DNA of 36,178 nt, taken from NCBI GenBank assembly GCA_018241725.1, contig JAFEDI010000071.1, positions 1 through 36,178 of the forward strand, read 5' to 3'. The translations under genes were made by a program, and so were the position numbers. This DNA comes from Pseudomonadota bacterium. Lineage in GTDB: Bacteria > Pseudomonadota > Gammaproteobacteria > Burkholderiales > Rhodocyclaceae. The notes below the pieces were generated by a model that did not search any database, had not been told where the DNA came from, and saw only the letters and a program-made list of their open reading frames with translations. Positions 1 to 36,178 of this stretch are shown here, piece by piece (the first letter of the stretch is position 1; each line of letters starts with the position of its first letter).

Positions 1-150
1 CTGCCCGTGCTGCGCTACGTCCATCCCGACACCTTCAAGATGTTCGAGACCGAAGCGCTGAAGATGGGCTTCAAGAACGCCGCCTGCGGCCCGATGGTCC
101 GCTCGAGTTACTGGGCGGATCAGCAGGCGCATGGAGCGGGGGTGGTGTAA
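1..150 (+). CDS. lipA: Lipoyl synthase, C-terminal end (partial)
   Basis: The first 49 codons are open from the window edge to a TAA stop. The peptide contains [13 protein letters not shown] and [12 protein letters not shown], the conserved C-terminal tail of lipoyl synthase. This radical-SAM enzyme inserts two sulfurs into protein-bound octanoyl groups to make the lipoyl cofactor of 2-oxoacid dehydrogenases and the glycine cleavage system. The radical-SAM core and cysteine clusters lie outside the window. A strong hairpin 36 bases after the stop closes the transcript. The identification rests on the tail alone, which is distinctive. Confidence 0.93.
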
Positions 151-185
151 CCAAGCCACTTACGGGTTCGTAGCACTCATACGGC

Positions 186-217
186 AAGGGCCGGCCTGCT
201 TAGTGCAGCCGGCCCTT
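186..217 (+). terminator. Hairpin terminator after lipA
   Basis: The arms AAGGGCCGGCCTGC and GCAGCCGGCCCTT pair over 13 bp with one bulged C and a TTAGT loop. The T-rich tail is weak (TTGTTGC). Its place just after lipA, before an AT-rich gene-free stretch, fits transcription termination. Confidence 0.75.
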
Positions 218-730
218 GTTGCATTTCGGGCATCCGTAGGCTGCCAGTCCCTTGCCCGCCGCCCGCGCTGAATCACTCCAGCCGATTTTCCGGCATCAGA
301 TGCCATAGATGATCTCTTATCAGAGCTGTGGCGTCATCGCAGGCGAATACCCTACCAATACTTCCATTTTTGAATATATCGTGATGCACATCACATTATT
401 CATGTGAATTGGAATGCCCGAGTCTATATCTTTTGACTGATGTCCTTTTCTCGTACCGAGAGCATACTTACAGCACGTTTTACATATAAGCCAGCCAGAG
501 AGGCTTAGCCTCCAGCAAGCCACGTATCAGCATCTACATTGCTGAAGCGTGGCTTTTTTATTTTTCCAGATTGGAAATTGACTACAAGATACTTCAAATT
601 CGCGTCTGATTCGGGTCTATCGGTCTCCTCTGATGGTTCTTGGTATTGATGCGGTGAATTTCCGATTAATTCGATTTATTTTTATGCTTTAGGCTTAAAA
701 ATTGAATGCATGTTTTTTAAGGATTAATTC
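218..730. other. Gene-free stretch upstream of lipoprotein gene
   Basis: About 510 bases hold no convincing gene. The only long reading frame (minus strand, 320-523) has no family features and no clear ribosome site. The stretch contains an intrinsic terminator at 517-560 whose transcript is unexplained. A small hairpin, GAGGC / GCCTC at 500-512, sits just before it. Base composition shifts from GC-rich to AT-rich here, marking the edge of the accessory islet. Confidence 0.5.
517..560 (+). terminator. Strong intrinsic terminator with no assigned gene
   Basis: The outer arms AAGCCACG (517-524) and CGTGGCTT (548-555) enclose inner arms TCAGCA (527-532) and TGCTGA (540-545). The stem is followed directly by TTTTATTTTT. 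This is a textbook Rho-independent terminator on the plus strand. No gene ends upstream of it other than lipA, which has its own terminator, so it may end a small RNA. Confidence 0.8.
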
Positions 731-1414
731 ATGGCTGTACCGAAGGTGATTAAACGGCTTGTGGGTAAGCCCCTCATTCTTTCTTCTCTTTTTCTTTCCA
801 TCCTGTGTGGCTGTGTTTCGTCGAGTGAGTCTTTATCCGCTTCCACGTATCGAGAGTTGGGTTGGCTGAGTGGAGAACAAACGACGCAGGTCGCATTTCT
901 TGATGCGACCGATCACGCACTTTCTTTGAAAATCAACGGCGAGGATTTTCATTCATACCAAATAAAGAAGAGATGGGCGACCGGTCAGTCGTACTTTGAG
1001 CAGGCAACCAAGCCAATCAATGAGGGGGAAGGGCGAAAGCTATGCCCCCAGAATGATGGCTTGAACGAATGGCTACAACTTGGCTGCAGAGCGGTCGATG
1101 CGGACTCTCCTCTAAGCGACAAGAACTGTCAGATTAGTGCTCGATGCATGAGAGTGAGAGTTTCTCCGTTTTTTCTCAATAACCACGAGTATATGGAAGT
1201 GATTAGAGCGGCATTTAATGATCCATGCCGATTTGTCCCAGAGTACGATGAACTGAAAAAGAAATTTGGAATTAATAAACCTAGAGGTGGAAGGACTCGT
1301 CTCGGTGCTGATGTATCTCGATACTGGCTCTTTTGCAGTTCTGCAAAAAAGGTGGGAGCTGTGCTTGAAGGGGCTGGTGGCGACGGGGTGTTCTTCTTGA
1401 AATGGTCTAGATAA
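731..1414 (+). CDS. Putative lipoprotein, function unknown
   Basis: The product is 227 residues with a basic N-terminus, a hydrophobic stretch (residues 15-25) and a lipobox-like LCGC ending at Cys28, suggesting export and lipid attachment. The mature part has six further cysteines (105, 119, 133, 139, 166, 202), enough for three disulfides, and no transmembrane helix. The start is supported by AAGGA seven bases upstream. Codon use is AT-richer than the catabolic genes downstream, suggesting acquisition by transfer. No family was recognised. Confidence 0.7.
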   Translation: MAVPKVIKRLVGKPLILSSLFLSILCGCVSSSESLSASTYRELGWLSGEQTTQVAFLDATDHALSLKINGEDFHSYQIKKRWATGQSYFEQATKPINEGEGRKLCPQNDGLNEWLQLGCRAVDADSPLSDKNCQISARCMRVRVSPFFLNNHEYMEVIRAAFNDPCRFVPEYDELKKKFGINKPRGGRTRLGADVSRYWLFCSSAKKVGAVLEGAGGDGVFFLKWSR

Positions 1415-1503
1415 GCTTTGAATTTCCTCGGATCTCCTAGACGGCCCCGTTCCTCAAACTCGACCGGCTAGAACTTTCAGTTGAGACCCATGAATTACCC
1501 ATT

Positions 1504-2001
1504 TCATTTTTTTGAATGAGTAATTCCCGGCAAAACCGTAAAAACCATGCAGATGCACATAACTAAAACAAGGAGTGATAAAACAATACACGAGGAGAAT
1601 GCGTATGGATTTCTCGAGAACAATCCGAGTGGCCCTGAAATTTTTGGAAGCCAAAAGGAAGTGGGAAGACATAAAAGAGGTATTATTGTCAATGTTCGCA
1701 CTCGGGCTTTAGTTGACTTAAGAGCATCTTTATTTATTAAAAAAGATGCAGGGAGGGCAAACATGGATACAAGCAAAAAAGGAAGTAACGAAACAATGGA
1801 AAAAGCAATTCTGTCCGCAGCTTCACGACCGAATCTGTATTTGCTGTAGTCATACCCCATAAAGGATGAGAATGCACTGGCGTAACTTGTTGGTACGTCA
1901 ATTTTGTTATTGGTTATAAGGTACGTTAGCACCCATCCAATTCCAAACCATCCAAAAATGACAAGCTCCAGAGAGACAAAACCATTTTTTTCTGACTTCA
2001 T
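1504..2001 (-). CDS. Four-helix membrane protein, function unknown
   Basis: The product is 165 residues with four predicted membrane segments, roughly residues 9-28, 70-92, 103-120 and 133-157. AGGG lies upstream of the ATG. The gene is AT-rich like the lipoprotein gene before it. Length and topology resemble the protein at 2546-3037 on the same strand, but no clear sequence identity between them was seen. No family recognised; an immunity-type or small envelope protein is possible but unsupported. Confidence 0.6.
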   Translation of the reverse strand: MKSEKNGFVSLELVIFGWFGIGWVLTYLITNNKIDVPTSYASAFSSFMGYDYSKYRFGREAADRIAFSIVSLLPFLLVSMFALPASFLINKDALKSTKARVRTLTIIPLLCLPTSFWLPKISGPLGLFSRNPYAFSSCIVLSLLVLVMCICMVFTVLPGITHSKK

Positions 2002-2207
2002 TGATTACCCTGTCGTATATAGTTTCAATTAAACCCACGCTTGGAATACTGATGCGCACCAGTCTCTTTGATTAAAACCTCTGCGCGAAGTCGACCACGT
2101 AACAAAGGGAGACATCACAATAAAAGCACAATGCGATGGGGATCTGGCACATGTCGATATTTGCATGGGCCGATTTATACAGTTTTAATTTACGCTAAAA
2201 GCATAAC

Positions 2208-2228
2208 ACTTTGCCATTATGGCAAAGT
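2208..2228. promoter_or_regulatory. Palindromic operator candidate over an XRE gene start
   Basis: The arms ACTTTGCCAT and ATGGCAAAGT are perfect inverted repeats around a single central T. The right arm contains the ATG (2219) of an XRE-antitoxin-like fragment. Antitoxins of this kind commonly bind such dyads at their own promoter, so this is probably the autoregulatory operator of a gene that is now truncated. Confidence 0.55.
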
Positions 2229-2320
2229 ACACAACTCTGCCAAACCACCCCAAATTGATGCTTCTTGCTGAGTTGGTGACTGTGGCGCGTGCGCGTGGAG
2301 CCACATCGAAGCTGCTTTGC
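2219..2320 (+). pseudogene. Truncated XRE-family (HipB-like) antitoxin
   Basis: From the ATG the frame reads MAKYTTLPNHPKL followed by LVTVARARGATS, resembling the N-terminus and first helix of XRE-type helix-turn-helix antitoxins. Similarity stops after about 30 codons, about 45 bases before direct repeat copy A. The recognition helix and any toxin partner are missing. It looks like a toxin-antitoxin relic cut by a repeat or insertion. The assignment rests on a short match plus the operator-like palindrome over its start. Confidence 0.45.
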
Positions 2321-2355
2321 TTCAGACCGTGCATTCACTTCGACCACTCCTGGCG

Positions 2356-2413
2356 GGGGGACGCCCCGAGAACCCCACAGCGCGCCATATCGTTCAGGAC
2401 GAAAAGGCCCGCC
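2356..2413 (+). repeat. Direct repeat copy A
   Basis: An 18-base block (GGGGGACGCCCCGAGAAC, 2356-2373) is followed after six bases by a 24-base block containing TATCGTTCAGGACGAA (2380-2403) and then GGCCCGCCCC. The same blocks occur in the same order and orientation at 3888-3956. The 18-base block is identical and the 24-base block has one mismatch; the linker is six bases here and eighteen in copy B. Confidence 0.8.
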
Positions 2414-2545
2414 CCCCCAGCTGTCGATGCTTTTCGCGCCCAGTTGCTGGGGATATGACTTTAATGTGAAATTGCCCTGACTGGAGTCCCTCCCGAATCC
2501 GTCGCCCTTCCCCTTCCTCGGGCGGTGGCATCGCAACAATCCTTA

Positions 2546-3037
2546 CTATGTAAAAACTAAAAAGCCAAGCAGTACAACAACAAATGCCGATTGACTTGCA
2601 AAAATCGCTACAGAATAAAGCCCATGCCCTTTTGGAAAAAACCCGATGGAGAATGCAATCTTTAAGGTTCGGGAACCACTCATTTTCCCTTGGAGTTGCA
2701 CGGCGTTTATTTTTGAAATCAAAAATAGCCTTAGATATAAATTCAGACCACCAAGTGCAGACAGGGGCAGATAAGTTAAGTACTTTCCAAGGGCTCTCGG
2801 ATCTGCCGGCTTATCGTCTACCAAAACAAAAAGCGACGAAAGAACGGCAAAGAATATGGAGAAAAAAATCAATGCAACAAAACTGGATCTGACATCTCTT
2901 TCTTGGATCAAATATTCAAGAAAACTCAGAGACACTGACTTTGAATTTTTGTTTATACTAAAAGACAGCAACGAGAAGAGAACTCCATTCACCGCCAGAA
3001 TTATGGAAGCAAACATAAAAACCCAACCTATTTTCAT
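2546..3037 (-). CDS. Four-helix membrane protein, function unknown
   Basis: The product is 163 residues with predicted membrane segments near residues 4-24, 52-72, 88-105 and 143-162, and a polar loop after the first. AAGGGA lies about six bases before the ATG. Low GC and size match the gene at 1504-2001. It sits between the two copies of the direct repeat, so it may have moved with them or been trapped between insertions. No family recognised. Confidence 0.6.
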   Translation of the reverse strand: MKIGWVFMFASIILAVNGVLFSLLSFSINKNSKSVSLSFLEYLIQERDVRSSFVALIFFSIFFAVLSSLFVLVDDKPADPRALGKYLTYLPLSALGGLNLYLRLFLISKINAVQLQGKMSGSRTLKIAFSIGFFPKGHGLYSVAIFASQSAFVVVLLGFLVFT

Positions 3038-3430
3038 TTATTCCCTTTTCATTTAACACCCGCTTTGTGCGTTTTCTCCATTCTTGGATTTTTCTCTTGA
3101 AGTCAGGCACAAAGCCATTGGGGTTTCGTACTGAAGCTCAACCCAGAGTATCAAACAGCATCTGAACTGGCCTTATCCGTAAAATTGAAATATCAGTGCG
3201 AGCTCACTCGCCGGGGAGGAAGGTGGGATAAGCATGATGAGTGCCGCGGCGATAGCCAGTTGCCTCAATTCTGCGTTTACCATTATGCGCGCGATCAATT
3301 TAGCTCATTGGCATTTATACCATTTAGCTTTAATGCTGTCTCTATGACAAATGTCACACTCTCGTCAGATCGCAGGAAACCAGTGTTATCGATAACACGA
3401 GATGGGCACTGCCAGTGAAATCGGTCAAGA
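3038..3430. other. Gene-free stretch with a palindrome
   Basis: No credible gene is seen in about 390 bases. The stretch holds a perfect 16-bp palindrome at 3383-3398 shortly before the transposase remnant. Confidence 0.4.
3383..3398. promoter_or_regulatory. Perfect 16-bp palindrome, operator-like
   Basis: GTGTTATC is followed immediately by its reverse complement GATAACAC. The form resembles operators of LacI/GntR-type repressors (TGTTA...TAACA). No intact gene follows; a broken transposase lies downstream, so the original target may have been lost. The site is directly visible; its role is a guess. Confidence 0.35.
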
Positions 3431-3439
3431 ACCGTTCTG

Positions 3440-3865
3440 TTCATCACGCTTTTCATACGCCGCGACCTCGCCGAGTTGCTGAAGGCGACGGTGTGTGCGG
3501 TGCCGTCAGGCATGTATGGAGAACTTCACCGGCATCGCACTATGGTTTGAAGCAAAGCCCCATCGGTTGCGCGAATTCATCACGCTTGAGCATGGAATCC
3601 CGTCCTACGACGCAATGGGGTGCGTGTTCTGCATGATTGCTCCCGGCAAGTTCGAGTCTGCCGGCGAGCGCTGGGTCGGCATGGAGGTGCCGACGTTGGC
3701 TGGAGAGACGGTCATAGCAAGACTGGCGCTTAGGGACTACTCGATAAGTACCGACACGGCCATCGGCAGCCAGAGCGGGATCACACCACGAAGATCCTCG
3801 ATGCGAAAGCCGACTACCTGCTGATCGTCAAGGCAACCGGCCAAGCCTGCAGACAACGCGACAGA
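3440..3865 (+). pseudogene. ISAs1-type transposase remnant, frameshifted and deleted
   Basis: Three frames carry fragments of one ISAs1-family DDE transposase. The first (about 3440-3512) reads DLAELLKATVCAV. The second (about 3516-3710) reads IALWFEAKP, LEHGIPSYDAMGCVF and AGERWVGMEVP, matching the family N-terminal block. The third (3782-3860) reads KILDAKADYLLIVKATGQ, matching the later KGADYVLALKGNQ-type block. The segment with the first catalytic aspartate is missing. About 140 of the usual 370 or so residues remain, so it is inactive. Direct repeat copy B follows at once. Confidence 0.75.
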
Positions 3866-3887
3866 AACGCTTCGGCCGCCCCTGCGA

Positions 3888-3956
3888 GGGGGACGCCCCG
3901 AGAACAAGTACAAACCCCGCACGGCGCGCCCTATCGTTCAGGACGAAGGCCCGCCC
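3888..3956 (+). repeat. Direct repeat copy B
   Basis: This is the second copy of the repeat at 2356-2413. The 18-base block (3888-3905) is identical. The 24-base block (3924-3947) differs at one position and is followed by GGCCCGCCCC. It abuts the end of the ISAs1 remnant, suggesting a link to insertion sequence debris. Confidence 0.8.
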
Positions 3957-3980
3957 CAAAACGATATGGCTTACCTGAGC

Positions 3981-4286
3981 TTACGTTGAGAGCCCCAGAT
4001 GACCTTTGTCGTCAGATTCCGGGCGGCTCTTGGCTTCAAGACAACTCAAAACGCCAAACAGCTCCTGCGCTTCCATGGCCATCGTGCCGCAGGCCCACAT
4101 GAAACTGTCCTGCCATTGATCGTTCATCAAGCGGAACGCCTTGCCTTGCTCGCCTCGGGTCATGGCGAGGAGGGCCGATAGCTGGGCGAGCCGGGCGCTC
4201 AGCTGATCGGTGACGGTCAGCGCATTGACATTCGAATGGAGGCGGTAAAGCCGATCGCTTGCGGTGAAGGTCAGGTCCGGGCTCAT
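3981..4286 (-). CDS. Small soluble protein, function unknown
   Basis: The product is 101 residues, mostly helical in composition, without signal peptide or membrane segment. Size and pattern loosely resemble small DUF3077-type proteins of pseudomonads, but this is only a resemblance. Its ATG overlaps the TGA of a 16-codon frame (ATGA at 4283-4286), which argues for translational coupling and for this start. A terminator-type hairpin lies about 150 bases further upstream on the same strand. Confidence 0.5.
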   Translation of the reverse strand: MSPDLTFTASDRLYRLHSNVNALTVTDQLSARLAQLSALLAMTRGEQGKAFRLMNDQWQDSFMWACGTMAMEAQELFGVLSCLEAKSRPESDDKGHLGLST

Positions 4287-4333
4287 TGCCGGGCCTCGCG
4301 TCCAGGTTTGAATGTACGGACGGGATGAGACAT
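4283..4333 (-). CDS. 16-residue leader peptide, coupled to downstream gene
   Basis: The frame reads MSHPVRTFKPGREARQ and stops. It has a much better ribosome site than the gene after it: AGGAG seven bases before its ATG. Its stop overlaps the next start as ATGA. Together with the upstream hairpin terminator this suggests a leader that sets expression of the 101-residue protein. It could also be a chance short frame; conservation would decide. Confidence 0.45.
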   Translation of the reverse strand: MSHPVRTFKPGREARQ

Positions 4334-4362
4334 GGTGGATCTCCTAGATATCGGTCTGTTTC

Positions 4363-4393
4363 TCTGCCCCCCGCCGCCAAGCTGGGGGGCAGA
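4363..4393. repeat. Perfect 10-bp inverted repeat
   Basis: The arms TCTGCCCCCC (4363-4372) and GGGGGGCAGA (4384-4393) pair perfectly around an 11-base loop. The hairpin lies 30 bases upstream of the leader-peptide start and would form in that transcript. No T-tract follows on either strand, so it is not a simple terminator. Confidence 0.6.
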
Positions 4394-4486
4394 ACCGTGC
4401 AGGTTGGCGGACCGGAATCTAGGAACCGGCAGGGTTTCCCCTCCCGCACGGCCCGCCCACTGGGGACGACACCATGCTCCGGACGC

Positions 4487-4509
4487 AAAAAAAAACCGCT
4501 CGGGGCGGT
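4487..4509 (-). terminator. Intrinsic terminator upstream of the leader peptide
   Basis: On the minus strand ACCGC and GCGGT form a stem with loop CCCGA, followed by nine T residues. An outer pair GGACG / CGTCC (4481-4485 with 4510-4514) could enclose it. On this strand it lies about 150 bases before the leader-peptide gene and could act as an attenuator. No gene that it would simply terminate was found on the minus strand to its right. Confidence 0.7.
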
Positions 4510-4878
4510 CGTCCGACTAGATTGATCCGGGCCGCCAAGCCCGGCCACTGTTGTTTACAGCGGCCCCCGCATGATGCGCCGCGGGGCTCCGTGACGCAAG
4601 ATCGGTGGCCAGCGCATTCATTTCCGCTACGAGGCCATCTCGACCGGCACACCGCCGGGATCCGCTTTGAAGAACGACAACACGAGCGGCGACCCGGAAC
4701 TCGCACCCTGCCGTCTCCACACCTTTCTCCAGCGCACCAGTGCAGTGCCGGCGTTTTTCCGTTGCACCACATCGGCTCCCCATTTCAGGACGAATCATGC
4801 TTCCCAGCCCCGAAATGGCGCTTTTCTCCATGGAACGTTTTTTGCACTGCAACAGACAATCGTCAACGGAGAGCCAAC

Positions 4879-5874
4879 ATGGCCGCGAACTGCACCTGGG
4901 ATTCCATGGATGTCCATCTGCTGCGCGTACTACACGCCCTGCTGACCGAGTGCAGCGTGAGCAAGGCGGCACGCCGCCTCAACCAGTCCCAGCCCGCGGT
5001 CAGCACCGCGCTGCGCCGCCTGCGCGACATCACCGGCGACCAGCTGCTGGTGCGCTGTCGCAACGGCATGACGCCCACCGAGCGCGGCGCCGGGCTGCTC
5101 GAGCCGGTCAAGATCGCGCTGCAGCAGATCGAGGCCATCGCGGTGCGGCAGGTCAAGTTCGACGCCGCCAGTTCGCGGCGCATCTTCAACATCGCCACGC
5201 CGGACTACCTCAACGCGGTGCTGCTCGGCGAGATCGTCGCCCGCCTGCGCAAGCTGGCGCCGCACAGCCAGGTGGCCTTTCATTCCCTCGGGCCGGATTA
5301 CGACTACGCCCGCGCGATGGAGAACGGCGAGCTCGACGTGGTGATCGGCAACTGGCCGCAGCCGCCGGAAAACCTGCGCATCGCGCCGCTGTTCGAGGAC
5401 GAGGTGGTGTGCCTGATGCGCAAGGGCCATCCGCTGGCCGGCAAGCCGCTGGGCACCGCCGAATACCTGGCCGCCGAGCACCTGGTGCCGACGCCCTACG
5501 CAGTGGGCCAGCGCGGCGTCATCGACCTGCACCTGGCCCGCGAGCGCATGAAGCGCAACGTGGTGGCCTACGTGCCCTACTTCGGCCTGGTGCCCTACCT
5601 GCTGCTGGAGACCGACATGCTGTTCTCCAGCCCGCGGATCTTCGCCGAGCACTGCGCCAAGATGATGCCGCTGGCGGTTGCCGAGCCGCCGATCGAGTTT
5701 CCGAAGATGAGCTTCTACCTGCTGTGGCACGACCGCAGCCACTACGAGGAGGAATGCCGCTGGTTCCGCGAGCAGATCATCTCGGTGGTGCGCAACTCGC
5801 CGGCCCTGCAAAAGCCGGTCGCCGCCGCACCAAAGGGCCGCGCGGCCGACAGCGGCGCCTACGCCACGGTTTGA
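4879..5874 (+). CDS. LysR-family transcriptional regulator
   Basis: The product is 331 residues. A winged helix-turn-helix occupies about residues 13-70, with SVSKAARRLNQSQPAVSTAL as the DNA-binding core. An inducer-binding domain follows from about residue 95, of the NodD-like type judging by the ATPDYLNAVLL and GELDVVIGNWPQ motifs. ATG at 4879 was chosen because GGAGAG ends five bases before it and similarity begins there; the frame is open further upstream but without family sequence. The target is unknown. The gene converges on the sigma-54 activator, with the 21-bp array between them, so it need not control the alcohol operon. Confidence 0.85.
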   Translation: MAANCTWDSMDVHLLRVLHALLTECSVSKAARRLNQSQPAVSTALRRLRDITGDQLLVRCRNGMTPTERGAGLLEPVKIALQQIEAIAVRQVKFDAASSRRIFNIATPDYLNAVLLGEIVARLRKLAPHSQVAFHSLGPDYDYARAMENGELDVVIGNWPQPPENLRIAPLFEDEVVCLMRKGHPLAGKPLGTAEYLAAEHLVPTPYAVGQRGVIDLHLARERMKRNVVAYVPYFGLVPYLLLETDMLFSSPRIFAEHCAKMMPLAVAEPPIEFPKMSFYLLWHDRSHYEEECRWFREQIISVVRNSPALQKPVAAAPKGRAADSGAYATV

Positions 5875-5921
5875 TGCGGAACTGCCAGCCCGCCCCGACC
5901 GATGCCGGGGGCAGGCTGCCG

Positions 5922-6215
5922 GGCGAAATTTTCATGCGGAAGAATGATTTTTTCCCGCCGAAAAATCATTTTTTGGGGGGAAATTTCCGTTTTTTCATAT
6001 GACATAAAAATCCGGTCATATGAAAAATTCCTCGAGATGCGTGGCGGAACGATTTTTTCCCGTGACAGATTCGTTCCGAGACGCCGCTGGATGATCGCGA
6101 CACGTGACGGAATCATTGCGCCACATGACAAAACGCCCGGGCGGCGTGGCGCAGCGATTTTTTCTGCCGAAAAATCGATTTTTTCGGCAGAAAAAATCTT
6201 CCGGCGGCCCGACCG
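5922..6215. repeat. Array of 14 degenerate units with exact 21-bp period
   Basis: Fourteen consecutive 21-base units run without a single insertion or deletion. The rough consensus is AACGATTTTTT (positions 1-11) then CCCGTGACGG (12-21). Position 1 is A in 11 of 14 units, position 6 is T in 12, position 17 is G in 12 and position 18 is a purine in all 14. Six units carry a T6 tract at positions 6-11. Both strands stay open and code loose heptads (for example IFSRDRF and IFSAEKS), explaining spurious frames at 5902-6270 and 6016-6321. The array lies between the 3' ends of two convergent genes. It is not CRISPR: there are no unique spacers. Confidence 0.85.
5945..5978. terminator. Hairpin within the array, possible LysR terminator
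   Basis: Arms TGATTTTT (5945-5952) and AAAAATCA (5961-5968) pair across neighbouring array units, and TTTTTT follows. It could end the LysR transcript. A second dyad with 13-base arms (TTTTTCATATGAC at 5991-6003, GTCATATGAAAAA at 6015-6027) and a near-perfect one centred at about 6177 also form between adjacent units. Confidence 0.5.
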
Positions 6216-6325
6216 AAGCCTTCATCCACGACATGCCACGAGTGGCGCACAGCGACGGCTGATTCCGTGACGGGCGCGCGGCGTTCCGCGCCTGCACGCC
6301 GGCCCCCGCAACGGCGCGCAAAACC

Positions 6326-8290
<1,965 letters not shown>

Positions 8291-8453
8291 CTCCTCGTCT
8301 CCACCCGCTTATAAGGTGCGCGCCGCGCTGGCGAACTACACCGCTGCGGCTGCTATTTGTGGCTGGATGATAGCGCATGGAAATTGCCGCCGCGAATAAA
8401 AAGCCGCAAATAAGGAAATACCCCGACGATTACCGCAGCGCAGCAGAAAAATG

Positions 8454-8524
8454 CGCTGTAGCGAATTACGGTTGCGCGACACGACAGCTGATTCAGCCCC
8501 CGCTACACCTGTAGTGCACGGACA
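8454..8524. promoter_or_regulatory. Paired dyads, candidate activator binding sites
   Basis: Two palindromes, CGCTGTAGCG (8454-8463) and CTACACCTGTAG (8513-8524), share the TGTAG/CTACA core and lie about 60 bp apart. TGTAGCG at 8457-8463 and CGCTACA at 8511-8517 are also inverted copies. At roughly 140-210 bp upstream of the -24/-12 promoter they are well placed as enhancer sites for the divergent activator. Binding is inferred. Confidence 0.5.
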
Positions 8525-8593
8525 GGCGGCAGACATCCGCCAATTCAATTCCATCTGGATTCAAGACAAATCCAAATCCATTAATATAAAAAA

Positions 8594-8606
8594 CAAACAT
8601 TTGATT
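8594..8606 (-). promoter_or_regulatory. IHF binding site
   Basis: On the minus strand AATCAA, four bases, then TTG matches the IHF consensus WATCAA-N4-TTR exactly, in an AT-rich tract. It lies between the candidate enhancer dyads and the -24/-12 promoter, where IHF normally bends DNA to bring activator and sigma-54 polymerase together. Confidence 0.6.
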
Positions 8607-8659
8607 AATAACAACAAATTAAATAAATTCCACCCTCCCTGCGGTTCATTTCAATTCCG

Positions 8660-8674
8660 TGGCACAGGCTTTGC
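8660..8674 (+). promoter_or_regulatory. Sigma-54 (-24/-12) promoter of the alcohol operon
   Basis: TGGCAC, five bases, then TTGC matches the sigma-54 consensus, with the invariant GG (8661-8662) and GC (8673-8674) ten bases apart. Transcription would start near 8686, about 29 bases before the Rieske gene. The divergent gene is a sigma-54 activator. Confidence 0.85.
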
Positions 8675-8714
8675 CTAATAGATCCGGCCACAAACCAGAA
8701 CGCAGGACAGGAAT

Positions 8715-9332
8715 ATGAACAGGATGCCCTCCCCACCGTTTGTCGAGACCACGCCGGAGATCGTGGCCAATCCCAATAGACGGGAAACGCTGAAAGCCAC
8801 TTCCGCACTGCTCCTTTGCGCCGGGCTGGGAATTGGCCGCAATGCGCTGGCCGACGACGACGCCAATTCGAAACCGAAAGTCGGCGACCAATTGGCCCGC
8901 AGCGACGCCGAAGGCAAGGCCCAGCCCCTGCGCTGCAGCGAGATCCAGCCCGGCGCAAAGCCGGTGCCGGCCTTCCCCTTCGAGCCGGCCAGCGGCGAAG
9001 TGCGCGACGGCTCCCGCCTCAACAAGGTGATCCTGGTCCGCGTCGATCCGCAGGAGCTTACCGACGAGACCCGCGCCTATGCCGCTGGCGGCGTGCTGGC
9101 CTATTCGGCGGTGTGTACCCACCAGGGCTGCGAGATTTCCGAATGGGTCCCCAAGGACAAGACCCTGATGTGCTACTGCCACTTCTCCAAGTTCTCCCCG
9201 AGCCAGGGCGGCCAGGTGGTCGCCGGCCCGGCCCCGCGCACCCTGCCGCTGCTGCCGCTGAAGGAGGAGAACGGCGTGCTGGTGGTGGCCGGCCCCTTCA
9301 CCTCCCACCCCGGCGTCGCCAAGTCCGCCTGA
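8715..9332 (+). CDS. Tat-exported Rieske [2Fe-2S] protein
   Basis: The product is 205 residues. The N-terminus carries a twin-arginine signal (NRRETLKA, residues 21-28), a hydrophobic stretch and a likely cut after ALA46, so the folded cluster protein would be exported. The Rieske motifs are CTHQGC (134-139) and CYCHFS (153-158): C134, H136, C153 and H156 would hold the cluster, and C139 and C155 could form the disulfide typical of high-potential Rieske centres. It is the first gene after the sigma-54 promoter and 56 bases before the PQQ dehydrogenase, with no cytochrome c gene nearby. A role as electron acceptor of the dehydrogenase is inferred. AGGA lies seven bases before the ATG. Confidence 0.88.
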   Translation: MNRMPSPPFVETTPEIVANPNRRETLKATSALLLCAGLGIGRNALADDDANSKPKVGDQLARSDAEGKAQPLRCSEIQPGAKPVPAFPFEPASGEVRDGSRLNKVILVRVDPQELTDETRAYAAGGVLAYSAVCTHQGCEISEWVPKDKTLMCYCHFSKFSPSQGGQVVAGPAPRTLPLLPLKEENGVLVVAGPFTSHPGVAKSA

Positions 9333-9388
9333 TTTTTCCCCGCCTCACCCGCTCGCCCACACCAAAGCAAAAAAGGAGACATCTGCAA

Positions 9389-11107
9389 ATGAAAACCCGA
9401 CTCAAGGCCCTGTGTGCCAGCCTAGCCCTCGTCCCCATGTTCGCCGGCGCCAGCCTGGCCCCCTACAGCCCCGTCACCGACGCCCGCCTGACCAAGCCCG
9501 AGGCCGGCAACTGGCTGATGTACCGCGGCAACTACGAAGGCTGGGGCTACAGCCCGCTCAAGCAGATCACCAACCAGAACGTCGGCAAGCTGGTGCCGGC
9601 CTGGTCCTACACCACCGGGATGACCGAGGGCCACCAGGCCCCGCCGATCGTCAATAACGGCTACATGTACGTGTCCACCCCCAACAACCAGGTGATCGCG
9701 CTGGAAGCCGCCACCGGTAAGGAGCTGTGGCGCTACAAGAAGACCATCCCCGACGAGCTGATGCAGCTCCACCCCACCAACCGCGGCGTGGCGCTGTACG
9801 GCGACAAGCTCTACCTGGCCACCACCGACGCCTTCCTGGTGGCCCTCGACGCGGCCACCGGCAAGGAGCTGTGGAAGGTGCCCGTGGCCGACTGGAAGAA
9901 GGGCTATTACATGACCCTCGCCCCGCTGGCCGCCAAGGGCAAGATCATGGTCGGCTCGTCCGGCGGCGAGCTGGGCATCCGCGGTTTCATCGCCGCCTTC
10001 GATGCGGACAGCGGCAAGGAAGCCTGGCGCACCTACACCATCGCCGGCCCCGGCGAGGCGGGCAGCGAAACCTGGCCCGGCGAAACCTACAAGACCGGCG
10101 GCGGCTCGGTGTGGATCACCGGCACCTACGATTCCCAGACCAACATCGCCTACTGGGGCGTCGGCAACGCCGGCCCGTGGATGCCCGACACCCGCCCCGG
10201 CGACAACCTCTACGCCAACTCCACCATCGCCCTCGACGTGGACACTGGCAAGATCAAGGGCCACCACCAGTACCACTGGAACGACGCCTGGGACTGGGAC
10301 GAAGTCTCCGCGCCGCTGCTGATCGACCTGGAGCACAAGGGCAAGAAGTTCAAGTCCCTGGTGCACGCCGGCCGCAACGGCTACCTGTGGCTGCTGGAGC
10401 GCACCCAGGACAAGGTCAATTACGTGGATGCCTGGCCCTACGTGACGCAGAACGTGTTCACCAGCCTCGACCCCAAGACCGGCCGGCCGACCTATGACCC
10501 GAAGCGCATTCCCGGCACCGGCAAGAAGACCGACTTCTGCCCGTCCCTGTGGGGCGGCAAGGACTGGCCGCCCGAGGCCTACAACCCGCAGACCGGCCTG
10601 CTCTACATCCCGGCCAACAACAACCTGTGCTCCGAGCTGACCGGTGAGCCGGTCAAGTACAAGGCCGGCAGCCTGTACATCGGCGTGTCCCTCGACAACA
10701 TCCTGACCAACGTGCGGATGACCGAGAAATCCCGCCAGCACATCGGTGAAGTGCAGGCCTGGGACCTGAAGACCGGCAAGAAGGTGTGGACCCACACCTA
10801 CCCCGAGATGAACTGGGGCCCGCTGATGACCACCGCCGGCAACCTGGTGTTCGGCGGCGGCACCAACGACCGCATGTTCCGCGCCCTCGACGCCAGGAGC
10901 GGCAAGGTGCTGTGGGAGACCCCGACCCCGTCCGGCGTCACCGGCGTGCCCTCGTCCTTCGAGGTGGATGGCGAGCAGTACGTAGCCGTGCAGTCGGGCT
11001 GGGGCGTGGATGCCCAGCGCATGCAGGGCGCCTTCGACGCGGTGCTCGATCACAAGACCGTCGTGCCCCAGGGCGGCACGATCCTGGTCTACAAGCTGCA
11101 GAAGTAA
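9389..11107 (+). CDS. PQQ-dependent alcohol dehydrogenase, cytochrome-free
   Basis: The product is 572 residues with a signal peptide (about 1-24) and an eight-bladed propeller of W-motifs such as ALDAATGKELWK. It is a type I quinoprotein: no C-terminal haem domain. Cofactor and metal residues are E194 (GGELGIRG), N260 (GVGNAGPW) and the catalytic D302 in WDWDE. D304, two residues after it, is the extra aspartate associated with lanthanide-dependent enzymes of the XoxF/PedH type. The vicinal Cys-Cys usual before NRG is replaced (MQLHPTNRG, 125-133). The start has AAGGAG upstream. The substrate is unknown; the aldehyde would be oxidised by the AldA-like enzyme at the end of the operon. Confidence 0.92.
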   Translation: MKTRLKALCASLALVPMFAGASLAPYSPVTDARLTKPEAGNWLMYRGNYEGWGYSPLKQITNQNVGKLVPAWSYTTGMTEGHQAPPIVNNGYMYVSTPNNQVIALEAATGKELWRYKKTIPDELMQLHPTNRGVALYGDKLYLATTDAFLVALDAATGKELWKVPVADWKKGYYMTLAPLAAKGKIMVGSSGGELGIRGFIAAFDADSGKEAWRTYTIAGPGEAGSETWPGETYKTGGGSVWITGTYDSQTNIAYWGVGNAGPWMPDTRPGDNLYANSTIALDVDTGKIKGHHQYHWNDAWDWDEVSAPLLIDLEHKGKKFKSLVHAGRNGYLWLLERTQDKVNYVDAWPYVTQNVFTSLDPKTGRPTYDPKRIPGTGKKTDFCPSLWGGKDWPPEAYNPQTGLLYIPANNNLCSELTGEPVKYKAGSLYIGVSLDNILTNVRMTEKSRQHIGEVQAWDLKTGKKVWTHTYPEMNWGPLMTTAGNLVFGGGTNDRMFRALDARSGKVLWETPTPSGVTGVPSSFEVDGEQYVAVQSGWGVDAQRMQGAFDAVLDHKTVVPQGGTILVYKLQK

Positions 11108-11151
11108 GCCCCCCAGCTCCACCCCGGTTCAGCCCACCCGCGTAATCCGCC

Positions 11152-11175
11152 CCGCGCCGCCCTCCGGCGGCGCGG
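11152..11175. other. Intercistronic GC hairpin
   Basis: Arms CCGCGCCGCC and GGCGGCGCGG pair perfectly around CTCC. It lies between the dehydrogenase stop and the outer-membrane protein start and lacks a T-tract. It may stabilise the 3' end of the upstream message or partially attenuate the distal genes. Confidence 0.5.
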
Positions 11176-11214
11176 CGGGAGGACTCACGCCCAAAAACGA
11201 CAAAGGAGACATTC

Positions 11215-12102
11215 ATGCAGACCCTTCGCACCCGCTTCCGCCACCCGCAAGGCCACACCCGTCAGCTGCTGGCCGCCAGCGCGCTGGCCGGCCTGGGCGC
11301 CGCCTGCGCCCCCGCCGCTTTCGCCCAGACCACCTTCGACGTCATCGGCCCCCACGAATACGAGCTGCCGGTGGACTTCAAGCCCTTCAACGTCTTCGTG
11401 CAGTACGGCTACGTGCAGAACAACAAGGACACCTTCAACGCCAACGGCGACAAGGTGAAGGGCGACGGCAGCCAGACCATCGTCGGCATGTCCAAGTACG
11501 TGCGCTTCTGGACGCCGGAAGGCAACCCGAAGATCGGCCTCGCCTACGAGGTCATCGTGCCGGAGATCGGCGTGCGCAACCAGCACGCCGCCAATGCCGC
11601 CGACCGCCACATCAGCGGCATCGGCGATCCGCTGACCGGCTTCGCGGTGTGGATGAAGCCGAGCCCCGACTCAACCTTCGGCTTCCAGTCCTTCCTGCAG
11701 GTCCCGGTCGGCGACGACCGGGTCAGCGACACCAACTGGAAGAACCTGTCGAGCTTCCTGTGGGACGTGCGCCTCACCGACAAGCTGGGGTGGACCGCCG
11801 ACGCCGGCATGGTCTTCCAGAGCGAGAAGAAGGACGGCAGCCGCCCCGGCAACACCTTCCACACCAACCACCGCCTCGGCTACCGCGTCACCGGCCTGCT
11901 CGAACCCTTCATCGCCCTCGACTACGAGAGCACCAGCAGCCGCAACAACCAGCCCAGCGCCCGCGTGCTGGACGGCGGCCTCGGGGTGATGTTCCACACC
12001 TTCGACAACCAGTCCATCAGCCTGCGCTACTCGTCCAGCATCGACGGCAAGAACCACGCCGCCAACAACAGCATGAACATCAAGTACGCCTACGTGTGGT
12101 GA
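11215..12102 (+). CDS. Outer-membrane protein, SphA/MetA-pathway type
   Basis: The product is 295 residues with a long basic signal peptide, cut likely after AAFA37, and no further membrane helix. The rest is rich in alternating aromatic and polar residues typical of beta-barrels and ends in aromatic YAYVW. It fits the phenol-degradation meta-pathway (SphA/MetA) outer-membrane family, whose members accompany catabolic operons and may admit hydrophobic substrates. Gene order suggests entry of the alcohol substrate. AAAGGAG precedes the ATG. The family match is good; the transport role is inferred. Confidence 0.75.
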   Translation: MQTLRTRFRHPQGHTRQLLAASALAGLGAACAPAAFAQTTFDVIGPHEYELPVDFKPFNVFVQYGYVQNNKDTFNANGDKVKGDGSQTIVGMSKYVRFWTPEGNPKIGLAYEVIVPEIGVRNQHAANAADRHISGIGDPLTGFAVWMKPSPDSTFGFQSFLQVPVGDDRVSDTNWKNLSSFLWDVRLTDKLGWTADAGMVFQSEKKDGSRPGNTFHTNHRLGYRVTGLLEPFIALDYESTSSRNNQPSARVLDGGLGVMFHTFDNQSISLRYSSSIDGKNHAANNSMNIKYAYVW

Positions 12103-12133
12103 TTCCCCCGAACTCGCGCCAAGGAGTGTTCCC

Positions 12134-12604
12134 ATGAAGATCCTGCATGCCCTCGCCTTCAGCATCGCTCTGCTCGTCGCCGCCTGGGTCTATCTCAGCG
12201 TCGGCAACCCGAACCTCGGCTTCAACCCGTGGATCGGCTTTGTCGCCTGGGCCGCCTTCTTCGCCGCCGGTGGCGGCAGCGGCGGGCTGAGCAAGGCCCT
12301 CGGCGCCGGCCTGGCCGGCATCCTGCTCACCGCCGTGACCCTCGCCGGGGTGCAGGCGCTGGGCGGCGGCCTCGGCCCCCTGATCGGGCTGGTCGCCGTG
12401 CTGGCCTTCGTGCTGGTGGCGATGGCCGACATCGGCGCCCTGTCCTACACGCCGGCGGCCTTCCTCGGCGCGGCGTCCTTCTTCGGTTCCGGCGGAAAGA
12501 TCGACCTCAGCATCGCCCTCGTCGCCCTGACGTGGATCGCCGGCCTCGCCTTCGGCTACGTGTCGGAGAGCGTCGGCAAGAAGATCGCCCGCCCGGCCGC
12601 CTGA
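12134..12604 (+). CDS. DUF1097 family membrane protein
   Basis: The product is 156 residues with about five hydrophobic segments and the motif NPWIGFVAWAAFFAAGGG near residues 36-53, typical of the DUF1097 (YcdZ-like) family of unknown function. AAGGAG precedes the ATG, 31 bases after the outer-membrane protein gene. Its place in a catabolic operon suggests an inner-membrane helper or transporter for the substrate or product; nothing in the sequence shows which. Confidence 0.8.
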   Translation: MKILHALAFSIALLVAAWVYLSVGNPNLGFNPWIGFVAWAAFFAAGGGSGGLSKALGAGLAGILLTAVTLAGVQALGGGLGPLIGLVAVLAFVLVAMADIGALSYTPAAFLGAASFFGSGGKIDLSIALVALTWIAGLAFGYVSESVGKKIARPAA

Positions 12605-12652
12605 GCCCCACAACACCACCCCCAACCCCGACACCACGCAAGGAGACCTACC

Positions 12653-14089
12653 GTGACGACCCTCTACGAGAACTACATCGACGGCCGCTTCGTGCCCGCC
12701 GACGCCGCCACCGCCATCGACGTGCATAACCCCGCCACCCACACCCTGCTGGCGCGTATCCCCACCGCCAGCGGCGACGAGGTGAATGCCGCGGTGGACG
12801 CCGCCCGCCGCGCCCAGCCGGGCTGGGAGCGCCTGCCGGCGATCCAGCGCGCCGCCCACCTGAAGGCCATCGCCGCCAAGGTGCGGCAGAACAAGGAACG
12901 CCTCGCCGAGATCATCACCCGCGAGCAAGGCAAGGTCCTCGGCCTGGCCCGCGTCGAGGTGGATTTCACCGCCGACTACATGGACTACATGGCCGAGTGG
13001 GCACGCCGCATCGAGGGCGAGATCCTGCAGAGCGACCGGCCGGGCGAGACGATCTTCGTGCATCGCAAGCCGATCGGCGTGACCGTCGGCATCCTGCCGT
13101 GGAACTTCCCGTTCTTCCTGATCGCCCGCAAGATGGCGCCGGCCCTCGTCACCGGCAACACCATCGTCGTCAAGCCGAGCGAGGAGACGCCGATCAACGC
13201 CTTCGAGTTCGCCCGCCTGGTGGCCGAGGCCGGCCTGCCGGCGGGGGTCTTCAACCTGGTCGGCGGGCGTGGCGGCGACGTGGGCGCCAGCCTGTGCGCC
13301 CACCCGGACGTGGGCCTGATCAGCTTCACCGGCAGCGTGGCCACCGGCTCAACGATCATGCAGGCGGCCGGCCGCAACCTGACCCGCGTGAACCTGGAGC
13401 TGGGCGGCAAGGCGCCGGCTATCGTGCTGGCCAGCGCCGACCTGGACCTGGCCGCCAAGGCGGTGGTGGATTCCCGCGTGATCAACACCGGGCAGGTGTG
13501 CAACTGCGCCGAACGGGTCTATGTGGAAAAGTCGGTGGCCGATGAATTCACCGCCAAGGTGCGCACGCTGATGGCCGCCACCCGCTACGGCGACCCGCTG
13601 GCCGAGCCGGATGTGCACATGGGCCCGCTGGTGAACCGGGTCGGCCTCGACAAGGTGGCGGCGATGGTGAACCGCGCCCGCGAGCAGGGCGCCGAGGTGA
13701 TCCTCGGCGGCCGCGTGGCGGACCGCCCGACGGGCTTCCACTACGAGCCGACGGTGATCGCCGGCTGCAGCGCCGACATGGAGATCATGCGCAAGGAGAT
13801 CTTCGGGCCGGTGCTGCCGATCCAGGCGGTGGACGGCCTCGACGAGGCCATCGCGCTGGCCAACGATTCGGAGTACGGCCTCACCTCATCGATCTTCACC
13901 AAGGACCTCAACGCGGCGATGCACGCCTGCCGCGAGCTGCGCTTCGGCGAGACCTATGTGAACCGGGAGCACTTCGAAGCCATGCAGGGCTTCCACGCCG
14001 GCCGCCGCAAGTCCGGCATCGGCGGTGCCGACGGCAAGCACGGCCTCTACGAGTACACCGAGACCCACGTGGTGTACATGCAGAACTGA
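12653..14089 (+). CDS. aldA: Aldehyde dehydrogenase, lactaldehyde/glycolaldehyde type
   Basis: The product is 478 residues, the length of AldA. It has the NAD-binding PWNFPFF region (149-155), general base E249 (LELGGKAP) and catalytic cysteine in GQVCNCAE (280-287). The C-terminus contains NREHFEAMQGFHAG and KSGIGGADGKHGL, hallmarks of AldA. It oxidises short 2-hydroxyaldehydes to acids with NAD+ in the cytoplasm and would finish the oxidation begun by the PQQ dehydrogenase. This hints at a glycol-like or short-chain substrate, but the enzyme family is broad. The start is GTG with AGGAG seven bases before it. A terminator follows. Confidence 0.88.
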   Translation: MTTLYENYIDGRFVPADAATAIDVHNPATHTLLARIPTASGDEVNAAVDAARRAQPGWERLPAIQRAAHLKAIAAKVRQNKERLAEIITREQGKVLGLARVEVDFTADYMDYMAEWARRIEGEILQSDRPGETIFVHRKPIGVTVGILPWNFPFFLIARKMAPALVTGNTIVVKPSEETPINAFEFARLVAEAGLPAGVFNLVGGRGGDVGASLCAHPDVGLISFTGSVATGSTIMQAAGRNLTRVNLELGGKAPAIVLASADLDLAAKAVVDSRVINTGQVCNCAERVYVEKSVADEFTAKVRTLMAATRYGDPLAEPDVHMGPLVNRVGLDKVAAMVNRAREQGAEVILGGRVADRPTGFHYEPTVIAGCSADMEIMRKEIFGPVLPIQAVDGLDEAIALANDSEYGLTSSIFTKDLNAAMHACRELRFGETYVNREHFEAMQGFHAGRRKSGIGGADGKHGLYEYTETHVVYMQN

Positions 14090-14161
14090 ACCCTCCGTTT
14101 TTTCCTCGTTGTTCTCCGCGTTGTTGTTACGGCGGCCGCCGACCCCCGGCTGTGCCGCCGG

Positions 14162-14205
14162 GACGGCGGGCGAATCCTCCCTCTCGCCCGTCGTCCCTCT
14201 TTTTT
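14162..14205 (+). terminator. Terminator of the alcohol operon
   Basis: Arms GACGGCGGGCGA (14162-14173) and TCGCCCGTCGTC (14184-14195) pair with one G-T wobble around a 10-base loop, followed after four bases by TTTTTT. It lies 72 bases after the aldehyde dehydrogenase stop. Confidence 0.8.
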
Positions 14206-14241
14206 GCCCCGCCTCAGTCGCCCTGCCTGAGTTGCCCGGCC

Positions 14242-14499
14242 TCAGCCGCCGCTGAGGGCCTGCACGATGACCAGCTCCTGCACACCGTCCAGCCGCCGGG
14301 CCAGATCGAAGACCTGCTCCCCATCGACGAAGAAGCGGATGTGCGGGCGGATGCGGTTCTGCTCGTCGATCATGCGGAAGCGGATGCCCGGATAGCTGCG
14401 GTCCAGTTCGGCCAGCACCGCCGCCAGCGTGTCCCCACCCGCCTCGGCGTAAGCCTGCGCGGTGTAGGAGCGCAGCGCGCTGGGGATCAGCACCTTCAC
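14242..14499 (-). CDS. MoaD/ThiS-like ubiquitin-fold protein
   Basis: The product is 85 residues with the beta-grasp pattern of MoaD/ThiS proteins (KVLIPSALRSYT at the start, then HIRFFVDGEQV) and ends in LSGG. A C-terminal Gly-Gly is the activation site in this fold, adenylated by an E1-like enzyme and used to carry sulfur or, in some systems, to conjugate to proteins. Its start overlaps the stop of the BNR-repeat gene (ATGA), so the two are translationally coupled. No E1-like, MoaE or thiazole synthase gene is adjacent, so the partner is unclear. Confidence 0.82.
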   Translation of the reverse strand: MKVLIPSALRSYTAQAYAEAGGDTLAAVLAELDRSYPGIRFRMIDEQNRIRPHIRFFVDGEQVFDLARRLDGVQELVIVQALSGG

Positions 14500-15671
14500 G
14501 GCGCGCCCTCCACCCCCATGGCCACCTCAACCGCGTAGATTTCCGGCAGGTGCGCGGCGATGCGCGTCCATTGGCGGCCCTCGTCGCCGCTCATCCACAG
14601 CTCGCCGCTGGTGGTGCCGAAATACAGCCCGACCGGGTCGGCACTGTCGGCGGTCATGGCCTGGCGCTTGACGGTCCACCACGCCTGTTCGGCCGGCAGG
14701 CCGGCGTCGAGGCGCTGCCAGCTTTCGCCGCCGTCACGGGTGCCATACACGGCCGGCTTGCCGCCGGGGCTGGTGCGCGGCCACACGCTGGTGCCGTCCA
14801 TCGGAAAGACCCACACCGCGTTCGCGTCGCGGGGATGGACGACCATCGGGAAGCCGATGTCGCCGACCTCCGCCGGCATTGCGCGGCCGATGCGCTGCCA
14901 GGTGTCGGACGGGCGGTCGAGGCGATAGATGCCGCAGTGGTTCTGCTGGTACAGGCGGTCCGGATGGGTCGGGCACAGGCGCACGCAGTGGGGGTCGTGG
15001 AAGGTCGGGTCGCTGCCGTCGAAGCCTTCGACGACCTCGATGCCGTCGAGCAGTGGCGCGAAGCTGCGGCCGCCGTCCCCCGATTCATGCACGCCGCCGC
15101 CGGACATGGCGAAGTACAGATGCTCGGCCTCGCGCGGGTCGACGATGATGGAGTGCAGCTTGGGCCCGTCCGGCGTGCCGTCCTGCACGGAGCCCATCCA
15201 CTTGCGGTACTGCGGGTCGTCGTTGATCGGCGAGAACGGCGCCCAGCTGACGCCGCCGTCCTCCGAACGGAACAGGCCCTGCGGCGAGGTGCCGGCGTAC
15301 CACACGCCGGGCTGCTCGGCGTGGCCGGGGGTCAGCCAGAAAGTGTGGTCCACCGAACGCCCGCCCTGGCCGTCAGGAGCAGGCGCGAAGGCCGGCGGCC
15401 GGGCCGCCTCCTGCCAGTTGCGCCCCAGGTCGGTGGAACGGAATACCGTCGGCCCGAGGTGGCCGGTCTTGGCCGCCGCCAGCAGGGTGCGCCCGTCGCG
15501 TGGGTCGAGCACCAGGTGGTTGATGATGTGGCCCAGGAAGTGGGGGCCATCCACCCGCCAGTGCTGGCGGGTCGCATCGCCGTGGTACAGCCAGGCGCCC
15601 TTGCGCGTGGCCACCAGCAGCACGACGGTACCAGGGCCGCGCTGGGCGGCCCCCTTGTTCTCGCTTGCCAT
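14496..15671 (-). CDS. BNR/Asp-box repeat beta-propeller protein
   Basis: The product is 391 residues with five Asp-box repeats of the form S/T-x-D-x-G-x-x-W/F: near residues 79-86, 136-143, 197-204, 311-318 and 361-368. Such repeats build sialidase- and Vps10-like propellers. There is no signal peptide, so the protein should be cytoplasmic, and the catalytic set of sialidases was not recognised. The ATG at 15671 was chosen because GGAGGA lies seven bases before it; a longer frame to 15722 lacks this. It is coupled by a four-base overlap to the ubiquitin-fold gene. Function unknown. Confidence 0.82.
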   Translation of the reverse strand: MASENKGAAQRGPGTVVLLVATRKGAWLYHGDATRQHWRVDGPHFLGHIINHLVLDPRDGRTLLAAAKTGHLGPTVFRSTDLGRNWQEAARPPAFAPAPDGQGGRSVDHTFWLTPGHAEQPGVWYAGTSPQGLFRSEDGGVSWAPFSPINDDPQYRKWMGSVQDGTPDGPKLHSIIVDPREAEHLYFAMSGGGVHESGDGGRSFAPLLDGIEVVEGFDGSDPTFHDPHCVRLCPTHPDRLYQQNHCGIYRLDRPSDTWQRIGRAMPAEVGDIGFPMVVHPRDANAVWVFPMDGTSVWPRTSPGGKPAVYGTRDGGESWQRLDAGLPAEQAWWTVKRQAMTADSADPVGLYFGTTSGELWMSGDEGRQWTRIAAHLPEIYAVEVAMGVEGAP

Positions 15672-15853
15672 CGCTCGCTCCTCCAGAAGACCGCCGGTGT
15701 GGCGGGAGGGCGGCTGCGGCACGCGTTCACCGCGCGTGTCAGGGCCGCCGGCAGCCCCGTCGGTAACGGGACCGCCTGCCTTCGATCACACTGGCGGCGC
15801 CGAGTTCGCGTGCCTGGGACAAGCTGCGATGGAAACTGGACCGTTGGGGGTGG

Positions 15854-15885
15854 CCTGTAAGGGCGAATTCATTCGCCCCTACAGG
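15854..15885. repeat. REP-like inverted repeat
   Basis: Arms CCTGTAAGGGCGAA and TTCGCCCCTACAGG have one mismatch around TTCA. The core GTAGGGGCGAAT-type palindrome resembles dispersed REP/MITE-like repeats of proteobacteria. It lies 16 bases past the adenine deaminase stop and may protect or end that transcript. Confidence 0.65.
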
Positions 15886-15901
15886 GAAGGCTCCGAAGTG
15901 T

Positions 15902-16924
15902 TCAGCGGGCGGCAGCGAAGTAGGTGTCGAGGCGGGCGATCCATGCGGCTTTTTCGGCGTCGCTGGCGAAGCTCGCTTCGAAGCTGTTGCGCGCCAGGCG
16001 GTACCAGGTGTCGGTGTCGAAGTGGAAGGCTTCATGCACCGCACGGATGTTGGCGTTGAGATAGCCGCCGAAATAGGCCGGGTCGTCACTGTTGAGCATC
16101 ACCTTGGCGCCGGCGGCAAGCAGGCGCGGCAGGCTGTGCTCACGCATGTCCTGGAAGACGCACAGGCGCGTGTTGGACAGCGGGCAGACGGTCAGCGGAA
16201 TGCGATCCCTGACCAGGCGGTCCAGTACGGCGGGGTCGTCCACCGCCCGCACGCCGTGGTCGATGCGCCGGGCGCCGAGCAGGTCGAGGGCTTCGGTGAT
16301 GTATTCCGGCGGGCCTTCCTCACCGGCGTGGGCGACCACCGGCTTGCCGAGTTCGCGGCAACGGGCGAACAGGCGCGCGAACTTGGACGGCGGGTGGCCG
16401 CGCTCGGACGAATCCAGCCCGAAGCCGTGGATGCGCGCCAGATGGAGCTCGGCCTCGGCCAGCGTGGCCAGGCATTCGTCCTCGCTGAGGTGGCGCAGGA
16501 AGCACAGGATCAGGCGGCCGGAGATCCCCCAGCGCCGTGCCCCTTCTGCCAGCCCGTCGTCGAGGCCATCGAGCACGGTGGCGAAGGGGATGCCGCGGGC
16601 GGTGTGGGTCTGCGGGTCGAAGAAGATCTCGGCGTGGATCACGCCATCCGCCGCCGCCCGCTCCAGGTAGGCCAGCATCAGGTCGCGGAAGTCCTCGCGG
16701 GTGCGCAGCACGTCGGCGCAGGCGTAGTACAGGTCGAGAAAGCTCTGCAGGCTGTCGAAGGCGTAGGCCGCCTTCAGTGCCGCCTCATCGGCGTAGGGCA
16801 GCGCGATGCCGTTGCGGCGAGCCAGCGCAAAGGCCAGCTCAGGTTCGAGGGTGCCCTCGATGTGGACGTGCAGCTCGGCCTTGGGCATGCCAAGGGCCAG
16901 GGAGAGGGCGTCGCTGGCAGTCAT
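15902..16924 (-). CDS. Adenine deaminase, adenosine-deaminase fold
   Basis: The product is 340 residues. Zinc and catalytic residues are H19 and H21 (ELHVHIEG), H199 and E202 (VAHAGEEGPPEY), H223 (RIDHGVRA) and D280/D281 (LNSDDPAYFGGY). The sequence follows the Pseudomonas PA0148-type branch (FFDPQTHTARGIPF, LDSSERGHPPSKF), which acts on adenine rather than adenosine, so it probably makes hypoxanthine for xanthine dehydrogenase. It may be listed elsewhere as adenosine deaminase. The ATG at 16924 has GGAG eight bases upstream; the earlier ATG at 16930 is too close to it. It is divergent from the PEP-CTERM gene. Confidence 0.9.
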   Translation of the reverse strand: MTASDALSLALGMPKAELHVHIEGTLEPELAFALARRNGIALPYADEAALKAAYAFDSLQSFLDLYYACADVLRTREDFRDLMLAYLERAAADGVIHAEIFFDPQTHTARGIPFATVLDGLDDGLAEGARRWGISGRLILCFLRHLSEDECLATLAEAELHLARIHGFGLDSSERGHPPSKFARLFARCRELGKPVVAHAGEEGPPEYITEALDLLGARRIDHGVRAVDDPAVLDRLVRDRIPLTVCPLSNTRLCVFQDMREHSLPRLLAAGAKVMLNSDDPAYFGGYLNANIRAVHEAFHFDTDTWYRLARNSFEASFASDAEKAAWIARLDTYFAAAR

Positions 16925-17095
16925 GATCATTTCTCCACAACAGGAACGGTTCAATCGAGATGCGGCGGCCGAGTGACCGGGACGGGTAATCGGAAACGCC
17001 CCAGCCAATTCATAAGGCATACACTGCACAACCCCAATTGCATAGACAAATCGTGCACGCGGGACTGCAATTACCTAACCATTCGGGGAATCACC

Positions 17096-17710
17096 ATGCA
17101 TAGATTCACGCTTCGCCGTGCCATCGCAGGCCTCGGTCTGCTGGTTCTCGCCACGTTCAGCCATGCCGCCACCTACAACTTCCATCAGGCAGGTTACTCC
17201 AGCGGGGGCGAAGTGAGTGGCTACTTCAACGGAACGGATTTGAACGGCGACGGCTATATCAATGGCGCCAACGGGGAAATCGACGACTTTCAGCTGTCCT
17301 TCTCCGGCAATGCCGCGGTCAGTGCCTTCAACATCGATTACAACGATTTCCTGCAGACCCTGGCCATCGGCTGGGGGCTGGTCTACCGGCTCGGCTCGAC
17401 GACGATCGGCACCGAGCTGAATGGCTTCGCCGACGGCATGCTGCTGGTGTTCAACTTCGACAGCTTCGGCAATCCGCTGGATTCGATCTCGGCGGTGCCC
17501 ATCTCGAACGGCTTGTCCGCTCCAGCGACACCGGGCATGTTCGGCATCGCTGCGGTGGACATCTTCGGCACCGCCTCCGATAGCAACGGCAATCTGGACA
17601 TGGCCTTCGCGCCGATGACCCTGTCGTCGCTGAACGTGCCGGAGCCCGGCAGCCTGGCCCTGGTCGCATTGGGCGGCGCCGGCCTGCTGGTCCGGCGGCG
17701 GCGGAACTGA
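17096..17710 (+). CDS. PEP-CTERM sorting domain protein
   Basis: The product is 204 residues with a signal peptide (cut likely after SHAA25) and a C-terminal PEP-CTERM tag: VPEPGSLALVALGG (181-194), rest of the helix, then RRRR. Such proteins are processed by exosortase (EpsH) and tied to exopolysaccharide or surface structures. An acidic segment DLNGDGYINGANGEIDDF (48-65) resembles a calcium-binding loop. GGGGAA precedes the ATG. No exosortase or polysaccharide gene is in view, so it is unlinked to its machinery, as is common for this class. Confidence 0.88.
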   Translation: MHRFTLRRAIAGLGLLVLATFSHAATYNFHQAGYSSGGEVSGYFNGTDLNGDGYINGANGEIDDFQLSFSGNAAVSAFNIDYNDFLQTLAIGWGLVYRLGSTTIGTELNGFADGMLLVFNFDSFGNPLDSISAVPISNGLSAPATPGMFGIAAVDIFGTASDSNGNLDMAFAPMTLSSLNVPEPGSLALVALGGAGLLVRRRRN

Positions 17711-17716
17711 ACGATG

Positions 17717-17759
17717 CGGCGTGCAGCAAGGGGCTCCGCCGGCCTCTTGCCGCACGCCG
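17717..17759. terminator. Shared hairpin between convergent genes
   Basis: Two 17-base arms (17717-17733 and 17743-17759; outer part CGGCGTGC / GCACGCCG) pair with two mismatches around a 9-base loop. The hairpin sits between the PEP-CTERM stop and the binding-protein stop and would form in both transcripts. There is no T-tract. Confidence 0.5.
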
Positions 17760-17770
17760 ACGCGAAGGCT

Positions 17771-18850
17771 TTACTTCGGGATCGAGCCTTCCACGCCTTC
17801 CACGTAGAAATTCATCTTGCGCAGGTCCGGGTCGCCCATGGTCTTGGCGGCAGCCAGGATTTCCTTGCCATCCTGCCCCTTCAACGGGCCGGTGAAGGGA
17901 TGCAGCTTGCCGGCCTTGATCGCGTCGCGGCGCTCCTCGGCGAGCTTCTTCACGTCGGCCGGCACGGCCGGGCCGAAGGACTCGATGTTCACCGCCCCCT
18001 CCTTCACGCCCCACCAGATGTCGCCGGACTTCCAGGTGCCGTCGAGCACGTCGCCGACGGCCTTGGTGTAGATCACGTCCCAGTGCAGCACCGAGGCGGC
18101 CAGGTGGGCTTTGCCGCCGAACTTGGTCATGTCGGAATCCCAGCCGAAGGCCAGCACGCCCTTCTCCTGGGCCGCCTGCACGACGGCCGGCGAGTCGGTG
18201 TTCTGCATCAGCACATCGGAGCCCTGGGCGATCAGGGTCAGCGCGGCCTCGCGTTCCTTGCCCGGGTCGAACCAGCTGTTCACCCAGATCGCGCGGGTGG
18301 TGGCCTTCGGATTGACGCTGCGGGCGCCGAGGGTGAAGGCGTTGATGTTGCGGATCACTTCGGGGATGGGGATCGACGCCACCACGCCGAGCTTGCCGGT
18401 CTTGCTCATCTTGCCGGCCACCACGCCGAGCATGTAGGCACCTTCGTAGGTGCGCACGTCGTAGACGCCCAGGTTGGGGGCTGTCTTGTAGCCGGTGGCG
18501 TGCATGAACTTGGTGTTCGGGAAGGCCTTGGCGACCTTGACCTCCTGGTTCATGTAGCCGAAGGAGGTACCGAAGATGATCTTGTAGCCCTGCTGGGCCA
18601 GGTCGCGGAAGACGCGCTCGGCGTCGGCGGTCTCCGGTACGTTCTCGACAAAGGTGGTCTTCACCTTGTCGCCGAACTTGGCGTCCACGGCCTTGCGGCC
18701 CTGATCGTGGGAAAAGGTCCAGCCGTGGTCGCCGGTCGGGCCGATGTACACGAAACCGATTTTGGCGGGGTCGGCGGCGAAGGCCTGGCTGGTCAGCCCC
18801 AGTGTCACGAAGACACAGGTGGCGGCGGTCTTGAAGCGGGACAGGGACAT
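17771..18850 (-). CDS. BMP-family ABC transporter substrate-binding protein
   Basis: The product is 359 residues with a signal peptide (cut likely after QAFA25). The start of the mature protein, KIGFVYIGPTGDHGW, and the later NSWFDPGKE match the BMP/PnrA family of purine nucleoside binding proteins. It would capture nucleosides or purine bases in the periplasm and pass them to the permease/ATPase coded at 28646-32201, about 10 kb away on the other strand. The ATG at 18850 has GGAG nine bases upstream and starts the signal peptide. Deaminases and xanthine dehydrogenase around it support a purine ligand. Confidence 0.9.
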   Translation of the reverse strand: MSLSRFKTAATCVFVTLGLTSQAFAADPAKIGFVYIGPTGDHGWTFSHDQGRKAVDAKFGDKVKTTFVENVPETADAERVFRDLAQQGYKIIFGTSFGYMNQEVKVAKAFPNTKFMHATGYKTAPNLGVYDVRTYEGAYMLGVVAGKMSKTGKLGVVASIPIPEVIRNINAFTLGARSVNPKATTRAIWVNSWFDPGKEREAALTLIAQGSDVLMQNTDSPAVVQAAQEKGVLAFGWDSDMTKFGGKAHLAASVLHWDVIYTKAVGDVLDGTWKSGDIWWGVKEGAVNIESFGPAVPADVKKLAEERRDAIKAGKLHPFTGPLKGQDGKEILAAAKTMGDPDLRKMNFYVEGVEGSIPK

Positions 18851-19012
18851 GGGGGCAATCTCCGTGGGCAGGGTTGTGCGTCGTGGGAGCCACTGTAACA
18901 ACCGGACCACCGCGAACCCATCCCGGTTCCGTTATGACCGGTATATGGTTCGGCGCAGAAAGCGGACCGCTGCGGCGGCCATAATCCGGCCACCTTCAAG
19001 CGGAGCACGAGC

Positions 19013-19501
19013 ATGTCCTTTCCCACGTCCCAGGACGAACATTTCCTGCGTTACGCCATCGAGCTGTCCCGCCGGGTGCGCGACAGCGGCAAGCACCCCT
19101 TTGCCGCGCTGGTGGTGGCGGCCGACGGCAGCATCGTCGCCGAGGCCGGCAACGACTCCCTGCCCCCCGACGGCGACCCGACCCGCCACGCCGAACTGGT
19201 TGCCGCGGCGCTGGCGGCACGCCGTCTGCCGCCGGAAGAGCTGGCCAGGGCCACGCTGTATTCCAGCGCCGAACCCTGCGCGATGTGCGCCGGGGCGATC
19301 TACTGGTGCGGCATCGGCCGCGTGGTGTACGCGCTGTCGGAGCACGCGCTGCTCGGTCTCACCGGCGACCATCCGGAGAACCCGACCTTCTCGCTGCCGT
19401 GCCGCGAGGTCTTCGCCCGTGGCCAGCGCCGCATCGAGGTGCACGGGCCGTGGCTGGAAGCCGAGGCAGCCGCCCCCCACGCCGGCTTCTGGAAACGCTG
19501 A
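19013..19501 (+). CDS. CDA-fold nucleoside/guanine deaminase
   Basis: The product is 162 residues of the cytidine-deaminase superfamily. The zinc ligands and proton shuttle are H59-A60-E61 and P88-C89-A90-M91-C92. It belongs with the small nucleoside deaminases that include the Bacillus-type guanine deaminase. Divergence from the purine-binding protein gene suggests a purine or related base as substrate; cytosine derivatives or a tRNA wobble adenosine are less likely here. GGAG lies seven bases before the ATG. A second, unrelated guanine deaminase is coded at 34675, so the roles may differ. Confidence 0.85.
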   Translation: MSFPTSQDEHFLRYAIELSRRVRDSGKHPFAALVVAADGSIVAEAGNDSLPPDGDPTRHAELVAAALAARRLPPEELARATLYSSAEPCAMCAGAIYWCGIGRVVYALSEHALLGLTGDHPENPTFSLPCREVFARGQRRIEVHGPWLEAEAAAPHAGFWKR

Positions 19502-19596
19502 AGCCGGCCGCGGGGAATTTCAAGGAAACATCGGGCCACCCTGGGTTCCGTGCCCCTGCGGGGACAGACTGGGCACAGCCCTGACCCAGGAAGCGC

Positions 19597-21009
19597 TCAG
19601 GGCAGCCAGAACTTGGCCGGCTCGTCGATGCGCACGTCAGGCGCCGCGTTGTCGGTGAGGACGAAGTGCATGGGCTTCGAGCCGTGCTGGTTCTCCACCG
19701 CTTCTGGCGCGACCCGCACCGTGACCGTCACCGCCGTGCTGGCAGCGCCGGGCACAGTCACCTGCACCGGCGCCGCCAGGCGGATGCCGTCGATACCGGC
19801 CACGCCGACGGTGTAGCTGCGTGCGGTCTCGCTGGTGCTGATCAGCTGCAACTGGAAGACGTTCTCGATGCTGCCGTCGTCGGCCTCGCGGGCCATCACG
19901 CCACGGTCGCGCACCACGTCCACCTTCAGCGGCGGGCGGGTCAGCAGCGACCAGCCGGTGGCCACCGTCAGGGTCAGGAACACCGCCGAATAGATCAGCG
20001 TGCGCGGCCGGAAGGCGCGCTTCACGATGTCCTTGCGCACCAGACCTTCCTTCAGTGCGTTCTCCGTCGAGTAACGGATCAGGCCGCGCGGATAGTTCAT
20101 CTTGTCCATCACCTGGTCGCAGGCGTCGATGCACGCCGCGCAGCCGATGCATTCCACCTGCAGGCCGTTGCGGATGTCGATGCCGGTCGGACAGACCTGG
20201 ACGCAGATGCCGCAATCCACACAGTCGCCGAGGCCCTGCTTGCGCGGATCGGCCTTCTTCGAGCGGCTGCCGCGCGGGTCGCCGCGCTGCTCGTCGTAGG
20301 TGATGATCAGCGTGTCGGAGTCGAACATCACAAACTGGAAGCGGGCGTAGGGGCAGATGTACTTGCACATCTGCTCGCGCAGGAAGCCCGCGTTGCCATA
20401 GGTGGCCGCGCCGTAGAACAGCACCCAGAAGATCTCCGCGACGGTCATCGACGCAGTGAGCGCCTCGTGGCCGAGGTCCTGGATCGGCGTGAAGTAGCCG
20501 ACGAAGGTGAAGCCGGTCCATAGGGACAGGATCAGCCAGATCGCGTGCTTGGCCGTCTTGCGGCTGAACTTGGCGGCGCTCATCGGTGCCGCGTCGAGCT
20601 TCATGCGCTGCTGGCGATCACCCTCGATCTGCTTCTCGATCCACAGGAAGATCTCCGTATAGACCGTCTGCGGGCAGGTGTAGCCGCACCACAATCGCCC
20701 CGCCACCGCGGTGAACAGGAACAGGGCTAGCGCCGACAGCACCAGCAGCAGCGCCAGGTAGATGGTGTCCTGCGGCCACAGGACCAGGTCGAAGAGGTAG
20801 AAGCGACGGGCGTCCAGGTCGAACAGCACGGCCTGCCGGCCGTGCCACGGCAGCCAGCACAGGCCGTAGAAGATCAACTGGGTCAGGGCCACGAAGCCCC
20901 AGCGCCAGCGCTGGAAGAAACCCTGGATGGAACGGGGATAGACCTTCGGTTCCGCCTTGAACAGCGGCTGGATCGGGATGACGCGTTGGGGTTGGGGCTG
21001 ATCGGACAT
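19597..21009 (-). CDS. ccoG: CcoG (FixG-like) cbb3 oxidase assembly protein
   Basis: The product is 470 residues with several membrane helices (near 35-55, 82-104, 155-175, 188-205 and 335-355), conserved CGYTCPQTVYTE (108-119) and two 4Fe-4S ferredoxin motifs: C263/266/269/273 and C287/290/293/297. The C-terminal 120 residues form the periplasmic IG-like domain of the family. CcoG helps supply copper to cytochrome cbb3 oxidase by reducing Cu(II). The cco structural genes are not in the window. It is divergent from the nsrR-like gene with an NsrR-type box just before its start, which suggests control by nitric oxide. Confidence 0.93.
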   Translation of the reverse strand: MSDQPQPQRVIPIQPLFKAEPKVYPRSIQGFFQRWRWGFVALTQLIFYGLCWLPWHGRQAVLFDLDARRFYLFDLVLWPQDTIYLALLLVLSALALFLFTAVAGRLWCGYTCPQTVYTEIFLWIEKQIEGDRQQRMKLDAAPMSAAKFSRKTAKHAIWLILSLWTGFTFVGYFTPIQDLGHEALTASMTVAEIFWVLFYGAATYGNAGFLREQMCKYICPYARFQFVMFDSDTLIITYDEQRGDPRGSRSKKADPRKQGLGDCVDCGICVQVCPTGIDIRNGLQVECIGCAACIDACDQVMDKMNYPRGLIRYSTENALKEGLVRKDIVKRAFRPRTLIYSAVFLTLTVATGWSLLTRPPLKVDVVRDRGVMAREADDGSIENVFQLQLISTSETARSYTVGVAGIDGIRLAAPVQVTVPGAASTAVTVTVRVAPEAVENQHGSKPMHFVLTDNAAPDVRIDEPAKFWLP

Positions 21010-21030
21010 GAATATAACCGGCGCCTTATA

Positions 21031-21053
21031 AAGATGTATGTTTTGTACAACTT
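21031..21053. promoter_or_regulatory. NsrR-like operator between ccoG and nsrR
   Basis: Half-sites AAGATGTATGT (21031-21041) and TTGTACAACTT (21043-21053) form an 11-1-11 inverted repeat close to the NsrR consensus AAGATGYATTT. A further half-site, TACATCTT, lies at 21093-21100. It is 22 bases before ccoG and 72 before nsrR, so it may control both. Confidence 0.6.
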
Positions 21054-21124
21054 TATGCTAACAATCGGCTGGGTGATAATCAACATTCTGCGTACATCTT
21101 TTGAACTACCCGACGGAAACGCCG

Positions 21125-21589
21125 ATGCGACTGAGCACCTTTACCGACTACTGCCTGCGCACGCTGATGTACGTGGGCGCGGAACGCGAGCGCCTGGTGA
21201 CCATCGGGGAGATCGCGCAGGCCCATGGCATCTCCGAGAACCACCTGATGAAGGTGGCCCACCATCTGTCGCGCAGCGGCTTCATCGACACCCAGCGCGG
21301 CAAGGGCGGCGGCATGCGGCTGGCCCGCGATCCGGGCAAGATCGTCCTCGGCGACGTGATCCGCCAGACCGAGACTGACTTCGCGCTGGTCGAGTGCATG
21401 GGCGACGCGTCTTCCTGCCGCCTCGGCGGGGACTGCGAACTGCAGGGCATCCTGCAGGAAGCCCTCACAGCGCTACTCAAGGTGATGGATGGCTACACGC
21501 TGGCCGACCTCATCAAACACGGGCCGCGCGGCGAATGGCAGACGATCCGCCTGTTTCCGCCCGCAACCCCCGCCACCGGCGACGCCTGA
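21125..21589 (+). CDS. nsrR: Rrf2-family nitric oxide sensor, NsrR
   Basis: The product is 154 residues. The N-terminus MRLSTFTDYCLRTLMYV and the helix-turn-helix (IGEIAQAHGISENHLMKV) match NsrR. Three cysteines, C91, C98 and C104, are spaced as the iron-sulfur ligands of NsrR, which binds DNA until the cluster reacts with NO. The ATG at 21125 starts the conserved sequence; the frame is open eight codons further but without similarity. An NsrR-like box lies upstream. Confidence 0.88.
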   Translation: MRLSTFTDYCLRTLMYVGAERERLVTIGEIAQAHGISENHLMKVAHHLSRSGFIDTQRGKGGGMRLARDPGKIVLGDVIRQTETDFALVECMGDASSCRLGGDCELQGILQEALTALLKVMDGYTLADLIKHGPRGEWQTIRLFPPATPATGDA

Positions 21590-21696
21590 GGCCAGACGCA
21601 ACATCGGCGATCTCCGCCCTGCCTTGATACGGATCAAGGCTTGCGACGCAATACCCGATCAAATTACTCAACATTATCCCTCAGGAAGCACAACCA

Positions 21697-22791
21697 ATGC
21701 TCGGTTCGAAAACCCGGCGCGAACTGGCCGTCGCCCTCGCCGATAACGCCGCCCTCAAGGCCCAGAACCAGGCCCTGCGCGACGAACTGGCCGACCTGCA
21801 ACGACGTCTGGCCAATGCCGAGACGACTGGACAACAACTCGTCGCACGCCAGACCCTGCTCGACGGCGTGGTCGGGAACATCCCGCGTTTCGGCGAGTCC
21901 CTGGCTGGCATCCGCCAGTCCTTCGCCGGCCTGTCGGAGCAGCTCGGCGAAGACCGGGCCTCGGCACAGACCGCCGCCCGCGAGTCCGACGCCAACCGGA
22001 CTGCCTTCGAGAAGATCACCGGCAACCTGCGCACGATGTTCGAACGCATCCAGGCCGCCGGCCACAGCGTCGAGGGCTTATCCCAGCGGGCCACGGAAAT
22101 CGGCGGCATCGTCCGGTTGATCCGCGAGATCGCCGAACAGACCAACCTGCTGGCCCTCAACGCGGCCATCGAGGCGGCGCGGGCCGGTGAAGCCGGGCGC
22201 GGCTTCGCGGTAGTCGCCGACGAAGTGCGCAAACTCGCCGAACGAACCGCCAAGGCCACCACCGAGATTGGCGGCCTGGTCACCGGCATCCAGGCCGAAA
22301 CCGGTGAGGCCCGCAAGATCATGGAGATCGGCGCTGGCGACGCGGCCAGCCACGGTGCAGACAGCGAGGCGGCGATGCACAGCATGCAACGCCTGTTCGG
22401 CCTGTCCCGCCACATGCAGGACAGCATCGCCACCTCGTCGCAGCTGGCCAACGCCGAGCTGGCCAACATCGAGGAGCTGACCCTCAAGCTGGAGGTGTAC
22501 AAGGTGCTGCTGGGCCTCTCCGACCTGCAGCCGCGCGACCTGCCCGACGAGACCCAGTGCCGCCTCGGCCGCTGGTACTACGAAGGCGAAGGACGCACCG
22601 AGTTCTCGCGCCTGCCCGGTTACCGGGACATGGAAGCGCCACACAAGGCAGTGCACGACCACGCCCGCCGCGCCGTGGAACGCTATCGCAGCGGCGACTT
22701 CGGCGGCGCCCTCGACGCCCTCGGCCGCATGGAAGAAGCCAACCTGACCGTGATGGCCGGCATGGAGCGCATCCTGCGCGGGCGCGGCTGA
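21697..22791 (+). CDS. Soluble chemoreceptor with CZB zinc domain
   Basis: The product is 364 residues without membrane helices. An N-terminal coiled coil (about 8-45) leads to the chemoreceptor signalling tip ([20 protein letters not shown], 142-161). A C-terminal CZB domain follows, with [12 protein letters not shown] (288-299), LPGY and HKAVH (316-320). CZB domains bind zinc through three His and one Cys; C288, H316 and H320 are visible, but the first His position appears as LEVYK here, a variant. It should be a cytoplasmic receptor sensing zinc- or redox-linked signals. AGGA lies about ten bases before the ATG. Confidence 0.88.
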
Positions 22792-22801
22792 AACCCGCCG
22801 A

Positions 22802-23620
22802 TCAGTGCTCGACGGTCACCACGTGCGCCTGGATCTTGCCCTCCAGCGGTCCGGCGCCGAAACGGGCCCGCAGGGCCTCGGCGCTAACCCGCATGGCGAC
22901 CTCCAGCCTGGCCGGGTCGCGCGCATCGATCTCGTTGCGTAACGGCGTGCCCTGGCAGAAGGCCAGCGCCAGCGTTTCGGCCGACTCGGCGCGGCCGCGC
23001 TCGGCCCGGGTTTCGAAGTGAATCGGCGCAGTGAAGCCAGCCTGGCGAAGATCGTCCTCGATGCGCTGACGGTCGTGATAACCGTGCGGTGTCCGTGCCA
23101 TGAAACGCGGCGGATCGTCCGGAAACAGCGTGGCCAGCGCATCCGTCACGCAATCGGTGAATTCGTTGTCGACGAGCCGGTCCCAGACGCTGAAGATCAG
23201 CACGCCGCCGACCCGTAGCACCCGCCGGAGCTCGCCCAACGCTTGGGCCTTGTCCGCAAAGAACATCACCCCGAACTGGCAGACGACCGCATCGAAGGCG
23301 CCATCGCCAAAAGGCAAGTGGGCCGCGTCCGCCTGCTGCCAGGTCACCGGCCGCGGTGTGCCGACCTTGTCCGCCTCGTCGAGCATGGCCTGGTTCAGGT
23401 CGGTGGCAACGATGGCGACGTCGGCCGGCAGCGTTGCAGCCAGCGCCCGGGTCACCACCCCGGTCCCCGCCGCCACCTCCAGCACCCGCGCCAGGTCGCG
23501 CCCGCGCAGACGGCCGGCCAGGTCCTCCGCGTAAGGAGCAAAAATCGTCGGCACCATGTAGGTCTGGTACAGGTGCGGAATCGAACCGGCAAACTGCTTG
23601 TCCAACGCAGGATTGAGCAT
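22802..23620 (-). CDS. Class I SAM-dependent methyltransferase
   Basis: The product is 272 residues. Motif I VLEVAAGTGVVT (47-58), an acidic residue at the end of strand 2 (VATDLN), DAAHLPFGDGAFDAVVCQF and LRVGG define a UbiE/COQ5-type methyltransferase fold. The acceptor is unknown. The ATG at 23620 was chosen for its GGAG eight bases upstream; earlier ATGs in frame lack one. It converges on the chemoreceptor gene (10-base gap) and is divergent from xdhA. No link to purine metabolism is evident. Confidence 0.82.
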   Translation of the reverse strand: MLNPALDKQFAGSIPHLYQTYMVPTIFAPYAEDLAGRLRGRDLARVLEVAAGTGVVTRALAATLPADVAIVATDLNQAMLDEADKVGTPRPVTWQQADAAHLPFGDGAFDAVVCQFGVMFFADKAQALGELRRVLRVGGVLIFSVWDRLVDNEFTDCVTDALATLFPDDPPRFMARTPHGYHDRQRIEDDLRQAGFTAPIHFETRAERGRAESAETLALAFCQGTPLRNEIDARDPARLEVAMRVSAEALRARFGAGPLEGKIQAHVVTVEH

Positions 23621-23798
23621 GATCCACTCTCCAGCCATACAACAGCTTTTGACCGGCCGGGGCACCCAGGGGTTCGGAGCACCTGCGCGCTCATTCAGCT
23701 TTGCCCATATTCCTTATACGCCGGCACCGGCAGCAGGGCAGCGCGCCATGTGTTAACTTGAAATCATCCCGGCACGCCGGCATGCATGAGTCAGCACC

Positions 23799-25271
23799 AT
23801 GAGCGAACGTCCCATCCAGTTCTACTTCCGCGGCGAGATCCGGCAGATCGCCGATGCGCCACCGACGCGTACGGTACTGCAGTTCCTGCGCGAGGACGCC
23901 CACGCCACCGGCACCAAGGAAGGCTGCGCGGAAGGGGACTGCGGCGCCTGTACGGTGGTGATCGGCGAGAATGTCGGCAGCGAACTGCAATTGCGCGCCG
24001 TAAATGCGTGCATCCAGTTTCTGCCTACCCTCGACGGCAAAGCCTTGTTCACCGTCGAAGACCTGGCCGGAATCAACGGCCTCGGCATTACCGGCCTGCT
24101 ACATCCGGTCCAGCAGGCGCTGGTGGATACCCACGCGTCCCAGTGCGGCTTCTGCACGCCGGGCTTCGCGATGTCCTTGTTCGCCCTTTACGAGAACAAC
24201 CCGGAATGCCCGGACAGGGCCGCCGTCTGCGACGCACTGTCCGGCAACCTGTGTCGCTGTACTGGCTACCGGCCCATCGTTGACGCCGTACCGGCCGCCT
24301 ACGAGCAGCCCCGCGTCGGCCTCGACCGGCCGGCGATCCTCGCGGCACTGGCGCCCTTGGCCGTATTACCGCCCCTCGATTACCGCGCCGCCAGCCAGCG
24401 TTTCCTCGCCCCGCGCAGCCTGCCCGAGCTGGCCGAAGCCCGTCTCGCCGCACCCGACGCACGCCTGCTGGCCGGCGGGACCGACATCGGCCTGTGGGTC
24501 ACCAAGCAGCTGCGCGAGCTCGGCGACCTGATCTACGCGGGCGCCGTGCCCGAGCTGAGGGCGATCCGCACCGACGCTGATGGCCTCTTTATCGGCGCCG
24601 GTGCCAGCCTCACCGACGCCTTCGACGCCCTCAGCGCCTTCGAACCGGCGTGGACCGAACTGGCCCGCCGCTTTGCCTCCACTCCGGTACGCAACGCCGG
24701 CACCCTCGGCGGTAACGTGGCCAACGGTTCGCCGATCGGCGACTCGATGCCCGGCCTCATCGCGATGGGCACGCAGATCGTGCTACAGCGGGGCGAACGG
24801 GTGCGCCAACTGCCCCTCGAGGACTTCTACCTGGCCTACCAGAAGACCGCCCTGGAAGCCGGCGAATTCGTGCAGGCGCTGCACATCCCGCCCCAGCCGG
24901 CGGAGCGCCGCTTCCGCACCTGGAAGATCTCCAAGCGCGTCGACCAGGACATCTCGGCGGTGTGCGGCGCCTTTGCGCTGAGCGTCGTAGACGGCGTCGT
25001 CACCGAAGCCCGCATCGCCTTCGGTGGCGTGGCCGCCACCCCACAGCGGGCCCGCACCACCGAGAAGTTCCTGACCGGCAAGCTGTGGGGCCAGACCACC
25101 GTGGACACCGCCGCCGACGTGCTCGCCAACGAATACACCCCCCTCGACGACATGCGCGCCTCGGCCACCTACCGCCGCCAGGTGGCCGGCGGCCTGCTGC
25201 ACCGCTTTTGGCTGGAAGGCACCGCGGGCACGGCACCGACATGCCTGGCCGAACTTGAGGTGCTGCCATGA
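23799..25271 (+). CDS. xdhA: Xanthine dehydrogenase small subunit (2Fe-2S/FAD)
   Basis: The product is 490 residues. The first 2Fe-2S cluster is held by C43, C48, C51 and C71 and the second by C116, C119, C152 and C154. A FAD-binding domain (about 190-365; NAGTLGGNVANGSPIGD) and the C-terminal flavoprotein domain follow. It carries electrons from the molybdenum site to NAD+. The stop overlaps the xdhB start as ATGA. The ribosome site at the chosen ATG is poor, but homology starts there. XdhABC would turn hypoxanthine and xanthine into urate. Confidence 0.95.
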   Translation: MSERPIQFYFRGEIRQIADAPPTRTVLQFLREDAHATGTKEGCAEGDCGACTVVIGENVGSELQLRAVNACIQFLPTLDGKALFTVEDLAGINGLGITGLLHPVQQALVDTHASQCGFCTPGFAMSLFALYENNPECPDRAAVCDALSGNLCRCTGYRPIVDAVPAAYEQPRVGLDRPAILAALAPLAVLPPLDYRAASQRFLAPRSLPELAEARLAAPDARLLAGGTDIGLWVTKQLRELGDLIYAGAVPELRAIRTDADGLFIGAGASLTDAFDALSAFEPAWTELARRFASTPVRNAGTLGGNVANGSPIGDSMPGLIAMGTQIVLQRGERVRQLPLEDFYLAYQKTALEAGEFVQALHIPPQPAERRFRTWKISKRVDQDISAVCGAFALSVVDGVVTEARIAFGGVAATPQRARTTEKFLTGKLWGQTTVDTAADVLANEYTPLDDMRASATYRRQVAGGLLHRFWLEGTAGTAPTCLAELEVLP

Positions 25272-27595
25272 ACGCCCCCAACCACAACCCGCCCCCCGCC
25301 GTCGGTGCCGGCCTGCCCCACGAGAGCGCCCATCTGCACGTCAGCGGCCGCGCCACCTACGTGGACGACATCCCGGTGCCGGCCGGTACGCTGCACGCCG
25401 CGCTGGGCCTGTCGAACATCGCCCATGGGCGCATCAAGACCCTCGACCTGTCCGCCGTGCGCGCCGCCCCCGGCGTTCGGGCAGTGATCACCGCTGACGA
25501 CATCCCCGGCATCAACGACTGCGGCCCGGTCAAGCACGACGATCCGATTCTGTGCGACGGCGAGATCCTCTTCCACGGCCAGCCGCTGTTCGCCGTCGCC
25601 GCCGACAGCTACGAGCTAGCCCGCAAGGCGGCCCGCCTGGCACGTATCGAGGTGATGCCTCTGCCAGCCCTGCTGACCGCCGAAGCCGCCGCCGAGGCCG
25701 AATCCTGGGTGCTACCGCCAGTCGAGGTGAGCCGTGGCGACGCGGTCGCCGCCCTTGAAGCCGCGCCCCACCGCCTGCGTGGCGAAGTCCAGCTCGGCGG
25801 CCAGGAACACTTCTACCTGGAAGGCCAGATCGCCTGCGCGATCCCGCTGGAGGACGACACGATGCGCGTCCTCACCTCCACCCAACACCCCACCGAGATG
25901 CAGCACATGGTCGCCCACGCGCTCGGCTGGCGGATGCACCAGGTCACCGCCGAATGCCGGCGCATGGGCGGCGGTTTCGGCGGTAAGGAAAGCCAGTCGG
26001 CCCAGATCGCCTGCATCGCCGCTGTGCTGGCCCGCCTCAGCGGGCGTGCCGTCAAGCTGCGCCTCGACCGGGACGACGACATGCGCATCACCGGCAAGCG
26101 CCACGACTTCCACATCGAGTACGACGTGGGCTTCGATGACGCCGGCCGCATCGCCGGGCTGAAGCTGCTGCTGGCCTCCCGCTGCGGCTTCTCGGCCGAC
26201 CTGTCTGGCCCGGTGAACGACCGCGCGATCTTCCACGCCGACAACGCCTACTACCTGGACGCGGTGTCCATCCTGAGCCTGCGCGGGCGCACCCATACGG
26301 TATCCAACACCGCCTTCCGCGGCTTCGGCGGACCGCAGGGCATGTTCGCCATCGAAACGGTGATCGACGACATCGCCCGCCACCTCGGCCGCGACCCGCT
26401 GGCCGTACGCCAGGCCAACTTCTACGGCGACAGCGCCGGCAGCGAACGCAACGTCACCCACTACGGCATGAAGGTGGAGGACAACGTGATCCAGCCGCTG
26501 GTCGCCCAGCTGGCCACCGACGCCCGCTACGCCGAGCGCCGCGCCGCCATCGACGCCTTCAACGCCGCCAGCCCGCTGCTCAAGAAAGGCCTGGCGCTGA
26601 CGCCGGTGAAGTTCGGCATCTCCTTCACCGCCACCTTCTACAACCAGGCCGGCGCGCTGGTGCATGTGTATAACGACGGCACCGTGCTGGTCAGCCACGG
26701 CGGCACCGAAATGGGCCAGGGCTTGTACACCAAGGTCCGCCAGATCGTCGCCCAGGAATTCGGCCTGCCGATCGACGACGTGCGCCTGTCCTCGACCGAC
26801 ACCAGCCGCGTGCCCAACACCTCGGCCACCGCCGCGTCCTCCGGCACCGACCTCAACGGCAAAGCCGCCCAGGCTGCCTGCCAGGCGATCCGCCGGCGCA
26901 TCGCCGGCTTCGTCGCCGAGCAGCTGGGGGTCAGCGACGACACGGTGGTTTTCGCCGCGGGCATGGTCAGCGCGCCGGGCTTCGACGCCCCCTTCGCCAG
27001 CGTCGTCGCCGACGCCTACCGGGCCCGCGTGCAACTGTGGGATGCCGGCTTCTACAAGACCCCAAAGATCCATTACGACCCGGTCACCATGCAGGGCCGG
27101 CCGTTCTACTACTTCTCCTACGGCGCCGCGCTGGCCGAGGTGGCCATCGACACCCTCACCGGCGAGAACCGTGTGCTGCGCGTGGACATCCTTCACGACG
27201 TCGGCCGCTCCATCAATCCGGCCATCGACATCGGCCAGATCGAGGGCGGCTTCATTCAGGGCATGGGCTGGCTGACCACCGAAGAACTGGTCTATCAGCC
27301 CGACGGCCCGCAAGCCGGCCGCCTCGCCACCCACGCGCCGTCCACCTACAAGATCCCGGCGGTGTCCGACCTGCCGCCGGTCTTCAACGTGCGCCTGTTC
27401 GACAACGCCAACGTGGAGGACAGCATCCACCGCTCCAAGGCGGTCGGCGAACCGCCGCTGATGCTGGCTTTCTCGGTGTTCTTCGCGCTGCGCGACGCGG
27501 TGGCAGCGGCCCTTGGCCCCGGCGCCCGCCCGCAACTGGACGCGCCGGCCACGCCGGAGGCAATCCTGCGCGCGCTGCACGGAGGTCGCCTGTGA
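25268..27595 (+). CDS. xdhB: Xanthine dehydrogenase molybdenum subunit
   Basis: The product is 775 residues, normal for XdhB. Molybdopterin-binding motifs include GGGFGGKE (near 238-245), AFRGFGGPQG and GGTEMGQG. The catalytic glutamate is E728 in VGEPPLML, equivalent to Glu1261 of the bovine enzyme. It hydroxylates hypoxanthine to xanthine and xanthine to urate in complex with XdhA. GAGGTG precedes the ATG, which overlaps the xdhA stop. Confidence 0.95.
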   Translation: MNAPNHNPPPAVGAGLPHESAHLHVSGRATYVDDIPVPAGTLHAALGLSNIAHGRIKTLDLSAVRAAPGVRAVITADDIPGINDCGPVKHDDPILCDGEILFHGQPLFAVAADSYELARKAARLARIEVMPLPALLTAEAAAEAESWVLPPVEVSRGDAVAALEAAPHRLRGEVQLGGQEHFYLEGQIACAIPLEDDTMRVLTSTQHPTEMQHMVAHALGWRMHQVTAECRRMGGGFGGKESQSAQIACIAAVLARLSGRAVKLRLDRDDDMRITGKRHDFHIEYDVGFDDAGRIAGLKLLLASRCGFSADLSGPVNDRAIFHADNAYYLDAVSILSLRGRTHTVSNTAFRGFGGPQGMFAIETVIDDIARHLGRDPLAVRQANFYGDSAGSERNVTHYGMKVEDNVIQPLVAQLATDARYAERRAAIDAFNAASPLLKKGLALTPVKFGISFTATFYNQAGALVHVYNDGTVLVSHGGTEMGQGLYTKVRQIVAQEFGLPIDDVRLSSTDTSRVPNTSATAASSGTDLNGKAAQAACQAIRRRIAGFVAEQLGVSDDTVVFAAGMVSAPGFDAPFASVVADAYRARVQLWDAGFYKTPKIHYDPVTMQGRPFYYFSYGAALAEVAIDTLTGENRVLRVDILHDVGRSINPAIDIGQIEGGFIQGMGWLTTEELVYQPDGPQAGRLATHAPSTYKIPAVSDLPPVFNVRLFDNANVEDSIHRSKAVGEPPLMLAFSVFFALRDAVAAALGPGARPQLDAPATPEAILRALHGGRL

Positions 27596-27632
27596 TGCAC
27601 TCCTTCCCCGCTACGCTTCCGGAGGTGTTCCC

Positions 27633-28649
27633 ATGAACGACTGGCTCCCCACCCTCGCCGACTGGCTGGCGGCCGGCCAGCCAGCGGTCCTCGTCACCGT
27701 GGTGCGGGCCGACGGCTCGACGCCGCGGGAAGCCGGCGCCACGATGCTGGTCGGTCGTTCGGCGACCGCCGACACCATCGGCGGCGGCCACCTGGAATGG
27801 CTGGCCACTGCCGCCGCGCGCGATCTGTTGAGCAAGGGCGGCCACCCGCAGGTGATGCGCTGCGCCCTCGGCGCCTCCCTTGGCCAGTGCTGCGGCGGCG
27901 TGGTGTGGCTGGCGCTGGAACGCATCGAAGCCCGCGAGGCCGCCAGCTGGCAGGCCCGCGCCAAAGCAGTTGTGGCCGGCCAGAGCCTGCAGCGCCGCCT
28001 GCTGTCCGGCGACGAAGGCTCCCTGTGGTCCCTGAGCGCCGACGAACATGGCAAGCGCGACCCGGCCCACTTCTGGTCCGACGGCGGCCACTGGCAGTTC
28101 GAACAACAGATCCGTGCGATCCACTTCCCGGTCGTGCTGTTCGGCGCCGGTCACGTCGGCGAGGCCATCGCCCGCGCGCTGGCGCCACTGGGCGCCCGGA
28201 TCAGCTGGGTGGACAACCGGGAGTCCATCTTCCCCGCTGAGCTGCCGGCCGGCACCGACGCCATCGGCACCGACACGCCGACCGCCGAGGTGCACGCCGC
28301 GCCGCCGGGTGCCTACTTCCTGGTGCTGACCCATGACCACGGCCTCGACTTCGAGCTGTGCGAGGCGATCCTGGCCCGCCATGACTTCGCCTTCTTCGGC
28401 CTGATCGGCTCGGCCTCCAAGCGCGCCCGTTTCGAGCACCGCCTGATCGCCCGCGGCATCGACCCGACCCGCCTGCTCGACATGACTTGCCCGATCGGCG
28501 TGCCCGGCATCCGCGGCAAGGAGCCGGCCGTCATCGCCGCCTCGGTGGCGGCCCAGCTGCTGCAGGTACGCGAAGCCCGCCAAGCCATCGCCGAAGCCTC
28601 CCGTCCGCTGCGCATCACGCCCTTCCTGTTGTCCGGAGCCCGCCCGTGA
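27633..28649 (+). CDS. xdhC: XdhC, molybdenum cofactor insertion factor
   Basis: The product is 338 residues with the N-terminal XdhC/CoxI domain (TVVRADGSTPREAG, 22-35; IGGGHLEW, 49-56; QCCGG, 85-89) and a C-terminal Rossmann domain (LFGAGHVGEAIA, 169-180). XdhC binds and sulfurates the molybdenum cofactor and delivers it to XdhB. GGAGG lies seven bases before the ATG at 27633, 37 bases after xdhB. Its stop overlaps the GTG start of the transporter ATPase, joining catabolism and uptake in one transcript. Confidence 0.94.
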   Translation: MNDWLPTLADWLAAGQPAVLVTVVRADGSTPREAGATMLVGRSATADTIGGGHLEWLATAAARDLLSKGGHPQVMRCALGASLGQCCGGVVWLALERIEAREAASWQARAKAVVAGQSLQRRLLSGDEGSLWSLSADEHGKRDPAHFWSDGGHWQFEQQIRAIHFPVVLFGAGHVGEAIARALAPLGARISWVDNRESIFPAELPAGTDAIGTDTPTAEVHAAPPGAYFLVLTHDHGLDFELCEAILARHDFAFFGLIGSASKRARFEHRLIARGIDPTRLLDMTCPIGVPGIRGKEPAVIAASVAAQLLQVREARQAIAEASRPLRITPFLLSGARP

Positions 28650-30214
28650 GCATACCCCCGCCCCCCTTCAGCGGCCCACCGGCCGGCACCCCGCGCCTGG
28701 AGCTCTCAGGCATCACCAAGCGCTACCCGAGCGTGGTCGCCAACGACGGCATCAACCTAAAGGTCGGCCCCGGCGAGATCCACGCGGTGCTCGGCGAAAA
28801 CGGTGCCGGCAAGAGCACGCTGATGAAGATCATCTATGGCGCGGTGCAGGCCGACGCCGGCCAGATCCAGTGGAACGGCCGCGAGGTGGTCGTCGCCAAT
28901 CCCGCCGAGGCACGCCGGCTGGGCATTGGCATGGTGTTCCAGCATTTCTCGCTGTTCGAGACCCTGAGCGTCGTCGAGAACATCGCGCTGGCCCTCGACG
29001 AGCCCTTCGACCTCAAGGCGCTGGCGGTCCGCGTGAAGGAAGTGTCCACCCGCTACGGCCTGCCGCTGGACCCGGACCGGCTGGTGCATAGCCTGTCGGT
29101 GGGCGAGCGCCAGCGCGTCGAGATCGTGCGCTGCCTGCTGCAGCAGCCCCAGTTGCTGATCCTCGACGAACCGACCTCGGTGCTCACCCCGCAGGCCGTG
29201 CAGAAACTCTTCGAAACCCTGCGCCGGCTGGCCGCCGAGGGCGTCAGCATCCTCTACATCAGCCACAAGCTGCACGAGATCCAGAGCCTGTGCCACAGCG
29301 CCACGGTGATGCGCGGCGGCAAGGTCACCGGCACCGCCACGCCATCGCGGGAGACCCCGGCGAGCCTGGCGCGCATGATGATCGGCCGCGAGCTGCCGGT
29401 GTGCGAAGTGCCCGCCTACACCGGCATCGCCACCCCGGCGCTTACGGTGCACAAGCTGTCCCTGGTGCCCGACGATCCCTTCGGCACCCGCCTGCAGGAC
29501 ATCGAGCTGGAAGTCCACCGCGGCGAGATCCTCGGCATCGCCGGCATTTCCGGCAACGGTCAGGCCGAGCTGCTGGCCGCCCTGTCCGGCGAAACCACCG
29601 GCACGCCAGAGGCAGTGAAACTGGTCGGCCTGCCGGTCGGCCACCTGGACGCCGGCCGCCGCCGCAAGCACGGACTGGCCTTCGTGCCGGAAGAACGCCT
29701 CGGCCGCGGCGCGGTGCCGTCCATGTCGCTGGCCGACAACGCGACTCTCACCGCCCAGCGCCAGGGCCTGGTCAAGAAAGGCTTCCTGCGCCCGAAGGCC
29801 GCCTGGGAGTTCGCCAAGGCCTGCATCGACCGCTTCGACGTGCGCTGCGGCGGCCCCGGCGCGGCAGCGCGCAGCCTGTCCGGCGGCAACCTGCAGAAAT
29901 TCATCGTCGGCCGCGAGATCATGCAGCAGCCCATCGCGATGGTCGTCGCCCAGCCCACCTGGGGCGTGGATGTCGGCGCCGCCGCCTTCCTGCGCCAGAC
30001 CCTGATCGACCTGTCCCGCCAGGGCGTGGCGATCCTGGTGATCTCCGAAGAGCTGGAAGAGCTGTTCGAGATCTGCGACCGCATCGCGGTGCTGGCCGAG
30101 GGCCGCCTCGGCCCCGCCGTGCCGAAGGCCGAGACCAACGCCGAGAAGATCGGCATGCAGATGTCCGGCCTGTTCGCCCCCGCCGACAAGGAACCCGCCC
30201 ATGCCCCTGCTTGA
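28646..30214 (+). CDS. BMP-type ABC transporter ATPase (tandem domains)
   Basis: The product is 522 residues with two ABC domains. The first has Walker A GENGAGKST (50-58), signature LSVGERQR and Walker B LLILDEPTS. The second has a degenerate Walker A (GISGNGQAE) and signature LSGGN followed by MVVAQPTWGVD, as in simple-sugar and nucleoside importers (NupA type). The GTG start overlaps the xdhC stop (GTGA) and has GGAG seven bases upstream; the frame is open earlier but only antisense or shadow sequence lies there. It powers the permease pair that follows, with the binding protein coded at 17771. Confidence 0.93.
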   Translation: MSIPPPPFSGPPAGTPRLELSGITKRYPSVVANDGINLKVGPGEIHAVLGENGAGKSTLMKIIYGAVQADAGQIQWNGREVVVANPAEARRLGIGMVFQHFSLFETLSVVENIALALDEPFDLKALAVRVKEVSTRYGLPLDPDRLVHSLSVGERQRVEIVRCLLQQPQLLILDEPTSVLTPQAVQKLFETLRRLAAEGVSILYISHKLHEIQSLCHSATVMRGGKVTGTATPSRETPASLARMMIGRELPVCEVPAYTGIATPALTVHKLSLVPDDPFGTRLQDIELEVHRGEILGIAGISGNGQAELLAALSGETTGTPEAVKLVGLPVGHLDAGRRRKHGLAFVPEERLGRGAVPSMSLADNATLTAQRQGLVKKGFLRPKAAWEFAKACIDRFDVRCGGPGAAARSLSGGNLQKFIVGREIMQQPIAMVVAQPTWGVDVGAAAFLRQTLIDLSRQGVAILVISEELEELFEICDRIAVLAEGRLGPAVPKAETNAEKIGMQMSGLFAPADKEPAHAPA

Positions 30215-31271
30215 ACCTCGCCCCACGCCGTCGGCGCGGATGCGCCTGCTGTCACCGCTGATCGCCATCGGCCTGACCCTGGCGGTCGGCTCCCTGCTGT
30301 TCTTGTCCCTTGGCAAGAATCCCGTCGAAGCCTTTACCGTGTTCTTCATCCAGCCCCTGTCGTCGGGCAATGGCTGGAGCGAGCTGATGGTCAAGGCCGG
30401 CCCGCTGATCCTCATCGCCCAGGGCCTGGCGATCGGCTTTAGGGCGCGCATCTACAACATCGGCGCGGAAGGCCAGCTGATCGTCGGCGCGCTGGCCGGC
30501 GGCGGCGTGGCGATCGCCTTCGACGGCGTGGACGCCTGGTGGGTGCTGCCGCTGATGGTGGTTGCCGGTGCCATCGGCGGCGCGCTGTGGGGCGCCGTCC
30601 CTGCATTGTTGAAGACCCGCTTCAATGCGGAGGAGACCCTCACCACGCTGATGCTCACCTACATCGCCAGCTTCACGCTGTCCTACATGGTGAACGGCCC
30701 CTGGCGCGACCCGGAAGGGATGAACTTCCCGCAGTCCATCATGTTCGGCGACCCGGCCCTGTTCAGCCCGTGGTTCGAGGGCATGCGCGTCAATGCGTCG
30801 ATCCTGATCGCCACCGTCGCCTCCATCGCCTTCTGGATCTTCACGTCACGCAGCTTCCTGGCCTACCAGCTCACCGTCGGCGGCCTCGCCCCGGCGGCGG
30901 CCCGCTATGCCGGCTTCTCGGCCCAGCGCACGGTGTGGGTCAGCCTGGTGCTGTCCGGCCTCACCGCCGGCATCGCCGGCGTCGGCGAGGTGGCCGGGCC
31001 GGTTGGCCAGCTCAACCTCAACATCTCGCCGGGCTACGGCTTCGCCGCCATCATCGTTGCCTACCTGGGGCGCCTCAACGCGGTGGGCATCGTGCTGGCC
31101 GGCCTGCTGATGGCCCTGCTCTACCTGGGCGGCGAGGCGGCCCAGGTCGCGCTGCAGTTGCCGGCGGCGATCACCGGCCTGTTCCAGGGCATGTTGCTGT
31201 TCTTCCTGCTCGGCGCCGACGTGTTCGTCGATTACCGCCTCAAGCCCCGCCCCAAGCCCGCCTACGCGTAA
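30201..31271 (+). CDS. BMP-type ABC transporter permease 1
   Basis: The product is 356 residues with eight or more hydrophobic segments and the family motif FRARIYNIGAEGQLIVGAL (about 81-99) of nucleoside and sugar permeases (BPD_transp_2, NupB/YufP type). AAGGA lies eight bases before the ATG, which overlaps the ATPase stop by 14 bases. It forms half of the membrane channel for purine or nucleoside import. Confidence 0.92.
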   Translation: MPLLEPRPTPSARMRLLSPLIAIGLTLAVGSLLFLSLGKNPVEAFTVFFIQPLSSGNGWSELMVKAGPLILIAQGLAIGFRARIYNIGAEGQLIVGALAGGGVAIAFDGVDAWWVLPLMVVAGAIGGALWGAVPALLKTRFNAEETLTTLMLTYIASFTLSYMVNGPWRDPEGMNFPQSIMFGDPALFSPWFEGMRVNASILIATVASIAFWIFTSRSFLAYQLTVGGLAPAAARYAGFSAQRTVWVSLVLSGLTAGIAGVGEVAGPVGQLNLNISPGYGFAAIIVAYLGRLNAVGIVLAGLLMALLYLGGEAAQVALQLPAAITGLFQGMLLFFLLGADVFVDYRLKPRPKPAYA

Positions 31272-31280
31272 GGACCCGCG

Positions 31281-32201
31281 ATGCTCGAACACCTGATCCC
31301 CGTCCTCGCCGGCACCCTCGGTGCCGCCACCCCGCTGATCTTCGCCGGCCTTGGCGAACTGGTAGCGGAGCGCACCGGCGTCATCAACCTGGGCGTCGAA
31401 GGCATGATGCTGATCGGCGCCATCGCCGGCTTCGCCGCCGCCGCGGATTCGGGCGGCGGCGCGCTGGCCGGCCTGCCCGCCGGGGCCGTTGCCGGCATGC
31501 TGGCGGCACTGGTGTTTGCCGTGCTGTCCCTGTCGATGGCCGCCAACCAGGCCGCCTGCGGCCTCGCGCTGACCATCTTCGGCGTCGGCCTGTCGGCCTT
31601 CATCGGCCAGCACTACGTGAGCTTCAGCCTGCCCGGCCTGCAGCCGCTGGACATCCCCGGCCTGGTGGACATCCCGGTGCTCGGCCGCATCCTGTTCCAC
31701 CAGGACCCAGTCACCTACCTGGGCCTGATCACCTTCGCGATCGTCTGGTGGGTGCTCCGGAAGACCCGCCTCGGCCTCGTGCTGAAGGCCGTCGGCGAAG
31801 CCCCTGACGCCGCCCACGCGATCGGCTACCCGGTCATTGCCATCCGCTACGGCGCCACGCTGTTCGGCGGCGCGATGGCCGGCGTCGCAGGCGCCTACCT
31901 GTCCACGGTCTACACCCCGCTGTGGGTGCAGAACATGGTCGCCGGCCGGGGCTGGATCGCCATCGCGCTGGTGGTCTTCGCCACCTGGAACCCGACCCGC
32001 CTGCTCCTCGGCGCCTGGCTGTTCGGCGGCGTGACGATCCTCCAGTTCCACGCCCAGGGCCTCGGCATCGCGCTACCGGTCCAGCTCCTCGCCGCGCTGC
32101 CCTACCTGGCGACGGTGGTGGTGCTGGTGCTGATCTCGCGGGACAAGCGCTTGTTGCAGTTGAACCTGCCGGCTTCGCTGGGGAAGCCGTGGATGCCGTA
32201 G
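31281..32201 (+). CDS. BMP-type ABC transporter permease 2
   Basis: The product is 306 residues, hydrophobic throughout, with the partner-permease motif ERTGVINLGVEGMMLIGA (about 30-47) of the NupC/YufQ type and KAVGEAPDAAHAIGYPV in the cytoplasmic coupling region. AGGA lies upstream, nine bases after permease 1. It completes the importer. The transcript ends in the repeat-rich gap that follows. Confidence 0.92.
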   Translation: MLEHLIPVLAGTLGAATPLIFAGLGELVAERTGVINLGVEGMMLIGAIAGFAAAADSGGGALAGLPAGAVAGMLAALVFAVLSLSMAANQAACGLALTIFGVGLSAFIGQHYVSFSLPGLQPLDIPGLVDIPVLGRILFHQDPVTYLGLITFAIVWWVLRKTRLGLVLKAVGEAPDAAHAIGYPVIAIRYGATLFGGAMAGVAGAYLSTVYTPLWVQNMVAGRGWIAIALVVFATWNPTRLLLGAWLFGGVTILQFHAQGLGIALPVQLLAALPYLATVVVLVLISRDKRLLQLNLPASLGKPWMP

Positions 32202-32293
32202 TCGTTGGGTGGGGCTTGTGCCCCGGTGGCGGCCTCCCCGGTGCGTCGGGGGATGTGCCCTTGCTGGGCGGCTTTCCGGTTTATGGGCTTGCA

Positions 32294-32357
32294 TTGGCCG
32301 GGACTCGCCCCGGCGGGCGACCTTCTTTCTTGCATCGCCAAGAAAGAAGGCAAAGAA
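32294..32357 (+). repeat. Hairpin repeat, left copy
   Basis: A GC-rich block (GCCCCGGCGGGCGA) leads into a perfect 12-bp hairpin, CCTTCTTTCTTG (32321-32332) with CAAGAAAGAAGG (32339-32350), then CAAAGAA. The reverse complement of 33181-33246 has the same order and nearly the same sequence. It may end the transporter transcript. Confidence 0.85.
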
Positions 32358-32596
32358 GGCGACCCGTGCTTCACCGGTCGTCCGCGTTGCGGACGACTTC
32401 CCTGCGCTGCTCGCAGCAGGCGGCCGGCGCGGAACTCGCCGGCTGCGCCGGCTCAAACAACCGCGCCGGACATCCCCGCCTGCCGCTGCGCTGCTCGGCG
32501 GTTCGGGACGGGCCTTTGTGGGCACCGAGCGTTTACTGGGGCTTGGGAGGGTTGTGGAGGCGGTATTTTTCCGTGATCGGACTCCGCTTCGCCGGC

Positions 32597-32953
32597 CGGG
32601 TGATCTTCAAGGCCTTGAGGGAAGACAAGTTACCCCCAGAGGGCAACTTGTTCGGGGTCGAGCTGAACAGGTTCATCCTGGTGATGAAATCACTGAGCTT
32701 GGCGCTGAAGAAGTTCATCTTGGCGTGGAACCGGTTCAAGTCCAGAGGGCGCTCGCTCAGCTTTGTGCTGAACAGGCCCCCTTCCGAGCTGAACTGGTTC
32801 AACGTGGAGAGAGACTGGTTCTCCCCAGCTGTGACATCACTGTCCTCAGCGTTGAAGCAGTTCAGATGGAAGCTAAACCGTTTCAAGTCCAAGCCGAACT
32901 CGCACCCTCTACAGCCGGGCCGACGGCACCCGGAGCGAGGACAGTTCACCGCG
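32597..32953. repeat. Array of 17 degenerate units with exact 21-bp period
   Basis: Seventeen 21-base units follow one another without insertion or deletion. The rough consensus is GAGCTGAAC (positions 1-9) then NGGTTCATCCTG (10-21). GTTC sits at positions 12-15 in eight units and GAA at 6-8 in seven. Well-kept units contain a dyad, TGAAC and GTTCA two bases apart. Both strands stay open and code heptads such as LNRFHAK and MNFFSAK on the minus strand. The central units are closest to consensus and the ends fade. No unique spacers, so not CRISPR. Confidence 0.82.
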
Positions 32954-33180
32954 CCCGTACAGAAACGCAGAACCAGCCTGCAATAGCCCCGCCTTTAGTG
33001 GCAACGGGCACCGGCCGTCGAGCTGCCGCCTTTCCTTTCCCCTCTGACGCGCCGAGCGGAGGGGGTGACGGGCGGAAAAGGGCTGCGCATGTTTGAGCCC
33101 GCAGGGCGAGTTTGCGCAGACCCCGCCCGGCGCACCCGGAGCTCGGGGACCCCCGCAGGGGGCGCGGCAGCGGGGCACGT

Positions 33181-33246
33181 TTCTTTACCTTCTTTCTTGT
33201 CATGCGACAAGAAAGAAGGTCGCCCGCCGGGGCGAGACCCGGCCAA
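33181..33246 (-). repeat. Hairpin repeat, right (inverted) copy
   Basis: A perfect 13-bp hairpin, CCTTCTTTCTTGT (33188-33200) with ACAAGAAAGAAGG (33207-33219), is followed by TCGCCCGCCGGGGCGAGACC. This is the left copy in reverse, so the two bracket about 950 bp with the array inside. Confidence 0.85.
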
Positions 33247-33316
33247 CGAAAAGCAAAACATTGGAAAACCATTGATCAGAACCCCCGACAGGCACCGATA
33301 GAGCAAACAAAGAACG

Positions 33317-34678
33317 ATGAGCAAAACCCTCCTCCTCCACCACGCCGACATCCTCGTCACCATGGACGCCACCCGCCGCGAGATCCCCGACGGCGCGGTG
33401 TTCATCCGCGATGGCGTCATCGAAGCCGTCGGCCCGAGCGCCGAACTGCCCGCCCACGCCGACGAGGTGCGCGACCTCTCCGGCCGCATCGTGCTGCCCG
33501 GCCTGGTGAACACCCACCACCACATGTATCAGAGCCTCACCCGCGCGGTACCCGGTGCGCAGGATGCGGAGCTGTTCGGCTGGCTGCAGACGCTCTACCC
33601 CCTGTGGGCGGGGCTGACGCCGGAGATGATCCGGGTATCCACCCTCACCGCGATGGCCGAGCTGATCCTGTCCGGCTGTACCACCTCGTCGGACCACCTC
33701 TACCTCTACCCCAACGGCAGCCGGCTGGACGACAGCATCGAGGCGGCGACGCTGATCGGCATGCGCTTCCACGCCTGCCGAGGCAGCATGAGCGTCGGCC
33801 GCTCGAAGGGCGGGCTGCCGCCAGACACGCTGGTGGAGGACGAGGCGGCGATCCTCGCCGACAGCCGCCGCCTGATCGAGACCTGGCACGACCCGGCCCG
33901 CCACGCGATGTTGCGGATCGCCGTGGCGCCGTGCTCGCCGTTCTCGGTCAGCACCGACCTGATGCGCGAATCCGCGCTGCTGGCGCGCAGCTACGGGGTG
34001 TCGATGCACACCCACCTGGCCGAGAACGACAACGACGTGGCCTACAGCCGCGAGCGCTTCGGCATGACGCCGGCCGAATACGCCGAGAGCCTCGGCTGGG
34101 TCGGCCACGACGTGTGGCACGCCCACTGCGTCAAGCTCGACACGGCGGGCATCGCACTGTTCGCCCGCACCGGCACCGGCGTGGCCCACTGCCCGTGCTC
34201 CAACATGCGCCTGGCCTCGGGCATCGCGCCGATTCCGGCGATGCGGGCGGCCGGCGTGGCAGTGGGCCTGGGGGTGGACGGCTCGGCCTCCAACGACGGC
34301 GCCGACCTGCTCGGCGAGGCCCGCCAGGCCATGCTGCTGGCGCGGGTCGGCCACGGCCCGGCGGCGATGAACGCCCGCCAGGCGCTCGAACTGGCCACCC
34401 TCGGCGGCGCCAAGGTGCTCGGCCGCGACGACATCGGCGCGCTGGTGCCGGGCATGAGCGCCGACCTGATCGCCTTCCGCAGCGACACCCTGCGACTGGC
34501 CGGCGGCGCAGTGCACGATCCAGTGGCGGCGCTGGTGTTCTGCGCTCCGGACGCGGTGGACCTGAGCCTCATCAACGGCGAATGGGTCGTCGAGGACGGC
34601 GCGCTGAAGACGGTAGACCTGCCCGGCGTACTCGCCCACCATAATCGCCTAGCCCGGCAACTCGCGGAGGCCTTGTGA
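33317..34678 (+). CDS. 8-oxoguanine deaminase-like amidohydrolase
   Basis: The product is 453 residues of the amidohydrolase superfamily. Metal ligands include H67 and H69 (NTHHHMYQ), the HTHLAEND histidines, HAHC and the aspartate in LGVDGSASND. The motif set and the Cys in SGCTTSSDH match the 8-oxoguanine deaminase branch (Pseudomonas PA0142 type), related to AtzB/TrzN-like aminohydrolases. It would convert 8-oxoguanine to urate, or deaminate a related purine or triazine. Its stop overlaps the guanine deaminase start (GTGA). The ribosome site is weak. Substrate choice within this branch cannot be fixed by eye. Confidence 0.87.
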   Translation: MSKTLLLHHADILVTMDATRREIPDGAVFIRDGVIEAVGPSAELPAHADEVRDLSGRIVLPGLVNTHHHMYQSLTRAVPGAQDAELFGWLQTLYPLWAGLTPEMIRVSTLTAMAELILSGCTTSSDHLYLYPNGSRLDDSIEAATLIGMRFHACRGSMSVGRSKGGLPPDTLVEDEAAILADSRRLIETWHDPARHAMLRIAVAPCSPFSVSTDLMRESALLARSYGVSMHTHLAENDNDVAYSRERFGMTPAEYAESLGWVGHDVWHAHCVKLDTAGIALFARTGTGVAHCPCSNMRLASGIAPIPAMRAAGVAVGLGVDGSASNDGADLLGEARQAMLLARVGHGPAAMNARQALELATLGGAKVLGRDDIGALVPGMSADLIAFRSDTLRLAGGAVHDPVAALVFCAPDAVDLSLINGEWVVEDGALKTVDLPGVLAHHNRLARQLAEAL

Positions 34679-36018
34679 CCCAGCACCAGCCCACCCCCAC
34701 CCAGGCGCACATCCTCGTGCGCGGCCAGATCCTGCACTACCTGAGCGACCCCGGCCCCGGCGACGACCCGAGCGCCTGGGAGTTCTTCGACGACGGCGCC
34801 CTGTGGATCGTGGACGGCCGCATCCATGCCGCCGGGCCATGGTCGGCGATCAATGCCAACATGCCGCCCGAAGTTCGGCGATCAGCGGTCTTCCACGACC
34901 ACCGCGACCGCCTGGTGCTGCCGGGCCTGGTGGACACCCACATCCACTACCCGCAGGCCGGGGTGATCGGCTCCTTCGGCCGCCAGCTGCTGGACTGGCT
35001 CAATGACTACACCTTCCCTGCCGAGGCGCGCTTCGCCGACTACGGCGTAGCCGAGCGCACGGCGGAATTCGTCGTGCAGCGCCTGCTCGCCCACGGCACC
35101 ACTACCGCATCGGTGTTCGCCACCGTGCATGCCCATTCGGTGGATGCCTTCTTCGAGGCCTCCGCAGCGCGCAAGCTCCGCATGCTGTGCGGCAAGGTGC
35201 TGATGGACCGCAACTGCCCGGACGATCTACGCGACGACGCGGTCTCCGGCCGCGCCGACAGCCAGGCCCTGATCGAACGCTGGCATGGCCAAGGGCGTCT
35301 GCGCTACACCCTCACGCCGCGCTTTGCGCCGACCTCAACGCCGGAACAGCTGCAGGCCGTCGGCGAGCTGTTCGCATCCCGCCCCGACCTGCACCTGCAG
35401 ACCCACCTGGCCGAGAACCCGGCCGAGATTGCCTGGGTGCGCGAGCTCTTTCCCGAGCGCAGCAGTTACCTGGACGTCTACGCCCACTATGGTCTGCTCG
35501 GCCCGCGCAGCATCTATGGCCACTGCATCCACCTGTCGCCGGCCGAACGCCGGGAGATGGCGGCCACCGGCGCCGCCGCAGCCTTCTGCCCGACCTCCAA
35601 CTTCTTCCTCGGCAGCGGCGCCTTCGACTACGCCGCCAGCACCGCAGCGGGGATGCGCGTCGGCCTCGCCAGTGATGTGGGCGGCGGCACCAGCTTCAGC
35701 CTGATCCGCACCCTCGGCCAGGCCTACGAGGCCAGCCAGATCCACGCCGCGCCGCTGTCCGGCATGCGCGGCTGGTATCTCGCCACCCTCGGCGGCGCCC
35801 GCGCCCTCTACCTGGACGAGCACATCGGCAGCTTCCAGCCCGGCCGCGAGGCGGATTTCGTGGTCCTCGACTGGGACGCCACGCCGGAACTCGCCTGGCG
35901 CATGGACAACACCCGCACGCTTGCCGAACGCCTGTTTGCGCTGATGATCCTCGGCGATGAACACTGCGTGGTGGCCACCCATGTGCTTGGGGCTAAAGTC
36001 ACCACCACGACGGTCTGA
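34675..36018 (+). CDS. guaD: Guanine deaminase, amidohydrolase type
   Basis: The product is 447 residues. The motifs PGLVDTHIHYPQ (83-94, metal ligands H89 and H91), LTPRFAPTS, QTHLAEN, GHCIHL and SDVGGGTSFS are those of GuaD. It hydrolyses guanine to xanthine plus ammonia, feeding xanthine dehydrogenase. The start is GTG, overlapping the previous stop, with GGAGG four bases before it. Length is normal for the family. Confidence 0.94.
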   Translation: MTQHQPTPTQAHILVRGQILHYLSDPGPGDDPSAWEFFDDGALWIVDGRIHAAGPWSAINANMPPEVRRSAVFHDHRDRLVLPGLVDTHIHYPQAGVIGSFGRQLLDWLNDYTFPAEARFADYGVAERTAEFVVQRLLAHGTTTASVFATVHAHSVDAFFEASAARKLRMLCGKVLMDRNCPDDLRDDAVSGRADSQALIERWHGQGRLRYTLTPRFAPTSTPEQLQAVGELFASRPDLHLQTHLAENPAEIAWVRELFPERSSYLDVYAHYGLLGPRSIYGHCIHLSPAERREMAATGAAAAFCPTSNFFLGSGAFDYAASTAAGMRVGLASDVGGGTSFSLIRTLGQAYEASQIHAAPLSGMRGWYLATLGGARALYLDEHIGSFQPGREADFVVLDWDATPELAWRMDNTRTLAERLFALMILGDEHCVVATHVLGAKVTTTTV

Positions 36019-36178
36019 AACGCCGTTGAGTCGCGTCTTCCAGGCGTAGTGGGCACTATGTTTAGCGAGCTAGGGGGCTAGGGGAAGATGGGATTGCCGG
36101 GCGCCTACGGGTTTTGCGCGGAGCCTGGAGATGTTTTTTCGGGGAGTGTGCTTTTTTTCGGAGCTTTAAAAGCATAAA
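36019..36178. other. Sequence after guaD to window end
   Basis: No gene or clear terminator is visible in 160 bases. The last 70 bases turn AT-rich with T4, T6 and T7 tracts (36112, 36134, 36152) each followed closely by G/C-rich words. Confidence 0.3.

What the first reader, a model, noticed from the sequence alone, without database searches (positions are those of the whole stretch)
5922..6215. Fourteen-unit array with a strict 21-bp period between convergent genes
Units are strongly diverged in sequence (some share under half their bases with the consensus), yet no insertion or deletion breaks the 21-base register over 294 bp. Fixed spacing with free sequence suggests selection on spacing. 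Twenty-one bp is both two turns of B-DNA and seven codons. Phased T6 tracts would curve the DNA and neighbouring units pair into hairpins, so the array could be a curved or protein-coated boundary or a terminator block. A heptad-coding relic is the alternative.
Basis: partly seen in the sequence, partly recalled or inferred. Interest (0 to 1): 0.75.

Follow-up and report, generated by a model that had tools for sequence, protein, structure and literature searches.

The report
Genus-restricted 21-bp array of half-sites
Between two genes of this bacterium lies one of a small family of DNA arrays whose letters change quickly but whose 21-letter spacing and internal pattern stay fixed, which suggests a row of landing sites for an unknown DNA-binding protein.

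Summary
A 21-bp period (autocorrelation z=8.0, peaks at multiples up to 126) runs without an indel over 5929-6230. It is one of a dispersed family: about 4 arrays in this genome, arrays or fragments in 8 of 23 genomes of the genus, none in 37 genomes of other genera, and no match outside the genus in wider draws of 297 and 399 genomes. Each unit is two inverted half-sites about 10.5 bp apart. Half-sites fall mostly into two classes (T-N-Y-K-N-C-A and C-S-G-G-Y-G-G). Columns inside a half-site are tightly coupled; paired arms mostly are not. Between orthologous arrays differing by up to 35%, 158 of 159 half-sites classified in both keep their class, and changes at column 7 are mainly G<->T (14 of 18). 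Coding and intrinsic curvature are not supported; RNA hairpins only weakly. Best reading, inferred: a row of cooperative half-sites on one helix face for an unidentified protein, with an architectural or insulating role. A selfish satellite-like element is the main rival. Paper searches found no description of such arrays.

The parts
5929..6230 (.). Array of 14.4 units of 21 bp, read as alternating inverted half-sites about 10.5 bp apart; no register break
5946..6028 (.). Highest-scoring four-unit block (65.5 bits with model R1, which was built partly from this array)
6051..6133 (.). Second four-unit block (51.7 bits with R1), rich in G+C half-sites
6156..6198 (.). Two T6/A-rich units forming a perfect 19-bp inverted repeat with a 5-nt centre
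   Evidence: I3
5991..6027 (.). Perfect 13-bp inverted repeat TTTTTCATATGAC / GTCATATGAAAAA within two units
   Evidence: I6
4474..5874 (+). LysR-type regulator, 3' end faces the array (ORF as listed; the HTH domain begins at residue 148, so the true start is probably further downstream)
6326..8290 (-). Sigma-54 activator with GAF and Fis-type HTH domains (654 aa), 3' end faces the array

Best explanation
The array is a row of about 29 DNA half-sites for one sequence-specific protein that binds cooperatively. Each half-site spans about 10 bp and follows one of two grammars. Half-sites alternate in orientation about every 10.5 bp, so successive dyads lie every two helical turns on one face. Exact spacing lets neighbouring dimers touch and coat or wrap the 218-408 bp of intergenic DNA, as Lrp-type octamers or centromere-binding proteins do on their own site rows. 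Bases may change where the grammar allows, so units diverge, but a 1-bp shift would rotate a site off the face. Shown: the array family, its register, the two-class grammar, conservation of class strings, and restriction to one genus in the sample searched. The protein is not identified.
For: Period of exactly two B-DNA turns with dyads at the unit centre and at the junction. Strong coupling is mainly within half-sites and mirrored in both halves: 5-6/17-18, 4-6/17-19, 9-10/13-14, 6-9/14-17 (237 units from 17 of 24 long arrays). Columns 7, 9, 14 and 16 are nearly two-letter (K, S, S, M). In 7 comparisons of orthologous arrays: at column 7, 14 of 18 changes are G<->T and none C<->T; at column 16, 11 of 12 are A<->C; at column 9, 7 of 9 are C<->G; at column 14 the bias is weaker (8 of 15 C<->G). 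Of 195 half-sites compared, 124 are class I and 34 class II in both, 1 switches, and 36 are unclassified in one or both. Change per site is lowest in columns 4, 9, 14, 16, 19 and 20 (0.09-0.15) and highest in 2, 11, 12 and 21 (0.33-0.42). Larger indels in orthologues are mostly unit multiples. The palindrome is nearly confined to arrays: 20 of 24 pattern matches in the genome (both strands counted; reversed control pattern 2).
Against: No protein is identified. A dedicated ParB paralogue does not track the arrays. Indel depletion is modest and was not tested against clean intergenic DNA. Arrays are patchy within the genus, so they are dispensable there; a tree of 18 of 23 genomes needs at least 3 changes, and one array in G018 carries an IS3-like insertion. 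Neighbouring genes are unrelated (11 of 20 scanned have Pfam hits, to diverse families), which gives no functional hint. Adjacent half-sites are not fully independent: 7-16 pairs at both dyads and a few others exceed expectation.
Confidence: 0.5

Rival explanations
1. A selfish, satellite-like or MITE-like repeat that spreads between intergenic sites; the grammar is the recognition code of the enzyme that moves or copies it, with no host function.
For: Orthologous gene pairs lack the array in other species: in 4 genomes the hits on the two genes of the window locus lie 84-137 bp apart, in 14 genomes 29-143 bp apart at the C145 locus. Non-orthologous arrays of one genome can align end to end (G018:C83 with C76, 82.8% over 239 bp). 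Host genes are unrelated. Y1-transposase hits lie about 2 and 3.5 kb from arrays in G019:C83 and G021:C3, though array-free G006 also has such hits near its MBL genes.
Against: Only about 1-6 arrays per genome, kept at the same loci across several species. Y1 transposase (REP-type) does not track arrays: 4 of 8 array-bearing genomes have no hit (G000, G009, G016, G020), 4 do (G003, G018, G019, G021), and 4 array-free ones do (G006, G012, G013, G015). No insertion boundary or target duplication could be drawn. This model gives no reason for conserved half-site class strings.
Confidence: 0.22
2. The arrays are transcribed and work as rows of RNA hairpins (terminators, RNA stabilisers or sponges).
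For: The window array folds far better than 100 dinucleotide shuffles (-122.1 against -90.9 kcal/mol, z=-5.8). Perfect stems at 6156-6198 and 5991-6027. Against half-site shuffles the mean z over 17 arrays is -0.66, with five arrays below -1.8. A weak whole-array symmetry is possible: the best palindrome shift is within 16 bp of zero in 10 of 24 arrays.
Against: Most arm pairs do not covary: only 7-16 (both dyads) strongly and 11-12, 5-18, 21-2' mildly; most others sit near expectation. Mixed I-II units put C-C or G-G at columns 9-14. Two arrays fold worse than half-site shuffles (z +2.1, +3.1). No Rfam match in the array at gathering scores. Terminator-like sites at chance level.
Confidence: 0.13
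3. Intrinsically curved DNA from phased A/T tracts.
For: T6 and A5 tracts recur in several units at multiples of 21 bp.
Against: Predicted curvature is not above 25 dinucleotide shuffles per array in 24 arrays (mean z -0.48; window -0.67), while a phased A-tract control scores high (parameters recalled from memory). T- and A-tracts in one unit lie about 12 and 9 bp apart, not at 10.5.
Confidence: 0.04
4. Relic of a heptad-repeat protein gene (21 bp = 7 codons).
For: Frame 2 is open across the window array and stop-free in 11 of 22 segments.
Against: 11 of 22 segments carry stops in that frame. The other two forward frames hold TGA in the consensus. Column 7, a third codon base in that frame, is G or T and avoids C, unlike coding in a GC-rich genome (inference). 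The grammar is mirror-symmetric on both strands.
Confidence: 0.01

Closest known systems
Lrp/AsnC-type operator rows (e.g. BarR of Sulfolobales)
   Same: Several semipalindromic sites; for Sa-BarR and St-BarR equal residues lie two helical turns apart, and DNA wraps an octamer (PMC10201364, passages read)
   Different: 4-5 sites in one intergenic region beside the regulator gene; here 11-19 units, several loci per genome, unrelated neighbours, two half-site classes, protein unknown
Plasmid centromere arrays such as F sopC, and parS/Noc sites (recalled)
   Same: Tandem palindromic sites; unit core TTTGTCAC/GTGACAAA looks parS-like (recalled resemblance)
   Different: sopC units are near-identical 43-mers (recalled); here window units are 44% identical; no ParB paralogue tracks the arrays
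AraC-family rhamnose-regulator operators with 21-bp periodicity (PMC3870299)
   Different: A two-copy direct repeat in promoters of a regulon; here 11-19 inverted-symmetric units in a few gaps
BRE, betaproteobacterial repeat element (PMC3110155)
   Same: Intergenic, dispersed, sometimes tandem, copy number varies between species (section 14 and passages read)
   Different: BRE is about 90 bp, averages 69% G+C and is conserved in sequence; here the unit is 21 bp with a degenerate grammar
REP/BIME palindromic repeats with RAYT transposase (recalled)
   Same: Short intergenic palindromes in clusters
   Different: No strict 21-bp register (recalled); Y1 transposases do not track these arrays

Membership tests
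Lrp/AsnC-type operator row | Semipalindromic sites about two helical turns apart | tested here: met
   21-bp period with dyads
Lrp/AsnC-type operator row | Bound by an Lrp/AsnC protein | not testable with these tools
   No binding data; such proteins were not searched for here
ParB/parS-type centromere | A cognate ParB-type protein that is present where the sites are | tested here: not met
   One strong HTH_ParB hit in 22 of 23 genomes with or without arrays; extra copies above the cut-off in G019 and G020 (arrays) and G008, G011, G015 (no arrays). Binding by the chromosomal ParB itself was not tested
ParB/parS-type centromere | Near-identical palindromic sites | tested here: not met
   Mean unit identity 44% in the window
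REP/BIME with RAYT | Y1-type transposase in the genomes that carry the repeats | tested here: not met
   No hit at E<=1e-5 in 4 of 8 array-bearing genomes; hits in the other 4 and in 4 array-free ones
BRE | About 90-bp unit conserved in sequence, about 69% G+C | tested here: not met
   21-bp units, arrays 36-54% G+C; BRE data from PMC3110155 section 14
Intrinsic terminator block | GC stem followed by a T run, above chance | tested here: not met
   2 found, 1.0 +- 1.2 expected in 5700-6500
Intrinsically curved DNA | Predicted curvature above shuffles | tested here: not met
   mean z -0.48 in 24 arrays
Protein-coding heptad repeat | One open frame in all copies | tested here: not met
   stops in frame 2 in 11 of 22 segments
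Structured RNA | Compensatory changes along stems | tested here: inconclusive
   only 7-16 strong, 11-12, 5-18 and 21-2' mild; folding beyond half-site shuffles weak and mixed

The most novel reading that the evidence does not exclude
Each array carries a heritable two-letter string of half-site classes (I/II) that is kept between species while the bases turn over at roughly synonymous rate. A polymerising nucleoid protein confined to this genus would read that string, so the arrays would be lineage-specific chromosomal landmarks: DNA elements whose conserved information is class order and helical register, not sequence.
Probability: 0.3. Interest if true: 0.85.

Novelty: new variant of a known kind. 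Interest (0 to 1): 0.68.

Why it matters
Ordinary similarity tools barely see such arrays: Tandem Repeats Finder reports two fragments, and BLAST with the window array finds short pieces of only two of the other arrays in its own genome. If the reading is right, bacterial chromosomes can hold architectural elements conserved in register and class pattern only, and others may have been missed elsewhere. The two-class half-site code gives a direct, testable bait for finding the protein.

Tried and rejected
Coding frames, curvature, terminators, Rfam families, arm covariation as hairpins, a whole-array giant palindrome (above the maximum of 30 unit shuffles in 3 of 24 arrays), a ParB paralogue, Y1 transposase, viral contigs with an exact two-unit pattern (0 matches), plasmids and phages by BLAST in 'distant' mode (no match). 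A split array in G018:C37 raised the idea of an autonomous element with its own gene; the insert is an IS3-like orfA/orfB unit with terminal inverted repeats, judged by eye and not scanned against a library. Eight paper searches were made (the last aimed at Lrp rows); none of the listings looked like a description of such arrays. Three papers were opened: passages of PMC10201364 and PMC3870299, passages and section 14 of PMC3110155. The others were seen as listings only.

Weak points: R1 was built from arrays of this genome and R2 from the genus, so arrays with another consensus would be missed, and hits on the building arrays are by construction. Searches of over 40 genomes used stricter filters. 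The array HMM kept the better strand only. The first tree mixed strands and was discarded; one search replaces it. Printouts of minus-strand loci show the wrong strand and were not used. Some ORFs are shadow frames, so gene orientation is stated only where a Pfam hit supports it. An earlier count gave 8 indel events and 28 arrays; the recount is 7 events in 30 segments.

Partial inputs: R1 used 18 of 30 four-unit rows; R2 used 34 of 46. Coupling, arm-pairing and folding tests used 17 of 24 long arrays, those without indels. Frame counts used 22 of 30 segments. The column-change table used 7 of the 15 array pairs; pairs share members, so counts are not independent. Indel ratios come from 9 pairs and only from well-aligned columns. 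The tree used 18 of 23 genus genomes.

Full report
What is there. The region between the LysR-type regulator (ends 5874, +) and the sigma-54 activator (ends 6326, -) holds a 302-bp array, 5929-6230, with a strict 21-bp period. Autocorrelation at lag 21 is 0.469, z=8.0 against 1000 dinucleotide shuffles, with peaks at every multiple up to 126. The thirteen whole units match their consensus at 8 to 17 of 21 places, and there is no indel.

It is a family. The window is contig C120 of a 5.93-Mb genome. Pattern, BLAST and profile searches found the same kind of array at C145, C91 and C129, with a 58-bp fragment at C76 and a weak piece (25.9 bits) at the end of C132. C132 carries the MBL gene that flanks the C129-type array in relatives, so C129 and C132 are probably one array split by an assembly break (inference). 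Profile R1 finds matches in 8 of 60 relatives: G000, G003, G009, G016, G018, G019, G020 and G021, all among the 23 genomes of the same genus; 0 of the 37 others. Profile R2 finds matches in 7 of 297 genomes drawn from the family, all in this genus (G019 is not among the matching rows), and in 1 of 399 drawn from the order, the window's own genome. G003 holds only a 94-bp piece, G009 one array. The genus is not named here; good named matches of the sigma-54 activator, an Azoarcus MAG (51%) and Denitromonas (48%), suggest a betaproteobacterium near the Rhodocyclales (inference).

Array anatomy. An HMM with free indels gave 30 segments in 31 stretches searched (8,026 bp, about 385 units), with one indel in each of 7 segments. 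On the better strand of each stretch it reported nothing else above 15 bits. The 24 segments of at least 200 bp run from 218 to 408 bp; those of G018 and G019 are 226-249 bp. The unit is a dyad, roughly S-A-T-T-Y-Y-K-T-S-R-Y-R-Y-S-A-M-A-A-A-A-T. In 24 of 24 long arrays the best autocorrelation lag is 21 or 42.

Grammar. Mutual information across 17 indel-free arrays (237 units) is strongest inside each half-site and mirrored between halves. Half-sites fall into class I (T4, Y6, K7, C9, A10) and class II (C4, G6, G7, G9, G10): 341 class I, 83 class II and 65 unclassified of 489. Class II follows class II less often than chance would give: 2 times within a unit (about 6.6 expected from the margins) and 4 across a junction (about 7.1). 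Arm pairs mostly pair no more than column composition predicts; exceptions are 7-16 at both dyads (z 7.0 and 6.4) and milder 11-12, 5-18 and 21-2' (z 3.5-4.4). Half-sites therefore behave mainly as modules, not as two arms of one hairpin.

Evolution. The same gene pairs carry arrays in several species: the window locus in G000, G016, G020 and G021, the C145 locus in G000, G016 and G020, and, by shared neighbours, the MBL locus in G000, G016, G018, G019, G020 and G021. In four genomes (G004, G011, G012, G019) the hits on the LysR and sigma-54 genes lie 84-137 bp apart, without room for an array; at the C145 locus 14 genomes have 29-143 bp between the two hits, and G021 has 178 bp holding other palindromic repeats. 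Orthologous arrays are 65-95% identical. Their divergence is near that of fourfold sites in adjacent genes, from about 0.4 to 2.5 times: 0.225 against 0.232 for G020/G016 at C145, 0.27 against 0.11-0.13 for window/G020, 0.048 against 0.126 for G020/G016 at the window locus (some ORFs are shadow frames and were not used). Even so, classes hold (I-I 124, II-II 34, switch 1, unclassified in one or both 36, of 195), and at column 7 changes are mainly G<->T (14 of 18), column 16 A<->C (11 of 12), column 9 C<->G (7 of 9), column 14 C<->G (8 of 15). Neutral drift would favour transitions, so this is purifying selection on a grammar or a copying process that imposes it (inference). Larger gaps between orthologues are 42, 21+21 and 13+8 bp; single-base gaps also occur, and the distant G021:C3/G020:C22 alignment has untidy gaps. 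Indels per substitution are 5/552 in arrays against 25/1353 in non-ORF DNA that still contains unlabelled genes and 16/2058 in ORFs, so indel depletion is suggestive, not proven.

Alternatives. Coding fails (stops in frame 2 in 11 of 22 segments). Curvature fails. Terminators are at chance, and arrays also lie directly upstream of genes: moeA in G000:C91, an MFS gene in G019:C55, the MBL gene in G018:C88. RNA folding is strong for the window array (z=-5.8), but relative to half-site shuffles the mean z over 17 arrays is only -0.66; five arrays fold better (below -1.8) and two worse (above +2). A selfish element remains possible: arrays are patchy on the tree (at least 3 changes), neighbours are unrelated, paralogous arrays in G018 align end to end, and Y1-transposase hits lie about 2 and 3.5 kb from the arrays of G019:C83 and G021:C3, although array-free G006 has such hits near its MBL genes too. 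Overall neither ParB paralogues nor Y1 transposases track the arrays.

Mechanism. The simplest account is a row of half-sites read by a cooperative DNA-binding protein on one face of the helix. Two Lrp-type BarR regulators are predicted to use 4-5 sites two helical turns apart, and a relative wraps DNA around an octamer (PMC10201364, passages); this is the closest physical analogue. AraC-family rhamnose regulators have direct repeats with 21-bp periodicity (PMC3870299, passages), which shows that this spacing suits dimeric regulators, but not in long arrays. Which protein binds here, and whether the outcome is insulation, chromosome architecture or something else, is not shown. In the four genomes where parB and an array share a contig (G018, G019, G020, G021) the distance is about 89-130 kb, at two different gene pairs; this hints at a copy near parB, but other arrays lie elsewhere.

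Novelty. Eight full-text searches gave no listing that looked like a description of such arrays; the most similar repeat paper opened, on BRE (PMC3110155, passages and section 14), describes a different repeat. The broad kind, tandem protein-site arrays, is known; the diverged two-class half-site code with fixed register is not known to me.

Noticed in passing
window 4382-4463 (-) and 4489-4564 (-): Rfam C4 antisense RNA (46.2 bits) and isrK (58.9 bits) lie side by side near the start of the LysR ORF, on the other strand; they suggest a prophage remnant.
   Followed up: no
L187 about 5055-6260 (G018:C37): An IS3-like orfA/orfB element with terminal inverted repeats interrupts a 21-bp array; an ACGC stretch on both sides may be the target duplication (by eye).
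   Followed up: partly
L191 4400-4700 and L250 about 2200-2400 (G021): Several copies of another palindromic intergenic repeat, GGGCGAATNAATTCGCCC-like, beside one array and in place of an array at the C145 locus.
   Followed up: no
L193 3003-3120 (-) (G021:C10): RT-12 RNA family match (76.2 bits) about 1.9 kb from the array.
   Followed up: no
G018:C38, G019:C55, G020:C13, G021:C10: parB and an array share a contig at about 89-130 kb in four genomes, although the host gene pair differs between G018/G019 and G020/G021.
   Followed up: partly
G019:C83:15663-15887, G021:C3:133924-134235: Y1-transposase domain hits a few kb from MBL-locus arrays; array-free G006 has similar hits near its MBL genes.
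   Followed up: no
G000:C132 end and C129 start: The assembly probably breaks inside an array, so array counts in draft genomes may be too low.
   Followed up: partly
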